In this document: piece by piece, positions 1 through 64,000 of the stretch
Layout: the number at the start of each line of letters is the position of its first letter
Numbering within the stretch: the first letter of the stretch is position 1
DNA from: Terrabacter sp. Root181
Lineage (GTDB): Bacteria; Actinomycetota; Actinomycetes; Actinomycetales; Dermatophilaceae
Assembly (NCBI RefSeq): GCF_001428505.1
Contig: NZ_LMHU01000001.1
Coordinates: 1,816,131-1,880,130, forward strand
Reading direction: 5' to 3'
DNA length: 64,000 bases
Made by a program: the position numbers and the translations under genes
The notes under the pieces: generated by a model
What the model was told of the DNA's origin: nothing
Database searches by the model: none
Seen by the model: the letters and a program-made list of their open reading frames with translations, nothing else

Positions 1-46
1 CCGACGAGCCCAGCCCGAGGAGCCGGATGAGGACCTGTGCGGCGGG

Positions 47-1054
47 TCAGGCCGGCTCGGCGCGGTAGGTGCGCCGGTAGGCGAGGGGCGACAGGCCCAC
101 GGCGGCCGTGAGGTGCTGGCGCAGTGAGGCGCTGGTGCCGAACCCTGCCGCGGCGGCGACCCGGTCGACGGGCAGGTCGGTCGTCTCGAGCAGGTGCCGG
201 GCACGGTCGACCCGGGCCCGCGCGAGCCACGTACCGGCCGTCTCGCCCGTCTCCTCGCGGAAGCGGCGGGTGAAGGTGCGCACGCTCGTTCCGGCATGAC
301 GAGCCAGGTCGGACAGGCCGATCGGCTCGTCGAGGTGCTCGAGGGCCCAGGCGCGTGTCGATCCGGTGCCGGCCTCGGACTCGTCGGGGACGGGGCGCTC
401 GATGAACTGGGCCTGGCCGCCCGCGCGCCAGGGTGCGACGACGGCGCCGCGGGCGACCCGGTTGGCGGCTTCGGTGCCGAGGTCGCTGCGCAGGACGTGC
501 AGCAGCAGGTCGATGCCCGCGGCGTTGCCCGCCGAGGTGAGGACGTCGCCGTGGTCGACGTAGAGCACGTCGGGGTTGAGGTCGACCGTCGGGAAGTGAC
601 GGCGGAAGAGGTCCTCGTAGACCCAGTGCGTCGTCGCCTCGCGGCCGTCGAGCTTGCCGAGGCCAGCGAGGACGAAGGCCCCGGTGCAGATCGAGAGCCA
701 CCGCGCGTCGGACCGGGCCGTGGCGGCGAGCTCGACCAGGGCAGTGGGCAGCTCGCCCTGGGTGACGATGGCGGTGTTGGTGATGCCCGGGATGACGACC
801 GTGTCGGCTTGCGCGACAACGGATCTCGGGTGCGTCGGCAGAGCGGCGTAGCCGGCAGACGTCATGACGGGGCCGTCGTCGAGCGTGCACATGGACACCT
901 CGTAGGGCGGGGGAGCGCCGGTGAGGCGACCGGGCCAGCCGGGGTCGAGGGCGCTCGCGCTGAAGAAGCGGTGGGGCAGCCCGAGCTCGAACGCCACGAC
1001 GCCGTCGAGGGCGAGGACGGCGACGCGGTGCGGTCGCGGGGCGTCGGGACTCAT
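47..1054 (-). CDS. GlxA-type AraC-family transcriptional regulator (DJ-1/PfpI sensor domain plus HTH)
   Basis: The protein is about 335 residues. Its N-terminal half resembles the DJ-1/PfpI (class I glutamine amidotransferase-like) fold, with a nucleophile-elbow segment SICTGAFVLA near residue 133. The C-terminal third is an AraC-type double helix-turn-helix (LSDLARHAGTSVRTFTRRF, then the VDRVAAAAGFGTSASLRQH helix). Proteins with this layout are GlxA/FtrA-like DNA-binding regulators, and their ligands are mostly unknown. The start at 1054 is chosen because an AAAGAT box lies six bases upstream; in-frame ATGs at 1075, 1072 and 1096 are alternatives. The gene is divergent from an MFS carrier about 70 bp away, so it probably controls that carrier, which is inference. 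Family assignment is firm; the effector is not recognisable. Confidence 0.9.
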   Translation of the reverse strand: MSPDAPRPHRVAVLALDGVVAFELGLPHRFFSASALDPGWPGRLTGAPPPYEVSMCTLDDGPVMTSAGYAALPTHPRSVVAQADTVVIPGITNTAIVTQGELPTALVELAATARSDARWLSICTGAFVLAGLGKLDGREATTHWVYEDLFRRHFPTVDLNPDVLYVDHGDVLTSAGNAAGIDLLLHVLRSDLGTEAANRVARGAVVAPWRAGGQAQFIERPVPDESEAGTGSTRAWALEHLDEPIGLSDLARHAGTSVRTFTRRFREETGETAGTWLARARVDRARHLLETTDLPVDRVAAAAGFGTSASLRQHLTAAVGLSPLAYRRTYRAEPA

Positions 1055-1060
1055 GGCCAG

Positions 1061-1066
1061 ATCTTT
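1061..1066 (-). promoter_or_regulatory. Putative -10 box of the GlxA-type regulator (leaderless)
   Basis: On the minus strand AAAGAT is followed by six bases and then the ATG at 1054. The A2/T6 pattern and the six-base spacing match the arrangement seen before many other genes in this window. Confidence 0.35.
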
Positions 1067-1125
1067 GCACATCATGTCCTTCTGGCCACTCGTCATCGCC
1101 GAAGCGGTCCTGCAGGGTGGTGCCT

Positions 1126-2514
1126 GTGAGCCTGACCGACCGCCGCGCCGACGTCCCCGACGACGACGTCCCCGAGCGCGCCATCCCCGACCCCGCCGGC
1201 GCGCCGATCCGTTCCGGCCACCGGATCCACCCGGCCTGGTGGGTCGCTGTCGTCACCTTCCTGACGATCATCGGCGCGGCCGGCTTCCGCTCCACGCCGG
1301 GCGTGCTCATGACGCCGCTCCACGAGGAGTTCGGCTGGCCGATGGGCGTCATCGGTGGCGCCGTCTCGGTCAACCTCGTCCTCTTCGGGCTCGCGGCGCC
1401 CTTCTCGGCGGCCCTGATGGAACGCCTCGGCATCCAGCGGGTCGTCGCCGTCGCCCTCGTGCTCGTCAGCGTCGGCTCGCTGCTGCCGATCTGGATGACG
1501 GCGTCGTGGCAGCTCGTCCTCTGCTGGGGGATCGTCGTCGGTCTCGGCACGGGTGCCATGGCCATGAGCCTCGTCGCCACCGTCACCGGGCGCTGGTTCG
1601 TCGAGCGGCGCGGCCTCGTCACCGGCGTGCTCACGGCCGCGGGCGCCACGGGCCAGCTCGTCTTCCTGCCCGTCCTCGCCTGGCTCGCCGAGAACCACGG
1701 CTGGCGCACCGCCGCGATCGCCACGTCGGCCGCGGCCCTGACGGTCGTCCCGCTCGTGCTGTGGAAGCTGTACGACCACCCGAGCGTCCTCGGCATCACG
1801 GCCTACGGCGCCCCCGCGGGCACCCCGGTCGGACGTCCGCCGCGCCCGACCGGGCACCCGGCGCACCTGGCCCTGGCGACGCTCCGCGACGCCGCGCGCA
1901 CCAAGGTCTTCTGGCTCCTCGCCGGCAGCTTCGCCGTGTGCGGCGCCTCGACGAACGGCCTCGTCGGCACGCACTTCATCCCGGCGGCCCACGACCACGG
2001 CATGCCGACCACCACGGCGGCGGGTCTGCTCGCGCTCGTCGGGGTCTTCGACATCGTCGGCACCGTCTTCTCCGGCTGGCTCACCGACCGGGTCGACTCG
2101 CGGATCCTGCTCGCGGCGTACTACACGCTCCGAGGCGGCTCGCTCTTCCTGTTGCCGGCGCTCTTCAGCGACTCGATGCACGTCAACATGCTCGCCTTCG
2201 TGCTCTTCTACGGCCTCGACTGGGTGGCCACCGTGCCACCGACGATGGCCCTGTGCCGCAGCGCCTACGGCGAGCGCGCCCCCATCGTCTTCGGCTGGGT
2301 CTTCGCCTCCCACCAGCTCGGTGCGGCCGGCGCGGCCCTCGGCGCCGGTCTCGTCCGCGACCAGCTCGGCACCTACGACCTGGCCTGGTACGTCGCGGGC
2401 GGCCTGTGCCTCGTCGCGGCCGTGATGTGCGTCGCGATCTCGACCGCTCGTCTGTCAGATGTGTCACCTCGGCGCACGGGCTCTGGCGCGGAGACGTCAC
2501 CGACGGCACAGTGA
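1126..2514 (+). CDS. MFS transporter
   Basis: About 462 residues with roughly twelve hydrophobic segments, beginning after a polar N-terminus of about 40 residues. The pattern is that of a major facilitator superfamily carrier of the monocarboxylate/oxalate-formate-antiporter-like kind (RSTPGVLMTPLHEEFGW in the first external loop). The second half begins near residue 240 after a Pro/Arg-rich cytoplasmic loop. A GTG at 1126 is preferred, seven bases after CAGGGT; GTG codons at 1117 and 1120 are alternatives. It is divergent from the GlxA-like regulator and ends just before a propionyl-CoA synthetase gene, so a small organic acid is a plausible substrate. That is inference only. Confidence 0.88.
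   Translation: MSLTDRRADVPDDDVPERAIPDPAGAPIRSGHRIHPAWWVAVVTFLTIIGAAGFRSTPGVLMTPLHEEFGWPMGVIGGAVSVNLVLFGLAAPFSAALMERLGIQRVVAVALVLVSVGSLLPIWMTASWQLVLCWGIVVGLGTGAMAMSLVATVTGRWFVERRGLVTGVLTAAGATGQLVFLPVLAWLAENHGWRTAAIATSAAALTVVPLVLWKLYDHPSVLGITAYGAPAGTPVGRPPRPTGHPAHLALATLRDAARTKVFWLLAGSFAVCGASTNGLVGTHFIPAAHDHGMPTTTAAGLLALVGVFDIVGTVFSGWLTDRVDSRILLAAYYTLRGGSLFLLPALFSDSMHVNMLAFVLFYGLDWVATVPPTMALCRSAYGERAPIVFGWVFASHQLGAAGAALGAGLVRDQLGTYDLAWYVAGGLCLVAAVMCVAISTARLSDVSPRRTGSGAETSPTAQ
2507..2512 (+). promoter_or_regulatory. Putative -10 box of the acyl-CoA synthetase gene
   Basis: CACAGT lies six bases before the ATG at 2519 and overlaps the end of the upstream MFS gene. It decides the short start over a GTG 60 bases upstream. 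Confidence 0.35.
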
Positions 2515-2518
2515 GCCC

Positions 2519-4426
2519 ATGAGCGACGGCGCTGCGACGGCATACCAGAGCACCTACGACGCGAGCCTGAGTGACCCGGAGGGTTTCTGGCGCCAGGCGG
2601 CCGAGAGCATCGACTGGGTGACGCCGCCGACGCGCATCCTCGACGAGTCGAGGCCGCCGTTCTACCGGTGGTATCCCGATGCCGAGCTCAACGTCTGCTT
2701 CAACGCCGTCGACCGCCACGTCGCCGCCGGCCGCGGCGACCAGGCCGCGATCCACTACGACTCCCCGGTGACGGGCACGAAGAGCACGCTGACGTATGCC
2801 GTCCTGCTCGATCGGGTGCGCGCCGTGGCCGGTGGCCTGCGCGGGCTCGGCGTCGGCAAGGGCGACCGGGTCGTCATCTACATGCCGATGGTGCCCGAGG
2901 CCGTCATCGCGATGCTCGCCTGCGCCCGCATCGGGGCCATCCACTCCGTCGTCTTCGGTGGCTTCGCCCCCCAGGAGCTCGCGGCCCGCATCGATGACGC
3001 GGCCCCGAAGGTCGTGCTCTCGGCGTCGTGCGGGGTCGAGCCGAGCCGCGTCGTGCCCTACAAGCCGTTCCTCGACGAGGCGATCAGGCGCTCGGCGCAC
3101 CGGCCCGAGCACTGCGTCGTGCTCCAGCGGGAGCAGCTCGTCGCCGAGCTCGGCGACCGTGACCTCGACTGGATGGACTTCGAGTCCGGCGACGCCGCGC
3201 TCGAGGGCAGCGAGTGCGTCACGGTGGCCGCGACCGACCCGCTCTACATCCTCTACACGTCCGGCACGACCGGGAAGCCGAAGGGCATCTACCGCGACAG
3301 CGGTGGCTACGCCGTCGCGCTCCGCTGGTCGATGGCCAACATCTACGACGTGGCGCCGGGCGAGACGATGTTCACCGCGAGCGACGTCGGCTGGGTCGTC
3401 GGGCACTCCTACATCGTCTACGCGCCGCTGCTCACGGGCGCGACGACGGTGCTGTACGAGGGCAAGCCCGTCGGCACCCCGGACGCCGGCGCGTTCTGGA
3501 GGGTCATCGCCGAGTACGACGCCGTCTGCATGTTCACCGCGCCCACGGCGTTCCGCGCCATCAAGAAGGACGACTCGAGCGCCTCCAAGGTCGCCGAGCA
3601 CGACCTGTCGCACTTCCGTGCACTCTTCCTCGCGGGGGAGAGGCTCGACCCCGACACCTACGAGTGGGCCTCCGCCGCGCTGAGCAAGCCCGTCATCGAC
3701 AACTGGTGGCAGACCGAGACCGGCTGGCCGATCGCCTCCAACCCCAAGGGGATCGGGCTGTTGCCGATCAAGGCAGGCTCGCCCACGGTCGCCGTCCCCG
3801 GCTATGACGTGCGGGTCCTCGACGCGACCGGCGAGCAGGTCGAGCCGGGCACCGAAGGGGCGATCTGCATCAAGCTCCCGATGCCGCCGGGCACCCTGCC
3901 GACGCTCTGGGGCGACGACGACCGCTACGTCAGCTCCTACCTGTCGGCCTACCCGGGCTACTACCTGACGGGCGACGGCGGCTACCTCGACGAGGACGGC
4001 TACCTCTACGTCATGGGGCGCACGGACGACGTCCTCAACGTCGCCGGGCACCGGCTGTCGACCGGCTCGCTCGAGGCCGCGCTCGCCGGGCACGAGGCCG
4101 TCGCCGAGTGCGCGGTCATCGGCGTGCACGACGACCTCAAGGGTCAGGTGCCCCGGGCGCTCGTCGTGCTCAAGGCGGGCGTCGACGCCGAGGCGGACGG
4201 CGACCGGATCAAGCGCGAGCTCGTCGCCCGGGTCCGCGCCGAGGTGGGGGCCGTGGCGGCCCTGCACCAGGTCGACATCGTGGCCGGCCTGCCGAAGACG
4301 CGGTCGGGCAAGATCCTGCGCAAGACGATGCGCGAGCTGGCCGACGGCAAAGCCGCCGTCGTGCCCGCCACGATCGAGGACGCCTCCGTCCTCGAGGTCC
4401 TGACGCCTGTCCTGCGCGGTTCCTGA
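2519..4426 (+). CDS. prpE: Propionyl-CoA synthetase (acetyl-CoA synthetase family, PrpE-like)
   Basis: 635 residues, close to PrpE/ACSS3 length. It activates a short-chain acid, most likely propionate, to its CoA thioester via an acyl-AMP. Visible features are the N-terminal ACS domain start (YQSTYDASLSDPEGFW), the P-loop motif YTSGTTGKPKG near residue 245, followed by the PrpE-like segment YRDSGGYAVAL, the A5 motif WWQTETGW, the hinge GRTDDVLNVAGHRLSTG, and a C-terminal KTRSGKILRKTMREL. That last segment carries the catalytic lysine, which is a known acetylation target in this family. Preference for propionate over acetate or butyrate is inferred from the PrpE-like segments. The gene follows the MFS carrier directly. 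Confidence 0.9.
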   Translation: MSDGAATAYQSTYDASLSDPEGFWRQAAESIDWVTPPTRILDESRPPFYRWYPDAELNVCFNAVDRHVAAGRGDQAAIHYDSPVTGTKSTLTYAVLLDRVRAVAGGLRGLGVGKGDRVVIYMPMVPEAVIAMLACARIGAIHSVVFGGFAPQELAARIDDAAPKVVLSASCGVEPSRVVPYKPFLDEAIRRSAHRPEHCVVLQREQLVAELGDRDLDWMDFESGDAALEGSECVTVAATDPLYILYTSGTTGKPKGIYRDSGGYAVALRWSMANIYDVAPGETMFTASDVGWVVGHSYIVYAPLLTGATTVLYEGKPVGTPDAGAFWRVIAEYDAVCMFTAPTAFRAIKKDDSSASKVAEHDLSHFRALFLAGERLDPDTYEWASAALSKPVIDNWWQTETGWPIASNPKGIGLLPIKAGSPTVAVPGYDVRVLDATGEQVEPGTEGAICIKLPMPPGTLPTLWGDDDRYVSSYLSAYPGYYLTGDGGYLDEDGYLYVMGRTDDVLNVAGHRLSTGSLEAALAGHEAVAECAVIGVHDDLKGQVPRALVVLKAGVDAEADGDRIKRELVARVRAEVGAVAALHQVDIVAGLPKTRSGKILRKTMRELADGKAAVVPATIEDASVLEVLTPVLRGS

Positions 4427-4446
4427 CCCTACGACGCGCCCTCGCC

Positions 4447-4679
4447 GGAACTGCGCCGTGGCGCACTTCTGGTGGCGATCCGGCTCTGGAGGCCGCTGGA
4501 ACTGCGCCATGGCGCACTTCTGGTGGGAATCCTGTTCTCGAGGGCGCCGGAACTGCGCCATGGCGCACTTCTGGTGGGAATCCTGTTCTCGAGGGCGCCG
4601 GAACTGCGCCGTGGCGCACTTCTGGTGGCGATCCGGCTCTGGAGGCCGCTGGAACTGCGCCGTGGCGCACTTCTGGTGG
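4447..4679 (+). repeat. 51-bp tandem repeat, five palindromic cores
   Basis: Five copies of a 29-bp core start at 4447, 4498, 4549, 4600 and 4651, an exact 51-bp period. Each core contains AACTGCGCCrTGGCGCACTT, whose centre TGCGCCATGGCGCA is a perfect palindrome in copies 2 and 3 and has one change in the others. The four 22-bp intervals are of two types in the order A-B-B-A, and A and B agree at about 15 of 22 positions, so the whole 51-bp unit was duplicated. The array lies between the convergent ends of prpE and the LOG-like gene. It is open in several frames because 51 is a multiple of three, but I see no reason to call it coding. Confidence 0.9.
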
Positions 4680-4690
4680 GGCCGTGGCGT

Positions 4691-5806
4691 TCAGCCGGGA
4701 GGCGCAGGGAGCAGGGGGAGGACCTCGTCAACGGAGTCGACGAGGTGGATCGCCTCGGCCATCGGGCGGCCGGCGGCGATGGCAGTGAGGGCCGGCCAGA
4801 CGGGCACCCGCTCGGTCCAGTGCTCTCGCCCGACGAGGACGAGCGGAGCCAGCGGCGCGCCCTCAGGCGCGTAGTAGAGCGGTGTCACCGCCTGGAAGAT
4901 CTCCTGCACGGTGCCTGCCGCCCCGTCGAGCACGACGATCCCGGCGTTCGAGCGCGCGAGCAGGCCCTCCTCGCGGATCGCGTTGGAGAAGTACTTGGCG
5001 ATGACGTCGCAGAAGACGTTCGGCGGCTCGTGTCCGTAGAACCACGTCGGGATCCCGAGCGAGCGAGCCGACGGGCCCAGCGTCTCGGACGGCGCCTGGG
5101 GCTCTTCACCGACGATGGCCCCCCGTGCGGCGAGGGCCGTCGCCGCCCAGGCGGTGACGTCGGGCCGGAAGCCCGGCACGCGCGCGATGCTCCCGACGGC
5201 CTCCCCGACGGCGGCCGCGCTCCGGCACAGCGCACCGAGGTTGGCGGCCTCCATCGCGCCGGGCCCACCACCGGTCGCGACCAGGTGACCCTCCTCGGCG
5301 AGGGCGTGCCCCAGCCCGGCGGCGCCGGCGTAGGCCGCCGAGTCCCGTTGCAGCGCATGCCCACCCATGATCCCCACCACCGAACGGCCGTGGACGAACT
5401 CGTCGAGCTCGTCCGTCACCGAGTCGTCGTGGATGGCACGGACGAGGGTGGCGTACGCGTCGGTGCGCAGTCGCGCGTCGACGAACCACGCGTACGCCTT
5501 CGCGTCCGGGGTCTCGGCATAGCCGTGCTCGAGGCCGGTGTAGAGGTCGGACGGGAAGTAGAGGCCGCGCCACGGGTCGACGGGCGCGTCGGCGATGCCC
5601 GGGAAGAGGATCGCGCCACGAGCGAGCAACACCTCCGCCACCCGGACCGGCACCGTGCCCCCCAGCACGACGAGGCCCGTGAGGTCGCTGCGTGACGCGA
5701 ACTGGTCCGCATAGGAGGTGAGGTCGAGGTCCTGCAGCCGGAGACCGCGCAGCGGCCCGTCGGAGGCGAGGTGGTCGTCCAGCTCGTCCAGGGTCTCGAT
5801 CTCCAT
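4691..5806 (-). CDS. LOG-family-like Rossmann-fold nucleotide-binding protein
   Basis: About 371 residues. The middle carries the lysine-decarboxylase-like/LOG core: MGGHALQRDS around residue 150 and VATGGGPGAMEAANLGA about 35 residues later, the GGGxGxME signature of cytokinin-riboside phosphoribohydrolase-like proteins. A long N-terminal region (TLDELDDHLASDGPLRGLRLQDLDL) precedes it, so this is the long actinobacterial form. LOG enzymes cleave nucleoside 5'-monophosphates, but the substrate of this subgroup is not known to me. The start at 5806 is preferred (CAGGAT seven bases upstream); ATG 5815 is an alternative. It is divergent from the AEC carrier and converges on the 51-bp repeat array. 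Confidence 0.8.
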   Translation of the reverse strand: MEIETLDELDDHLASDGPLRGLRLQDLDLTSYADQFASRSDLTGLVVLGGTVPVRVAEVLLARGAILFPGIADAPVDPWRGLYFPSDLYTGLEHGYAETPDAKAYAWFVDARLRTDAYATLVRAIHDDSVTDELDEFVHGRSVVGIMGGHALQRDSAAYAGAAGLGHALAEEGHLVATGGGPGAMEAANLGALCRSAAAVGEAVGSIARVPGFRPDVTAWAATALAARGAIVGEEPQAPSETLGPSARSLGIPTWFYGHEPPNVFCDVIAKYFSNAIREEGLLARSNAGIVVLDGAAGTVQEIFQAVTPLYYAPEGAPLAPLVLVGREHWTERVPVWPALTAIAAGRPMAEAIHLVDSVDEVLPLLPAPPG

Positions 5807-5888
5807 GCCGCCCATCCTGCCCCGCCGAGGTGGTCGAGGAGCGGACCCGGGCGACGTCCCGTCAACCGCGGCTGGAAGGATCGCCGCC

Positions 5889-6827
5889 ATGGTCGGCGTG
5901 CTCGAGGGATTCGCGACGATCGCGATCATCGTCGCGGTCGGGTGGCTGCTCGCCGACCGTCGGGTGCTCGACGAGTCGGCGCAGGTCAACCTCTCCCGTC
6001 TCGCCTTCCACGTCGCCTCGCCCGCGCTGCTGCTCACCGTCATGCAGCGCACGTCGCTCGACGCCGTCCTGTCGGCCAACCTCGTCACGTCGCTCATCAG
6101 CTTCGCGCTCGTGGTCGGCATCTACCTGGCCATCGCCCGGTTCCGTTGGGCGGGAGGGACGCTCGGGTCACGCCTCATCGGCAGCCTCTCGGCGGCATAC
6201 GTCAACGCAGGCAACCTCGGCATCCCGATCGCGCTCTACGTCCTCGGCGACGTCGCGTGGGTCGCTCCGACGCTGCTCATGCAGCTGCTCATCATCACGC
6301 CCGTCTACATGGCGCTCTTCGACAGCGACGCCCGCGCCGAGCGCCCGACGCTGGGTCGGAGCCTGCGCCGGATGTTCAGCAACCCGATCACCCTCGGCGC
6401 GGTGGCCGGCCTGCTCATCGCCGTCTTCGACATCGACCTGCCTCGCGTCGTCGCCGCGCCCATCGACCTGCTCGGCGCCATGGCCGTGCCCTCGATGCTC
6501 GTCGCGTTCGGCATCTCGCTGCGGCGCGGGCCGCGTCCGGCGACGGGCCGTACCGCCGAGCACGTGTGGACGATCGTCGTCCTCAAGACCCTGCTCATGC
6601 CGGCCATCGCGCTCGGCGTGGGTCTCGCGCTCGGGCTGCGCGGTGAGGCGCTCTTCGCCGTCGTCGTGACGGCGGCCCTCCCGACGGCACAGAACATCTT
6701 CACGTATGCCGTCCGCTACCGGCGCGAGGTCAACCTCGCCCGCGACGTCATCTTCGTCAGCACCTTCGCGTCGGTGCCGGTGATCCTCGGCATCGCCGCG
6801 CTCTTCCACTGGCTCGTCGGCGTCTGA
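5889..6827 (+). CDS. AEC-family (auxin efflux carrier-like) transporter
   Basis: 312 residues with about ten hydrophobic segments in two groups of five, typical of the AEC/membrane transport protein family. Family-like segments include AAYVNAGNLGIPIALYVLGD, where the NxGxxGxP motif is visible, and the C-terminal TAALPTAQNIFTYAVRY. These carriers move organic anions such as malate or malonate; the substrate here cannot be read. The ATG at 5889 has a good ribosome binding site (GGAAGGA, eight bases upstream), which rejects longer in-frame starts. It is divergent from the LOG-like gene, 82 bp apart. Confidence 0.85.
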   Translation: MVGVLEGFATIAIIVAVGWLLADRRVLDESAQVNLSRLAFHVASPALLLTVMQRTSLDAVLSANLVTSLISFALVVGIYLAIARFRWAGGTLGSRLIGSLSAAYVNAGNLGIPIALYVLGDVAWVAPTLLMQLLIITPVYMALFDSDARAERPTLGRSLRRMFSNPITLGAVAGLLIAVFDIDLPRVVAAPIDLLGAMAVPSMLVAFGISLRRGPRPATGRTAEHVWTIVVLKTLLMPAIALGVGLALGLRGEALFAVVVTAALPTAQNIFTYAVRYRREVNLARDVIFVSTFASVPVILGIAALFHWLVGV

Positions 6828-6845
6828 CCGCCCGCCCCCTCCCAG

Positions 6846-6911
6846 TCGAGTGAGCGCTGTCACCCAGATGGGGATACCCGCTCACTTGGGTGGGGTTGTG
6901 CGCTCACTCGA
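6846..6911. repeat. Nested inverted repeat between convergent genes
   Basis: Perfect 12-bp arms TCGAGTGAGCGC (6846-6857) and GCGCTCACTCGA (6900-6911) enclose a second pair, CACCCA (6861-6866) and TGGGTG (6887-6892). CGCTCACT also occurs as a direct repeat at 6880 and 6901. It lies between the AEC gene and the convergent VOC gene and may be a bidirectional terminator or a dispersed palindromic element. Confidence 0.75.
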
Positions 6912-6923
6912 GGTGTGGGGGTC

Positions 6924-7295
6924 TCAGGCCCAGTTGGCGGCCTGGGTGAGGCAGAAGGGGTGGCCGCTCGGGTCGAGCAGGACGCGCCAGGTTTCGCCCG
7001 GCTGGTCGTCGGGCACCGTCGCACCGGCCGCGACGCACTCCGCCGCCGCCGCGTCGAGGTCGTCGACGGCGAGGTCGAGGTGGAACTGCTTGGTGCCGCG
7101 CTCGTTCGGCCAGGTCGGCGGCTCGTGGTCGTCGACCAGGCCGAGGCCCAGGGCCACGCCGCCGGGGCCGGTGAGCATGGCGTACTCGTCCTGCGCGTGC
7201 ACGACCTCCCAGCCGAGGACGGTCGACCAGAAGGTGGCGTCACGGCGTGCGTCCGAGCTGTCGAGGGTGAGCATCTTGAGGGCGGCGATGGCCAT
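6924..7295 (-). CDS. VOC-superfamily (glyoxalase/bleomycin-resistance-like) protein
   Basis: 123 residues forming two beta-alpha-beta-beta-beta halves: KMLTLDSSDARRDATFWSTV at the start and FHLDLAVDDLDAAAAECVAAG in the second half, ending DPSGHPFCLTQ. These are the usual hallmarks of vicinal-oxygen-chelate proteins. Candidate metal ligands (H in FHLDL, and the C-terminal region) are present, but whether it is an enzyme or a binding protein cannot be told. The ATG at 7295 has the ribosome binding site AAAGGGA, which favours it over an ATG 36 bases upstream. It appears monocistronic. Confidence 0.82.
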   Translation of the reverse strand: MAIAALKMLTLDSSDARRDATFWSTVLGWEVVHAQDEYAMLTGPGGVALGLGLVDDHEPPTWPNERGTKQFHLDLAVDDLDAAAAECVAAGATVPDDQPGETWRVLLDPSGHPFCLTQAANWA

Positions 7296-7480
7296 CGGGG
7301 TCCCTTTCGTCGGTGGATGAGCGCCCAGCATCGCCCCCGGGGGCGCCCGTCGTCTTGGACGAAGCCGACACCGGACAGGGACCGGGGACGCACCGACGCG
7401 ACGCCCGGATCCGTGGCCGCGAGCGGGTCGTGGGCCACGGGAACCGAAGGCCGCGTCGGGGTCCTGGCTACGGAGTGGGG

Positions 7481-8158
7481 TCAGAAGCCGCCGAAGTCAC
7501 CGCCGCCGCCGAAGTCACCGAAGTCGCCCCCGCCTCCGAAGTCGCCGAAGTCCGAGCCACCGGCGTCACCCGTGTCCCCGGCGCCGTCGCCGGCGTCGCC
7601 CCCGGCGTCGCCGGTGTCACCCGTGTCACCCGCGTCGGCGGTCGCGTCGCCGGCCTCCTGCGCCTCGGGCGACGAGTCGTAGCCGCCCAGCATCATATCG
7701 GCCAGGGCCGATCCGACGACGACGCCCGCGATCGTGCCGAGCATCGAGCCGGCGATCATGCCGCCCATGCCCATGCCGCCGCCTCGGCCACCGCCGAAGG
7801 CACCCTGGAGGTAGCCGGGGCGGCTCATCTCGGCTCGGGTCGCACTCCGGGCGAGGTCGGCCGGCTGGTCGCTGCGTGGACGCTCACCCTCGGGGAGGTC
7901 CTCGTTGAGTCGCTGGAGCACCATCTGGCGCTGCTCCGGCGAGAGCTTCGCGAAGGCCTCCGTGTGCACCCTCTCGATGTCCTCCGGCGGCGCGGTGCGC
8001 AGCAGGTACTTGTAGCGGGCGATGGCGCGCTCGTCCTCGGACGAGGCACCCCCGCGCGGGGCCGCGACGGCGTACGGCTGTCCGGTCGGCGGCTGGGCCT
8101 GCTGGGGGCGCTGCTGCTGCATGGGCTCACGGCCCAGCAGCTTGTCGAGGAATCCCAT
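7481..8158 (-). CDS. Conserved actinobacterial protein with Gly-rich hydrophobic segment and Asp/Gly repeat tail
   Basis: 225 residues, function unknown. The N-terminus (MGFLDKLLGREP) is a short amphipathic-looking helix. It is followed by a Gln/Pro-rich linker and a helical domain around residues 45-85 (RAIARYKYLLRTAPPEDIER, then LSPEQRQMVLQRLNEDLP). A glycine-rich hydrophobic stretch around residues 125-155 (MIAGSMLGTIAGVVVGSALA) is membrane-spanning or membrane-inserting. The tail is built of repeated GDTGD/GDAGG units and then three GGGGDFG(D/G)F units ending the protein. I recognise this layout from other actinobacteria but know no function. The ATG at 8158 has the ribosome binding site AGGAGAAG. 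Confidence 0.8.
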   Translation of the reverse strand: MGFLDKLLGREPMQQQRPQQAQPPTGQPYAVAAPRGGASSEDERAIARYKYLLRTAPPEDIERVHTEAFAKLSPEQRQMVLQRLNEDLPEGERPRSDQPADLARSATRAEMSRPGYLQGAFGGGRGGGMGMGGMIAGSMLGTIAGVVVGSALADMMLGGYDSSPEAQEAGDATADAGDTGDTGDAGGDAGDGAGDTGDAGGSDFGDFGGGGDFGDFGGGGDFGGF

Positions 8159-8252
8159 GTCTTCTCCTAGCGTCGGCGGTGCGTCGGCGTCGCACTCGTC
8201 GGATACCTACCCCAACGAACGGCAGGCACCAGCGTTCCGGCACGGTAACGCA

Positions 8253-8280
8253 CGAAGCCACCCGCGAACGGGTGGCTTCG
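8253..8280 (-). terminator. Hairpin terminator after the aminotransferase gene
   Basis: A perfect 12-bp stem CGAAGCCACCCG / CGGGTGGCTTCG encloses a CGAA loop, 50 bp past the stop codon of the minus-strand aminotransferase and before the next minus-strand gene. There is no strong U tract. Confidence 0.75.
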
Positions 8281-8329
8281 TGGCCGGCGACACCCCCACG
8301 GCATACGCACGGAGTCGGAAAGTCTGGGG

Positions 8330-9769
8330 TCAGAGGTGGTTCTCGGCCTCCGTCAGCACCGAACGCAGCCGTGACTCGATGTCGTCGAACTGCTCCGGAC
8401 CCATGATGAGCGGCGGCGCCAGCTGGATGACGGGGTCTCCGCGGTCGTCGGCGCGGCAGTAGAGCCCCGCGTCGAAGAGCGCCTTGGAGAGGAAGCCGCG
8501 CAGCAGGCGCTCGGACTCGGCGTCGTTGAACGTCTCGCGGGTGGCCTTGTCCTTGACGAGCTCGATGCCGTAGAAGTAGCCGGCGCCGCGGACGTCGCCG
8601 ACGAGCGGCAGGTCGAGCAGCTTGTCGAGGGTCGCCTTGAAGATCGGGGCGTTCTGCTTGACGCGGTCGTTGAGGCCCTCGCGCTCGAAGATGTCGAGGT
8701 TGGCCATGGCGACCGCCGCCGACACCGGGTGACCGCCGAAGGTGTAGCCGTGCGGGAAGTACGTCGTGCCGTGCTTGAACGGCTCGAAGAGGCGGTCGCT
8801 GGCGATCATCGCGCCGATGGGGGAGTAGCCGCTCGTCATGCCCTTGGCGCACGTGATGATGTCGGGCACGTAGTCGAAGTCGTCGCACGCGAACATCGAG
8901 CCGATGCGGCCGAAGGAGCAGATGACCTCGTCGGAGACGAGGAGCACGTCGTACTCGTCGCAGATCTCACGGACCCGCTCGAAGTAGCCGGCAGGCGGCG
9001 GGAAGCAGCCACCGGAGTTCTGCACCGGCTCGAGGAAGACGGCTGCGACGGTGTCGGGGCCCTCGAACTCGATGGCCTCGGCGATGCGGTCGGCGGCCCA
9101 GCGGCCGAAGGCCTTCTCGTCGCCCTGGAGGTGCTCGGGGGCGCGGTAGAGGTTGGTGTTCGGGACCTTGTGCGCACCGGGCACGAGCGGCTCGAACATC
9201 TCCTTGGCGGCGGGGATGCCGGTGATCGACAGGGCGCCCTGGGGCGTCCCGTGGTACGCGACGTTGCGCGAGATGACCTTGTGCTTGGTCGGCTTGCCGG
9301 TCAGCTTGAAGTACTGCTTGGCGAGCTTCCACGCGGTCTCGACGGCCTCGCCGCCACCGGTCGTGAAGAAGACGCGGTTGAGGTCGCCGGGGGCGTGGCT
9401 CGCGAGGCGCTCGGCCAGCTCGATCGCCTTGGGGTGCGCGTAGCTCCACAGCGGGAAGAACGCGAGCTCCTTGGCCTGCTTGGCCGCGGCCTCCGCGAGC
9501 TCCTCGCGGCCGTGGCCGACCTGGACGACGAAGAGGCCGGAGAGCCCGTCGATGTACTCGTTGCCCCGGTCGTCCCAGATCTTCCAGCCCTGGCCCTTGC
9601 TGATGATGGGCACGGAGTGGCCGAGCCCGCCCTCGCCCCGGTCCTCGAAGACCGAGTGGCGCGTGAAGTGCATCCACAGGTGGTCGCGCGCGGCCTCGGA
9701 GTGGAGGGTGCCCGCGGGAGTGCGGCGATCCGAGGTGGGTTCCCAGACCTCGTTCGGGTTGATGCTCAT
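8330..9769 (-). CDS. Class III aminotransferase, probable putrescine/GABA-type (pyruvate) aminotransferase
   Basis: 479 residues of the PLP-dependent class III (omega-amino acid) family. Visible segments are GSGxG-like TTGGGEAVETAWKLAKQY near residue 125, the YHGTPQGALSITG loop, DEVICSFGRIG (the conserved Asp that contacts the PLP pyridine nitrogen), and the Schiff-base lysine in DIITCAKGMTSGYSPIG near residue 305. Length and segments resemble putrescine- or beta-alanine-pyruvate transaminases. Neighbours (an aminobutyraldehyde dehydrogenase, PotABCD and a succinate-semialdehyde dehydrogenase) point to putrescine or GABA as amino donor, which is inference. Its ATG overlaps the lrp stop codon in ATGA, so the two genes are translationally coupled. 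Confidence 0.9.
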   Translation of the reverse strand: MSINPNEVWEPTSDRRTPAGTLHSEAARDHLWMHFTRHSVFEDRGEGGLGHSVPIISKGQGWKIWDDRGNEYIDGLSGLFVVQVGHGREELAEAAAKQAKELAFFPLWSYAHPKAIELAERLASHAPGDLNRVFFTTGGGEAVETAWKLAKQYFKLTGKPTKHKVISRNVAYHGTPQGALSITGIPAAKEMFEPLVPGAHKVPNTNLYRAPEHLQGDEKAFGRWAADRIAEAIEFEGPDTVAAVFLEPVQNSGGCFPPPAGYFERVREICDEYDVLLVSDEVICSFGRIGSMFACDDFDYVPDIITCAKGMTSGYSPIGAMIASDRLFEPFKHGTTYFPHGYTFGGHPVSAAVAMANLDIFEREGLNDRVKQNAPIFKATLDKLLDLPLVGDVRGAGYFYGIELVKDKATRETFNDAESERLLRGFLSKALFDAGLYCRADDRGDPVIQLAPPLIMGPEQFDDIESRLRSVLTEAENHL

Positions 9770-10269
9770 CGTGTACCCCAGTTGTAGAGCTGTTTGTTGA
9801 GTTTCAGGTAGACGAACGTCTCGGTCGCCGTGACGCCCGCGAGCGGGCGGATGCGGGTCGTGAGCAGCTCGAGCAGGTGGGTGTCGTTCTCGCAGACGAC
9901 CTCGGCGAGCACGTCGAAGCTCCCGGCCGTCGTGACGACGTAGGAGACCTCCTCCATCTCGGTCAGCGCGTCGGCGACCGACGTCATGTCTCCCGACACC
10001 CGCAGCCCCACCATCGCCTGGCGCTGGAACCCGACCTGCAGCGGGTCCGTCACCGCGACGATCTGCATGACGTCGGCGTCGAGGAGGCGCTGCACGCGCT
10101 GGCGCACGGCGGCCTCGGACAGCCCGACCTCCTGCGCGATGGACGCGTACGACTTGCGCCCGTCGTGCTGTAGGAGCTCGATGATGGTCTTGCTCACGTC
10201 GTCGAGATTGACCGAGGGTCTCTTGGCACCGTTTCCCCCGGTGTTGGCCACGCCCCGAATCGTCGTCAT
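9766..10269 (-). CDS. Lrp/AsnC-family transcriptional regulator of the polyamine locus
   Basis: 167 residues. An N-terminal winged HTH (LDDVSKTIIELLQHDGRKSYASIAQEVGLSEAAVRQRVQRL) is followed by a RAM/Lrp ligand-binding domain ending VFVYLKLNKQLYNW-like. Lrp-family proteins of this type sense amino acids or related amines and usually act locally. It is the first gene of a two-gene operon with the aminotransferase and is divergent from the aldehyde dehydrogenase, so it probably controls both directions from the 113-bp gap. The ATG at 10269 is six bases after a CAGTAT box and is preferred over an ATG 48 bases upstream. Confidence 0.92.
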   Translation of the reverse strand: MTTIRGVANTGGNGAKRPSVNLDDVSKTIIELLQHDGRKSYASIAQEVGLSEAAVRQRVQRLLDADVMQIVAVTDPLQVGFQRQAMVGLRVSGDMTSVADALTEMEEVSYVVTTAGSFDVLAEVVCENDTHLLELLTTRIRPLAGVTATETFVYLKLNKQLYNWGTR

Positions 10270-10382
10270 GCGCCGATACTGACCTGTGGAACACGCTGTT
10301 GGCAAGTCCCCCCACAACTGATTCCGAAGATTTATCTCGCCAAGTCTTCACGATTGCGAAGGTATGTGTTTAGCATTCCCGC
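10270..10382. promoter_or_regulatory. Divergent promoter/operator region lrp <-> aldehyde dehydrogenase
   Basis: This is an unusually AT-rich stretch for the window. On the minus strand CAGTAT (10276-10281) lies six bases before the lrp ATG. On the plus strand TAGCAT (10371-10376) lies six bases before the dehydrogenase ATG, so both mRNAs are probably leaderless. Between them GAAGA (10326-10330) and TCTTC (10345-10349) form an inverted repeat with A/T-rich centre, spaced like an Lrp half-site pair. The operator call is inference. Confidence 0.6.
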
Positions 10383-11831
10383 ATGACTTCGCAGCCGCGC
10401 CAGCTCCGCAACTTCATCGGTGGACAGTACGTCGACCCCGACGGCGACGCGACGACCGACATCGTCGACCCGTCCACCGCACAGGTCGTTGCCACGGCCC
10501 CCGTCAGCGTCCAGTCGGACGTCGACCGGGCGTATGCGGCCGCGTCCGCCGGCTTCGAGACGTGGGGTGACACGACCCCCAGCGAGCGCCAGGCCGCCCT
10601 GCTGAAGTTCGCCGACGCCATCGAGGCACGCGCCGACGACTTCATCCGCCTCGAGGGCGAGAACACCGGCAAGCCACACGCGCTGACCCGGAGCGAGGAG
10701 ATCCCTCCGATGCTCGACCAGCTGCGCTTCTTCGCCGGCGCCGCCAGGGTGCTCGAGGGCAAGTCGGCGGGGGAGTACATGAAGGGCCACACGTCCTTCG
10801 TGCGCCGCGAGCCGATCGGGGTCGTCGGCCAGGTGACGCCGTGGAACTACCCGATGATGATGGCGATGTGGAAGATCGCCCCGGCGCTCGCCGCGGGCAA
10901 CACCATCGTCCTCAAGCCCTCCGACACCACGCCCGAGACGACGCTGCTCCTCGCCGAGCTCGCCTCGGAGTTCCTGCCCGAGGGCACGTTCAACGTCATC
11001 ACCGGCGACCGCGAGACCGGCCGCATGCTCGTCGAGCACCGGACGCCGGCGCTCGTCGCGATCACCGGCTCGGTCCGCGCCGGCATGCAGGTCGCCGAGA
11101 GCGCGTCGCGCGACCTCAAGCGCGTCCACCTCGAGCTCGGTGGCAAGGCGCCGGTCATCGTCTTCGACGACGCCGACATCGAGGCCGCCGTCGAGGGCAT
11201 CGCCATCGGTGGCTACTTCAACGCCGGCCAGGACTGCACCGCCGCGACCCGCGTCCTCGCCGGGCCACGCATCCACGACGACTTCGTCGCCGCGCTCGCC
11301 GAGTACGCCAAGGGCTCGGCCAAGGTCGGCATGCCCGATGACCCCGACGCCCTCTTCGGCCCCGTCAACAACCCGAACCAGGTCGCGCACGTCGGGGGCA
11401 TGATCGACCGCCTGCCCGACCACGCCCGCATCGAGGCCGGTGGCCGCCGCGCCGAGGGCCTCGGCGACGGCTACTTCTTCGAGCCCACCGTGCTCGCGGG
11501 CCTCCGGCAGGACGACGAGCAGATCCAGAACGAGATCTTCGGTCCCGTCATCACCGTGCAGCAGTTCTCCGACGAGGCCGAGGCGCTCGCGTGGGCCAAC
11601 GGTGTGCAGTACGGCCTCGCCTCGTCCGTGTGGACCCGCGACTTCGGCAAGGCCATGCGCATGAGCAAGCGGCTCGACTTCGGGTGCGTCTGGATCAACA
11701 CCCACATCCCGGTCGTCGCCGAGATGCCGCACGGGGGTTTCAAGCACAGCGGCTACGGCAAGGACCTGTCCATGTACGGCCTCGAGGACTACACCCGCAT
11801 CAAGCACGTCATGGCCAACATCGACTCGTGA
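10383..11831 (+). CDS. Gamma-aminobutyraldehyde dehydrogenase (PatD/PuuC-like aldehyde dehydrogenase)
   Basis: 482 residues of the NAD(P)-dependent aldehyde dehydrogenase family. The oxyanion/NAD region TPWNYPMMMAMWKIAPALAAG, the general-base glutamate in HLELGGKAP (near residue 252) and the nucleophilic cysteine in NAGQDCTAATR (near residue 286) are all intact. Together with the aminotransferase it would convert putrescine-derived 4-aminobutanal to 4-aminobutyrate. The specific substrate is inferred from similarity to gamma-aminobutyraldehyde dehydrogenases and from the adjoining PotDABC importer. It is likely transcribed from a leaderless promoter under Lrp control. Confidence 0.88.
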   Translation: MTSQPRQLRNFIGGQYVDPDGDATTDIVDPSTAQVVATAPVSVQSDVDRAYAAASAGFETWGDTTPSERQAALLKFADAIEARADDFIRLEGENTGKPHALTRSEEIPPMLDQLRFFAGAARVLEGKSAGEYMKGHTSFVRREPIGVVGQVTPWNYPMMMAMWKIAPALAAGNTIVLKPSDTTPETTLLLAELASEFLPEGTFNVITGDRETGRMLVEHRTPALVAITGSVRAGMQVAESASRDLKRVHLELGGKAPVIVFDDADIEAAVEGIAIGGYFNAGQDCTAATRVLAGPRIHDDFVAALAEYAKGSAKVGMPDDPDALFGPVNNPNQVAHVGGMIDRLPDHARIEAGGRRAEGLGDGYFFEPTVLAGLRQDDEQIQNEIFGPVITVQQFSDEAEALAWANGVQYGLASSVWTRDFGKAMRMSKRLDFGCVWINTHIPVVAEMPHGGFKHSGYGKDLSMYGLEDYTRIKHVMANIDS

Positions 11832-11833
11832 GC

Positions 11834-11862
11834 CTCGCGCCGTCCGCACCGGGCGGCGCGAG
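11834..11862 (+). other. Hairpin between dehydrogenase and potD
   Basis: A 9-bp stem CTCGCGCCG / CGGCGCGAG with an 11-base loop begins just after the dehydrogenase stop codon. It could be a weak terminator or an mRNA processing or stability element setting different levels of potD. No U tract follows. Confidence 0.5.
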
Positions 11863-11958
11863 CTCGTCTGTCGGACACGGCATCCCACCAGCAACACCAG
11901 CTCGGGTCAGCGTCGACCCTCCACCCCGACCCCCACGAAACCCCTGGAGAAGAACCCC

Positions 11959-13206
11959 ATGAACGAGAGCTCTTTCGACAAGGACAACCCGATCCTGCGC
12001 GCCGCCCTCATGCGCGGTCTCGTCAGCCGGCGGTCGGCCATGATGGGGGCGGCCGGCGTCAGCGCGGCGGCCTTCCTCGCGGCCTGCGGATCGGCCGGGA
12101 AGAGCCCCTCCTCCGGAGGCGCGTCCGGGACCGCTGCACCGGCCAAGACCGCGGCGGCGGCCCAGGACATGTCCGACACCGAGAAGATCGTCAACTGGTC
12201 GAACTGGACCGAGTACATCGACACGAGCGAGGACGGCAAGTCGCGGCCGACCCTGGACGCCTTCTACAAGAAGACCGGCATCAAGGTCACCTACAACGAG
12301 GACTACCTCGACAACGACGAGTTCTACGCCAAGGTGCGTCCGCTCCTCGAGGGCGGCAAGGACACCGGCCGCGACGTCTGGTGCAGCACCGACTGGATGG
12401 TCGCCCGCCTCATCCGCCAGGGCTACCTGCAGAAGCTCGACCTGGCCAACATCCCGAACGCGGCCAACCTCGAGGACTCCCTCAAGAACGTCGAGTTCGA
12501 CCCGGGCCGGCTGTACTCACTCCCGTGGCAGAGCGGTTTTGCCGGGATCGGCTACAACCTCAAGGCGACCGGGGGCAAGAAGATCGAGTCGATCACGCAG
12601 CTGCTCACCGACCCCGCCCTCAAGGGCAAGGTCACGTTGCTCACCGAGATGCGCGACACCGTCGGCCTCGTGATGATGGAGCAGGGCAAGAAGATCGACT
12701 CCTTCACCGATGCCGACTTCCAGGCCGCGATCGACATGATCCAGCAGGCCAAGGACTCCGGGCAGATCCTCCGGTTCACCGGCAACGAGTACACCGAGGG
12801 CCTCGCCAAGGGCGACATCGCCGCGTGCGTGGCCTGGACCGGTGACGTCGTGCAGCTGCAGTTCGACGACCCCAACATCCAGTACGCCTTGCCGGAGAAG
12901 GGGTTCACGCTCTGGTCCGACAACTTCGTCATCCCGGCGCTCGCGAACCACAAGAAGAACGCCGAGAAGCTCATCGACTACTACTACGACCCGGCCGTGA
13001 TGGCGCAGGTCGCCGCGTGGGTCAACTACATCGCGCCGGTCAAGGGCACCAAGGAGGAGCTGGTGAAGATCGACCCGGACCTCGGCAAGAACCCCCTGAT
13101 CGTGCCGACGCCGGAGGTGCTGTCCCGCGCACAGGTCTTCCGTGGTCTCACCCCCGAGGAGGAGACGAAGTACAACAAGCTCTTCTCGGGCCTGACCACA
13201 GCATGA
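11959..13206 (+). CDS. potD: Polyamine (spermidine/putrescine) ABC transporter substrate-binding lipoprotein
   Basis: 415 residues. The N-terminus has a twin-arginine motif (SRRSAMMGAAG) followed by a lipobox ending LAAC near residue 48, so this is probably a Tat-exported lipoprotein. The mature part resembles PotD/PotF: NWSNWTEYIDTSEDGKSRPT at its start, then YNEDYLDNDEFYAKV and DVWCSTDWMVARLIRQGYL. It binds polyamine outside the membrane and delivers it to PotBC. The start is supported by GGAGAAG upstream. The stop overlaps the potA start (ATGA). Confidence 0.92.
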   Translation: MNESSFDKDNPILRAALMRGLVSRRSAMMGAAGVSAAAFLAACGSAGKSPSSGGASGTAAPAKTAAAAQDMSDTEKIVNWSNWTEYIDTSEDGKSRPTLDAFYKKTGIKVTYNEDYLDNDEFYAKVRPLLEGGKDTGRDVWCSTDWMVARLIRQGYLQKLDLANIPNAANLEDSLKNVEFDPGRLYSLPWQSGFAGIGYNLKATGGKKIESITQLLTDPALKGKVTLLTEMRDTVGLVMMEQGKKIDSFTDADFQAAIDMIQQAKDSGQILRFTGNEYTEGLAKGDIAACVAWTGDVVQLQFDDPNIQYALPEKGFTLWSDNFVIPALANHKKNAEKLIDYYYDPAVMAQVAAWVNYIAPVKGTKEELVKIDPDLGKNPLIVPTPEVLSRAQVFRGLTPEEETKYNKLFSGLTTA

Positions 13207-14324
13207 GCGAGCAGGAGGGAAAGGGCGATCTCGGCCTCGTCGCCCTCACGAAGTCCTTCGCCTCCTTCACGGCTGTCCACCCTCTCGACCTGACCGTCCC
13301 GCAGGGCTCGTTCTTCGCCCTGCTCGGACCCTCGGGCTGCGGCAAGACGACGACCCTGCGGATGATCGCGGGTCTCGAGGAGCCCACGGGTGGCCGCATC
13401 CGCATCGGCGACAGCGACATCACCCACACGAAGGCCTACCAGCGCAACGTCAACACGGTCTTCCAGAGCTACGCCCTCTTCCCGCACATGAGCGTGCTCG
13501 ACAACGTGATGTTCGGCCTGCGTCGGCGCGGTGACAAGGACGCCAAGGCCAAGGCCAACGAGGTGCTCGAGCTCGTGCAGCTGGGACAGGTGTCCGACAA
13601 GAAGCCGACCCAGCTCTCGGGCGGCATGCAGCAGCGCGTCGCGCTGGCCCGCGCCCTCGTCAACCGGCCCGACGTGCTCCTGCTCGACGAGCCGCTCGGG
13701 GCGCTCGACCTCAAGCTACGGCGCCAGATGCAGATCGAGCTCAAGCGCATCCAGCAGGAGGTCGGCCTGACCTTCATCCACGTCACCCATGACCAGGAGG
13801 AGGCCATGACGATGGCCGACTCCATCGCGGTGATGAACGCGGGTCGTCTCGAGCAGCTCGGTGACCCGGCCACGCTCTACGAGCAGCCGCAGTCCACCTT
13901 CGTCGCCAACTTCCTCGGGCAGTCGAACCTGCTGCGGGCGACGGTCAACCCCGGCGGCACCGACCACATCGTCACCGTGCGGACCCACGACACCGACCTC
14001 GAGGTCTCCCGCGAGCACCTGCCCGACGGTGTCAACGACGTGTGGCTCGGGGTGCGTCCCGAGAAGCTGCGCCTCGGCGAGGCGGGTGGGCCCAACCACC
14101 TGCGCGGCACCGTCCGCGACGTGTCGTTCAGCGGCGTCGCCACGCAGTACTCCGTGCAGATGCCGTGGGGCCAGGAGCTCATCGTCGTGCAGCAGAACGA
14201 CGGCACGGCACGGGCGGCGCTGGGCGAGAACGTCACGGTCTCGTGGGCGGCCCAGCACGGCTTCGCCCTCGACGCGTCGCAGGACGCCGAGGCCGGGGCG
14301 GAGCTGGTGGACGACCATGGCTGA
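13203..14324 (+). CDS. potA: Polyamine ABC transporter ATP-binding protein
   Basis: 373 residues. Walker [14 protein letters not shown] is near residue 45, the Q-loop follows as [12 protein letters not shown], the ABC signature is [15 protein letters not shown], Walker B is [12 protein letters not shown], and the H-loop is [12 protein letters not shown]-terminal TOBE-like region follows ([11 protein letters not shown]). It powers import through PotBC. The start overlaps the potD stop and the end overlaps the potB start by eight bases, consistent with one coupled operon. Confidence 0.93.
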
Positions 14325-15231
14325 GGGCTCGGTCCTCTCGACCGGCTCCTCGGCGCCGCCGTCACGGCGCCGGCGCAACTGGGTGCCCTACGCCCTGCTG
14401 TTGCCGGGTCTGCTCTGGCTCGTCGTCTTCTTCGTGCTGCCGATGGTGACCCTGGGGTCGCAGTCGCTTCAGGAGGGCAACGTCGACGACGGCTACACCT
14501 TCACCGGCAACGTCGGCATCTACGCCGACGCGCTGAGGCAGTACTGGCCGCAGTACCTGCGTTCCTTCCTCTACGCCGGCACCGCCACCGTGCTCGCGCT
14601 GCTCCTGGGCTACCCGCTGGCCTACTTCATCGCGCAGAAGGCCGGGCGCTACAAGAACCTCGTGCTCGTGCTCGTCATCGCGCCGTTCTTCACCAGCTTC
14701 CTCATCCGCACCCTGGCGTGGCGCACGATCCTGTCCGACGACTGGTTCGTCACGACGTGGGCTCAGAAGCTGCACATCACCGACCTGCTGCAGGCCGTCG
14801 GCCTCACCTCGAACGACTCGCTCCTCAACTCGAAGTTCGCTGTCATCATGGGCCTGACCTACAACTTCCTGCCCTTCATGATCCTCCCGCTCTACACCTC
14901 GCTCGAGCGCCTGGACCCACGGCTCATCGAGGCGGCGGGCGACCTCTACGCGTCACCGTGGCAGACCTTCCGCAAGGTCACCTGGCCGCTGTCTCTGCCC
15001 GGTGTCGTCGCGGGAACCCTGCTCACCTTCATCCCCGCGGCCGGTGACTTCATCAACGCCCGCCTGCTCGGCAACACCCAGACGACGATGATCGGCTCGG
15101 TCATCGACAGCCAGTTCCTGCGCGTGCTCGACTACCCGTTGGCCGCCGCGCTGTCGTTCATCCTGCTCATCCTCATCGTCGGCATAGTCTCGGTCTACGT
15201 GCGCCGGGCCGGAACGGAGGAGCTGCTCTGA
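14317..15231 (+). CDS. potB: Polyamine ABC transporter permease (PotB-like)
   Basis: 304 residues with about six membrane segments. The EAA loop that docks on PotA is visible as EAAGDLYASPWQTFRKVTWP near residue 205. A basic Arg-rich N-terminus (PSRRRRNW) precedes the first membrane segment. The ATG at 14317 lies inside the end of potA. A longer in-frame start would run inside potA and is rejected. Confidence 0.92.
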   Translation: MAEGSVLSTGSSAPPSRRRRNWVPYALLLPGLLWLVVFFVLPMVTLGSQSLQEGNVDDGYTFTGNVGIYADALRQYWPQYLRSFLYAGTATVLALLLGYPLAYFIAQKAGRYKNLVLVLVIAPFFTSFLIRTLAWRTILSDDWFVTTWAQKLHITDLLQAVGLTSNDSLLNSKFAVIMGLTYNFLPFMILPLYTSLERLDPRLIEAAGDLYASPWQTFRKVTWPLSLPGVVAGTLLTFIPAAGDFINARLLGNTQTTMIGSVIDSQFLRVLDYPLAAALSFILLILIVGIVSVYVRRAGTEELL

Positions 15232-16025
15232 TGGCCTGGATCAAACGACACCTCATCGCCTTCGCCGCGATCGCGGTCCTCATCTACATGCTCGTGCCCA
15301 ACGTGATCGTGGCGGCCTTCTCGTTCAACGACCCCAAGGGCAAGTACAACTACAACTTCAACGAGTTCTCCACCGCGGCCTGGACCAACCCGTGCGGGGC
15401 ACAAGGCATCTGCGAGTCGCTCGGGCTCAGCCTGCAGATCGGTGTCATCGCGTCGCTCACGGCGACCGTGCTCGGGACGATGATCGCCTTCGCCCTCGGT
15501 CGCTACCGCTTCCGCGGGCGTTCTGCGACCAACCTGCTGATCTTCATGCCAATGGCCACGCCCGAGGTCGTCATGGGTTCGAGCCTGCTCACGCTCTTCC
15601 TCATGCTCGGGGTGCCCTCGGGACGCACGGCGATCCTCATCGCGCACATCATGTTCTGCGTGTCGTTCGTCGTCGTCGCCGTCAAGGCGAGGGTGGCCAC
15701 CCTCGACCCCAAGCTCGAGGAGGCGGCCGCAGACCTCGGGGCCAACCCGGCCCAGACCTTCCTCCGGGTCACGCTGCCCCTGGCGGCACCGGGTATCGCC
15801 GCGGGGGCCCTGCTCGCCTTCTCGCTGAGCTTCGACGACTACATCATCACGAACTTCAACGCCAGCCCGAGCTCGATCACCTTCCCGATGTTCGTCTGGG
15901 GTGCCTCGGCTCGTGGGGTGCCCGTGCAGGTGTACGTCATCGGCACCGTGATGTTCCTCCTCGCCCTGCTGTTCGTCGTGACCGGTCAGGTCATCGGCAA
16001 GCGGCGCAACCGACAGGTGGCCTGA
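15231..16025 (+). CDS. potC: Polyamine ABC transporter permease (PotC-like)
   Basis: 264 residues with about six membrane segments and the EAA loop EAAADLGANPAQTFLRVTLP near residue 165. A PotC-like segment FSLSFDDYIITNF follows. It pairs with PotB as the heterodimeric channel. It starts in TGATG, overlapping the potB stop by one base. Confidence 0.92.
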   Translation: MAWIKRHLIAFAAIAVLIYMLVPNVIVAAFSFNDPKGKYNYNFNEFSTAAWTNPCGAQGICESLGLSLQIGVIASLTATVLGTMIAFALGRYRFRGRSATNLLIFMPMATPEVVMGSSLLTLFLMLGVPSGRTAILIAHIMFCVSFVVVAVKARVATLDPKLEEAAADLGANPAQTFLRVTLPLAAPGIAAGALLAFSLSFDDYIITNFNASPSSITFPMFVWGASARGVPVQVYVIGTVMFLLALLFVVTGQVIGKRRNRQVA

Positions 16026-16031
16026 ACGCCC

Positions 16032-17279
16032 ATGCGTGTCCTCATGATCGGCTCCGGCGGGGTCGGTGACGCCGCCGCGCGCATCGCCGCCGAGCGTGGC
16101 TTCTTCGAGCGCTGGGTCGTCGCCGACTACGACCAAACGCGTGCCGAACGCACCGTCTTGGCCGTGGCCGGCCGTCATCCGGGGGAGGCCCGTTTCGTCG
16201 CGGCCCAGGTCGACGCCTCGTCGGCCGAGGCGGTGACGGCGCTCGCGCGCGAGCACGGGGCGACCCACGTCTTCAACGCGGTCGACCCGAAGTTCAACAT
16301 GTCGATCTTCAACGGCGCCAAGGCCGCAGGGGCCGACTACCTCGACATGGCGATGAGCCTGTCGCAGCGACACCCCGAGCAGCCCTACGAGAAGGTCGGC
16401 GTCATGCTCGGCGACGAGCAGTTCGCCGTGGCAGGCGACTGGGAGGCCGACGGTCGCCTCGCGCTCGTCGGCATCGGCGTCGAGCCGGGGCTCTCCGACG
16501 TCTTCGCCCGCTACGCCGCCGACCACCTCTTCAGCGAGATCGACGAGCTCGGCACACGCGACGGGGCCAACCTCGTCGTCCACGACGACGACGGCAACGA
16601 GATCTTCGCGCCGAGCTTCTCGATGTGGACGACCATCGAGGAGTGCCTCAACCCGCCCGTGGTCTGGGAGAAGGACCGCGGCTGGTTCACGACGGCGCCC
16701 TTCAGCGAGCCGGAGGTCTTCGACTTCCCGGAGGGCATCGGGCCGGTCGAGTGCGTCAACGTCGAGCACGAGGAGGTGCTCCTCATGCCGCGCTGGGTCG
16801 ACGCCAAGCGGGTCACCTTCAAGTACGGCCTGGGCGACGAGTTCATCACCATCCTCAAGGTCCTCAACACGCTCGGTCTCGACCGCACCGAGCCGATCAC
16901 CGTCAAGGGCGTGCAGGTCTCGCCCCGTGACGTCGTCGCTGCTGCGCTGCCCGACCCCGCCACGATCGGTCCGCGGATGACGGGCAAGACGTGCGCCGGG
17001 CTCTTCGTCACGGGCACGGGCACGGACGGTCAGCCGCGCCGCACCTACCTCTACCACGTCGTCGACAACGCCGAGACGATGGCGGGCTACGACGCCCAGT
17101 GCGTCGTCTGGCAGACCGCGGTCAACCCCGTCGTCGCGCTCGAGCTGCTCGCCGGCGGCACGTGGAAGGGCGCCGGCGTGCTCGGACCCGAGGCGTTCGA
17201 CGCCGTCCCGTTCCTCGACCTGCTGGCGGCGCCCAAGCCCGAGGGCTACGGCTCCCCGTGGGGTATGGACGACCGCTGA
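16032..17279 (+). CDS. Saccharopine-dehydrogenase-like NAD(P)-binding oxidoreductase
   Basis: 415 residues. The N-terminus is a Rossmann fold (MRVLMIGSGGVGDAAARIAA) and the whole resembles the saccharopine dehydrogenase/carboxynorspermidine synthase superfamily. Segments such as HVFNAVDPKFNMSIFNGA and GADYLDMAM fit the NADP-binding domain, followed by a long C-terminal catalytic domain. The gene starts six bases after potC and lies within the polyamine operon, so an amine-linked oxidoreductase role is likely, for instance reversible formation of a secondary amine from an aldehyde and an amine. The exact reaction is not evident. A lysine-dehydrogenase-type activity is another possibility. Confidence 0.8.
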   Translation: MRVLMIGSGGVGDAAARIAAERGFFERWVVADYDQTRAERTVLAVAGRHPGEARFVAAQVDASSAEAVTALAREHGATHVFNAVDPKFNMSIFNGAKAAGADYLDMAMSLSQRHPEQPYEKVGVMLGDEQFAVAGDWEADGRLALVGIGVEPGLSDVFARYAADHLFSEIDELGTRDGANLVVHDDDGNEIFAPSFSMWTTIEECLNPPVVWEKDRGWFTTAPFSEPEVFDFPEGIGPVECVNVEHEEVLLMPRWVDAKRVTFKYGLGDEFITILKVLNTLGLDRTEPITVKGVQVSPRDVVAAALPDPATIGPRMTGKTCAGLFVTGTGTDGQPRRTYLYHVVDNAETMAGYDAQCVVWQTAVNPVVALELLAGGTWKGAGVLGPEAFDAVPFLDLLAAPKPEGYGSPWGMDDR

Positions 17280-17321
17280 ACCGTCCGACGGGGACCCCGA
17301 GGACGAGCACCACGACAGGAA

Positions 17322-17327
17322 TAGGGT
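17322..17327 (+). promoter_or_regulatory. Putative -10 box of the succinate-semialdehyde dehydrogenase gene
   Basis: TAGGGT lies seven bases before the ATG at 17335. It implies a separate leaderless transcript for this last gene of the polyamine locus. Confidence 0.5.
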
Positions 17328-17334
17328 TTCAGGC

Positions 17335-18804
17335 ATGGCAGCGGTGACGCAGAAGTCAGTGATCGACTCGGTGCCCAAGGGCCTGCTCATCGGCGGGCAG
17401 TGGCGCGACGGCAGCGAGGGGCAGACCATCGCGGTCGACGACCCGTCGACCGGCCGGGTGCTCACGCACGTCGCGGCCGCCTCGGTCGCCGACGGCCGGG
17501 CCGCGCTCGACGCCGCCGTGTCGGCGCAGGCCGACTGGGCGCGCACGGCGCCGCGCGACCGCGGCGAGCTGCTGCGGGCGGCATACGAGAAGATCGCCGC
17601 GCGGGCCGAGGAGTTCGCGATGCTCATGACGCTCGAGATGGGCAAGACGCTCGCCGAGAGCCGAGGCGAGGTCGCCTACGGCGCGGAGTTCTTCCGGTGG
17701 TTCTCCGAGGAGGCCGTGCGCATCTCCGGGCGCTGGTCGACCGCCCCCAACGGCGCGACCCGCCTCATGACGATGAAGCAGCCCGTCGGCCCGACGCTGA
17801 TGATCACGCCGTGGAACTTCCCGCTCGCGATGGGCACCCGCAAGATCGGTCCGGCCATCGCGGCGGGCTGCACCATGGTCGTCAAGCCGGCCAGCCAGAC
17901 GCCGTTGACCATGCTCGCCCTGGCCGACCTCCTCCGCGAGTGCGGCCTGCCGGACGGCGTGCTCAACGTCGTCATGACATCCCACGCCACGACGGGCGAC
18001 GTCATGGAGCCGCTGATCCGTGACCCGCGGCTGCGCAAGCTGACCTTCACCGGCTCGACGCCCGTCGGGCGCTCGCTCATGGAGCAGGCGTCGCAGGGCA
18101 TCCTGCGCGTCTCGATGGAGCTCGGCGGGAACGCCCCGTTCCTCGTCTTCGAGGACGCCGACGTCGACAAGGCGGTCGACGGCGCCATGCTCGCCAAGAT
18201 GCGCAACATGGGCGAGGCCTGCACCGCGGCCAACCGTTTCTACGTGCACGAGTCCCTCGCCGACGAGTTCAGTGCGAAGCTGGCGCGGCGGATGGGGGCC
18301 CTGACGCTCGGCAAGGGCACGAGGAAGGGGGTCGACGTCGGACCCCTCGTCGACGAGAAGGCGCGCGACAAGGTGTCGGCACTCGTCGACGACGCCGTCG
18401 CCAAGGGCGCGAAGGTCCTCGTCGGAGGCTCGGCACCCCAGGGCGCCGGCTGGTTCTACGAGCCGACGGTCCTCGCCGACGTGCCGACCGACGCCGACAT
18501 GGCCCGCGAGGAGATCTTCGGTCCCGTCGCGCCGGTCACGACGTTCCGCACCGACGCCGAGGCGATCCGCCTCGCCAACGACACGGAGTACGGCCTCGTC
18601 GCCTACCTCTTCACCCGCGACCTCTCGCGGGCGATCACGATGAGCGAGGCGCTCGAGTACGGCATGGTCGGCGTCAACCAGGGCATCGTGTCCAACCCCG
18701 CGGCCCCCTTCGGCGGCGTCAAGGCGTCCGGTGTCGGGCGCGAGGGCGGTTTCGAGGGCATCGACGAGTACCTCGAGACGAAGTACGTCGGCATCGCGCT
18801 CTGA
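17335..18804 (+). CDS. gabD: Succinate-semialdehyde dehydrogenase, NAD(P)+-dependent
   Basis: 489 residues of the aldehyde dehydrogenase family. ITPWNFPLAMGTRKIGPAIAAG, the glutamate in SMELGGNAPF (near residue 263) and the cysteine in MGEACTAANRFYV (near residue 297) are present. The ETGK-like region and EACTAAN segment resemble succinate-semialdehyde dehydrogenases of the GabD type. It would oxidise succinate semialdehyde, the deamination product of GABA, to succinate, closing the route from putrescine imported by PotDABC. A dedicated GABA transaminase is not separate here, so the class III aminotransferase upstream may serve both transamination steps; that is inference. Confidence 0.88.
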   Translation: MAAVTQKSVIDSVPKGLLIGGQWRDGSEGQTIAVDDPSTGRVLTHVAAASVADGRAALDAAVSAQADWARTAPRDRGELLRAAYEKIAARAEEFAMLMTLEMGKTLAESRGEVAYGAEFFRWFSEEAVRISGRWSTAPNGATRLMTMKQPVGPTLMITPWNFPLAMGTRKIGPAIAAGCTMVVKPASQTPLTMLALADLLRECGLPDGVLNVVMTSHATTGDVMEPLIRDPRLRKLTFTGSTPVGRSLMEQASQGILRVSMELGGNAPFLVFEDADVDKAVDGAMLAKMRNMGEACTAANRFYVHESLADEFSAKLARRMGALTLGKGTRKGVDVGPLVDEKARDKVSALVDDAVAKGAKVLVGGSAPQGAGWFYEPTVLADVPTDADMAREEIFGPVAPVTTFRTDAEAIRLANDTEYGLVAYLFTRDLSRAITMSEALEYGMVGVNQGIVSNPAAPFGGVKASGVGREGGFEGIDEYLETKYVGIAL

Positions 18805-18874
18805 CGTCTCGGGTCGACGGTGCCGCGCGCTCGGCACATTCGCCGAACCGGCCCGACGCGTGGGCGGCCTGTGG

Positions 18875-18880
18875 TGCAAT
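18875..18880 (+). promoter_or_regulatory. Putative -10 box of the DnaB-C-like gene
   Basis: TGCAAT lies six bases before the ATG at 18887. This decides the start against a longer reading frame that overlaps gabD. Confidence 0.4.
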
Positions 18881-18886
18881 CTGCGC

Positions 18887-19903
18887 ATGGTCACACCAGC
18901 CGGCCCTCGCGACGCGGGATCCCTGCGACCGCTCGACGCCCTCCTCACCGAGACGGACGACGTGCTGCGACGGGGGTCCCCGGCCGGCGCGCGCGTGTGG
19001 TCGACGGGCTTCCCGGCGCTCGACACCGTCCTGACCGGCGGCTTCCGCTCCGGTGAGCTCGTCCTCCTCGGCGGCCCGGCCGGGCACGGCAAGACGACGA
19101 TCGGGCTGCAGCTCGCCCGCAACGTCGTCGCCGCGGGTGCGAGCGCCCTCGTGCTCTCCTACGAGCACGAGAGCCACACCCTGCTCGAGCGGCTGATCTC
19201 GATGGAGGCCGCCGAGGGCGACCCCGGCGAGGTGGCCGGTGTCATCGACGTGCGCCACGCCCTCGAGACGGCCGTCCACGGCGGCTCGCTCGACGCGGTC
19301 CTCGGCGCCCTCCCCGGGGGCGGCCGCGCCCTCGCCGCGCTCAGCGGCTACGGCGACCGCCTCCAGATCCACGAGTCGTCCGGCGCGACGACGACGCTGG
19401 ACACGGTCCGCGAGACCGTCGACCGCGTCACGGAGGCGACGGGCCAGGCGCCCTTCGTGCTGCTCGACTACATCCAGAAGGTGCCCGCCGACGGCGCCGA
19501 GGAGGACGAGCGGATCACCGCCGTCGCCGAGGGCCTCAAGGACCTCGCCCTGTCCGCGCGCGTGCCCGTCGTCGCGATCTCGGCCGCCGACAAGGAGGCG
19601 CTCGCCTCCGGCCACCGGATGCGCACCCACGACCTGCGCGGGTCGTCAGCGCTGGCCTTCGAGGCCGACGTCGTCCTCATCGTCAACGACAAGGTCGACG
19701 TCGTCTCGCGCGAGCACCTCGTCTACAACCTCGGCAACATCCAGCGCTTCCGCGGCTGGTCGGTCGTCAGCGTCGAGAAGAACCGCCACGGCAAGGCCCA
19801 CGTCGAGCTCGAGTTCGCCAAGGACTTCGAGCACGGCCGCTTCCACACGGAGGGCCAGGAGGTCACCGAGCGCCTCATCGACGACCGGGTCTTCGTCTCC
19901 TGA
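18887..19903 (+). CDS. Stand-alone DnaB-helicase-C-like (RecA-fold) ATPase
   Basis: 338 residues resembling only the C-terminal RecA-like domain of replicative helicase DnaB. STGFPALDTVLTGGFRSGEL leads into Walker A GGPAGHGKTTIG near residue 67. Walker B-like LLDYIQKVPADG, the H4-like loop (RMRTHDLRGSSALAFEADVV) and the arginine-bearing end KNRHGKAHVELEF are also visible. The DnaB N-terminal DnaG-interaction domain is missing, and the length is well short of DnaB. Some actinobacteria carry such orphan domains, whose role is unknown to me. DNA-linked ATPase activity is likely. KaiC/RadA-like relatives are an alternative but the order of motifs favours DnaB. Confidence 0.78.
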   Translation: MVTPAGPRDAGSLRPLDALLTETDDVLRRGSPAGARVWSTGFPALDTVLTGGFRSGELVLLGGPAGHGKTTIGLQLARNVVAAGASALVLSYEHESHTLLERLISMEAAEGDPGEVAGVIDVRHALETAVHGGSLDAVLGALPGGGRALAALSGYGDRLQIHESSGATTTLDTVRETVDRVTEATGQAPFVLLDYIQKVPADGAEEDERITAVAEGLKDLALSARVPVVAISAADKEALASGHRMRTHDLRGSSALAFEADVVLIVNDKVDVVSREHLVYNLGNIQRFRGWSVVSVEKNRHGKAHVELEFAKDFEHGRFHTEGQEVTERLIDDRVFVS

Positions 19904-20004
19904 CCCGTCGCACCCGATGGCGTATGCCGTCCGCTCGGGTAGGCAGTCCGGTGGCGTCCGCGGCCCGCGGCGTCGCGCACGGGTGGCGTGACGGCATACC
20001 TCCT

Positions 20005-20020
20005 CGGTCCCTACGGACCG
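20005..20020. terminator. Short hairpin between convergent genes
   Basis: CGGTCC / GGACCG with a four-base loop lies just past the barstar-like gene end and about 100 bp past the DnaB-C-like gene. It could terminate either direction; there is no U tract. Confidence 0.4.
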
Positions 20021-20026
20021 GCGGGG

Positions 20027-20374
20027 CTAGCGGGTGACGACGGTGACGTGGAGGTCGTCGCGCTCGTCGGCGACCTGCTCGAGGATGTCGACGACGGTGT
20101 CGAAGGCGGTGCGGTCACGCGCGCGCAGCGACGCCGCGTGGTCCCAGACGAGCTCGATAGGCACGCCGCGGGGCGCGTCGAGGTCGCGGAGCGCGTCGAG
20201 CAGGGCGTCCCAGTTGTGCCCGAACCAGTCGGGCAGGTCGAGGCCCGTGGCGAACGCCTCGAGCACGCCCGCCTTGTCGTCCCCGCCGGAGACGACGCGT
20301 ACGTCGTGGCCGAGCCAGACGAGCTGGGCGATGTGGTCGTCGGCCTCGCTGTGCCGGCCGAGGAACGTCGTCAC
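20027..20374 (-). CDS. Barstar-like ribonuclease inhibitor
   Basis: 115 residues. The core LDLPDWFGHNWDALLDALRD near residues 45-65 is the barstar signature, including the helix and acidic residues that plug the ribonuclease active site. The GTG at 20374 has the ribosome binding site GGGAGGG and overlaps the stop of the upstream secreted ribonuclease in GTGA. Coupling of a ribonuclease and its cytoplasmic inhibitor matches the barnase-barstar principle. The pairing with the neighbour is inference from overlap and family. Confidence 0.85.
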   Translation of the reverse strand: MTTFLGRHSEADDHIAQLVWLGHDVRVVSGGDDKAGVLEAFATGLDLPDWFGHNWDALLDALRDLDAPRGVPIELVWDHAASLRARDRTAFDTVVDILEQVADERDDLHVTVVTR

Positions 20375-20847
20375 GTGCCCTCCCTGATCCGGCTGAACGA
20401 CGCGTAGTGGTCGTCGGTCCAGTATTTCTCGCCGCTGCTGCCGGTGATGATGCGGCGGGCCCCGCGGTCGTCGGATCCCGGTGTCACGACGGTGAACTCG
20501 CGGTAGTAGCCGCTCGTGTGCGGTGGTAGCAGCCGCTCGCGGTTGTCGAACGTCCGGTTGTCGCTGCGGGGGTAGGGGAACGGGCCGCCGGCGCGGATCA
20601 GGGCGAGCGTCTCCTTGGCCTGTGCGGGCAGGGCCGACTCGGCGACCCACGGCAGTCCCGAGACGGGGTCGGTGGCGCCGGACCCGGCGGTGCCGCTGAC
20701 GGACGGGCCGGTCGCCGAGGCGTCGCGGGCCGAGGAGCCGGCCGGCGCCGACGGGCCCTGCGCGGCGCGCACGACGACCCAGCCCAGCACGACGAGCGCC
20801 ACGGCGAGCACCCCGAGCAGCACCTGGCGCGAGCCGAGCGTCTTCAC
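20371..20847 (-). CDS. Secreted/anchored guanyl-specific ribonuclease (RNase Sa/barnase-like)
   Basis: 158 residues. One N-terminal hydrophobic segment (LLGVLAVALVVLGWVVVRA) acts as signal or anchor, followed by a Ser/Ala/Gly-rich linker. The ribonuclease N1/T1 domain spans about residues 70-158: FPYPRSDNRTFDNRERLLP carries the conserved fold segment with the basic and glutamate residues, YYREFTVVTPGSDDRGARRI contains the catalytic-type glutamate/arginine region, and HYASFSRI supplies the C-terminal histidine. It likely cleaves RNA after guanosine outside the cytoplasm. The GTG start at 20847 is chosen because it opens the hydrophobic segment; the ribosome binding site is weak. Confidence 0.85.
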   Translation of the reverse strand: MKTLGSRQVLLGVLAVALVVLGWVVVRAAQGPSAPAGSSARDASATGPSVSGTAGSGATDPVSGLPWVAESALPAQAKETLALIRAGGPFPYPRSDNRTFDNRERLLPPHTSGYYREFTVVTPGSDDRGARRIITGSSGEKYWTDDHYASFSRIREGT

Positions 20848-20921
20848 CTCGCCATCATGCCCGAGCAGGCAATGCCCCGAATCCGGTGACGGGACGGCCG
20901 TGCTGGGGGAGACTGCCGGGC

Positions 20922-22307
20922 GTGAGCCTTCTACGCGGCCTCTTCGGGGAGCGGGGCGGTCGACGCGACGAGCCGGCACCCGCGGTCGTGGCGCGCGACG
21001 TCGGCCACCGGGTCTTCATCGAGCGCGCTCCCGAGGACGTCTGGCCGCACCTCGTCGCGCCCGGGCCGGGAGCCGAGCTCGGCGTCGACTGCGTACGGGT
21101 GCTGGCCCTGCCGGCCGGCCCCGGCGGCCTGCCGGAGCTCGTCGGCGTGTGGCGGCGCTCGAACGGCCGGCTCTGGGTGGGCCTCAGCACCGTCGTCGAC
21201 GTCGCGCACGGCGTGCGCGTCGTGTCCCGGACGGCGGACGGCCCGACGCTCGCCCTGACGACGACGGTCGAAGCGCTCGACGGCGGCTGCGTCGTCGCCC
21301 AGACGCTCGACGGCCTCGCGCCGACCGACCCCGTGGCGGAGTTCGCCCGGGCCTGGATGGCCCGGGCGCTCCTCGGTCTCAAGGCCGACGTCGAGGGCAC
21401 CGCGCGCAGCCGGACGAGCGACCCGGTGTCCGACGAGCCGGTGCAGGCCGCGACGGCGAGCGGCTTCGTCGGACACGGCGCCGCCACGGCCGGCGGCCTC
21501 GGCGTGATACCCGTGCACGAGACGGCCTCGATCGAGGTCGCCGTCGCACCCGGCCGGCTCTGGGAGCTGCTCGCCCAGCCCTCGTCGGAGCGGCTGCTCA
21601 AGCCGTCGCTCGAGCAGCTCGTGCGCACCGAGCTCGCCGACGAGCCGGGACGCGAGCACGTGGTCGCCGTCCACCGCCATGACGACGGGCGGCGTGCATG
21701 CTCGGTCTCGCTCGTCGTCGAGGCGTCGGCGCCGACGCGGATCGTCGAGCGGGACCTGACCTCGTCCCACGAGGCCGACGTGGTCACGACGATCGAGCCG
21801 TGCGAGGCCGGTGCCCGCCTGACCGAGACCTTCACCGGGTGGCTGCCGGCCGGGCCGGGGCGCGTCGTCGACGGTTCCGGGATCGCCGCCCTCATGGGGA
21901 CGCGGCTCGCCGTCGTCAAGAACCTCGCCGAGGCCGGCGTCGTCCCGCAGCGCGACCCTCGCACGGGCTTCCTGCCTCCCGGACAGGCGCCCGATCTGCC
22001 GCCTGACCTGCCGCCCGACTTGCCGCCCGACCTGCCGCCCCCGTCGGGCGCGCCGGCGGGCGGGGTGCCGGGGCCGCCACCCAGCCCGTCACTCGGCCCG
22101 CCACTCGGCCCGCCACTCAGCCCGCCGTCGGCGGACGGTGGGTCGCGTCCCGGTGCGGCGGCCCTCCCGGCGCACGTCGCCCTGCCCTCGAGCGTCCTGC
22201 TCCCACCACCCCACGTCGCCGCGCCCGCGGCCGGCTACGACGTGGGGGAGTGGCTCGTCTGGGGCGACGACGGCTTCTACGCCGCAAGCGAGGCCAGCTG
22301 GTGGTGA
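20922..22307 (+). CDS. Double SRPBCC-like protein with proline-rich repeat tail
   Basis: 461 residues, function unknown. Two START/Bet v1-like (SRPBCC) domains are suggested: VFIERAPEDVWPHLVAPGPG near residue 30 and ASIEVAVAPGRLWELLAQPS near residue 205, each the start of a ligand-pocket fold. The C-terminus is low complexity: four PPDL units around residue 350, then PSLGPPLGPPLSPP and a final segment ending WGDDGFYAASEASWW. No signal peptide is seen. SRPBCC domains bind hydrophobic ligands, and no partner is apparent here. A GTG at 20922 is used as start. Confidence 0.7.
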   Translation: MSLLRGLFGERGGRRDEPAPAVVARDVGHRVFIERAPEDVWPHLVAPGPGAELGVDCVRVLALPAGPGGLPELVGVWRRSNGRLWVGLSTVVDVAHGVRVVSRTADGPTLALTTTVEALDGGCVVAQTLDGLAPTDPVAEFARAWMARALLGLKADVEGTARSRTSDPVSDEPVQAATASGFVGHGAATAGGLGVIPVHETASIEVAVAPGRLWELLAQPSSERLLKPSLEQLVRTELADEPGREHVVAVHRHDDGRRACSVSLVVEASAPTRIVERDLTSSHEADVVTTIEPCEAGARLTETFTGWLPAGPGRVVDGSGIAALMGTRLAVVKNLAEAGVVPQRDPRTGFLPPGQAPDLPPDLPPDLPPDLPPPSGAPAGGVPGPPPSPSLGPPLGPPLSPPSADGGSRPGAAALPAHVALPSSVLLPPPHVAAPAAGYDVGEWLVWGDDGFYAASEASWW

Positions 22308-22363
22308 CGCCGCGCGCCGTCGACCGATCACGAACGATCGGGTCCGCTGTCGGCGGACGGCGC

Positions 22364-22369
22364 TAGCGT
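22364..22369 (+). promoter_or_regulatory. Putative -10 box of the flavin-nucleotide oxidase-like gene
   Basis: TAGCGT lies six bases before the ATG at 22376, a strong match to the leaderless pattern of this window. Confidence 0.5.
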
Positions 22370-22375
22370 CGGAGG

Positions 22376-22897
22376 ATGCTCGAGACACCTGACGAGACAG
22401 CCGCGCTCCAGGTCCTGCTCGACGCCTCGCACGCCAGGGCGACGGGCCACCTGAGGAGCATCATCGACGACGACCGCACCCTCACCGCCGAGCAGCTCGT
22501 CGCGCTGCTCACCGGCATGAAGGTCCTCTCGGTCGCCACCGTCACGGCGTCGGGGGAGCCGCGCATCAGCGCCCTCGACGGCCACTTCCTCCACGGCACG
22601 TGGACGTTCAGCACCGCCGGCACGTCGGCCAAGGCCAAGCACCTCGAGACGCGCCCGGCCGTGAGCGTGGCCCACGTCGACGGGGAGGACCTCGCCCTCT
22701 TCAGCCACGGTTACGCCGAGCTCATGGCCCCCGGACCGGAGCGCGACGAGGTCGAGGCCCACTGGACGGCGCACTACGGCAGCAGCCCATGGTCGTGGGC
22801 TGACGACATCCGGATGTACCGCCTGCGCATGACCTGGGCCGTCGCCTACGCCTTCAAGCGCGACGAGCTCCTCCGGGCGAGAGGAGTGACCACCTGA
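22376..22897 (+). CDS. Pyridoxamine 5'-phosphate oxidase-like flavin-binding protein
   Basis: 173 residues with the split-barrel flavin-binding fold. VLSVATVTASGEPRISALDG near residue 55 is the first barrel strand pair, WTFSTAGTSAKAKHLETRPA supplies the phosphate-contact region, and VSVAHVDGEDLALFSHGYA follows. Such proteins bind FMN or F420 and reduce or oxidise small molecules; the substrate here is unknown. It lies 33 bp upstream of dxr but with its own putative leaderless promoter. Confidence 0.78.
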   Translation: MLETPDETAALQVLLDASHARATGHLRSIIDDDRTLTAEQLVALLTGMKVLSVATVTASGEPRISALDGHFLHGTWTFSTAGTSAKAKHLETRPAVSVAHVDGEDLALFSHGYAELMAPGPERDEVEAHWTAHYGSSPWSWADDIRMYRLRMTWAVAYAFKRDELLRARGVTT

Positions 22898-22918
22898 CCG
22901 CCGAGCGTGAGCCTGCGC

Positions 22919-22924
22919 GAGAAT
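22919..22924 (+). promoter_or_regulatory. Putative -10 box of dxr
   Basis: GAGAAT lies six bases before GTG 22931 and supports that start over the GTG at 22907. Confidence 0.35.
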
Positions 22925-22930
22925 GCCGGG

Positions 22931-24133
22931 GTGACTGACACCTCGGCCCGCCCCCGCCGCATCGTCCTGCTCGGTTCGACGGGCTCGATCGGCACCCAGG
23001 CCATCGACCTCGTCCGGCGCAACCGCGACCGCTTCGAGGTGCTCGGGCTCTCGGCCGGCGCCAACCTCGACCTCGTCGCCGAGCAGGCCGTCGCGCTCCG
23101 CGTGCCGGTCATCGCGGTGGCGAGCGGGACGCACGACGACCTGGCCCGAGCGGTCGCCCGCGCTGCCGACGCGGCCGGCGTGACGGCATACGACCCCGAG
23201 GTGCTCGTCGGCCCCGATGCGAGCACGACGCTCGCCGCCCGTGAGGCCGACGTCGTCGTCAACGGGATCACCGGCGCCATCGGCCTCGAGCCCACGCTCG
23301 CGGCGCTGCGCGCCGGCACCACGCTCGCGCTCGCCAACAAGGAGTCGCTCATCATCGGCGGCCCGCTCGTCAAGGCCCTGGCGAGGCCCGGCCAGATCGT
23401 GCCGGTCGACAGCGAGCACTCCGCGATCGCCCAGTGCCTGCGCGGAGGTCGCGCCGACGAGGTGCGCCGGCTCGTCGTGACCGCGAGCGGCGGCCCGTTC
23501 CGCGGGCGCACGCGAGCCGAGCTCGCCGACGTCACTCCCGAGCAGGCGCTCGCCCACCCGAACTTCTCGATGGGCCGCGTCATCACGACGAACTCCGCGA
23601 CGCTCGTCAACAAGGGGCTCGAGGTCATCGAGGCGCACCTGCTCTTCGACATCCCGTTCGAGCGCATCGACGTCGTCGTGCACCCCCAGCAGATGATCCA
23701 CTCGATGGTCGAGTTCGTCGACGGCTCGACGATCGCCCAGGCCGGGCCCCCGCGGATGCTCGTGCCGATCGCGCTGGGCCTCAGCTGGCCCGAGCGCATC
23801 GCCGACGCCGACGTGCCCGTGGACTGGACGACGGCGCAGTCGTGGGACTTCGAGCCGCTCGACGACGACGCCTTCCCGGCCGTGGCGCTCGCCCGCCGGG
23901 TGGGGGAGGCGGGCGGCACGTGGCCGGCGGTCTACAACGCCGCCAACGAGGTCGCGGTCGACGCCTTCCACGACGGTCGCATCGGCTTCGTCGACATCGT
24001 CGACACGGTCGCGCACGTCGTCGACGCGTATGCCGCCGAGCCGGCCTCCCGGGTCACCGACCTGACGCTCGACGACGTCCTCGCCGCCGACTCCTGGGCC
24101 CGCGACGCCGCCCGGCGCACCATCTCGGGATGA
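22931..24133 (+). CDS. dxr: 1-deoxy-D-xylulose 5-phosphate reductoisomerase
   Basis: About 400 residues. This is the second step of the MEP pathway to isoprenoids: NADPH-dependent conversion of DXP to MEP. NADPH fold [19 protein letters not shown] is at the N-terminus. NKESLIIGG and [13 protein letters not shown] carry substrate and metal ligands, and [15 protein letters not shown] plus [28 protein letters not shown] cover the active-site loop and dimer region. The end [20 protein letters not shown] is typical. The start at 22931 is preferred, with 22907 (GTG) as alternative. It precedes rip1 and ispG as in mycobacteria. Confidence 0.97.
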
Positions 24134-24138
24134 CCCCG

Positions 24139-24186
24139 GATTCGATGTGTTCCACGGTCACCGGTGACCGTGGAACACATCGAATC
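24139..24186. repeat. 48-bp perfect palindrome after dxr
   Basis: The 24 bases from 24139 (starting GATTCGATGTGTTCCACGGT) are followed at once by their exact reverse complement, with no loop. It lies five bases after the dxr stop codon. It may terminate dxr, be a protein-binding dyad, or be a copy of a dispersed palindromic element. Confidence 0.95.
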
Positions 24187-24208
24187 GGGAATCACAGGAA
24201 GTCGATGT

Positions 24209-24214
24209 GACAAT
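24209..24214 (+). promoter_or_regulatory. Putative -10 box of the site-2 protease gene
   Basis: GACAAT lies six bases before GTG 24221 and so decides that start; the intervening GGAGGG could also act as a ribosome binding site but is too close. Confidence 0.4.
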
Positions 24215-24220
24215 GGAGGG

Positions 24221-25567
24221 GTGCTGTTCTTCCTAGGGGTCCTGGTCGTCGTCGTCGGCGTGGCGCTCAGCATCGCGCTGCACGAGATCGGCCACCTCGT
24301 GCCGGCCAAGAAGTTCGGGGTCAAGGTGACCCAGTACATGGTCGGCTTCGGCCCGACGGTCTGGTCGCGCAAGCGCGGCGAGACCGAGTACGGCCTCAAG
24401 GCGATCCCGCTCGGCGGCTACGTCCGCATGATCGGCATGCTCCCGCCGCGACCCGGTGACAAGCCCGGCGAGCTGCGCACCCTCTCGACCGGCCGCTTCA
24501 GCCAGATGGTCGACCAGGCCCGGGCCGACTCCATGGAGGAGGTCAGGCCCGGTGACGAGGACCGCGTCTTCTACAAGCTGAGCCCCGGCAAGAAGATCAT
24601 CATCATGCTCGGCGGCCCGATCATGAACCTCATCATCGCGGCGGTGCTGCTCACCGGCGTCATCACGCTCTACGGGCTGCCCCAGGTCGCGCCCAAGGTC
24701 GGCCTCCTGTCGGCCTGCGTGCCGACCACCGCGCCGACGCTGCAGGTGCCGCAGCCGCAGTGCAAGCCCGGAGACCCCGTTGCCCCCGCCAAGGCCGCGG
24801 GCCTGCAGGAGCGCGACCGCATCGTCTCCGTCGACGGCACGGCCGTCAGCACGTGGGACCAGGTCACCGCGGCCATCCGCGACAACAAGGGACGCACGAT
24901 GACGTGGGTCGTCCAGCGCGGCGACCAGCAGGTGCCGATCACGATCACCCCGGCCGTCCTCGACCGTGCCACCTACGACGACCAGGGCAACCCCGTCGCC
25001 AAGGACGGCAGGCCCGTGCTCGCGTCGATGGGCTTCGCCGGCATCACCCCCGGGCAGGAGCTCGTGCGGACCCCGATCGCGCAGGCGCCGGGCTTCGTCT
25101 GGGACCGCCTCGTCGACACCGCCTCGATCATCGTCAAGATCCCCGAGAAGATGACCGGCGTCGTGCAGGCGGCCTTCGGCTCGGAGGAGCGCGACCCCAA
25201 CGGACCCATCTCGGTCGTCGGCGTCGGACGCATCGGCGGCGAGGTCGCGGCGCTCGACATCCCGGCCGACGAGGGCGGCAACTGGGTCAAGCTGGCCCAG
25301 CTGATCCTGCTCATCGCCTCGCTCAACCTCGCGCTCTTCGTCTTCAACCTCATCCCGCTGCTCCCGCTCGACGGCGGACACGTCGCCGGAGCCGTCTGGG
25401 AGGCGATCAAGCGAGGCTGGGCGCGACTGCGCCACCGCCCCGACCCGGGCTTCGTCGACGTCGCCAAGGGACTGCCCGTCGCCTACGGGATGAGCCTCGT
25501 CCTCATCACGATGTCCGTCCTGCTCATCTACGCCGACATCGTCAAGCCGATCAGGCTCTTCGGCTGA
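24221..25567 (+). CDS. rip1: Site-2 intramembrane zinc metalloprotease (Rip1/RseP family, M50)
   Basis: 448 residues. The first membrane segment carries the zinc motif HEIGH near residue 22. A PDZ-like domain occupies about residues 180-290 ([21 protein letters not shown]). The last third has [20 protein letters not shown], whose LDGGH supplies the third zinc-site residue. It cleaves membrane-embedded regulators such as anti-sigma factors within the bilayer. The order dxr-rip1-ispG is conserved in mycobacteria and other actinobacteria. Length is usual for the family. Confidence 0.95.
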
Positions 25568-25625
25568 GCGACCCCTGCGAGCCCGGGAGTGGCACCTCCT
25601 CGGCTCCGGGCTCGGTGGGGCGCGA

Positions 25626-25631
25626 CATAAT
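25626..25631 (+). promoter_or_regulatory. Putative -10 box of ispG
   Basis: CATAAT lies six bases before the ATG at 25638, close to the TATAAT consensus and again leaving no room for a leader. Confidence 0.5.
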
Positions 25632-25637
25632 GGCGCC

Positions 25638-26798
<1,161 letters not shown>

Positions 26799-26799
26799 G

Positions 26800-27477
26800 G
26801 TGCGTGCCCCGGTCCGGTCGAGCGAGCGGTTCGCCGTCGTGCGCGACCTCGCCGAGCGCGTCGTCGCGCTGCGGCCGGGTGAGCGCGTGGCCGTGGCTGT
26901 CGACGGGTTCGACGGCGCGGGCAAGACGGTGCTCGCCGACCAGCTCGCCGAGGTGATCGGCGCGGTCGACCGTGCCCGCGACGTGCTGCGCGTGTCGATC
27001 GACGGCTTCCACCGCCCCCGGGCGCAACGGGTCGCCCGAGGCCGCGGCCCCGAGACCTTCTACGAGGACTCCTACGACTACGCCGCGTTCCGTCGCGCCG
27101 TCATCGAGCCGTTCCGTCGTGGCGAGCCGGTCACCACGGCCGTCAACGACGTGGAGGCCGACCGGCCGGTGCACCCCGAGCCGGTCGCGGTCGGACGCGA
27201 CCCGGTGCTCGTCGTCGACGGCATCTTCCTCCAGCGGCCCGAGCTCGCCGACGTGTGGGACGCCGCGGTCTGGGTCGACGTGCCCTTCGAGGTGTCGGTG
27301 CCGCGCGGCAACGCCCGGTTCGGCGACGGCCACGACCCCGACCCCGACGCGGAGCCGAACCGGCGCTACGTCGGCGGCCAGCGGCTCTACCTCGCCGCGG
27401 TCGACCCGCGCGCCCGCGCGACGTGGGTCCTCGACAACACCGACCTCGAGCGCCCGGTGCTGCACCCACGGCGCTGA
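26800..27477 (+). CDS. P-loop nucleoside/uridine kinase-like protein
   Basis: About 225 residues. Walker A VDGFDGAGKTVLADQL is near residue 40. VSIDGFHRPRAQRVARGRG follows as the substrate region, YEDSYDYAAFRRAVIEPFRRG matches uridine kinase-like proteins, and Walker B-like LVVDGIFLQRPEL is near residue 130. RGNARFGDGHDPDP then RRYVGGQRLY complete the lid region. It probably phosphorylates a small alcohol or nucleoside; the substrate is unknown. The start is uncertain: GTG 26800 lies just after the ispG stop, and GTG 26773 would overlap ispG. Neither has a good ribosome binding site. Confidence 0.75.
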   Translation: MRAPVRSSERFAVVRDLAERVVALRPGERVAVAVDGFDGAGKTVLADQLAEVIGAVDRARDVLRVSIDGFHRPRAQRVARGRGPETFYEDSYDYAAFRRAVIEPFRRGEPVTTAVNDVEADRPVHPEPVAVGRDPVLVVDGIFLQRPELADVWDAAVWVDVPFEVSVPRGNARFGDGHDPDPDAEPNRRYVGGQRLYLAAVDPRARATWVLDNTDLERPVLHPRR

Positions 27478-27564
27478 GCACGGCGGAGGTCACGGACAGC
27501 CCGTGACGGGGCTGGTGAAGCGCGCCGGGGTGACAGGGTGCCCGCGGGCAGGCACTCTTGGGTG

Positions 27565-28410
27565 GTGCTCCGCCAACGCCTCCCCGTGCGACCGCTGTCG
27601 GTGGCCGACCACGACGCCGCGCTCGAGGTGTGCGCGCGCGACCGGGTGGCCAACGCCTTCGTCGCGGCGCGCATCGTCGAGGGCTCGTTGCGCGCCTCGC
27701 CGGGCGCGCTCCTCGGCCACTGGGGCGACGGGGAGCTGCGCGGCCTCGCGTGGGTCAGCGCCAACGTCGTGCCGGTCGAGCTCGACGACGACGGGGTCAC
27801 GGCCGTCGCGGCGCGGATCAGCCGCATGCGACGCCAGTGCGCCTCGATCTTCGGCCCGAGCGCGCAGGTCGGCGGCCTGTGGGACCGGCTCGGCCCGATG
27901 TGGGGACCGGTCCGCGCGATCCGCACCCACCAGCCGCTGCTGACGACGCGCGCCCGGCCCTCGGGCCTCGGCCTGACGCTCGACCCCGACGTGCGCCCGG
28001 CGCGCCTCGACGAGGTCGACCTCGTCCTGCCCGCGGCCGCCCACATGTTCACCGAGGAGATCGGCTACCCGCCGTACTTCGGCTCCGACCGCGGTTACCG
28101 GTCGAGCCTGGCCGCACTCATCCGCGCCGGCCACACCTTCGTCAAGGTCGAGGACGGCGAGGTCGTCTTCAAGGCCGACGTGGGCTCGCTCGCGCTGGGC
28201 TGCGCGCAGGTCCAGGGCGTGTGGCTGCACCCCAGGCTGCGCGGACGGGGGCTCTCGGTGCCGGCCATGGCGAGCGTCGTCGAGCAGGTGCTGTCGGGCC
28301 TGGCCGACGAGGTGTCGCTCTACGTCAACGACTTCAACGTCGCGGCCCGGGCGACCTACGAGCGCTGTGGCTTCCGCGAGGTCGGGGCGTTCACCACCGT
28401 CCTGCTCTAG
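27565..28410 (+). CDS. GNAT acetyltransferase with DUF4081-like N-terminal domain
   Basis: About 281 residues. The N-terminal half (LPVRPLSVADHDAALEVCARD) resembles DUF4081, itself a GNAT-like fold. The C-terminal half is a GNAT domain with the acetyl-CoA-binding segment VWLHPRLRGRGLSVPAMASV near residue 220 and the closing LYVNDFNVAARATYERCGF. A protein of this layout follows ispG in mycobacteria, so the neighbourhood supports a conserved actinobacterial gene of unknown substrate. The start is uncertain among GTG codons at 27538, 27562 and 27565. Confidence 0.82.
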   Translation: MLRQRLPVRPLSVADHDAALEVCARDRVANAFVAARIVEGSLRASPGALLGHWGDGELRGLAWVSANVVPVELDDDGVTAVAARISRMRRQCASIFGPSAQVGGLWDRLGPMWGPVRAIRTHQPLLTTRARPSGLGLTLDPDVRPARLDEVDLVLPAAAHMFTEEIGYPPYFGSDRGYRSSLAALIRAGHTFVKVEDGEVVFKADVGSLALGCAQVQGVWLHPRLRGRGLSVPAMASVVEQVLSGLADEVSLYVNDFNVAARATYERCGFREVGAFTTVLL

Positions 28411-28429
28411 CCTCACCGGGCGCCCAGCC

Positions 28430-28435
28430 TAGGGT
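28430..28435 (+). promoter_or_regulatory. Putative -10 box of the DoxX-like gene
   Basis: TAGGGT lies seven bases before the ATG at 28443. Confidence 0.45.
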
Positions 28436-28442
28436 GGGGCCC

Positions 28443-28853
28443 ATGAAGACCGCCACGAACGCACCGCTCGGCAAGGACGCCATCGCCCTGGCCGGCCTCT
28501 TCCTCACCTCGGGCACCATGCACTTCGTGAAGCCCGAGCCGTTCGAGGCGATGGTGCCCCGGCAGCTGCCCTCGCGCCGGGCACTGGTGTATGCGTCCGG
28601 CGCACTCGAGATCGCTTGTGCCGTCGGCCTTTTCATCCCTCACACCCGTCGCGCCGCGGGACTCGCGTCCGCGGCCCTGCTCGTCGCCGTCTTCCCGGCC
28701 AACGTCACGATGACGGGCCAGGCCAAGCGCCGGCTCGACCGCGACCCCGACGACCCGAAGAAGCAGGGCTACCTCGCCGCCACCGTCGCACGGCTGCCGC
28801 TCCAGTGGCCGATGATCCGCGCCGCGCTGCGCGCCGGGGGTGTGGTGCGCTGA
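28443..28853 (+). CDS. DoxX-like small membrane protein
   Basis: 136 residues with four hydrophobic segments and the family start LAGLFLTSGTMHFVKPEPFEAM. YASGALEIACAVGLF and AAGLASAALLVAVFPANVTM follow, as in DoxX/MauE-type small membrane proteins. The long basic segment QAKRRLDRDPDDPKKQGY is cytoplasmic. Function is not known for this subgroup. It converges on the GNAT gene at its 3' side. Confidence 0.75.
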   Translation: MKTATNAPLGKDAIALAGLFLTSGTMHFVKPEPFEAMVPRQLPSRRALVYASGALEIACAVGLFIPHTRRAAGLASAALLVAVFPANVTMTGQAKRRLDRDPDDPKKQGYLAATVARLPLQWPMIRAALRAGGVVR

Positions 28854-28857
28854 GGCG

Positions 28858-29706
28858 TCAGCCGCCGAAGGTGATGCTGATGCTGTCGCCCACCCGGCGG
28901 TAGCCCATGGCCTGGTAGATGGCGTTCGACGTCGGGTTGGCGAGGTCGGTGTAGAGCATGCACGACTCGCCCGCGTCGAGGCGCGCACGGCTGAGGGCCG
29001 CGACCACCCCGCTCGCGTAGCCCCGGCCACGCAGCGCCGGCGGCGTCCACACGCCCGAGATGCGGGTGACGCCGCCGTTGGCGGGGGAGGCGTACGCCAT
29101 CGACACGGCGCGGCCGGCGTCCTCCCAGAGGCCGACCCGACCGTGCTCGACGTGCCGGGCGAGGGATGAGGCTGCCCGCCCACCTCCCTCGATGGCGTCG
29201 ACGAACTGCTGGTGCCAGTCGTCGACGAGCGCGGTGTCGGCGCCGTCGGCCGGCCGGAAGGAGCCGCTGACCTCGAAGGGCACTCGCGGGCGCGTCGGCA
29301 GGTCGAAGCGACCCACCTCCATGACGACCGTCGTCGTCGCTCCCGTGCGGGTGGCCCACTCGTCGGCGAAGGCCTCGGCCGGCCCCCGCCGGCCGCCGAC
29401 GCCCGGCAGCTCGTCGCCCTGGTCCGCGAGCAGCGCGGCGAGGTCGCGGGCCTCGTCAGCCGTAGCCAGCGCGATGTGGAGCGGGTGTGGCGGTGTGTGC
29501 ATGACGGCGCCGACGAGCCGGTCAGCGTCGTCGGCGACCACCCACCAGCGCGGGCCGACGTAACGGCCCGGGTCGGCGACGAGGCCCTCCGTCACGCTCG
29601 CGACGACGCTGAGCGCCTCCGGCTCCTGCCGGACGAGACCGTCGAGACGTGCCCGGGCCTCGGCGGGGTCGGTGACCAGCGTGAACGTGGAGGAGGAGCG
29701 CGGCAT
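28858..29706 (-). CDS. GNAT-family N-acetyltransferase
   Basis: 282 residues. The C-terminal GNAT domain is clear: ISGVWTPPALRGRGYASGVV (acetyl-CoA pyrophosphate loop RGRGYA) and LYTDLANPTSNAIYQAMGYRRVGD. The N-terminal half (VVADDADRLVGAVMHTPPH) may be a second, degenerate GNAT fold, as in double-GNAT proteins. The acceptor is unknown. The ATG start lies inside the octamer CGGCATAC described under findings. Confidence 0.85.
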   Translation of the reverse strand: MPRSSSTFTLVTDPAEARARLDGLVRQEPEALSVVASVTEGLVADPGRYVGPRWWVVADDADRLVGAVMHTPPHPLHIALATADEARDLAALLADQGDELPGVGGRRGPAEAFADEWATRTGATTTVVMEVGRFDLPTRPRVPFEVSGSFRPADGADTALVDDWHQQFVDAIEGGGRAASSLARHVEHGRVGLWEDAGRAVSMAYASPANGGVTRISGVWTPPALRGRGYASGVVAALSRARLDAGESCMLYTDLANPTSNAIYQAMGYRRVGDSISITFGG

Positions 29707-29712
29707 ACGACA

Positions 29713-29718
29713 ACTCTC
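29713..29718 (-). promoter_or_regulatory. Putative -10 box of the GNAT gene
   Basis: On the minus strand GAGAGT lies six bases before the ATG at 29706. Confidence 0.35.
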
Positions 29719-29772
29719 GCAAAGGTGGCGGGCCCGTCGCGAGCCGTTTCCGTGGCCGGCGGCCGGAGGCCG

Positions 29773-30576
29773 TCAGACGTGGGCGATGACCTCGGCGTGG
29801 GTCATCGCGAACCACGCGTCCGGGTGTCGCGACCAGGCGTGCCAGGCGTCGCTGATCTCCGCGAGCTCCTCGGGTGTCACGAGCCCGCGCTCGACGGCCT
29901 GCGTCGCAAAGGTCGACTCGAGCGTGCGCCGCGCCCATGTGCCGCCCCACCAGCCGCACTGCTCAGGCGTCGCATACGTCCACAGGGAGGCTGACGGCGT
30001 GAGGTGGGACAGGCCGGCGGCGTGCGCCCACGCGACGAGGTGGCGCCCGGCATCCGGCTCGGCGTGGTTGAGCCGTGCCAGGCGGCGGTAGAGCCCCAGC
30101 CAGCGCGTCATGCCCTCGGAGGCCGGGTGCCACGCCATCGAGGCGTAGTCGACGTCGCGCACCGCGACGAGGCCACCCGGGCGCGCGACCCGCGCCATCT
30201 CGCGCAGGGCCCCCACGGGGTCGGTGAGGTGCTGGAGCACCTGGTGGGCGTGGACGACGTCGAAGGACGCTCCGGCATACGGGAGCCGCATGACGTCGGC
30301 GAGCTCGAACCGCGTGCGATCGTCGCCACGCGCCGCAGCGAGGCGACGGGTCTGGTCGAGGGGGCCGTCGACGTTCTCGACACCGACGACCTGACCCGAC
30401 GGGCCGACCGCCTCGGCGAGGTCGAGCGTGATCGTGCCGGGTCCGCAGCCCACGTCGAGGACTAGCAGGCCCTCGCGGAGGTGGGGGAGCAGGTACGCCG
30501 CCGAGTCGGCGGCGGTGCGCGCGCCGTGCGACGCGAGGACGCTCGCGTGGTGACCGTGGAGGTAGACGTCAGCCAT
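29773..30576 (-). CDS. Class I SAM-dependent methyltransferase
   Basis: 267 residues. Motif I LLVLDVGCGPGTITLDLAEA near residue 40, followed by VVGVENVDGPLDQTRRLA, FELADVMRLPYAGASFDVVHAHQVLQHL-like motifs II and III, and EMARVARPGGLVAVRDVDY. This is the UbiE/COQ5-like small-molecule methyltransferase pattern. The substrate is not evident. The gene is monocistronic, with the terminator of the sugar transporter operon just upstream. Confidence 0.85.
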   Translation of the reverse strand: MADVYLHGHHASVLASHGARTAADSAAYLLPHLREGLLVLDVGCGPGTITLDLAEAVGPSGQVVGVENVDGPLDQTRRLAAARGDDRTRFELADVMRLPYAGASFDVVHAHQVLQHLTDPVGALREMARVARPGGLVAVRDVDYASMAWHPASEGMTRWLGLYRRLARLNHAEPDAGRHLVAWAHAAGLSHLTPSASLWTYATPEQCGWWGGTWARRTLESTFATQAVERGLVTPEELAEISDAWHAWSRHPDAWFAMTHAEVIAHV

Positions 30577-30583
30577 GGGGGCG

Positions 30584-30589
30584 ACGCTA
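30584..30589 (-). promoter_or_regulatory. Putative -10 box of the methyltransferase gene
   Basis: On the minus strand TAGCGT lies seven bases before the ATG at 30576. Confidence 0.5.
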
Positions 30590-30630
30590 CGCCTCGCCCG
30601 CAGCGCGAGGCTGGAGCGTCCGGGGACGAC

Positions 30631-30660
30631 GAAGGCCCGCCCCTGACGGGGCGGGCCTTC
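30631..30660 (-). terminator. Strong hairpin terminator of the monosaccharide transporter operon
   Basis: A perfect 13-bp stem, GAAGGCCCGCCCC with its reverse complement, encloses a TGAC loop 43 bp past the chvE stop codon. Confidence 0.85.
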
Positions 30661-30702
30661 ACCGAGCTTTCACCGAGACTGCGGTGACCGGGCGGACTCA
30701 GC

Positions 30703-31803
30703 TCACTTGGTGAGCGGGGCCAGCGTCGGGTCGTTCGCGTAGGCCTCGGCCGCGTTCTCCTTGGTCACGATGACCGGCGGCAGCAGGTTGGCCGGGACGA
30801 CCTTGACACCGTTGTTGTAGGACTTGGTGTCGTTGACGGTCGGCGTCTGACCCTTCTGGAGGGCGGTGACCATGGCGATGGTCTCCTTGACGAGGTTGCG
30901 CGTGTCCTTGTTGATGGTGGAGTACTGCTCACCCGCCATGATCGACTTGACCGACTCGACCTCGGAGTCCTGTCCGGTCACGATCGGCACCGGCTTGGTG
31001 GCATCCTTGACCGACGTGATGACCGCGCGGGCCAGGGTGTCGTTGGGCGAGAGCACGCCGTCGAGCGCGGCGCTCGTGTAGTTGGCCGCGAGGAGCGTGT
31101 CCATGCGCTTCTGGGCGTTCTCGGCCTTCCAGCCCTGGGTCACGACCTGGTTGAAGTCCTTCTGGCCGGAGACGACCTTCAGGGTGCCGTCGTCGATCTT
31201 CGGCTGGAGCACCTTCATGGCGCCGTCGAAGAAGACCTGGGCGTTGGCGTCGTCGGGCGATCCGGCGAACAGCTCGATGTTGTACGGGCCGTTCGGCTTC
31301 TTCTTGGCCATGCCGTCGAGCAGGGCCTGGCCCTGCAGCTCGCCGACCTTGAAGTTGTCGTAGGCCACGTAGTAGTCGACCGCCGGGGTGTTCTTCACGA
31401 GGCGGTCGTACGCGATGACCATGGCACCGGCGTCCTTGGCGGCCTTGAGCTGGGTGCCCAGCTGCGAGCCGTCGATGGCGCCGACGACGATGACCTTGGC
31501 GCCCTTGGTGACCATGGCCGAGATCTGGTTCTGCTGCTCCGACACGCCACCGTTGGCGAACTGCACGTCGCCCTGGAAGCCGGCGGCGGACAGGCCGTCC
31601 TTGAACAGCTGCTCGGCGAGCACCCAGTTCTCCGACGTCTTCTGCGGCAGGGCGACACCGATGACGGCGTTGGCGGGGAAGCCCGCCGCGGCGGAACCAC
31701 CGGATGCGCCCGGCGTCGTGCCGGTGTCGCTGTTCCGACCGCAACCGGTCAGAACAAGGGCGGCCACAGCCGTGACGCCCAGCACCTTGGTGAAGGTACG
31801 CAT
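30703..31803 (-). CDS. chvE: Monosaccharide ABC transporter substrate-binding lipoprotein (ChvE-like)
   Basis: 366 residues. The signal peptide ends in the lipobox LTGC near residue 21, followed by a Ser/Gly/Thr linker. The mature part is a periplasmic-binding-protein type I fold: VIGVALPQKTSENWVLAEQL, then KVIVVGAIDGSQLGTQLKAA and AMVIAYDRLVKNTPAVDYYV, matching ChvE/XylF-like sugar receptors. It would bind aldopentoses or hexoses outside the membrane and deliver them to the GguB permease. The ribosome binding site GGAAAGAGAG precedes the ATG. It is the last gene of the ATPase-permease-receptor operon. Confidence 0.92.
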   Translation of the reverse strand: MRTFTKVLGVTAVAALVLTGCGRNSDTGTTPGASGGSAAAGFPANAVIGVALPQKTSENWVLAEQLFKDGLSAAGFQGDVQFANGGVSEQQNQISAMVTKGAKVIVVGAIDGSQLGTQLKAAKDAGAMVIAYDRLVKNTPAVDYYVAYDNFKVGELQGQALLDGMAKKKPNGPYNIELFAGSPDDANAQVFFDGAMKVLQPKIDDGTLKVVSGQKDFNQVVTQGWKAENAQKRMDTLLAANYTSAALDGVLSPNDTLARAVITSVKDATKPVPIVTGQDSEVESVKSIMAGEQYSTINKDTRNLVKETIAMVTALQKGQTPTVNDTKSYNNGVKVVPANLLPPVIVTKENAAEAYANDPTLAPLTK

Positions 31804-31899
31804 GTGCTCTCTTTCCTCTCATCGCGTCCGGGCGGAGCGCGGATTCTTCTCGGCCTCGGGCGGCGCCCGGGACCGCGTCTCGTGAGCTGAGCCCGTGGC

Positions 31900-33198
31900 T
31901 CAGCTGGACTGGCGGATGGTCTCGCTGACCGGGGTCGTCTCGGTCGCCGCGGACGGCGGGGGCAGGGCGGAGGAGTCGTCGTCGCTCCCGCCGCGTCGGA
32001 AGTTGCGGGTCAGCATGCCGAGGAGCGACACCCGGCCCTGCGACTTGTTGTAGACGTCGAAGGCCACGGCGACGAGGAGCACGAGGCCCTTGATCATCTG
32101 GGTCGCGTCCGCGCCGATTCCCTTGAGCTGCAGACCGTTGTTGAGCACGGCCATGACGAGACCTCCGACGATGGAGCCGACGACGGTGCCGACGCCACCG
32201 GTGACGGCAGCGCCGCCGATGAAGACGGCCGCGATGGCGTCGAGCTCCCACCCGACACCGTCGGACGGGCCCGACGCGGTGGACCGGGCCACGAAGATCA
32301 TGCCGGCGAGGGCCGCCAGGATCGACATGTTCATCATGACGAGGAAGTTGACCTTCTTGCTCTTCACGCCGGAGAGTTCGGCCGCGTGGCGGTTGCCACC
32401 CACGGCGTAGATGTGGCGGCCGATGACGGTGCGGTTGGAGATGAAGCCGTAGACCAGCACGAGCACCGCAAGGATGATGCCGGAGATCGGGAACGACGTG
32501 CCGGGTCGGCCCGAGCCGAAGAGGAGCGTCGCCCCGATGATGGCGGCGCAGATGAGCCCGAGGCGCACCCACATGACCCATGCCTCCTCGACGTCCGCAC
32601 CGAGCTTGACGAGGGCGCGGCGGCTGCGGAGGCTACCGACGACGATCCCGATCGCGAGGAGCAGGCCGATGAGGACCGTGAGGTTGTTGTAGCCGGTGTC
32701 GGGGCCGACCTCGGGGAGGTAGCCACCGCCGATGACCTGGAAGTCCTCGGAGACCGGCACCGAGTTGGACTTGCCGACGTACTGGTTGGCGCCGCGGAAG
32801 AGGAGCATGCCCGAGAGCGTCACGATGAAGGCGGGGATGCCGACGTATGCCGTCCACATGCCCTGCCACGCACCGACGAGAGCGCCGATGGCGAGTCCGA
32901 ACAGGATGCCCATCCACCAGCTGAGGCCCCAGTCACGCATCGCGATGGCCACGCAGATGCCGACGAACGCCGCGACGGAGCCGACGGAGAGGTCGATGTG
33001 GCCGGCGATGATGACGAGCACCATGCCGATGGCGAGCACGAGGATGTAGGAGTTCTGCTGGAAGATGTTGATGACGTTGTCCGGCGTGAGCGTGAGCCCG
33101 TCGGTCCAGATCTGGAAGAAGATGATCAGCGCCACGAGGGCGAAGATCATGCCGAGCTGACGGGTGTCGCCACCGAAGATCTTCTTGACCTTGTCCAT
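31900..33198 (-). CDS. gguB: Monosaccharide ABC transporter permease (GguB-like)
   Basis: 432 residues with about ten to eleven membrane segments. MVLVIIAGHIDLSVGSVAAF near residue 60 is the sugar-permease signature of the RbsC/XylH family. The C-terminal VVGSIVGGLVMAVLNNGLQL and GLVLLVAVAFDVYNKSQGR match multiple-sugar permeases. The length exceeds RbsC because of an inserted loop with extra membrane helices, as in GguB. The ATG at 33198 is chosen; the longer frame upstream runs through the intergenic gap and gguA. Confidence 0.92.
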   Translation of the reverse strand: MDKVKKIFGGDTRQLGMIFALVALIIFFQIWTDGLTLTPDNVINIFQQNSYILVLAIGMVLVIIAGHIDLSVGSVAAFVGICVAIAMRDWGLSWWMGILFGLAIGALVGAWQGMWTAYVGIPAFIVTLSGMLLFRGANQYVGKSNSVPVSEDFQVIGGGYLPEVGPDTGYNNLTVLIGLLLAIGIVVGSLRSRRALVKLGADVEEAWVMWVRLGLICAAIIGATLLFGSGRPGTSFPISGIILAVLVLVYGFISNRTVIGRHIYAVGGNRHAAELSGVKSKKVNFLVMMNMSILAALAGMIFVARSTASGPSDGVGWELDAIAAVFIGGAAVTGGVGTVVGSIVGGLVMAVLNNGLQLKGIGADATQMIKGLVLLVAVAFDVYNKSQGRVSLLGMLTRNFRRGGSDDDSSALPPPSAATETTPVSETIRQSS

Positions 33199-33257
33199 GG
33201 GTGCAGTCCTGGCTGTGTCGGGTGTGGATGGGGGAGGGGTGGGTGCCGGCGCGCGGG

Positions 33258-34898
33258 TCACGCGCTCTCGCGCGTCGTCGCCTGGGAGCCGCCGTGGGTC
33301 CGTCGCGTCATGAGGCGCATCAGGGACTCCTGGTCGGCCTCTTCGCGCGACAGCACGCCCGTGACGGCGCCCTCGGCGATCGTGTAGATGCGGTCGGACA
33401 GGCCGATCAGCTCGGGGAGCTCGGAGGAGACGAGGATGACGCCCTTGCCCTCCGAGGCCATGCGCTGGATGATCCCGTAGATCTCGAACTTGGCGCCGAC
33501 GTCGATGCCGCGCGTCGGCTCGTCGAGGATGAGCAGGTCGGGCTCGGTGAAGAGCCACTTCGCGAGCACGACCTTCTGCTGGTTGCCGCCAGAGAGCTTC
33601 GCGACCCCTTCGTCCACGTTGGGAGCCTTGGTGCGCAAGGACTTCCGGTAGGACTCCGCGTAGTTGTACTCCTCGCGCTCGTCGACGACGAAGCCGCGGG
33701 TGATGCGCTGGAGCCGGGCCGAGACCGTGGTCCGCTTGATGTCGTCCAGGAGGTTGAGACCGAGGGTCTTGCGGTCCTCCGTGACGTAGGCGAGACCGGC
33801 GTCGATGGCGTCGGCGACGGACCGCAGCCGGATCTCCTTGCCGTCCTTGACGATGGTGCCCTCGACGTAGGTGCCGTAGGAGCGGCCGAAGAGGCTGCGC
33901 ATCAGCTCGGTGCGCCCGGCACCCATGAGGCCGGCGAAGCCGACGATCTCGCCGCGACGCACGAAGAAGTCGCTGTGCTTGGCCACGAGGCGGTCGGGCA
34001 CGCTCGGGTGGCGCACCGTCCAGTTCTTCACCTCGAAGAAGACCTCACCGATCTCGGGCGTGTGGTCGGGGAAGCGGGACTCGAGGTCACGACCGACCAT
34101 GCCGCGGATGATGCGGTTCTCGTCGACCCCGTCCTCCTTGACGCGCAGCGTCTCGATCGACTTGCCGTCGCGGATGATGGTGATGGAGTCGGCGATCTGC
34201 TCGATCTCGTTGAGCTTGTGGCTGATCATGATGCAGGTGACGCCCTTGGAGCGCAGGCCCGCGATGAGGTCGAGCAGGTGCTGTGAGTCGCCCGCGTTGA
34301 GCGCGGCGGTCGGCTCGTCGAGGATGAGCAGCTTGACGTCCTTGGAGAGCGCCTTGGCGATCTCGACGAGCTGCTGCTTGCCGACGCCGATGTCGCGGAT
34401 CTTGGTGTCCGGCTCCTCCTCGAGGCCGACGCGGGCGAGCAGCTCGCGCGCCTTGGCCCGGGTGGAGAGCCAGTTGATGACACCGCTCTTGGCCGTCTCG
34501 TTGCCGAGGAAGATGTTCTCGGCGATCGACATCTCCGGGATGAGGGCGAGCTCCTGGTGGATGATGACGATGCCGGCGTGCTCGCTGTCGCGGATGTTGT
34601 TGAACTCGCACACCTGGCCCTCGAAGTGGATCTCACCGTCGTAGGTGCCCGCGGGGTGCACCCCGGAGAGCACCTTCATGAGGGTGGACTTGCCGGCGCC
34701 GTTCTCTCCGCAGATCGCGTGGACCTCACCTCGGCGGACGGCCATCGAGACGTTCGAGAGCGCCTTGACTCCCGGGAACTCCTTGGTGATGTCCCGCATC
34801 TCGAGGATGACGCTGCCGGGCGTGTCGGCGGGGCCCGCCGCGGCGCCGGTGCTGTCTGCAGCCGATGATCCAGGAGCCGGGATGGAGGGGTCGCTCAT
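33258..34898 (-). CDS. gguA: Monosaccharide ABC transporter ATP-binding protein with two ABC domains (GguA-like)
   Basis: 546 residues. Domain 1 has Walker [17 protein letters not shown] near residue 72 and a divergent signature [13 protein letters not shown]. Domain 2 has the degenerate P-loop [16 protein letters not shown] near residue 325, the canonical signature [15 protein letters not shown] and Walker [15 protein letters not shown]. This asymmetry is usual for the RbsA/MglA/GguA family. An N-terminal Ala/Gly/Pro-rich extension of about 35 residues is unusual. The start follows AAAGGAG at a rather long spacing of about 13 bases. It heads the operon gguA-gguB-chvE. Confidence 0.92.
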
Positions 34899-35241
34899 CT
34901 GGTCGTCAACACTCCTTTGTGGTGTTTCGTGAGGCGCGGACGCCCTCCCCGATTGTTGCTCACCGTTCACCGGCGCGTGGCCGAACACCCCGGCGTGTTG
35001 TCACAAGGACGTCACGATGTCTGGACGAGTTCGAGCGCACCGCTGATCCGGCAGGCTCACTGAACACGCGGCGCTACTCGCGGGTCAAGTCCGTGACCGC
35101 TTCCTGTCCGGTCCGGACGGGAAGTGGACAGGACACGGGCCAACGGCGCATCCCGGGCGGCCGATATCCTGCCGGGGTTCCGCACCCGTGCGCGCCCCCG
35201 CGGCGGCGCTCGATGCATCCTGCACCACACGAGGAGTCCCG
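34899..35241. promoter_or_regulatory. 343-bp divergent gap between gguA and proS
   Basis: No gene is seen. It must hold promoters for both directions. AACAC/GTGTT with a six-base centre (34984-34999) is a possible operator near the sugar-transport side. TCCTGTCC (35102-35109) and GGACAGGA (35126-35133) form an inverted repeat enclosing GTCCGGAC on the proS side. I find no T-box-like specifier structure. No clear -10 box can be assigned. Confidence 0.45.
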
Positions 35242-37020
35242 GTGGCCCTGCACATGTCGTCCCTGTTCCTGCGAACCCTTCGCGAGGACCCGGCGGACGC
35301 AGAGGTCCCGAGCCACCGGCTGCTCGTCCGGGCGGGCTACGTGCGTCGGGTGAGCCCCGGGGTCTACACGTGGCTGCCCCTCGGCCTGCGCGTGCTGCGC
35401 AATGTCGAGAAGATCGTCCGCGAGGAGATGGACGCCATCGGTGCCCAGGAGCTGCTCTTCCCGGCGCTGCTGCCCAAGGAGCCCTTCGAGGCGACCGGGC
35501 GCTGGACCGAGTACGGCGACAACATCTTCCGGCTCCAGGACCGCAAGGGGGCCGACCACCTGCTGGGGCCGACCCACGAGGAGATGTTCACCCTCACGGT
35601 CAAGGACCTCTACAGCTCGTACAAGGACCTGCCGCTCTCGATCTACCAGATCCAGACGAAGTACCGCGACGAGGCACGTCCGCGCGCCGGGGTGCTCCGA
35701 GGCCGCGAGTTCGTCATGAAGGACAGCTACTCCTTCGACGTCGACGTCGCCGGTCTCGACAAGAGCTACCAGCTCCACCGCGAGGCCTACATCCGGATCT
35801 TCGACCGCCTCGGCTTCCACTACGTCATCGTCGAGGCGATGGCCGGTGCCATGGGCGGCAGCAAGAGCGAGGAGTTCCTCGCGACGGCCGACGTCGGCGA
35901 GGACACCTACGTCCACTGCACGAGCTGTGGGTATGCCGCCAACGTCGAGGCCGTGCGCGTGCCGGCGCCCGACCCCCTCGGCTGGGACGGCGTGCCGGCC
36001 GCGCACGCCGAGGACACGCCCGACACCCCGACGATCGAGACGCTCGTGGCGCACCTCAACGAGCGCTTCCCGCGCGAGGACCGCCCGTGGGCCGCCGGCG
36101 ACACGCTCAAGAACGTCGTCGTGACGCTCGTCCAGCCCGACGGCACCCGCGAACCGCTCGCCATCGGCGTGCCCGGTGACCGCGAGGTCGACGAGAAGCG
36201 TCTCGGCGCCCAGGTCGAGCCGGCCGAGGTCGACGCCTTCACCGAGGCCGACTTCGCCGCCCACCCCGGCCTCGTCAAGGGCTACATCGGCCCCGGCGCG
36301 CTCGGGCTCGAGGGCACGACCGGCATCCGCTACCTGCTCGACCCGCGGGTCGCCGAGGGCACGCGATGGGTCACCGGTGCCAACGTCGCCGGCCAGCACG
36401 TCATCGACCTCGTCGCCGGCCGCGACTTCGCCGCCGACGGCACCATCGAGGCCGCCGAGGTGCGCTTCGGCGACCCCTGCCCGAACTGCGACCACACGCT
36501 CTCGGGCGCGCGTGGCATCGAGATGGGCCACGTCTTCCAGCTCGGCACGAAGTACGCCGAGGCGCTCGAGCTCAAGGTGCTCGACCAGAACGGCAAGCTC
36601 GTCACGGTCGTCATGGGCTCCTACGGCGTCGGTGTCTCGCGGGCCGTGGCCTGCGTCGTCGAGGGCAACAACGACGAGGCGGGGATCATCTGGCCGCGCG
36701 AGCTCGCACCGGCCGACGTCCACATCGTCGCCGCCGGCAAGGACGAGTCCCTCTTCGTCAAGGCCGAGGAGATCGCCCGCGAGCTCGAGGTGCAGGGCCT
36801 GACCGTCCTCGTCGACGACCGCAAGGGCGTCAGCCCCGGCGTGAAGTTCAAGGACTCCGAGCTCATCGGCATCCCGACGATCCTCGTCATCGGTCGCGGC
36901 CTCGCCGACGGCACGGTCGAGATCAAGGACCGTCGCACCGGCGAGCGTCGCGACGTCGCCGTCGACGACGCCGTCGCCGCCCTGACCGCCGAGGTCACCG
37001 CGGAGGTCGAGCGCTCGTGA
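35242..37020 (+). CDS. proS: Prolyl-tRNA synthetase, bacterial type
   Basis: 592 residues, usual for the bacterial class with an editing domain. Class II motif 1 region is [20 protein letters not shown] and motif 2 is [30 protein letters not shown]. The INS editing domain lies between ([20 protein letters not shown] and the following about 180 residues). Motif 3-like [16 protein letters not shown] comes before the C-terminal anticodon-binding domain ([18 protein letters not shown]). GTG 35242 has the ribosome binding site AGGAG; ATG 35254 is an alternative. The stop overlaps the next gene (GTGA). Confidence 0.97.
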
Positions 37021-37766
37021 GCCCGGCCGACCTGCCCGTGCGGGCGGTCCTCTTCGACTGGGGCGGCACCATCACCCCCTGGCACGAGGTGGACTTCCAC
37101 GCCACGTGGGGGGCGTATGCCGCCGGGCTCGGTCACACGGGCGACGCGCACGCCGCGTTCGTCGCTGCGATCTGCGCCGCAGAGGACGCGGCGTGGAAGC
37201 GCGGCCGCACCGGCGGCGGCAGCGCGCGCCTGCACGAGCTGCTCGAGTCGGTGGGCGTCGCGGAGGGGCACCCGGGCGCCGACGAGGCGCTCACGGCATA
37301 CCGCGCCCTCTGGGAGCCCCACACGATCACGGCGCCGGGTATCCGTCCTCTCTGGGAAGGGCTGCGAGACAGGGGGATCCGCGTGGGCGTGCTGTCCAAC
37401 ACCCTGTGGGACCGCGACTACCACCGGTCGATCTTCGAGCGGGACGGCGTGCTCGACCTCGTCGACGTCGACGTCTACTCCAGCGAGACGCCGTGGGTGA
37501 AGCCGCAGCCCGAGATCTTCGCCCATGCCGCCCGTGAGGCGGGCCTCCGGCCGGGGGAGTGCGCCTACGTCGGAGACCGGTCCTACGAGGACGTCCACGG
37601 TCCGCAGCAGGTCGGCATGCGCGCCATCTGGGTGCCGCACTCGAGCATCCCGCTCGACCAGCAGGTCTCCCACGACGCGACGCCCGACGCCGTGGCGCAC
37701 GAGATCGGCGACGTGCTCACCATCGTCGAGTCCTGGAACGCCCGCGCCGACGGTGCGGACGCGTGA
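37017..37766 (+). CDS. HAD-superfamily hydrolase (phosphatase-like)
   Basis: 249 residues. Motif [13 protein letters not shown] near residue 11 carries the catalytic Asp, though the second Asp of DxD is Gly here (DWGGT), as in many HAD subgroup proteins. Motif II is VGVLSNTLW, the motif III lysine lies in [12 protein letters not shown], and motif IV is [18 protein letters not shown]. It likely dephosphorylates a small metabolite; the substrate is unknown. It is translationally coupled to proS (GTGA) and to the next gene (GTGA). Confidence 0.88.
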
Positions 37767-38545
37767 GCGACCCGACCCTCACGACCCTCGCCTTCCTCGG
37801 GGCCGCCGCCTTCGTCGCGGGATGGATTGACGCCGTCGTCGGCGGGGGCGGCCTCGTGCAGCTGCCGGCGCTCCTCATCGGTCTCCCCGGCGCGTCGCCG
37901 GCGCAGCTGCTCGCGACGAACAAGTTCGGCTCGATCTTCGGCACCGCGACGAGCTCGGTCACCTTCTACCGGCGCGTGCGCCCCGACCTGCGCACCGCCC
38001 TGCCGATGGCGGGTGTCGCCTACGTCGGGTCGATCGGCGGCGCGCTCATCGGGCTGCACATCCCCAAGTCCGCGTTCAACCCCATCATCCTCGTGCTCCT
38101 CGTGCTCGTCGGGGCCTACACGCTCTTCAAGCCCGACCTCGGGAAGGAGTCGATCCGTCGCTTCCACGGCGCCAAGCACACCGTGCTCGCGATGCTGACG
38201 GGATTCACCATCGGGGTCTACGACGGCGCGCTCGGCCCGGGCACCGGCAGCTTCCTCGTGTTCGCCCTCGTCGGTCTGCTCGGCTACAACTTCCTCGAGG
38301 CGAGCGCCAAGGCGAAGATCGCGAACTTCGCGACGAACCTCGGGGCGCTCACGGTCTTCCTGCCGATGGGCCTCGTGCTCTTCAAGGTCGGCGTCGTCAT
38401 CGCGGGTTTCAACCTGCTCGGCGGCTACGCCGGGGCCCGGACGGCGGTGGCGAAGGGGAGCGGCTTCGTGCGGGTCGTCTTCGTCGTCATCGTCAGCGCG
38501 TTCATCGTCAAGATCGGCGGCAGCCTCCTCGGCTGGTGGCCCTGA
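37763..38545 (+). CDS. TSUP-family (TauE/SafE-like) membrane transporter
   Basis: 260 residues with about eight membrane segments in two repeats: FVAGWIDAVVGGGGLVQLPAL near residue 15 and GVYDGALGPGTGSFLVFALV near residue 155, the Gly-rich signatures of the sulfite exporter TauE/SafE family. These carry sulfur-containing or organic anions, and the substrate here is unknown. Coupled to the HAD gene by a four-base overlap. Confidence 0.88.
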   Translation: MSDPTLTTLAFLGAAAFVAGWIDAVVGGGGLVQLPALLIGLPGASPAQLLATNKFGSIFGTATSSVTFYRRVRPDLRTALPMAGVAYVGSIGGALIGLHIPKSAFNPIILVLLVLVGAYTLFKPDLGKESIRRFHGAKHTVLAMLTGFTIGVYDGALGPGTGSFLVFALVGLLGYNFLEASAKAKIANFATNLGALTVFLPMGLVLFKVGVVIAGFNLLGGYAGARTAVAKGSGFVRVVFVVIVSAFIVKIGGSLLGWWP

Positions 38546-38562
38546 CGGGACCCGGGGTCGCG

Positions 38563-38617
38563 GGCGTCACGCCGGCGTCACGCCGGCGTCAGGCCGGCGT
38601 CACGCCCGCGTCACGAG
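38563..38617. repeat. 11-bp tandem repeat spanning the P450 stop codon
   Basis: Four abutting near-identical 11-bp units GGCGTCACGCC start at 38563, 38574, 38585 and 38596, and a degenerate fifth ends at 38617. Each unit is itself nearly palindromic. The TGA of the minus-strand P450 lies within the fourth unit. Confidence 0.85.
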
Positions 38618-39925
38618 GAGGCGGCGGTAGGTGGGGATGAGGACGCCGCGGGCCGCCTCGCGGTCGACGACCGTCCACGGGCCGACCTCGGCGAGGGCGG
38701 CCAGGACGGCCCGCAGCTCGGCCCGGGCGACCGGCGCCCCGAGGCAGAGGTGCCGCCCCGCCCCGAACCACAGGTGCCGGTTGTCGGGCAGGTAGGGCCG
38801 GTCGAGGTCGAACGCTCCCGGTGCGGTGTTGGCCACGTACGTCAGGGCGAGCACCCGGTCGCCCGCCCTCAGGGTGCGACCGCCGACGGTGACGTCCCTC
38901 GTGACATGCCGACCGATGACCGGGGCCGGCGTCGTCACCCGCAGCCCCTCGCGGACGGCGACGTCGAGCAGGGCGTCCCGCTCCGTGCCCGTCGCGGCGG
39001 CGACCCGGGCCGCTTGCCCGGTGTCGGCGAGCAGCGCTGTCGTCCGGGCGATCGCGCTCGCCGCCGTCTCCGTGCCGGCGACGAGCAGCAGGGACGCCAG
39101 GCCCGTCGCCTCCTCCTCGGTGACCCCGAGCTCTCGGCAGCGACCGAGCACCGTGGTGCCAGCGGAGGATCGGTATGCCGCCGCGACCCCTGCGGTGAGA
39201 CCGCCGAGGATGTCCTCGGCGCGGCGCACGGTGCCGGGGGACAGGGTCGTGTCGGACTGCGTGCCGAGGGCCAGCGCGGCGAGCTCCTCTCCACGGGCGA
39301 AGACGAGACGGTAGGCGCCCCAGCCGTCGTCGTCGAGGCCCGCCGCCGCGGCCTCGCGCGCGAACGTCGCTGCGTCGATGCCGAGCATCGCGACGACGAG
39401 CCGTCCGACGACGACCCTGGCGAGGTCGGCGACGTCGACGGCGTCGCCCTCGCGCAGGTGCCGCCGGGCCGGCTCGGTCACCGGACCGGCCGCCGCCGCG
39501 ACGAGGTCGTGGGCCGCGGCGTCGGTGAAGAGGTCACGAGCCCGGGTGCGCAGGGAGTGGTGGCCGCGGCCGTCGAAGAGGTTCTCGACCCAGTCGCCCA
39601 GGACCTGCGACCAGAGGTGGCCGACGCCACCCTCCCCGAGCAGTGAGGTCGAGCGGTGGTCAACGAGCACCTGACGGATGAGCACGGGGTCACGCACGAC
39701 CCACCCGAGGCGCGGCACTCGGACGATCCCGGGCCCGACGCGCGCGGCGGCGACGAGCAGCCCCAGTCGGGGGTCGGCCGACCGGATGACGCGACGCTCG
39801 TGGCGAGCGGCCGCCCGGTTCCCGGCACGAGCGGGACCGGCGACACCGAGGCCGGCGACACCCGGGCCGGACGCGCCGGGGTCGGGGTCGCGGGCCTGAG
39901 TACGTCGGCTCAGCGCGGGTGCCAT
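38600..39925 (-). CDS. Cytochrome P450 divergent from the ole-like operon
   Basis: 441 residues. The oxygen-binding I-helix is intact (LLLVAGTETAASAI, AGxET), the K-helix ExxR appears as REGLRVTT, and the heme-ligand loop is FGAGRHLCLGAPVARAEL with the axial cysteine. The N-terminus is an Arg/Ala/Gly-rich stretch of about 45 residues before the P450 core begins (RLGLLVAAARVGPGIVRVPRLG), with no membrane anchor. It is divergent from the OleA-like gene only 70 bp away. The ATG at 39925 is six bases after TACGGT. A role in oxidising the product of the adjoining operon is inference. Its redox partner is not encoded nearby. Confidence 0.9.
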   Translation of the reverse strand: MAPALSRRTQARDPDPGASGPGVAGLGVAGPARAGNRAAARHERRVIRSADPRLGLLVAAARVGPGIVRVPRLGWVVRDPVLIRQVLVDHRSTSLLGEGGVGHLWSQVLGDWVENLFDGRGHHSLRTRARDLFTDAAAHDLVAAAAGPVTEPARRHLREGDAVDVADLARVVVGRLVVAMLGIDAATFAREAAAAGLDDDGWGAYRLVFARGEELAALALGTQSDTTLSPGTVRRAEDILGGLTAGVAAAYRSSAGTTVLGRCRELGVTEEEATGLASLLLVAGTETAASAIARTTALLADTGQAARVAAATGTERDALLDVAVREGLRVTTPAPVIGRHVTRDVTVGGRTLRAGDRVLALTYVANTAPGAFDLDRPYLPDNRHLWFGAGRHLCLGAPVARAELRAVLAALAEVGPWTVVDREAARGVLIPTYRRLLVTRA

Positions 39926-39931
39926 GCGCTC

Positions 39932-39941
39932 ACCGTAAACT
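39932..39941. promoter_or_regulatory. Overlapping face-to-face -10 boxes of the P450 and ole-like operon
   Basis: The ten bases ACCGTAAACT contain TACGGT on the minus strand (39932-39937), six bases before the P450 ATG, and TAAACT on the plus strand (39936-39941), about 55 bases before the OleA-like ATG. The two boxes share two bases. RNA polymerase should not be able to occupy both at once. Confidence 0.55.
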
Positions 39942-39995
39942 GCCCGCACGGCTCCGGAGGGGCCGAGTCGCCGAGCCAGGGAGGGCCGCGGTCGC

Positions 39996-41018
39996 ATGTC
40001 CAGTCGCCTGTCCAGCCGGATCGCCGGCGTCAGCGCCCACGTCGCCGAGCACGCCCTCACCGTCGAGGAGGTCGAGGCTCGGATCGTCCTCTCGAGCGAG
40101 GGTTTCGTGCCTCCCGTGGGGGTGCTCGGACGCCTGACGGGAGTGCGTCGCATCTACCACGCCGGTCCCGACGTCCAGGCCTCCGACCTGGCGGCGCGGG
40201 CGGCCCGCACGTCATTGGCGTCGCTCGGTCTCGACGTCGCCGACGTCGACCTGATCGTCTTCGCCTCCGCGTCGCAGGACCTGGTCGAGCCCGCGACCGC
40301 ACACATCGTCGCCGACCTGCTCGGCGCCCGGTGCCCGGTCATGGACGTCAAGAACGCGTGCAACTCCTGGCTCAACGGCGTCCAGGTCGCCGAGGCCCTC
40401 ATCGCCATGGAGCAGTACGAACGCGTGCTCGTCGTCACGGGCGAGATGCCCTCGCGCGCAGCCCGGTGGAGCGTGCGCGACGCCCGACAGTTCGTCGAGT
40501 CGGTGCCCGGCTACACGATGAGCGACGCGGGCGCCGCTGCCCTCGTCGAGCGGGCCGCACCGGGTGCGCGGGGCGAGATCCTGCACCGCTGGTTCACGGC
40601 CGAGTCGCGGCACTGGTCGGTCGGACAGCTGCCCGCCGGAGGCACCCGGCACCCCCGCGACGTCGACAAGGGCTACTTCGTCATGGACGGGGCGCGGCTG
40701 CGCCAGGCCTTCGACAGCGTCGACGTCGAGGAGATCGACCGTGCGCTCAAGTCCGACGGTCTCGGCGTGGAGGACTTCGTCGCCGTCGCCGTCCACCAGG
40801 TCGCGATGCCCTACCTCGACGTCTTCGCCGCACGCCTGGGGCTGCGCCGGGACCTCGTCGTCGAGACGCTTCCCGACCACGGCAACTGCGCCTCGGCCAC
40901 CCTTCCGCTGCAGTGGCAGCAGATCGAGCGGCGCGGCCTGGCCGAGCCGGGCCGGCCGGTGCTCCTCGTGGGCCTGGCCGGGGGCATCAGCGTCGGCACG
41001 ATGGCGGTGCGATGGTGA
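39996..41018 (+). CDS. OleA-like thiolase-fold condensing enzyme (3-oxoacyl-ACP synthase III family)
   Basis: 340 residues. Catalytic Cys122 is in VKNACNSWLNG, His267 in VAVHQVAMPY and Asn297 in DHGNCASATLPL. Glu98 in DLVEPATAHIV matches the OleA glutamate (Glu117 in Xanthomonas OleA), and the spacings 24, 145 and 30 are close to 26, 142 and 30 in that enzyme. FabH enzymes lack this glutamate and have shorter Cys-His spacing. OleA joins two fatty acyl-CoA chains head to head to a 2-alkyl-3-ketoacid. The ribosome binding site AGGGAGGG lies upstream. It is the first gene of a five-gene operon in which each following start overlaps the previous stop. Confidence 0.85.
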   Translation: MSSRLSSRIAGVSAHVAEHALTVEEVEARIVLSSEGFVPPVGVLGRLTGVRRIYHAGPDVQASDLAARAARTSLASLGLDVADVDLIVFASASQDLVEPATAHIVADLLGARCPVMDVKNACNSWLNGVQVAEALIAMEQYERVLVVTGEMPSRAARWSVRDARQFVESVPGYTMSDAGAAALVERAAPGARGEILHRWFTAESRHWSVGQLPAGGTRHPRDVDKGYFVMDGARLRQAFDSVDVEEIDRALKSDGLGVEDFVAVAVHQVAMPYLDVFAARLGLRRDLVVETLPDHGNCASATLPLQWQQIERRGLAEPGRPVLLVGLAGGISVGTMAVRW

Positions 41019-41806
41019 CCCCTCTCGCGCCGCTCGGGGCCGGCGGCGTCCGGCTCTGGGTCGTCGTCCCCGCCTTCAACGAGCAGGGCGGCATCGCACG
41101 CACGATCGCCGCCCTCGCCGCGCAGCGTGACCGCGACTTCCGCCTGGTCGTCGTCGACAACGCCAGCACCGACGGCACGGTCGCCGAAGTCGAAAGGGCC
41201 TGTGCGGCATACGATCTCGGCGTGACGATCGTCTCCGAGGCGCGCAAGGGGACCGGCGCGGCCTCCGACACCGGCGTGCGCCACGCGATCGCGCACGGGG
41301 CGACGCACGTGCTGCGCACCGACGCCGACACGCTGCCCGTCCGCGAGTGGACGGCCGTCGGTCGGCGCGCCTTCGCGGCCGGCGCCGACCTCGTCACGGG
41401 ACCGATGCGGGCGCGCACCGACGAGGTGCGCCTCCACCCGTGGGAGCGCGTCGTCCTCCCGGGCGTCATCGGGATCTGCCAGACGTTCGGGCGCTTCCGT
41501 CCGAGCAACCGGTCGCCCGAGCTGCAGGGGCCCTACCGGATGAGCCCGGGCTGCAACATCGGCGTCAGCGCCGCGGCGTACGTGGCCAGCGGCGGCTTCC
41601 CGAGGACTGCCATCGAGGAGGTCCACGAGGACCGCGAGCTCGTCAACCGGGTGCGCCGCGTCAGCACCCGGGTCGAGCACCACCGCGACCTCGTGGTGCA
41701 CGCCTCGGTGCGACGCCTGCGTGCCTACGGCCTGCGCAACACCCTGCGGTGGTACCTCGACCACGGCCACCGCCCCGACGTCGTCGACGTCCGGGTCGTC
41801 GCGTGA
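41012..41806 (+). CDS. Family 2 glycosyltransferase
   Basis: 264 residues. The GT-A nucleotide-sugar fold begins WVVVPAFNEQGGIARTIAAL, with VVDNASTDGTVAEVE and the metal-binding DxD as LRTDADTLP near residue 103. EEVHEDRELVNRVRR late in the protein supplies the acidic base-type residues of GT2. There is no C-terminal membrane pair. It overlaps the OleA-like gene by seven bases and the next P450 by four. A sugar or similar group added to the lipid product is an inference from position. It is an unusual companion for ole genes. Confidence 0.85.
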   Translation: MVTPLAPLGAGGVRLWVVVPAFNEQGGIARTIAALAAQRDRDFRLVVVDNASTDGTVAEVERACAAYDLGVTIVSEARKGTGAASDTGVRHAIAHGATHVLRTDADTLPVREWTAVGRRAFAAGADLVTGPMRARTDEVRLHPWERVVLPGVIGICQTFGRFRPSNRSPELQGPYRMSPGCNIGVSAAAYVASGGFPRTAIEEVHEDRELVNRVRRVSTRVEHHRDLVVHASVRRLRAYGLRNTLRWYLDHGHRPDVVDVRVVA

Positions 41807-43017
41807 GGGCGCTCGCCCTGACCGACCCGGGCAGCCGCTGGGAGTCCCGGCTGGTCCGTTCGGCCCACCCGGTGGTCGCGCGCCTCGTCGACGCCGCCGT
41901 GTCCCGGAGTGGTGTCGTACGCGTGCCCGGCGTCGGCGTGCTCGTGGCCGACCCGCACGTGGCACGGCAGGTGCTCACCGACACGCACGCGTTCGCGAAG
42001 AACGGCCCCGGCTCGTCGGGCGCGCTCTGGACGCCGGTCCTCGGTGACCGGGTGCTGCTCAACATGGAGGGCGACGACCACCGCACCCTGCGGCGCTCGC
42101 TCGCAGACCTCTTCTCGCCCCGCGTGGTGCGCGAGGTCTGCGACGCCGCGGCGGGTCCCCGCGTGTCGCGAGCGGCCGACCGGCTGAGGGCCGGTGAGCA
42201 CGTCGACCTCGTGGGGCTGGCGCGCGAGGTGTCCGCCGCCGTGATCGGGGTGGTCGTCGGGCTCGACCCGAGCACTCCGCCGTCGGTGCTCCTCGCGGCG
42301 AGCGACGCCGTCGAGTCGATGGTGACGTGGCGCACACGCACCATCGACGACGCGGCGGTGCAACGGGCCCGCGCAGCGCTCGCCGTCGTGCAGGACGCCG
42401 CCGAGTCCGCCCACGACGCAGCGTCGCCCGACACCGTCATGGGACGGCTGGCCCGGCAGGGCGCCTCAATCGACGAGGCGCGCTCGCTCGCGGCCGCGCT
42501 CTTCCTCACCGGCACGGGCACGGTGAGCAGCGCGCTGCCCCGGATCGCCGGCCAGCTCGCCGACGCAGGCCTGCTCGAGCCCCGGGCAGCCGTCACGTGC
42601 GACGTCGATGAGGCCGTGGCGGAGGGCCTGCGCATGACGACGCCGAGCCTCGCGACCCTGCGCCGATGCGTCCGCTCGACCGACGTCGGAGGGCTCCGGC
42701 TCCGGGCCGACGAGCGCGTCGTCGTGCTGCTGTGGTGGGCGACGCGACGGGTCGGGGGCTTCGAGCCGGGACGCCCCGCCACCGGCGACCTGCGCCACCT
42801 GTGGTTCGGGGCCGGCTCGCACTTCTGCCTCGGTGCGCCGCTCGCGCTGGCCGAGCTGCGGGCCATGACGGCGATGCTCCTCGACGTGGCGGGCGAGCAG
42901 GGGCTCGTGGTCACGTCGCGTCGCGCCGCCAGACGCGTCCTCGTGCCGAGATACGCCCACCTGACGGTGCGCAGCGGCCGGTCGGACCTGGCCACGAACG
43001 GCGGGCAGGCGGCATGA
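41803..43017 (+). CDS. Cytochrome P450 with altered I-helix, within the ole-like operon
   Basis: 404 residues. The heme loop FGAGSHFCLGAPLALAEL (axial Cys342) and K-helix ExxR (AEGLRMTT, Glu274 and Arg277) are intact. The I-helix reads FLTGTGTVSS at 234-243, so the usual acid of AGx(D/E)T is replaced by Gly239. Such changes occur in P450s that use substrate-assisted or peroxide chemistry, so the reaction may not be an ordinary hydroxylation. The start GTG overlaps the upstream stop and the end overlaps the ligase gene. No ferredoxin or reductase is encoded in the operon. Confidence 0.9.
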   Translation: MRALALTDPGSRWESRLVRSAHPVVARLVDAAVSRSGVVRVPGVGVLVADPHVARQVLTDTHAFAKNGPGSSGALWTPVLGDRVLLNMEGDDHRTLRRSLADLFSPRVVREVCDAAAGPRVSRAADRLRAGEHVDLVGLAREVSAAVIGVVVGLDPSTPPSVLLAASDAVESMVTWRTRTIDDAAVQRARAALAVVQDAAESAHDAASPDTVMGRLARQGASIDEARSLAAALFLTGTGTVSSALPRIAGQLADAGLLEPRAAVTCDVDEAVAEGLRMTTPSLATLRRCVRSTDVGGLRLRADERVVVLLWWATRRVGGFEPGRPATGDLRHLWFGAGSHFCLGAPLALAELRAMTAMLLDVAGEQGLVVTSRRAARRVLVPRYAHLTVRSGRSDLATNGGQAA

Positions 43018-44579
43018 CGGGCGAGGCCGACCTCGTCACGACGCTCCTGGCGAGGGCGGCCGCCGAGCCGCACCGCGTCTCCGTCCGCGACCACCGGGGC
43101 CGGTCGGTGACGTACGGCGAGCTCGGCACCGATCTCACGGCCGTGGCCGCGCACCTCACGACCCACGGGCTCGTGCGGGGCGACGGGGTCCTGCTCGCCG
43201 TCCGCCCCTCGCCGCGTGCCGTGGCCGCGGCCCTCGGGGTCGTCCTCGCCGGGGGAGTCGTCGTCGTGGCCGACCCCGGTGCCGGGCAGGCCCTGCTCGA
43301 CGTGCGTCGTCGGACCGCGCCGGTCCGCGCCGCGGTCGCCGACACCGTCGTCCACGCCGCCACTCGACGCCCCTTCTCGACCGTGCTCGCCCGTCTGCCC
43401 GCCACGTCGGGCCTCCAGCTGCCCGACCTCTCGGCGCCCGGCCTCGTGCACGTCGTCACCGGCCCGCGGCTGCCTGGGGTGCCGCGCTCGGCGACCCGCT
43501 GGGAGCACCTGACACGGTCCTCGACCGCGCCTGGGGTGGGTGACCCCGCACGAGATGCGCTCGTCGTCTTCACGTCGGGCTCGACCGCGGCGCCGCGTGC
43601 CGTGGTCCACACCCTGGCATCGCTGTCGGCGGGGGTCCACGCCGCCGTGTCGGCCCTCGGGCTCGACGCGGGCGCCGTCGTGCACACCGACCAGCTGATG
43701 ATCGGCCTGCCCAGTCTCGTGGCCGGGGCGGTCTGGTCGCTCCCACCGGTGACGGCGTCACCGGCAGCGTGGCTGCGCCAGGCCGGGTGGGAGTCTGCGA
43801 CCCACGCGTACGCCGTCCCGGCCAAGGTGCTCGCGGCAGCCACCCACGGACTGCCGCCGTCCGTCCGGCACGTCGCCATGGGTGGGGCTCCCGTGCTGCC
43901 GGCCACGGTGCGACGTCTGGCCCGCCTCGCGCCCGGCGTGGACGTGCGCGCCCTCTACGGGCTCACCGAGGCGCTGCCCGTGGCCGTCGCCACCGGCGCC
44001 GAGGTGCTCGCGTCACCGATCGCTCGCACGAGCCTGGGTCGCCCGCTGCCCGGCGTATTGGTGCGCATCGACGCCCCGGGTTCCGATGGGGTCGGCGAGA
44101 TCGTCGTGCGTGCCCCGCAGGCACGGCACCGTCTCGCGGGGGAGCGGCCCGACGACGAGGTGCGCACCGGCGACCTGGGCGAGCTCCTGCCTGACGGCAC
44201 GCTCCTGCTCGCCGGGCGGGCCAAGAACATGATCATCCGCGGCCAGACCAACATCTACCCCGAGCTCGTCGAGCCGCTCCTGCTCGAGCGGCTCTCGGAG
44301 CACGTCCGGGACTGCGCGCTCGTCGGGGTGCCCCACCCGGTCACGGGCGACGAACGCGTCGTGCTCGCCGTCGTCCCCGTGCGAGGCGTCACCGAGCGAC
44401 TGGCACGCGAGGCCAGCCGCCTCGTCCACCGTGCCTGGCCGGCGCTCGCCGACGAGGCCTGGCGCCCCGACGACGTCGTCGTCGTCGAGTCGGTGCCCCG
44501 TCGCGGCCGCTCCGGGGCCCTCGACCTGGAGGCGCTGCGGGCGCTCGTCACTGACGGCCGGGTGGGCACGGCGCCATGA
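43014..44579 (+). CDS. OleC-like AMP-forming ligase of the ANL superfamily
   Basis: 521 residues. The adenylation core has TSGSTAAPRAVV at 187-198, YGLTEA at 315-320, TGD at 385-387 and the hinge GRAKNMIIRG at 401-410. Two usual lysines are changed: the P-loop lysine is Arg (APR) and the C-terminal A10 lysine of SGK is Ala502 (GRSGALDLEAL). OleC converts a 2-alkyl-3-hydroxyacid into a beta-lactone using ATP. The OleC role is inferred mainly from position between OleA-like and OleD-like genes. Overlaps both neighbours in ATGA. An ordinary acyl-CoA ligase or a non-catalytic paralogue is the alternative. Confidence 0.8.
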   Translation: MTGEADLVTTLLARAAAEPHRVSVRDHRGRSVTYGELGTDLTAVAAHLTTHGLVRGDGVLLAVRPSPRAVAAALGVVLAGGVVVVADPGAGQALLDVRRRTAPVRAAVADTVVHAATRRPFSTVLARLPATSGLQLPDLSAPGLVHVVTGPRLPGVPRSATRWEHLTRSSTAPGVGDPARDALVVFTSGSTAAPRAVVHTLASLSAGVHAAVSALGLDAGAVVHTDQLMIGLPSLVAGAVWSLPPVTASPAAWLRQAGWESATHAYAVPAKVLAAATHGLPPSVRHVAMGGAPVLPATVRRLARLAPGVDVRALYGLTEALPVAVATGAEVLASPIARTSLGRPLPGVLVRIDAPGSDGVGEIVVRAPQARHRLAGERPDDEVRTGDLGELLPDGTLLLAGRAKNMIIRGQTNIYPELVEPLLLERLSEHVRDCALVGVPHPVTGDERVVLAVVPVRGVTERLAREASRLVHRAWPALADEAWRPDDVVVVESVPRRGRSGALDLEALRALVTDGRVGTAP

Positions 44580-45538
44580 GGGTCGCGGTGACGGGGGCCA
44601 GCGGTTTCGTGGGTGGTGCGGTCGTGGACCGGCTGCTCGCCCAGGGACACGAGGTGCTCGGCCTGAGCCGCCGGCCGGTCGCCCTGCGCCCGGGGCTCGA
44701 GCACCGTCGGTGGGACCTCACGACCGGCGTGCTGGCCGACCCGCCGCCGGTCGACGCCGTGGTCCACGCAGCGGCGCACGTCGACGAGTGGGACCCCTGG
44801 GCCGTCCACGAGGCCGTCACCGTGGACGGCACCCGCGCCGTCCTCGACACCTGGCCCCGGGCCAAGGTCGTGCTCGTCTCGTCGTGCAGCGTCTACCCCC
44901 TCCGGGCTCCCAGCCGCCCGCGCCACGTCTTCACCGAGGACGTCCCGGTGACGACGCGGCCGCTGTCGGCCTACTCGCGCGCCAAGGGAGCGCAGGAGCA
45001 GGTCGTCCTCGCGCGCATCGGCAGCGTCGTGCTGCGCCCGCACGCCGTCCACGGTCCCGATGACCCCACGCTCCTGCCGCGGCTCGAGCGCGCACGTCGG
45101 CACGGGCGGCTGGTCTGCCCTGGGAGCAGCGACACGCTCGTCCACCTCACGGACGTCCGACTGGTTGCCGAAGCCGCCACCGCAGCGTGCGAATCCGTAT
45201 GCGGCACAGAGGTCCTCAATGTCGCGGACGCCCGAGCCCTCCCGCTGATCGAGGTCGCGGCGGGTGTCGCGGCGGCGAACGGCTGGACCGAGCGACCCCT
45301 CCTCACGGGACCGGCGGTCGCCTGGACCGCAGCACTCGCCCTTGAGGCGACCGCCCGGCTCACCCGGGCGTCCACGCCTCCGCTGCTGACGGCGTACGCC
45401 GTCTCGCACCTCGCGGTCAGCCGCGTCCTCGACACCGCCCGGCTGCGGCAGCGGCTCGGCGTCGAGCCGGGCCCGACGGACCTGTCCCGATGGCGCCACG
45501 AGAGCACGGTCCGGGGGGCCGGCGACTCATACGGCTGA
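44576..45538 (+). CDS. OleD-like NAD(P)-dependent reductase (extended SDR/epimerase family)
   Basis: 320 residues. Rossmann motif TGASGFVGG at residues 6-14, the serine of the catalytic triad in SSCSVY near 102-107, and YSRAK at 133-137 supply Tyr and Lys. The order and length match 3-beta-HSD-like extended SDRs such as OleD, which reduces the 2-alkyl-3-ketoacid to the 3-hydroxyacid. It is the last gene of the operon. Sugar epimerases share the fold, and the operon's glycosyltransferase keeps that alternative open. Confidence 0.82.
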   Translation: MRVAVTGASGFVGGAVVDRLLAQGHEVLGLSRRPVALRPGLEHRRWDLTTGVLADPPPVDAVVHAAAHVDEWDPWAVHEAVTVDGTRAVLDTWPRAKVVLVSSCSVYPLRAPSRPRHVFTEDVPVTTRPLSAYSRAKGAQEQVVLARIGSVVLRPHAVHGPDDPTLLPRLERARRHGRLVCPGSSDTLVHLTDVRLVAEAATAACESVCGTEVLNVADARALPLIEVAAGVAAANGWTERPLLTGPAVAWTAALALEATARLTRASTPPLLTAYAVSHLAVSRVLDTARLRQRLGVEPGPTDLSRWRHESTVRGAGDSYG

Positions 45539-45588
45539 CACCCCGTCGGCACAGCGCACGCACAGGGTCCGCCACAAATGTGTGTGAC

Positions 45589-47010
45589 ATGCCCTCACTC
45601 GCCCTCCCCGAGAGCCGTGACCTCTCGGTGCCGGCCGCGTCGCGGCGCCAGGCCCTCGCCCCGACGCCGCGCTGGTGGCGGGACGCATCCGCCGTGTTCG
45701 CCTGGGGCGTCACGCTCTTCGTCGTGGCCCTGTGGGTCGTCGGAGGAGGGCTGGCCGCGTTCGGCTCGCTCACCGAGAGCCTCACCAACCTCGGCCGTCT
45801 CAGCGGGTTGCTCGCGTCGGTGCTGATGCTCCTCCAGGTCCTGCTCATGGCTCGCATCCCGCTCGTCGAGCAGGCCTGGGGACAGGACGAGCTCGCCCGC
45901 GTGCACCGGCTCGTCGGCTTCACGTCGTTCAACCTCATGCTCGCCCACATCGTCCTCATCACGGTCGGCTACAACGCCGGCACCGACCTGGGCGTCATCG
46001 CCACCTTCGTCGACTTTGTGCTGCACTCGCCAGGCATGCTGCTCGCACTCGCCGGCACCATCGCGCTCGTCATGGTCGTCGTCACCTCCGTGAAGAAGGC
46101 CCGGGCGAAGCTGCGCTACGAGTCGTGGCACCTGCTGCACCTCTACGCCTATCTCGGCGCGGGGCTCGCCCTACCGCACCAGCTCTGGACCGGGGCGGAC
46201 TTCAACACGAACGTCGTCGCGACGGTCTTCTGGTGGGGTCTGTACGCCTTCGCCCTCGTCGCCGTCCTCGTCTACCGGGTGGGGCTGCCGGCCTACCGCT
46301 CGAGCCGCCACCGTCTCGTCGTCGCCCAGGTCGTCGAAGAGTCGCCGACCGTGACCTCGGTCGTCATGACGGGTCGCCGCCTCGACCGCCTGCCCGTCCG
46401 CGCCGGACAGTTCTTCCAGTGGCGCTTCCTCGACGGTGCGGGCTGGACCCGCGGCAACCCGTACTCCCTGTCCGCCGCGCCCGACGGTCGCTCGCTCCGG
46501 ATCACGGCCGAGGCCGTCGGCACCTCGAGCGCGCGCCTCGCGACGCTGCGCCCGGGCACCAAGGTCCTCGTCGAGGGCCCCTACGGCCGCCTGCACGCCG
46601 GTGTCCGCACGAGCGAGAAGGCCGTGCTCATCGGCGCCGGAATCGGCATCACGCCGCTGCGCGCCATCCTCGAGGCGCTGCCCGCCTCGCCCGACGGCGT
46701 CGTCGTGATCTACCGCGTCGGAAGCCAGGCCGACATCGTCCTCGGCGACGAGCTGCTCGACCTCGCCCGCGCCAAGGGCGGACGGGTCGTCGCCGTCGTG
46801 GGGCACCGCAACCGTGAGCGCGCCAGCTGGCTCCCCGTCGACGTGGGACACCTCACCGACGCCGAGGCCCTGACCCGGATCGTCCCCGACATCGCCGAGC
46901 GTGACGTCTACGTGTGCGGCAACCCCGCCTGGATGGACACCGTCATCACCGCCGCCCACGAGGCCGGGGTGCCCGACGACGCCGTGCACCACGAGCGCTT
47001 CACCTACTGA
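45589..47010 (+). CDS. Ferric-reductase-like transmembrane oxidoreductase with FAD/NAD(P)H domain
   Basis: 473 residues. The N-terminal half has about six membrane helices with histidines suited to two b hemes (HRLVGF, LAHIV, YESWHLLHLYAY). The C-terminal half is a ferredoxin-reductase-type module: FAD-binding WTRGNPYSLSAAPDG near residue 285 and NAD(P)-binding GAGIGITPLRAIL near residue 347, ending VCGNPAWMDTVITAAHEAGV. It would carry electrons from cytoplasmic NAD(P)H through hemes to the outer face. It is followed by an exported FMN-binding protein and ApbE. The ATG at 45589 is used; the leader is unclear. Confidence 0.88.
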   Translation: MPSLALPESRDLSVPAASRRQALAPTPRWWRDASAVFAWGVTLFVVALWVVGGGLAAFGSLTESLTNLGRLSGLLASVLMLLQVLLMARIPLVEQAWGQDELARVHRLVGFTSFNLMLAHIVLITVGYNAGTDLGVIATFVDFVLHSPGMLLALAGTIALVMVVVTSVKKARAKLRYESWHLLHLYAYLGAGLALPHQLWTGADFNTNVVATVFWWGLYAFALVAVLVYRVGLPAYRSSRHRLVVAQVVEESPTVTSVVMTGRRLDRLPVRAGQFFQWRFLDGAGWTRGNPYSLSAAPDGRSLRITAEAVGTSSARLATLRPGTKVLVEGPYGRLHAGVRTSEKAVLIGAGIGITPLRAILEALPASPDGVVVIYRVGSQADIVLGDELLDLARAKGGRVVAVVGHRNRERASWLPVDVGHLTDAEALTRIVPDIAERDVYVCGNPAWMDTVITAAHEAGVPDDAVHHERFTY

Positions 47011-47078
47011 GTCCGCGCGGGCATCCGCCCCCCGACCCCGCGACCTGCGCGAACCGACCGAACCGAATCGAGCCCCCC

Positions 47079-47651
47079 ATGCGCCGCACCGTCCTCTGGG
47101 CCATGAGCACCCTGACCGTGCTCGTCCTCCTCTTCAGCTACAGCACGTCCCGCAGCTCGTCCGCCGTCGTGGCCGAGACCCGGCAGGTGACGACGAGCAG
47201 CAAGACGTCCGACAGCACCGGCTCGACGTCCGGGTCCTCGTCCGCCTCCTCGACCGACTCGTCCGGCCAGGAGCCGACCGACGACGCCACGACCGACTCG
47301 GGAACGACGTCGTCCGACACCAGCGGCTCGAGCGGGTCGTCGGGCTCGTCAGGGTCGACCAGCACGTCGTCGGCAGCCAAGACCTACGCCGGTGACGCGG
47401 TCATGACCCGTTACGGCAACGTCCAGGTCCAGATCACCGTCAAGGCCGGCAAGATCACGGCCGCCGAGGTGCTCCAGGTCCCGTGGAACGACCGGCGCGA
47501 CCAGATGATCAACTCGGCCGCCGTCCCGGTCTACAACCAGGAGACGGTGAGCGCGCAGTCGGCACAGATCGACGTCGTGTCCGGGGCCACCTACACGTGG
47601 GACGGCTACACGCAGTCCCTGCAGTCAGCCATCGACCAGGCCAACCTGTGA
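47079..47651 (+). CDS. Exported FMN-binding-domain protein with flavinylation motif
   Basis: 190 residues. An N-terminal signal/anchor (LWAMSTLTVLVLLFSYSTS) is followed by a 70-residue Ser/Thr/Gly/Asp linker and a C-terminal FMN_bind domain (AVMTRYGNVQVQITVKAGKI). VVSGATYTW at 166-174 matches the SGAT motif, in which ApbE attaches FMN to Thr171 through a phosphoester. The protein is probably a one-domain extracytoplasmic flavoprotein receiving electrons from the preceding membrane oxidoreductase. It is followed 34 bp later by ApbE. Confidence 0.87.
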   Translation: MRRTVLWAMSTLTVLVLLFSYSTSRSSSAVVAETRQVTTSSKTSDSTGSTSGSSSASSTDSSGQEPTDDATTDSGTTSSDTSGSSGSSGSSGSTSTSSAAKTYAGDAVMTRYGNVQVQITVKAGKITAAEVLQVPWNDRRDQMINSAAVPVYNQETVSAQSAQIDVVSGATYTWDGYTQSLQSAIDQANL

Positions 47652-47685
47652 GGCACTCTTGAGACAGGCGAGCAAGGAGCGAACC

Positions 47686-48480
47686 GTGACCCGTCCCCGC
47701 CAGACCAGCCCGATCGAGACCGCACCGACCCCCGCGCCCGCGAGGCGCGCCTGGGTGGAGCAGATCATGGGCATGCCGATCTCCCTCCACCTGCGCGGCG
47801 CCGACGTCGACGGCCCTGCCGCGCAGGAGGCCGTGGCCGGGGCCTTCCGGATCCTGCGCGAGATGGACTCGATCTTCTCGACCTACCGCGAGGACTCCGA
47901 CCTCATGAGGCTCCGGCGCGAGGAGGTCGACGTCGCGCAGTGCAGCCCCCTCGTCGAGGAGGCACTGCGCATCGGGCAGGAGGCCGAGGTCCTCACCCGT
48001 GGGGCGTTCACCACCCTGCTGCCCACCGGTGACGGCGACCTCGCGTTCGACCCGACCGGCCTCGTCAAGGGGTGGGCTGTCGACCGCGCCTCGGTGCCGC
48101 TGTCGGGACTCGAGGGGATCTCCTTCTGCATCAACGCCGGCGGCGACCTGCTCATCGGCGCACATCCCGACATGCCGACCGACGGTCCACGGGCGATCAC
48201 GTGGCGCGTCGGCGTCGAGGACCCCCTCGACCGACAGCGCATCGCGAGCACCCTGACGCTGACGCGCGGGGCCGTGGCGACCTCGGGCACGGCGGCGCGT
48301 GGGGCGCACCTGTACGACCCCGCGACGGGGAAGCTCGTGGGACGTCCGGGGTCGGTGACGGTGACCGGCCCGACCCTGCTCTGGGCCGACATCTGGGCCA
48401 CCGCCCTGTTCGTCGGTTCCGAGCTGACGGGCGAGGCCTTCGCCACGAGTGCGACCGACTACCTGTCGACGGCTCTCTGA
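47686..48480 (+). CDS. apbE: FAD:protein FMN transferase (ApbE-like)
   Basis: 264 residues. ApbE-fold features include IFSTYREDSDLMRLR, GAFTTLLPTGDGDLAFDPTGLVKGWAVDRA with the FAD-contact lysine and Asp, and GISFCINAGGDLLIGAHP. It also has TSGTAARGAHLYDPATGKL with metal and substrate contacts. It transfers FMN from FAD to a Thr in the upstream FMN-binding protein, with Mg2+. No N-terminal signal is seen, so the location is unclear: either cytoplasmic modification or a start further upstream. GTG 47686 has the ribosome binding site AAGGAG. Confidence 0.9.
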   Translation: MTRPRQTSPIETAPTPAPARRAWVEQIMGMPISLHLRGADVDGPAAQEAVAGAFRILREMDSIFSTYREDSDLMRLRREEVDVAQCSPLVEEALRIGQEAEVLTRGAFTTLLPTGDGDLAFDPTGLVKGWAVDRASVPLSGLEGISFCINAGGDLLIGAHPDMPTDGPRAITWRVGVEDPLDRQRIASTLTLTRGAVATSGTAARGAHLYDPATGKLVGRPGSVTVTGPTLLWADIWATALFVGSELTGEAFATSATDYLSTAL

Positions 48481-48532
48481 CCGCGCTGCCCGGGCCGGCG
48501 CGCCGCGCGCCCGGCCGAGGACAAAAGCCGCG

Positions 48533-48555
48533 GGCCCTCCCGAACCGGGAGGGCC
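48533..48555 (+). terminator. Hairpin terminator after apbE
   Basis: A perfect 10-bp stem GGCCCTCCCG / CGGGAGGGCC encloses AAC, extended by AAAGCC / GGCTTT on the flanks, then TTCTTG. Confidence 0.8.
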
Positions 48556-48708
48556 TTGTGGCTTTCTTGCGGAAACCATGCGTGGCACGGCGTTCGGCCT
48601 TGCAGTTGGCGCGGCAGAGTCGTCCCCATCAGCAGGAACGGTGGGTGGGACCGGCCCGCTGACAGAGAGACCTTCGGGCGAGTGCCCGCCGATCCGGGGA
48701 GGAGCGCC

Positions 48709-48891
48709 ATGACGAGCAGCACCAGCACTGACCCTGCAGTGACGGTGCGCGGTCGCGGCCACCTCCCCGGACGGCGGGCCCACTCGAGGACGTCATCGGG
48801 GGAGGAGACCGGATCGGGGCGGGCCGCCTGGTGGGAGGCCGGCCCGCCCCGATCCGGCGCGCGGCCGGACGTCCACGGGCTCACGTCGTGA
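48709..48891 (+). CDS. Small ORF of 60 residues with strong ribosome binding site (uncertain gene)
   Basis: The ATG at 48709 has GGGGAGGAG eight bases upstream, the best ribosome binding site near here. The peptide is polar and Arg/Ser/Gly-rich (ends PDVHGLTS), with no motif, signal or membrane segment. Its coding sequence contains an 18-bp perfect hairpin (48809-48857), more than usual coding constraints would allow. It may be a real small protein, a leader peptide controlling the gene at 48922, or no gene at all. Confidence 0.4.
   Translation: MTSSTSTDPAVTVRGRGHLPGRRAHSRTSSGEETGSGRAAWWEAGPPRSGARPDVHGLTS
48809..48857 (+). repeat. 18-bp perfect hairpin inside the small ORF
   Basis: Left arm 48809-48826 (CCGGATCGGGGCGGGCCG) and right arm 48840-48857 are exact reverse complements, with a 13-base loop. 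There is no U tract. A very stable RNA structure is expected on either strand. Confidence 0.9.
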
Positions 48892-48921
48892 ACGCGGCCC
48901 CGTGCACTCTCGGGGCCGGCC

Positions 48922-49332
48922 GTGGCCTCTGACGGGGTCGTGGGCCCGGTCTGTCCCGGACTCACGGTCGACGAGCTCGATCCCTCGGCCCTGACCCGCC
49001 TGGCGTCCGAGCTCGAGAGCGACGACCTCGCACGCTCGATCGCGCAGACCTATCTGCGGATGCTCGATACGCGTCTGACCCGCGCCGCGTCCGCCCTCGA
49101 ACGCCGCGACGAGGTCGACGCCATGGACGTGCTGCTCAGCCTGCGCGTCTCGTCGGCCACCGTTGGCCTCGTGCGGCTCGAGTCGGCCGTGCTCTGCGTC
49201 ATCGACGCGGTCCGTCGTGGTGAGCCCGATCTGGCGCGCGAACGAGGGGACTCGATGCTGGGCCTCGCGCCCGCCGCGCGCGACGCCCTTCGGTCACACC
49301 TCGAGCGTGCCGCTCCAGCCGCCTTCGCCTGA
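48922..49332 (+). CDS. HPt-like four-helix protein lacking the phospho-histidine
   Basis: 136 residues, all helical-looking. LARSIAQTYLRMLDTRLTRA and the segment LLSLRVSSATVGLVRLE resemble a histidine phosphotransfer domain, whose signature is H-x-L-(K/R)-G-S-S. Here the histidine position is Leu72 and the Gly is Val76, while L74, R75 and the SSATVG part remain. It therefore cannot relay phosphate by the usual route. It lies 120 bp from the end of a convergent orphan response regulator. It may be a pseudo-HPt inhibitor or scaffold of that regulator, which is inference. GTG 48922 start, weakly supported. Confidence 0.6.
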   Translation: MASDGVVGPVCPGLTVDELDPSALTRLASELESDDLARSIAQTYLRMLDTRLTRAASALERRDEVDAMDVLLSLRVSSATVGLVRLESAVLCVIDAVRRGEPDLARERGDSMLGLAPAARDALRSHLERAAPAAFA

Positions 49333-49452
49333 CGCCCAGGGCCCCAGCCCCCATCTCGTGACGGGAGACGGCACGGTCGGCCCGCACGGCGCGCTCGACC
49401 CGCCGTCCGGCAGTGAGGACCGGCCCGCCGGACCCGGTCGCGCCGGTGGGCG

Positions 49453-50250
49453 TCAGAACGCGTCCGGCTCCTCCATGCGGTAGCCGACGCCTCGAACGGT
49501 GCGGATCGGGGCACGCATCCCGTCGGGGCCGAGGCGACTCAGCTTGCGACGGAGGTTGCCGACGTGCACCTCGACGAGGTGCTCCTCGGACCAGCCGGGG
49601 CCCCAGAGGCTGTCGAGCAGGACGGCGCGGGACCACACGCGGCGGGGTGCGCTGACGAGGGTCGAGAGCAGGTCGAACTCGGTGCGCGTCAGGTCGACCT
49701 CACGGTCGTCGACCGTGGCGACGCGGCCCTCGGGGTCGACGGCGATGCGGCCGTGGCGCACGAGCTCGGGCGTCGCGCCGTCGGGTGTCGCGCCGTCGCG
49801 GGGCGATCCGCCGGCGGTCGACGACGAGCCGTTGGCGTCCGCGGCCGGTGACTCGTCGGAACCGGTCGCACCGACGGTCCGCGGTCGGCGGAACATCGCG
49901 TTGACGCGGGCCTGCAGCTCGCGGGGGCTGAACGGCTTGGTGAGGTAGTCGTCGGCGCCGATCTCGAGGCCCATCAGGCGGTCGATCTCGTCGGTGCGCG
50001 CGCTGATCATGACGACGTAGGCCTGGCTCACGTCGCGCACCCGCCGGCACACCTCGATCCCGTCGAGATCGGGCAGTCCGAGGTCGAGCGTCACAAGGTC
50101 GGGATCGGTGGCGACGACGAGCTCGAGGCCCGCCTGGCCCGACGACGCGGCCGAGACCTCGAAGCCCTGCATGGTCAGGCTGTGCGTGATGAGCTCACGG
50201 ATGTCGTCGTCGTCCTCGACGACGACCGCGGTGCGCGCTGAGCCCATCAT
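49453..50250 (-). CDS. OmpR/PhoB-type response regulator
   Basis: 265 residues. The receiver domain has the acidic pocket VVVEDDDDIRE, the phospho-acceptor Asp in LVTLDLGLPDLDG near residue 53, and the lysine in YLTKPFSPRELQAR. A long disordered linker (about 45 residues, Ser/Gly/Ala/Pro-rich) connects to a winged-helix DNA-binding domain (LTRTEFDLLSTLVSAPRRVW and VEVHVGNLRRKL). There is no histidine kinase next to it, so it is an orphan within this window. The ATG at 50250 is six bases after GACAAT. Confidence 0.93.
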   Translation of the reverse strand: MMGSARTAVVVEDDDDIRELITHSLTMQGFEVSAASSGQAGLELVVATDPDLVTLDLGLPDLDGIEVCRRVRDVSQAYVVMISARTDEIDRLMGLEIGADDYLTKPFSPRELQARVNAMFRRPRTVGATGSDESPAADANGSSSTAGGSPRDGATPDGATPELVRHGRIAVDPEGRVATVDDREVDLTRTEFDLLSTLVSAPRRVWSRAVLLDSLWGPGWSEEHLVEVHVGNLRRKLSRLGPDGMRAPIRTVRGVGYRMEEPDAF

Positions 50251-50256
50251 GCGGTG

Positions 50257-50262
50257 ATTGTC
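50257..50262 (-). promoter_or_regulatory. Putative -10 box of the response regulator gene
   Basis: On the minus strand GACAAT lies six bases before the ATG at 50250. Confidence 0.4.
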
Positions 50263-50318
50263 GCAGAATGCGCGGGTTTGGCCTGCCAGATGAGATTGTT
50301 GGGCGGTTCGTCCCCTCA

Positions 50319-50416
50319 GCGCGTCGCCCTCGGCGCGTCGCCCTCGGCGCGTCGCCCTCGGTGCGTCGCCCCAGGGCGTCGCGTCACCGCCCGCCGTCGC
50401 GTCACCGCCCGCCGTC
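50319..50416. repeat. GC-rich tandem repeats around the end of the DUF255 gene
   Basis: Four 14-bp units GCGCGTCGCCCTCG start at 50319, 50333, 50347 and 50361 (the last diverged), then two 18-bp units GCGTCACCGCCCGCCGTC at 50381 and 50399. The second pair spans the stop codon of the minus-strand DUF255 gene. Confidence 0.85.
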
Positions 50417-52393
50417 GGCGCTCGCTCCACCCAGCTGTGCCGCCAGCTCTTCGGGGTCGGTCGTGGGCAGCTCGCAGACCATCCCACGGCAGACATAGGC
50501 CGCCGCGCGCCCCCCGACCAGAGGGCGCTCGGCCAGCAGAGGCCGGCCGGGAGCGTCCGGTTCGCCGCGGACGACGACCAGCCCCGGGCTCGGCGAGCGC
50601 CGAGCGGCGGTCTCGAGCGCATCTGCCTCGGGACCCGACCCGGCGACGGCGACCTGCAGCGGGCCCGCGACCAGCGCCTCGGCGGCCGCGAGCGACCACC
50701 CGCCGAAGCGCGGCTCGCGCACCGCCAGTCCCAGGCCCGCGGCGGTCGCGCGGGCGCCCGCGTCGAGGGCCGCCGCGTCACCGGTGACCGCGCCGAGCGT
50801 CACGAGCGCACCGGCCAGGGCGGACTGTCCGGAGGGTTCGGCATTGTCGGCGGCGCTGCGCGGACGCAGGTAGAGCGGCTCGGCGTCCCGGGCGGTGTCG
50901 TGGAAGCCGCCGTCGTCGGCCGCGAAGTCGCGGGCAGCGTCCAGCACCTCGCGAGCCGCGTCGAGCCAGGGCAGACCGCCCGTGACCTGGTGCAGCACGA
51001 GCAGCCCCTCCGCCAGGTTGCCGTGGTCGTCGGCGACGGCCCGGGCGGCCCCGACCACGCCGAGGCGTGACGCGCGCCGCAGCTCGCCGTCGACGAGGTG
51101 GACGTCGAGGACGTGGCCGGCGCACCGGCCGGCCGCCTCGACCCAGTCCGGGCGGTCGAAGGCAGCGCCGGCACCCGAAAGTGCGGCGATCGCGAGACCG
51201 TTCCACGACGTGACGACCTTGTCGTCGCGTCCGGGCTGAGGACGCTCGGCGCGGGCGGCGAGCAGCCGGCGGCGCACCTCGGCGAACCAGTCGGGGTCGC
51301 CCGGGTCGGTCGGCAGCTGCAGGGTGGAGGTGCCGTGCTCGAACGTCCCCTCCGCCGTCACGCACAGCAGCTCTGCCGCGACGGGACCGTCGTCGCCGAG
51401 GACCTCCCGGAGCTGCTCCGGCGTCCAGGCGTAGGTCAGCCCCTCGACACCCGCCGCGTCGGCGTCGAGGGACGACGCGAAGCCGCCGGCGGCGGTGCCG
51501 AGGTCGCGCACGACGAAGTCGGCGGTCTCGCGGACGATGCGCTCGGCCAGCGGGTCGCGGGTCACCTTCCACCACGTCGTGCAGGCCCGGAGCAGGAGCG
51601 CGTTGTCGTAGAGCATCTTCTCGAAGTGCGGCACGACCCACCCCGCGTCGACGGCATACCGGGCGAAGCCTCCGGCGAGCTGGTCGTACATCCCACTGCG
51701 CGACATCGCCTCCAGCGTGCGACAGGCCATGTCGCGCGAGGGGGCGTCGCCCGTGCGCGCGTGGTGGCGGAGCAGGAACTCGAGCACCATCGACGGCGGG
51801 AACTTCGGCGCGCCTCCGAATCCGCCTGCGACATGGTCGAACTGGCGGGCCAGCAGCCCGACCGCGGACGACAGCGCCGCCGGCTCGACGGCATACGGCG
51901 TCGGTGGCTGGAGGGCCTCGGCGAGGCTGGTGGCGATGTGCGTGCCCGACGCGCGCACCTCGTCCTCGCGCGTGCGCCACGCCTCGTCGAGCGCGGCCAG
52001 CACGCGCAGGAAGTGGTCGCGCGCGAAGTAGGTCCCGCAGAAGAAGGGCTCGCCCTCGGGGGTGAGGAAGACCGTCATCGGCCAGCCGCCGTGGCCCGTC
52101 GTCGCGGTCACCGCCGACATGTAGGCGGCGTCGATGTCGGGCCGCTCCTCGCGGTCGACCTTGACCGCGACGAAGCGGTCGTTGAGCGCCGCCGCGACGG
52201 TCTCGTCCTCGAACGACTCGTGGGCCATGACGTGGCACCAGTGGCACGCCGCGTAGCCGACCGACAGCAGGACGGGCACGTTGCGCTCGCGTGCCTCCGA
52301 GAAGGCTGCCTCGCCCCACTCCTGCCAGTGCACCGGGTTGTCGCGGTGCTGCAGCAGGTAGGGGCTCGTCGCGTGGTCGAGGCGGTTGGTCAT
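50402..52393 (-). CDS. DUF255 thioredoxin-domain protein (YyaL/SSP411 family)
   Basis: 663 residues. The N-terminal thioredoxin-like domain (about residues 1-165) has [19 protein letters not shown], with the CxxC motif CHWC near residue 50. The rest is a six-hairpin-glycosidase-like helical toroid ([39 protein letters not shown]). The family is widespread and its reaction is not established. Start at 52393 is six bases after TAGCGT. It appears monocistronic. Confidence 0.92.
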
Positions 52394-52399
52394 CCCCTC

Positions 52400-52405
52400 A
52401 CGCTA
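52400..52405 (-). promoter_or_regulatory. Putative -10 box of the DUF255 gene
   Basis: On the minus strand TAGCGT lies six bases before the ATG at 52393. Confidence 0.5.
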
Positions 52406-52436
52406 GGCGAGGCACCACGACCGGACGAGGCGCGCC

Positions 52437-53837
52437 TCAGGCGGGCACGGCCTCGAGCCGCGTGACGAGCCGCTCCCACCGGATGCGGCGTGCGCGCCAC
52501 GTGAAGATCGCGAGCTTGGCCAGCTCCTCCAGGATGCGGGCGACGAAGATGCCGACGTAGCCGAGCGGCGTGTGCAGGCCGAGGAGGACGGCGAGCGGCA
52601 GGCCGACGACGAAGGCGCCCACGACGTCGCCCATGATGACGCCGCGCACGTCGTTCGCGCTGGGCAGCACGCCTGCGCCGACGATCATGTTGCGGACCTT
52701 GACCACCTGGAAGGCCGCGTTGACGAGGATGCCGACACCGGCCATGGTGCGCACGTCGCGGCCGGCCTCGCCGAAGAGGACGTCGAGGAGCAGGACCGAG
52801 GCGCCGAAGAGGACCCCGAAGACCGCCGCGGTTCCGATGCCGGCGCGCGTCAGCCGCCGCACCCAGGCCATCGCGTCGTCGACGTCGCCGCGACCGACCG
52901 AGCGGCCGACGAGTGTCGTCGTGGCGCTCATCAGGCCGATGCTGCCGACGACGAAGACACCCTCGAGCGTCGTGACGATCTGGGCGGCCGCCAGGGCCTC
53001 GTCGCCGAGCTGCTGGAAGACGACGTTGTAGAGGAAGGTCCCGACCGTCCAGAAGAGCTCGGTGATGCCGAGCGGGAGCGCGAGGACGAAGAGCGGCACG
53101 ATGACGGCTCGCCACTGGCGCAGGCTGTCGGGCAGGCTCCAGCCGACGACCCCGCGTCGGCCGTAGGCCATCCACAGCAGGATGAGCGACTTCACGACGG
53201 CCGTGACGAGCGTGGCCCATCCGGCCCCCGCGACCCCGAGCGAGGGGAGCGGCCCGAGGCCGACGACGAGGGAGTATGCGATCGCCGAGTTCGCGACGAC
53301 GGTGACCATCGTCGCGATCATCGGGCTCGTCGGCCGCCCGGCCGAGCGGAGGACGCCCGCCAGGATCGCGCTGAGCATGACCGGCAGGGTCGCGAGGACG
53401 GTGAGGCGGAAGTAGTCGGTGCCTGCGGCGGCGACCGACGGGGAGGCGCCGACGAGCGCCATGAGGTGGTCGGCGAAGAACCACGGCACGAGCGAGACCA
53501 CGGTGCCCAGCCCCACGGCGACGAGCAGCGCGGCGGTCACGGTGTGGTCGAGTGCGTCGCGGCGGCCGGCGCCGTGGGCCCGTGCGACGAGGATGCTCAC
53601 CGACGTGCCGAGGCAGCCGAGCGTGACGGCGAGGATGAAGGTGAGGCTGTTGGAGAAGCCCACCGCGGCGATGGCGGTGGCGCCGAGGCTGCCGACGACG
53701 ATCTGGTTGACGAAGTTGAGCACCAGCATGAGGACGAACTCCATGCTCACCGGCACGGCGATGCGCGCGATCTCGCGAGCAGGAGTCGGCGGGGCCGAGC
53801 GCTGGTCGCGGGAGGTGGGCATGGCAAGGCGAGGCAT
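52437..53837 (-). CDS. MATE-family multidrug/toxin efflux carrier
   Basis: 466 residues with about twelve membrane segments in two homologous halves. VPVSMEFVLMLVLNFVNQIV near residue 30 and LPLGITELFWTVGTFLYNVV near residue 260 are the corresponding first helices of each half. It probably exports cationic compounds using a sodium or proton gradient; substrate unknown. ATG 53837 is preferred with AAAGG upstream; an in-frame TTG lies 18 bases further out. Confidence 0.88.
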   Translation of the reverse strand: MPRLAMPTSRDQRSAPPTPAREIARIAVPVSMEFVLMLVLNFVNQIVVGSLGATAIAAVGFSNSLTFILAVTLGCLGTSVSILVARAHGAGRRDALDHTVTAALLVAVGLGTVVSLVPWFFADHLMALVGASPSVAAAGTDYFRLTVLATLPVMLSAILAGVLRSAGRPTSPMIATMVTVVANSAIAYSLVVGLGPLPSLGVAGAGWATLVTAVVKSLILLWMAYGRRGVVGWSLPDSLRQWRAVIVPLFVLALPLGITELFWTVGTFLYNVVFQQLGDEALAAAQIVTTLEGVFVVGSIGLMSATTTLVGRSVGRGDVDDAMAWVRRLTRAGIGTAAVFGVLFGASVLLLDVLFGEAGRDVRTMAGVGILVNAAFQVVKVRNMIVGAGVLPSANDVRGVIMGDVVGAFVVGLPLAVLLGLHTPLGYVGIFVARILEELAKLAIFTWRARRIRWERLVTRLEAVPA

Positions 53838-53952
53838 GCGAGTGCCTTTCGACAACGAAGGTGGGGGAGCGCGACAAGGTTAAGGCTTCAAGCACCCCCG
53901 AGTCGAAACGATTTGATCGGAGCGTCGCGCCAGCCGCGCGCCAGCCCTGCGG

Positions 53953-54921
53953 TCAGTCGTTCATCGCCTTGATGATCGTCACCGCGAGGCTGATCCGGTC
54001 GTGCGCCCAGGCGTCGTCGGCCGGACCGTTCGCGAGCGACTCGGCCGCGTCGAGGGCGTTGTCGGCCTCGCGGACGATCGTCCACGCGCGGGCGCGCCCC
54101 TCGTCGAGGCCGGCCCGCTCGCAGATGATCTCGAGCCGCCGCCGCAGCGACCAGCGGACCTCCGAGCCGGTCCCGAGCTCGTCGGCCCGGTTCCACAGGG
54201 CCGGTGCCACCTCGAAGGCCGGGTCGCCGGCCATCGGCTTGGGGTCGATGGCGAGCCACGGCGAGCGGTAGGCAGCGAGCACGTTCGTGTAGTGCAGGTC
54301 GGTGTGCAGCAGCCGGTCCTCAGCCGGCGCCCGGTCGACGAGCTCCCTGGCAAGGGTGGAGGCCTGGTCGAGGTAGCGCCGCGGCAGCACGGCCGGTGCC
54401 GCCCTCAGCTCCTCCGCCTGACGGAGGGCGTATGCCGTGAGGCTGGGGACGCGCGGGTGCGGCGGCCGGCGCAGCACGCCGAGCAGGTCACCGATGACAC
54501 CGCAGGCCTCGTCGACGTCGACGCGGGTGAGGTCGCGCGTGTGCAGGCGCTCGAGCAGCAGGGCGAAGCGGGCGGGGTCGGCCCGGACGAGGCGCACCGC
54601 GCCGTGGCCGTTCCACGTCTGCAGCGCGAGGTGCTCGGTGGCGGCCTCGGGGTGGGGCCAGGTGATCTTGAGGACGCCGTCGCCACTCACGCCGACGACG
54701 TCGCGGCCCGAGCCCAGCAGCCGCACCGGGATGGCCACCGCGCACACGCCGTTGGTCGCGCGGCCGACGGGCTCGAGCTCCCACTCCGCGAACAGGTCGG
54801 TGATGAGCCCCGGGAGCGCGTCGATCCAGTCCTCCCCGGAGACGTAGCCGTCGGGCTCGTAGCCACTCACCTCGTGGGCGAAGAGCGCCGGGATGAGGTC
54901 GTACATCGGGTCGTAGCTCAT
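53953..54921 (-). CDS. Aminoglycoside-6/hydroxyurea-phosphotransferase-like kinase
   Basis: 322 residues. The kinase-like fold has the nucleotide-binding lysine in VLKITWPHPEAATEHLAL near residue 85. The catalytic loop is LLHTDLHYTNVLAA (Asp and Asn) and the DFG-like metal segment is AIDPKPMAGDPAFEVAPALW. This is the APH(6)/hydroxyurea-resistance kinase pattern. In environmental actinobacteria such proteins need not confer resistance. The ATG overlaps the stop of the upstream DUF4439 gene (ATGA). Confidence 0.85.
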   Translation of the reverse strand: MSYDPMYDLIPALFAHEVSGYEPDGYVSGEDWIDALPGLITDLFAEWELEPVGRATNGVCAVAIPVRLLGSGRDVVGVSGDGVLKITWPHPEAATEHLALQTWNGHGAVRLVRADPARFALLLERLHTRDLTRVDVDEACGVIGDLLGVLRRPPHPRVPSLTAYALRQAEELRAAPAVLPRRYLDQASTLARELVDRAPAEDRLLHTDLHYTNVLAAYRSPWLAIDPKPMAGDPAFEVAPALWNRADELGTGSEVRWSLRRRLEIICERAGLDEGRARAWTIVREADNALDAAESLANGPADDAWAHDRISLAVTIIKAMND

Positions 54922-55928
54922 GCGGTGGCTCCCGGGAAGGCGGTCAGGGGCACGTCCCAGTCGACGGCGAGGGCCTGGACGTTGGCGCTCCAGCGCGCGA
55001 CGTCCTCGAGCGAGGCGGCGTTCGGCTGCGGACCCGCCACCTCGGTGCCCGCATCCACGGCGGACGAGAGGGTCTCGGTCGCGAGCCGGAGGGCCGCGTC
55101 GGGTGTGGTGACCGGGAAGGGCAGCGCCCAGCCGGCGGGGGTCGTCGAGCTGGTCCCGGACACGGAGATCTGGAGCCGGACCAGGGCCGCGAGCGTCTCC
55201 TCGGCCGTCGACCGCTGGTCGCCCGAGCTCTGCGCGGCGACGACCTCGAACGCATAGACGAGGGGCTCGGTCCGCGCGACGACCTCGGGCCGCGCGGGGC
55301 TCGGCGACGACACGGCGACCTCCCGGCCGAGGAGCACGGCTCCGGCGAGGCGCTGGCCGTAGGCCGCGGCGAGCAGCTCGCGGGTGTCGGTGGTCGCCGT
55401 CGTGAGGGCGGCCCAGTCGTCGGGCCCGAGCGAGTCGAGGAGGGCGGCGAGCGCCTTGCGGGTGCGGACGGGCCTGGCGGCTGCCGTGCTGGTGCCGGGG
55501 CCCGTGGGTGCCGGGGTGCCGGTGGCACGTGCACCCGCCGACGGCGTCGGGCCGGCGGCCACGGCGGCGTCGATGACGCTTCTCGGGACGCCGGCGTTCG
55601 TCAGGCGGCCGCGCAGCACGCGCAGCTGCTCCCGGTTGACCGTGCGGAGGCGGCGCACCAGGGCGCCGCCGTCGTCGCCCGCGAGGACCGACGTCTCGGC
55701 CGCGACGACCCGCTCGAGGTCGGCCACGGCCGAGAGCAGCAGTGCCTCGTCGGGAGCGGGACGGCGCGTCGGCACGGGCGGGGGCGGTGGCGGGACGTCG
55801 AGGCGCAGGCCGCGGTCGACGAGCAGCGCGAGGGCCGCAGCGCCGCCGCCGAGCACGAGGAGACGGCGTGGGGGACGGCCGAGACCGTCCATCACCCGTG
55901 ACCCGAGCCCACGGGTGTCGCCGTCCAT
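54918..55928 (-). CDS. DUF4439 (ferritin-like) domain protein with membrane anchor
   Basis: 336 residues. A hydrophobic segment (RLLVLGGGAAALALLVDRGL) near the N-terminus is followed by a Pro-rich stretch. A helical region with acidic residues (LLSAVADLERVVAAETSVLAG) and a C-terminal DUF4439 domain (ALAALLDSLGPDDWAALTTA, YAFEVVAAQSSGDQRSTAEE) follow. A homologue precedes rimP in mycobacteria (Rv2844 region), so the position is conserved. Metal binding is not shown. The gene is divergent from rimP and its ATG lies six bases after GAAGAT. Confidence 0.82.
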   Translation of the reverse strand: MDGDTRGLGSRVMDGLGRPPRRLLVLGGGAAALALLVDRGLRLDVPPPPPPVPTRRPAPDEALLLSAVADLERVVAAETSVLAGDDGGALVRRLRTVNREQLRVLRGRLTNAGVPRSVIDAAVAAGPTPSAGARATGTPAPTGPGTSTAAARPVRTRKALAALLDSLGPDDWAALTTATTDTRELLAAAYGQRLAGAVLLGREVAVSSPSPARPEVVARTEPLVYAFEVVAAQSSGDQRSTAEETLAALVRLQISVSGTSSTTPAGWALPFPVTTPDAALRLATETLSSAVDAGTEVAGPQPNAASLEDVARWSANVQALAVDWDVPLTAFPGATA

Positions 55929-55934
55929 GCCGAG

Positions 55935-55940
55935 ATCTTC
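55935..55940 (-). promoter_or_regulatory. Putative -10 box of the DUF4439 gene
   Basis: On the minus strand GAAGAT lies six bases before the ATG at 55928. Confidence 0.35.
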
Positions 55941-55979
55941 GCACGCGGGCGGCGGTCTGCGACGACCCCCCGGCGCCGA

Positions 55980-56031
55980 TAGAGTGGTGGGCACGCGGTG
56001 CCCGTCGCGCCCCCTCGGGGTGTGGGCACCG
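55980..56031 (+). promoter_or_regulatory. rimP operon promoter and leader hairpin
   Basis: TAGAGT (55980-55985) is a good -10 box. The leader then contains CGGTGCCC (55996-56003) pairing with GGGCACCG (56024-56031) around an inner CCCC/GGGG pair. The rimP start with ribosome binding site AGGAGG follows. Confidence 0.55.
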
Positions 56032-56062
56032 GACATTCGAGAAGAGCAGGAGGCGTCGACTG

Positions 56063-56692
56063 ATGAGCACGGTGCAGGAGATCAGAGCGACGCTCGAGCC
56101 GGTGCTCGCGCCCCTCGGGCTCGTCGTCGAGGACGTCTCCGTGTCTCCTGCCGGCAAGCGCCGTCTCGTGCGCGTGCTCGTCGACTCCGACATCGCCGAC
56201 CTCGACGTCGCCGACACCACGAGCGCCGTCCCGCCGCTGTCCCTCGACGCCGTCGCCGACGCCACGCGTGCCGTGAGCGATGAGCTCGACGCCAGCGACG
56301 TCATGGGGCAGGCGCCCTACGTGCTCGAGGTGTCCTCGCCGGGGGTGGGCCGGCCGCTCGCCTCGCGCGACCAGCTCCGCCGTCAGGTCGGCCGCCTCGT
56401 CGAGGTCGTCCACCAGGGCGGCACCGACACCGGGCGCCTCACCGCGGTGGGCTCGGACTCCCTCATCCTCGAGGTCGCCGCCACGAAGAAGACACCGGCG
56501 CGCCACGTGACGCTCGACCTCGACACCGTCCAGCGGGGCACCGTGCAGGTCGAGTTCAAGCGGGTCGAGACGGCCGACGACGCGCACGACGAGGCTCACG
56601 ACGAGCCTCACGACGGCTCCGGCGGCACCGACGACGCCCATGACGACACCCACGACCCGGACGAGACGTCCGCCCTGGAAGGGGACCACTGA
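56063..56692 (+). CDS. rimP: Ribosome maturation factor RimP
   Basis: 209 residues; typical RimP proteins are about 150-170. It assists 30S subunit assembly. [24 protein letters not shown] begins the N-terminal domain, and [20 protein letters not shown] is the conserved motif at the domain junction. The C-terminal Sm-like domain includes [14 protein letters not shown]. After about residue 172 there is an additional tail of His/Asp repeats ([14 protein letters not shown] and more) not usual for the family. ATG 56063 has AGGAGG upstream. Overlaps nusA by one base. Confidence 0.93.
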
Positions 56693-57750
56693 TGGACATC
56701 GACCTCGCAGCCCTGCGCGCCCTCGAACGGGAGCGCGACATCAGCCTCGACGTGCTCATCCCGGCGATCGAGCAGGCGCTCCTCGTCGCCTACCACCGCA
56801 CCGACGGCAGCCAGCGCATCGCGCGGGTCGAGCTGGACCGCAAGACGGGCCACGTCATCGTGTGGGCCCGGGAGGAGGGCGACCTCCTGCCGGTCACCGA
56901 GGAGGGTGAGCGTCCGCAGCGTGGCGAGCCCGGCCCCGAGTTCGACGACACCCCGGTGGGCTTCGGCCGCATCGCCGCCTCGACGGCACGTCAGGTCATC
57001 GTCCAGCGACTGCGCGACCTCGAGGACGAGGCCATCCTCGGCGACTTCAAGGGCCGCGAGGGCGACGTCATCTCCGGCATCATCCAGCAGAGCCAGGACC
57101 CCCGGAACGTCCTCGTCGACTTCGGCACGGTCGAGGGCATCCTGCCCCTGGCCGAGCAGGTACCGGGCGAGCGCTACGTCCACGGCGAGCGCCTGCGCTG
57201 CTTCGTCGTCAGCGTCAAGCGCGGACCCAAGGGCCCGCAGGTCGGTCTGAGCCGCACCCACCCCAACCTCGTGCGCACGCTCTTCAAGTTCGAGGTGCCC
57301 GAGATCGCCGACGGCACCGTCGAGATCGCCGCCCTGGCCCGCGAGGCCGGGCACCGCACGAAGATCGCGGTCCACAGCCGGGTCTCCGGCGTCAACGCCA
57401 AGGGCGCGTGCATCGGCCCGATGGGGGCGCGCGTGCGGGCCGTCATGACCGAGCTGCGCGGCGAGAAGATCGACATCGTCGACTACGCCGACGACCCGGC
57501 GACCTTCGTGGCGGCCGCGCTGTCGCCGGCCCGCGTGCAGTCCGTCGAGATCGTCGACGCGTCGGCGCGCACGGCTCGCGTCGTCGTCCCGGACTACCAG
57601 CTGAGCCTCGCGATCGGCAAGGAGGGGCAGAACGCCCGCCTCGCCGCCAAGCTCACCGGATGGCGCATCGACATCCGCCCGGACACCGAGGCGCCCGAGG
57701 CCTCCGGTGCGACGGGGGGCGGTGTCGAGGTGGCGCCTGACGGGCGCTGA
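56692..57750 (+). CDS. nusA: Transcription termination/antitermination factor NusA
   Basis: 352 residues, the actinobacterial length without the C-terminal acidic repeats of Escherichia coli. The N-terminal domain ([20 protein letters not shown]) binds RNA polymerase. The S1 domain (residues about 130-200) and two KH domains follow, with [20 protein letters not shown] and [19 protein letters not shown] as their GxxG loops. It modulates pausing, termination and rRNA antitermination. Confidence 0.97.
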
Positions 57751-57798
57751 GCGCCCGGCCCGGCGCACCCCGTGGAGCGGGGAGCGGCGCGAACGCGG

Positions 57799-57804
57799 TA
57801 GACT
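57799..57804 (+). promoter_or_regulatory. Putative -10 box of the ylxR-infB group
   Basis: TAGACT lies five bases before GTG 57810; either a leaderless start there or at TTG 57804 would fit less well. Confidence 0.45.
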
Positions 57805-57809
57805 TGTCT

Positions 57810-58115
57810 GTGGCCGACCGGACTGGACTCCGTGCTGAGCCGTCCCGCACCTGTGTGGGATGTCGAGGAATGGATAGCTGGTCGGCCCTGCTGCGAGTGG
57901 TCGCGGCGACGGACAGAGACGCTGGGGACACCTCCCCGGTCACGCTCCGTCCCGACCCGAGACACCGGATGCCGGGACGTGGTGCGTGGTTGCACCCGAC
58001 GCCCGAATGCTTCGAGCTGGCAGTGCGCCGCAAGGCGTTCGGGCGTGCCCTGCGACTGCAGGCGGCGCTCGACGTGAGCGCGGTGGCACGACAGCTCGGG
58101 GTCCAGCACGAGTAG
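57810..58115 (+). CDS. ylxR: YlxR-family (DUF448) nucleoid/RNA-binding protein
   Basis: About 101 residues. [20 protein letters not shown] is the conserved beginning with the CVGCR motif. [26 protein letters not shown] is the GRGAxxH-type C-terminal motif. YlxR sits between nusA and infB in most Gram-positive genomes and has been linked to RNase P and RNA binding. GTG 57810 is chosen. Confidence 0.88.
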
Positions 58116-58295
58116 CACGCACCGGTGCCCGCCCACGACGGGGGAGCACCGGATCAGTCAGAGATCAGTCAACGAACCACAAGGCGGGTTGAAAACGCTA
58201 TGAGCACCCGATGAGTACTCAGCGATGAGCAAGCCCCAGCAATAACCCACGGTTCGGCCACTCCCTGTTCAGGCCGGACCAGGAACAGGAGAGAT

Positions 58296-61220
58296 GTGGC
58301 TAAGGTCCGGGTCTACGAGCTCGCAAAGGAGCTCGGAGTCGAGAGCAAGACACTGCTCGCACACTTGAAGAGCCAGGGAGAGTTCGTCCGGTCGGCATCG
58401 TCGACCATCGAGCCCCCCGTCGTCCGCAAGATCATCGAGACCTTCCCCCGGGAAGGCTCGTCCAGCGGAGACAAGAAGCCGGCGGCCCCCAAGGCCGCCC
58501 CCACCAGCGCGGCCCCCGCCGCGCCCCAGAAGGCTGCTCCGGCGCCGTCGGCCCCCGCGCCGGCCGCCCCCGCAGCCGCAGCGCCGGCGGCCCCCGCCCC
58601 GGCTGCTCCCGCAGCACCTGCCGCCCGGGAGGCCGCTCCGGCGCCCGCCAAGGCAGCTCCCGCGCCCGCCGCCCCGGCACCGAAGGCTCCGGCCCCGGCT
58701 GCTCCGGCCCCCGCCGCTCCCGCGGCGTCGGCCCCGGCGCGCGTGCAGTCCAGCCGTGACGGTGGTCAGCAGACCTCCGGCGTCCCGGCCTCCCCGCGTC
58801 CGGCTCCCCGTCCGGGTCAGCCGCGTCCGGGCAACAACCCGTTCGCCCCGAGCCAGGGCATGGGCCAGTCCCGCGCCCCGCGTCCCGGTGGCGACGCCGG
58901 CCCGCGTCCGGGCAACAACCCGTTCAGCCCCAGCCAGGGCATGCCGCGTCCGCAGCAGCGCCAGGGTGGTCAGGGTGGTCAGGGCGGCCAGCGTCCCGGT
59001 GCTCCCGGTGGCGCCCCGCGTCCCGGTGCCCCCGCAGCGGGCGGTCGTCCCGGTGCTCCCGGTGGCGCCCCGCGTCCCGGTGGTCCGCGTCCCAGCCCGG
59101 GCATGATGCCCGAGCGCAGCACCGTCGGCCGTCCGGGCCAGCGCCCGGCCGGCGGCCCCGGCCGTGGTGGCCCGGGTGGCGGCGGTGGCCGTGGCGGCTT
59201 CGGTGGTGGCCCCGGCGGCGCCCCCGGCGGCGGTCGTCCCGGCGGCTTCGGCGGTCCCCGCGGTGGCGGCGGCGGTCGTGGCTCGACGGCTGGTGCCTTC
59301 GGTCGTGGCGGCGGTCGCCCGGTCCGAGGCCGCAAGTCCAAGCGCGCGAAGCGCCAGGAGTTCGAGCAGATGCAGGCCCCGAGCCTGGGTGGCGTCAGCG
59401 TCCCCCGTGGTGACGGCAAGACGACCATCCGCGTCCGTCGTGGTGCCTCACTGACCGACTTCGCCGACAAGATCAACGCCAACCCGGCGTCGCTCGTCAC
59501 CGTGCTTTTCCACCTCGGCGAGATGGCCACGGCCACGCAGTCCCTCGACGAGGAGACCTTCAAGGTGCTCGGCGCCGAGCTCGGCTACGAGATCGAGGTC
59601 GTGTCGCCCGAGGACGAGGAGCGCGAGCTGCTCGGCTCGTTCAACATCGACCTCGACGCCGAGCTCGAGGCCGAGGAGGACGAGGACCTCGAGGCGCGTC
59701 CGCCGGTCGTGACCGTCATGGGCCACGTCGACCACGGCAAGACGAAGCTCCTCGACGCGATCCGCTCCGAGGAGGTCGCCGAGGGCGAGGCCGGTGGCAT
59801 CACCCAGCACATCGGTGCCTACCAGGTCGCCACGACGCACGAGGGCGAGAAGCGCGCCATCACGTTCATCGACACCCCCGGTCACGAGGCCTTCACGGCC
59901 ATGCGTGCCCGTGGTGCGTCGGTGACGGACATCGCGATCCTCGTCGTCGCCGCCGACGACGGCGTCATGCCGCAGACCATCGAGGCGCTCAACCACGCCC
60001 AGGCGGCCAACGTGCCGATCGTCGTGGCCGTCAACAAGGTGGACAAGCCGGACGCCAACCCGGCGAAGATCCGCCAGCAGCTGACCGAGTACAACCTCAT
60101 CGCGGAGGAGTACGGCGGCGACACGATGTTCGTCGACGTCTCGGCCAAGAACGGCACGAACATCGACGGGCTCCTCGAGGCCGTCCTGCTCACCGCCGAC
60201 GCGGCCCTCGACCTGCGCGCCAACCCCGACAAGGACGCCCGTGGTGTCGCCATCGAGGCGCACCTCGACAAGGGCCGCGGCCCGGTCGCGACCGTCCTCG
60301 TCCAGTCGGGAACGCTCAGCGTCGGTGACTCGATCGTGGCCGGCAGCGGTCACGGCCGCGTGCGTGCCATGCTCGACGAGCACGGCAACAACGTCGAGCA
60401 GGCCGGACCCTCGCGGCCCGTCATGGTGCTCGGTCTGACGTCGGTCCCCGGCGCCGGTGACACGTTCCTCGTGGCCCCCGACGACCGCACGGCCCGTCAG
60501 ATCGCCGAGCGTCGTGAGGCGGCGTCGCGTGCGGCGAGCCTCGCCAAGCGCCGCAAGCGCATCTCGCTCGAGGACCTCAACGAGGCTCTCGCCGCGGGCA
60601 AGGTCGACACCCTCAACCTCATCCTCAAGGGTGACGTGTCGGGTTCGGTCGAGGCGCTCGAGGACGCGCTGCTCAAGATCGACGTGGGCGACGAGGTCGA
60701 CCTGCGGATCATCCACCGCGGTGTGGGTGCCATCACGCAGAACGACGTCAACCTCGCGACGGTCGACAACGCGATCATCATCGGCTTCAACGTCCGCCCC
60801 GCGGAGCGTGTCGCCGAGCTGGCCGACCGGGAGGGCGTCGACATGCGCTTCTACTCGGTCATCTACCAGGCGATCGACGACGTCGAGGCAGCGCTCAAGG
60901 GCATGCTCAAGCCGGAGTACGAAGAGGTCCAGCTGGGCACGGCCGAGGTCCGCGAGGTCTTCAAGTCGAGCAAGTTCGGCAACGTCGCGGGTTCGCTCGT
61001 GCGCTCCGGCGAGATCAAGCGCGGGACCCGTGCGCGGATCATCCGCGACGGCACCGTCATCGGCGAGGGCATCGAGATCACCGGTCTGCGTCGTTTCAAG
61101 GACGACGTCACCGAGGTCCGCGAGGGCTTCGAGTGCGGTATCAACCTCGGCAACTTCAACAACATCGAGATCGACGACGTCATCGAGACGTTCGAGATGC
61201 GCGAGAAGCCGCGCGCCTGA
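58296..61220 (+). CDS. infB: Translation initiation factor IF-2
   Basis: 974 residues. The N-terminal IF2N helix domain ([21 protein letters not shown]) is followed by about 330 residues of Ala/Pro-rich and Gly/Arg-rich low-complexity sequence. A second IF2N-like segment ([20 protein letters not shown]) comes next. The GTPase domain has G1 [14 protein letters not shown] near residue 475, G3 [11 protein letters not shown] and G4 [10 protein letters not shown]. Domains II-IV end [15 protein letters not shown]. It recruits initiator tRNA to the 30S subunit. GTG 58296 has the ribosome binding site AGGAGAG. The 180 bp before it contains no visible gene. Confidence 0.97.
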
Positions 61221-61232
61221 GCTCGACAGGTG

Positions 61233-61269
61233 CGACGGCGCCGGCCCCCCACGGGGGTCGGCGCCGTCG
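61233..61269 (+). terminator. Long hairpin after infB
   Basis: CGACGGCGCCG (61233-61243) pairs with CGGCGCCGTCG (61259-61269), extended inward by CCCCC/GGGGG. There is no U tract, but it is very stable and lies just past infB. Confidence 0.7.
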
Positions 61270-61337
61270 CCGTCTGCGGGGTCCCACCCGACCCGCGGAC
61301 GCCCGGACGGGAATGCGCAGCGTCCCCGCGCCGCTAC

Positions 61338-61343
61338 TAGGGT
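61338..61343 (+). promoter_or_regulatory. Putative -10 box of rbfA
   Basis: TAGGGT lies 51 bases before the rbfA ATG, allowing a leader with the ribosome binding site AGAGGTAG. Confidence 0.45.
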
Positions 61344-61394
61344 GATCACCACGTCGGCTGGTCCGACCGCACGCACACGAAAGCAGAGGTAGTC

Positions 61395-61883
61395 ATGGCT
61401 GACCCCGCCCGCGCCCGCAAGATCGCCGACCGGATCAAGGTCATCGTCGCCGAGTACCTCGAGTTCCGGCTCAAGGACGAACGCCTCGGGTTCGTCACCA
61501 TCACCGACGCCCGCGTCACCGGCGACCTCCAGCAGGCCTCCGTCTTCTACACCGTCTTCGGCAGCAACGAGGACCGCCAGGCCACGGCCGAGGTGCTCGA
61601 GGCCAACAAGGGCCGTATCCGCTCGGCCGTCGGCAAGGGCATCGGCATCCGCCTGACCCCGTCGATCGAGTTCATCGCCGACGCGCTGCCCGAGGGTGCT
61701 GCCCACCTCGAGGACCTGGTGGCCCAGACCCGTGCTCGCGACGAGGAGCTGGCGCGCGCCGCGGCGAACGCCACGCCGGCCGGCGACGCCGACCCCTACC
61801 GCAAGCCGGTCGACCGCTCCGAGGACGACGCCAGCGACGACACCGTGGACGCCGAGGTGGACGCGGACGTCGACGCCCGATGA
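61395..61883 (+). CDS. rbfA: Ribosome-binding factor A
   Basis: 162 residues. KIADRIKVIVAEYLEFRLKD and GFVTITDARVTGDLQQASVFYTVFG are the KH-fold core. Late 30S maturation at low temperature is the known role. The C-terminus extends with an acidic tail of about 30 residues (DDTVDAEVDADVDAR), longer than the core family. Overlaps truB in ATGA. Confidence 0.96.
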   Translation: MADPARARKIADRIKVIVAEYLEFRLKDERLGFVTITDARVTGDLQQASVFYTVFGSNEDRQATAEVLEANKGRIRSAVGKGIGIRLTPSIEFIADALPEGAAHLEDLVAQTRARDEELARAAANATPAGDADPYRKPVDRSEDDASDDTVDAEVDADVDAR

Positions 61884-62830
61884 CCGACCGCTCGGGTGGC
61901 CTGCTCGTCGTCGACAAGCCGGCCGGCTGGACGAGCCATGACGTCGTGGCGCGCGCCCGCCGGCTCTGCGGCACCCGCCGGGTCGGGCACGCCGGCACGC
62001 TCGACCCCATGGCGACCGGTGTCCTCGTGCTCGGCGTCGATCGGGGCACGAAGCTGCTCACCTTCCTCGTCGGCTGCGACAAGTCGTATGCCGCCACGAT
62101 CCGTCTCGGGATGGCCACCCTCACCGACGACGCCGAGGGTGAGACCACCCAGGCGCTCGGCGTCGAGGACGTGCTGGCCCTGGAGGCCGCGCTGCCGGCC
62201 GCCGTCGCCGCCCTGACCGGGGAGATCCAGCAGGTGCCGAGCGCCGTCAGCGCCATCAAGGTCAAGGGCGTACGCAGCTACACCCGCGTCCGGCAGGGCG
62301 ACACGGTCGACCTGCCCGCGCGGCCGGTCACGGTGAGCCGCTTCGACATGCTCTCCGTGCGTCCCGGCACCGCGACGGTCGAGGTCGGTCCGCCCATCGA
62401 CGTCGTCGACGTCGAGGTCGAGGTCGACGTCTCGTCGGGCACCTACGTCCGCGCGCTCGCCCGCGACCTCGGCGAGGCGCTCGGCGTCGGCGGGCACCTG
62501 ACGGCGCTCCGGCGTACGCGCGTGGGCCGCTTCGGGCTCGACGATGCCGCGTCGCTCGACGACCTCACGGCCACGTCGGAGGCCGACGGGCCCGACGGCA
62601 TACCCCTGCTCCCCATCGCCGAGGCGGCGCGGGCGCAGCTGCCCGTGCACGAGGTGACCGCCGAGGAGGCCGTCGCCCTCGGCTACGGCCAGCGCATCCC
62701 GAGCGCCGTGGCCGGCGCTGACGCCGTGGCCGCGATCGACCCGGACGGGCGCCTCGTTGCCGTGCTCGACGAGACGCGTCCGACGGCCCGGGCCAAGGTG
62801 GTCTTCGCCGCGACCGGGGCGGGGGCCTGA
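61880..62830 (+). CDS. truB: tRNA pseudouridine-55 synthase
   Basis: 316 residues. GLLVVDKPAGWTSHDVVARAR and GHAGTLDPMATGVLVLGV (catalytic Asp in HAGTLDP) near residue 45 define TruB. It makes the T-loop pseudouridine of tRNA. SAIKVKGVRSYTRVRQG and RALARDLGEALGVGGHL follow. The C-terminal PUA-like part is present (VALGYGQRIPSAVAG). It is coupled to rbfA. Confidence 0.96.
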   Translation: MTDRSGGLLVVDKPAGWTSHDVVARARRLCGTRRVGHAGTLDPMATGVLVLGVDRGTKLLTFLVGCDKSYAATIRLGMATLTDDAEGETTQALGVEDVLALEAALPAAVAALTGEIQQVPSAVSAIKVKGVRSYTRVRQGDTVDLPARPVTVSRFDMLSVRPGTATVEVGPPIDVVDVEVEVDVSSGTYVRALARDLGEALGVGGHLTALRRTRVGRFGLDDAASLDDLTATSEADGPDGIPLLPIAEAARAQLPVHEVTAEEAVALGYGQRIPSAVAGADAVAAIDPDGRLVAVLDETRPTARAKVVFAATGAGA

Positions 62831-62873
62831 GCCTCGTGCCCGAGCCCTCGGACGTCCGCTCCGGCACGGCCAC

Positions 62874-62879
62874 TACAGT
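62874..62879 (+). promoter_or_regulatory. Putative -10 box of ribF
   Basis: TACAGT lies seven bases before GTG 62887; it places the start there rather than at GTG 62836. Confidence 0.5.
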
Positions 62880-62886
62880 GGTCGCC

Positions 62887-63858
62887 GTGCAGCGCTGGTA
62901 CGGACTCGACGACATCCCGGCCGACCTCGGGCCCACCGTCGTCACCCTCGGCAACTTCGACGGGGTGCACCGCGGCCACCGCGAGGTCCTGACGCGTGTC
63001 GTGCGCGAGGCCGCCGACCGCGACGCGATCCCCGTCGCCGTCACCTTCGAGCCGCATCCGATCGCCGTGCTCTACCCCGACCGCGCTCCGGCGGTCGTCA
63101 TGTCGCTCGAGCAGCGCCTCGACGCGCTCGCCTCGGTCGGTCTGGGGGCCGTGCTCGTCATCGAGTTCACGCGCGAGTTCGCGCAGCAGACCCCCGAGGA
63201 GTTCGTCCGCGGCACGTTCGTCGACGCCCTCGGTGCGTGCGCCGTCGTCGTGGGCAAGGACACCCGCTTCGGCGTGCGCAACTCCGGTGACGTCGGCACG
63301 CTGCGCGAGCTCGGCGCGTCGCACGGGTTCGAGGTCATCGCCCTCGACGACATCGGCGAGGGCGCCGACGAGGGCGCCCGCTGGAGCTCGACGCAGCTGC
63401 GGTCCGAGCTGCTCGCCGGCAACGTCGACCACGCCGCCCAGATCCTCGGTCGCCCCCACCGGGTCACCGGCACCGTCGTGCACGGTGACCACCGCGGCCG
63501 CGAGCTCGGCTACCCCACGGCCAACCTCTCGCAGGACCACGAGGGCCTCGTGCCGGCCGACGGGGTGTATGCCGGGTGGCTCGTCCGTCTCGACCTCCAC
63601 GAGGGTGCGCCTGACCGCACGCTCCCCGCAGCCCTCTCGGTGGGCACCAACCCGACGTTCGACGGTCACCAGCGCCGCGTCGAGGCCTACGTGCTCGACC
63701 GCACCGACCTCGACCTCTACGGTGAGCGCGTCGCGGTGGAGTTCGTCTCGCACCTGCGCCCGACCCTGAAGTTCGAGTCGATCGACACGCTCGTCGAGCA
63801 GATGGCCCAGGACGTGGTCCGGTGTCGCGAGATCCTCTCGGCGATCGTCCCGTCGTAG
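62887..63858 (+). CDS. ribF: Bifunctional riboflavin kinase/FMN adenylyltransferase
   Basis: About 323 residues. The N-terminal adenylyltransferase domain has VVTLGNFDGVHRGHREVL (GxFDGVHxGH) near residue 25. The C-terminal kinase domain has LGRPHRVTGTVVHGDHRGRELGYPTANLS and EAYVLDRTDLDLYGERVAV. It makes FMN and FAD from riboflavin and ATP, cofactors also needed by the window's flavin-transfer system. A longer start at 62836 is possible but the -10 box argues against it. Confidence 0.95.
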   Translation: MQRWYGLDDIPADLGPTVVTLGNFDGVHRGHREVLTRVVREAADRDAIPVAVTFEPHPIAVLYPDRAPAVVMSLEQRLDALASVGLGAVLVIEFTREFAQQTPEEFVRGTFVDALGACAVVVGKDTRFGVRNSGDVGTLRELGASHGFEVIALDDIGEGADEGARWSSTQLRSELLAGNVDHAAQILGRPHRVTGTVVHGDHRGRELGYPTANLSQDHEGLVPADGVYAGWLVRLDLHEGAPDRTLPAALSVGTNPTFDGHQRRVEAYVLDRTDLDLYGERVAVEFVSHLRPTLKFESIDTLVEQMAQDVVRCREILSAIVPS

Positions 63859-64000
63859 CCGGGCCGCTGCTGCGGCCGACGCCTCCGCGGAGCGCTCGTG
63901 GCCGGCCGTCCCTGCGAGCCTCGTCGGGGCTGCGCGATGGCGGTCCGTCGTGGCTGCGCGTGGACCTCGGGCTGCTCATCGGCGCCTTCGGCCTGTCGGT
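63822..64000 (+). CDS. Possible partial ORF at the window end (membrane protein start?)
   Basis: A frame from GTG 63822 stays open to the window end. Its last part (DLGLLIGAFGLS) is hydrophobic, like a first membrane segment. The start overlaps ribF by 37 bases and no ribosome binding site is clear. It may be the beginning of the next gene. Confidence 0.3.
   Translation, partial: MSRDPLGDRPVVAGPLLRPTPPRSARGRPSLRASSGLRDGGPSWLRVDLGLLIGAFGLS

Follow-up and report, generated by a model that had tools for sequence, protein, structure and literature searches.

Among the closest described counterparts of the gene cluster examined here are the oleABCD olefin pathway, the nltABCD pathway to nocardiolactone and the lipstatin pathway. 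In Ole chemistry, two acyl-CoAs are converted to a 2-alkyl-3-keto acid, then to a 2-alkyl-3-hydroxy acid and from there to a β-lactone, as outlined by Smith et al. in 2020 (PMC7064751). The same source counts the lipstatin producer among the organisms with oleACD but without oleB. The lipstatin ketosynthase LstA is described in PMC12141560 as a KAS III-like enzyme with a Cys-His-Asn triad that joins two acyl-CoAs to an α-branched β-ketoacid. Smith et al. also report a cluster from Actinoplanes atraurantiacus with OleA, a glycosyltransferase, OleC, a P450 and OleD, and the passage on this organism states that its genome contains no oleB candidate. The one OleA named there was active in the authors' screen, and a hydroxylated, glycosylated β-lactone was predicted as product. 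The original prediction for our locus held that no pathway with this set of genes had been described. In view of the passage in Smith et al., which sketches this set of enzyme types and foresees a product of this class, this claim has to be withdrawn. Among the matches listed in a search of the open-licence literature, no product is named for the cassette described below and no chemistry was found for its type; the main text of a paper on ole distribution (PMC7158056) does not mention P450, glycosyltransferase or Terrabacter. Here we show that this cassette is real, conserved and partly foreseen in print, and that the new part is the loss of a lysine from the lactone synthetase homologue. We give roughly even odds to the reading that it directs a tailored head-to-head condensation of fatty acyl groups, whose main product would most likely be an open-chain lipid, an oxidised and glycosylated 2-alkyl-3-hydroxy acid, or else the outcome of an altered ligase reaction.

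The window analysed here, a stretch of 64,000 nucleotides from Terrabacter sp. Root181 (host genome G000, 4.94 Mb), contains six genes between positions 38600 and 45538. A cytochrome P450 on the minus strand (P450a, 38600–39925; Pfam p450, 2e-14; likely start ATG at 39925) diverges from five genes on the plus strand. These code for an OleA-type ketosynthase (KS, 39996–41018), a GT2-family glycosyltransferase with a GT-A fold (41015–41806; Pfam Glycos_transf_2, 9.7e-20), a second cytochrome P450 (P450b, 41803–43017; Pfam, 4.3e-9), an adenylate-forming ligase of the OleC clade (43014–44579; Pfam AMP-binding, 1.9e-38) and an OleD-type SDR (44576–45538), which is a candidate 2-alkyl-3-oxoacid reductase. 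The promoters of P450a and of the operon are presumed to lie in the 70-base intergenic region between them (39926–39995). Genes and coordinates are as originally predicted, except that the overlaps between neighbouring plus-strand genes, estimated at four to seven bases, measure four bases (GTGA or ATGA) at all four junctions.

Empty sites in three congeners (G172, G175 and G176) identify the six genes as a discrete island. In these genomes, proS-HAD-TauE are contiguous with ferric reductase-FMN protein-ApbE, and the gap between the aligned flanks measures approximately 7 to 126 bases (the labels proS and HAD, as well as "NRPS-like" for L228, were assigned by eye). In the window, the island spans positions 38546–45526, with both edges read by eye: the left edge follows directly on the stop codon of TauE, and the right edge lies within the final codons of the SDR, where from about 45526 onwards the sequence again resembles the empty site of G175. 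Another member of the family (G148) also lacks the island at this place and has approximately 0.9 kb between TauE and the reductase. We considered the downstream ferric reductase-FMN-ApbE genes as a part of the pathway and rejected them, because they are retained in congeners without the island. The KS is present in five of the nine genomes listed for the genus, where one of the four genomes without it is only 74% complete, and in 8 of 186 genomes of the family, the host genome included.

Searching one genome per species with the KS returned 114 encoding stretches, the best 80 of which correspond to 79 distinct loci; a class-wide sample of 394 genomes contained 33 with a KS match at 1e-40. The order KS-GT2-P450b-ligase-SDR on one strand recurs in 69 of these 79 loci (best 80 of 114 stretches) and is widespread over many actinobacterial genera. 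This recurrence, combined with the absence of the block as a unit from three congeners, argues that the arrangement is not a product of chance. Ten loci are exceptions: four end at contig ends (L048, L069, L090 and L103), three lack an SDR match (L080, L086 and L104), one has a partial P450b match (L085) and two are without GT2 and ligase (L105 and L117). P450a is found with more than 200 bits in 40 of the 79 loci drawn from the best 80 of 114 stretches, 29 times divergent upstream and 11 times convergent downstream. An alternative arrangement, KS-GT2-ligase-P450-SDR, occurs in L145, L152 and L153. The closest named relatives of the KS come from Terrabacter (93%), Terracoccus (92%), Terrabacter aerolatus (90%) and Humibacillus (86%). 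We also clustered 1350 candidate ORFs outside the six genes from 30 of the 79 loci, and recognised no further conserved pathway gene among the top 25 clusters. Within these, ilv genes, an ABC ATPase and a pterin-dehydratase-like protein were recognisable by eye, and many others resemble their antisense shadows.

The original prediction pointed to the absence of OleB near the operon and named an oleB elsewhere in the genome, with olefins produced, as evidence against the proposed pathway. With an OleB-domain query taken from the oleBC fusion of a congener, we found none in G000: the only match covers 88 residues at 32% (26.6 bits, E 7e-6). In G172, the genome from which it was taken, the same query reaches 664 bits, and it scores 402 bits in a member of the family and 254 bits in a member of the order. 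A Xanthomonas OleC model applied at 1e-60 likewise finds no match in G000 and matches 156 of 396 genomes of the order. The congener G172 carries the oleABCD pathway at a different place (L138).

Family scores by themselves would not reveal the relationship of the ligase to OleC. The protein scores higher against the generic model PRK06187 (126 bits) than against PRK09274 (115 bits), and reaches 77.8 bits against the Xanthomonas OleC model (cut-off 900), for which the canonical OleC of L138 likewise scores only 254 bits. In the ligase tree, however, it falls into a clade of 28 sequences, consisting of cassette ligases, five canonical OleCs from oleBC fusions and two further ligases, with an ultrafast bootstrap of 100. 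A single NRPS-like domain is sister to this clade, and a further 20 adenylate-forming enzymes from G000 and G172 lie outside it. The tree was built from 14 of the 73 aligned cassette ligases, 7 more ligases from further regions, the 5 canonical OleCs, L154, L155 and an additional 21 adenylate-forming enzymes; no ligase was obtained from L156 or L157, and L226, a fragment of 351 residues, was retained.

Within this clade, the ligase of the window differs at a catalytic position. The A10 motif reads RHxSKxDR in the five canonical OleCs, mostly GRxxKxDR in the other cassettes and GRSGALDL in the window, where a degenerate stretch, PRRGRSGALD (44496–44525, plus strand), puts Ala502 (codon 44517–44519) in place of the lysine. 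All 66 cassette ligases from outside the Terrabacter/Humibacillus clade and all five canonical OleCs have this lysine, whereas the seven members of the clade carry A, V or G instead. Since the codons of all seven show the loss, a single sequencing error is no explanation. For the conservation alignments, sequences that cover less than 55% of the query were omitted, and alignments A1 and A2 comprise 28 of 73 and 28 of 78 sequences, respectively. The outgroup sequences do not count as independent, ten Promicromonospora loci being one example. The lineage-specific loss of the A10 lysine from an OleC homologue is a new observation. According to a review (PMC11253843), the A10 lysine stabilises the adenylation half-reaction. 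Because this residue is missing, closure of the β-lactone has probably been lost, slowed or changed in the Terrabacter/Humibacillus lineage.

The loss of the lysine bears most directly on the possibility that the cassette is a working OleACD pathway that ends in an oxidised, glycosylated β-lactone, as the original prediction and Smith et al. (2020) suggest, with the missing residue compensated. We regard this as possible but rather doubtful. The same enzyme types were predicted to act in this way in Actinoplanes (PMC7064751), and the ligase, as a member of the OleC clade, retains four regions throughout the 28 aligned ligases, namely T187–P194, Y315–E319, T385–D387 and R402–P416. Pairwise dN/dS values against six relatives are low (ligase 0.25–0.29, P450b 0.18–0.30, KS 0.10–0.19, all six genes 0.10–0.33), which indicates that ligase and P450b are both constrained by purifying selection. 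The four retained regions we take to be motifs A3, A5, A7 and A8. The ligase therefore still does something, and a lysine-independent route to the lactone may remain. Against this reading stand the lysine itself and the pattern of change around it: among positions with at least 95% conservation in the outgroup, clade members depart from the consensus at 27 of 111 in the ligase versus 6 of 99 in the KS; the counts are 18 of 89 for P450b, 9 of 58 for the SDR, 12 of 89 for GT2 and 7 of 117 for P450a (the latter for five clade members, not seven).

P450b, the second protein in this series, has changed in parallel to the ligase. Its I-helix glutamate is present in 70 of 70 outgroup sequences and is G in all seven clade members (G239 in the window, codon 42517–42519). 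This glutamate has a role in oxygen activation. This second lineage-specific loss is likewise new. In view of the low dN/dS, a changed function is a simpler reading than decay for both proteins.

What the changed ligase might do instead is suggested by its structural relatives. Its closest solved relative, by single-sequence search as well as by fold, is the amide bond synthetase McbA. The residue K483 of McbA presumably corresponds to the A10 lysine. A K483A mutant of McbA was crystallised with AMP and acid (PMC6282839). One could therefore imagine that the protein is no lactone synthetase and, like McbA, couples the acid to an amine or to a sugar hydroxyl. That an acid from this type of pathway could serve other purposes is also suggested by three reduced relatives, L105 (Psychromicrobium), L117 (Herbiconiux) and L150 (same order), in which the KS-P450b-SDR core occurs without matches to the cassette ligase or GT2, and a ligase related to F390 synthetase (TIGR02304, cut-off 252; scores of 374, 348 and 289 bits) takes the place of the OleC-type enzyme. 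Among the loci compared, TIGR02304 matches only in these three, so that other ways of activating the acid from KS and SDR apparently exist. L105 also encodes a protein with ATP-grasp and acetyltransferase domains, and L150 a GT21 glycosyltransferase. Nevertheless, we consider McbA-like coupling improbable: the tree places the ligase with OleC and not with the 20 other adenylate-forming enzymes of G000 and G172 (McbA itself is outside this tree), the island has no gene to supply an amine, and searching the PDB with a profile of the ligase family added nothing, with NRPS and CoA ligases at the top and McbA not the best match. A standalone F390-type ligase that compensates in the clade was rejected as well, because TIGR02304 matches in none of ten genomes (seven with the island and three congeners without).

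The preferred reading of a tailored head-to-head condensation depends on the identity of the KS. In a maximum-likelihood tree of 64 sequences, with FabH as the only outgroup, 49 OleA-side sequences including the KS of the window are separated from 15 FabH sequences at an ultrafast bootstrap of 100. The OleA side comprises 43 actinobacterial cassette or related KS, 5 canonical OleAs from oleBC loci and a Xanthomonas chain (besides the window, the input comprised 26 of the 79 loci, 21 other genome stretches, the 15 FabH sequences and a typed chain from Xanthomonas; L160 was dropped because it lacked a KS match). All 49 OleA-side sequences and none of the 15 FabH carry the OleA glutamate, which is Glu117 in the enzyme from X. 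campestris. In the window it is Glu98 (codon 40287–40289), and together with Cys122, His267 and Asn297, all four recognised in the original prediction, it is invariant in 80 of 80 cassette KS, that of the window included. The best solved relatives are the chains 3fk5 and 3row (E ~1e-27), annotated as 3-oxoacyl-ACP synthase III and close to each other in alignments, followed by the KAS III chain 4ryb (1e-26). We take 3fk5 and 3row to be Xanthomonas OleA-type enzymes, 3row being OleA from X. campestris and 3fk5 its counterpart from X. oryzae.

Family models rank the KS differently. The generic KAS III model PRK09352 gives the top NCBIfam score (149 bits), ahead of PRK09258 (129.6 bits), a curated model whose cut-off of 285 the KS fails and against which the canonical OleA of L138 scores 447.5 bits; identity to the five canonical OleAs is 24–27%. 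These scores would suit a FabH-like decarboxylative enzyme in a cluster for a polyketide- or fatty-acid-type product. We find this very hard to sustain in view of the tree and the conserved Glu98, the OleD- and OleC-type partners and the absence of a carrier protein from the island. The housekeeping FabH is a separate gene with 347.7 bits against the FabH model (cut-off 292), versus 122.9 bits for the KS, and the only other KS in G000 is a distant KAS III-like match. The clustering with FabH that the original prediction named as a counter-argument is thus not observed, and the KS as FabH was rejected. It is just as improbable that the cluster is a decaying remnant in the Terrabacter/Humibacillus lineage. 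Decay would fit the loss of two residues held to be catalytic, the lack of P450a in two of seven clade members (L039 and L078, which keep the rest of the cassette) and the absence of the island from three congeners. Against it, the six frames in the window are open, with exact four-base couplings, near full-length matches in relatives and the low dN/dS given above for all six genes.

The SDR completes the Ole-type core. Its top NCBIfam family is OleD (NF042422, 9.1e-25) with 87.7 bits, below the cut-off of 580. Each of the seven clade genomes has this protein as its top OleD match, although none of the seven exceeds the OleD cut-off. The SDR carries a Rossmann motif, and Tyr133 and Lys137 are conserved in 72 of 72 sequences. 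The core proposed originally therefore stands on the trees of KS and ligase and on the family of the SDR, although NCBIfam scores for all three lie far below the cut-offs.

The proposed tailoring enzymes belong to one conserved cassette with this core, as anticipated. P450a contains the heme motif FGAGRHLCLG, AGTETA and EGLR; P450b has the heme motif FGAGSHFCLG, and the heme Cys is kept in both (41 of 41 P450a and 77 of 77 P450b). In P450-derived glycosyltransferase activators, this cysteine is lost. With an intact heme Cys and 61.5 bits against TIGR04515 (cut-off 343), P450a was rejected as such an activator. The GT2 motifs DxD (RTDAD) and ED are invariant in 28 aligned members. An AF2 model of GT2 (pLDDT 84) resembles GT-A enzymes, and a structure search with it returned the generic GT-A fold only, with neither donor nor acceptor.

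From gene set, gene order, clade membership, catalytic residues, the lack of an OleB match, lysine loss and empty sites, all read directly from the DNA, we infer the following reactions, their order and the product. The OleA-type KS would join two acyl-CoAs to a 2-alkyl-3-keto acid, which the OleD-type SDR would reduce to a 2-alkyl-3-hydroxy acid; the steps to this point are likely. One or both P450s may oxidise the acyl chain, as the presence of their genes would imply, and GT2 is likely to add a sugar. Closure of the β-lactone by the OleC-type ligase would follow in most relatives, but this step is doubtful in the Terrabacter/Humibacillus lineage. With respect to the predicted end point, lactone or hydroxy acid, the β-lactone is thus weakened by the missing lysine and the 2-alkyl-3-hydroxy acid intermediate is upheld. 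As a more specific and quite speculative proposal, the OleC homologue of this lineage could be a natural non-adenylating member of its clade, and the operon could produce mycolic-acid-like glycolipids, oxidised and glycosylated 2-alkyl-3-hydroxy acids, instead of a β-lactone. If true, this would be a head-to-head route to α-branched β-hydroxy lipids that is independent of Pks13.

β-Lactones are covalent enzyme inhibitors, which makes the product class of practical interest. Between them, the clade and its relatives provide versions of one operon that have or lack the adenylation lysine, along with congeners without the island, so that genotype can be compared directly with lipid product. The Terrabacter clade is in this sense a natural experiment on the adenylation lysine.

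Compared with known systems, the locus shares OleA-, OleC- and OleD-type enzymes with the oleABCD olefin pathway, which in Micrococcales contains an oleBC fusion, but lacks OleB and adds GT2 and the P450s. By single sequence and by fold, no solved structure is closer to the ligase than McbA, but the ligase groups with OleC in a tree from which McbA is absent. In lipstatin biosynthesis, LstAB is described as a heterodimer of two KS subunits (PMC12141560), whereas the island contains a single KS gene. The nearest match is the Actinoplanes cluster, compared here through its description in the text of PMC7064751: the enzyme types are the same and oleB is found in neither. That description lists OleA, GT, OleC, P450 and OleD, perhaps in gene order, with one P450, and the three loci with the alternative arrangement have this order. 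Unlike this listing, the window has the order GT2-P450-OleC-OleD after the KS, a second, divergent P450 and a ligase without the A10 lysine.

Immediately 3' of the six-gene island, positions 45490-48480 of the window encode a ferric reductase-like flavocytochrome, an FMN-binding protein and ApbE. We rejected these genes as island members: they are retained in congeners that lack the island and therefore lie outside it.

Branched-chain amino acid genes, whose names were assigned by eye, lie next to the cassette in Promicromonospora, Cellulosimicrobium, Oerskovia, Isoptericola, Actinotalea and related genera (loci L070, L095, L112, L065, L054 and others). Across the 79 distinct loci from the best 80 of 114 stretches matching the window ketosynthase (KS), at least one ilv gene was matched in 31, and both ilvD and ilvB in 24. 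These neighbors could supply a branched acyl starter, or the cassette could merely share a common site with them.

Three loci from other genomes (L105, 6359-13166; L117, 7411-12255; L150, 3043-11010) carry reduced cassettes in which KS, P450b and SDR are accompanied by a ligase related to F390 synthetase (TIGR02304), while the OleC-type ligase and the cassette GT2 are both missing. L105 encodes an additional ATP-grasp/acetyltransferase protein and L150 an additional GT21 glycosyltransferase. Possibly, these variants constitute a separate, undescribed pathway.

The OleA glutamate is also present in the OleA-side ketosynthases of L154-L157, L031, L034, L036 and L038, within whose examined stretches no GT2 match was found. 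The ligases of L154 and L155 cluster with canonical OleC whereas their ketosynthases cluster with the cassette KS, a split hinting at mixed ancestry. The window's own genome holds a third, distant KAS III-like match (L160, G000:C1:384494-385324), which scores 77.9 bits to the FabH model.

Canonical oleABCD with an oleBC fusion occurs at L138-L141 and L144. The congener G172 contains this olefin pathway (L138) and no cassette; genomes G429 and G553 contain both pathways.
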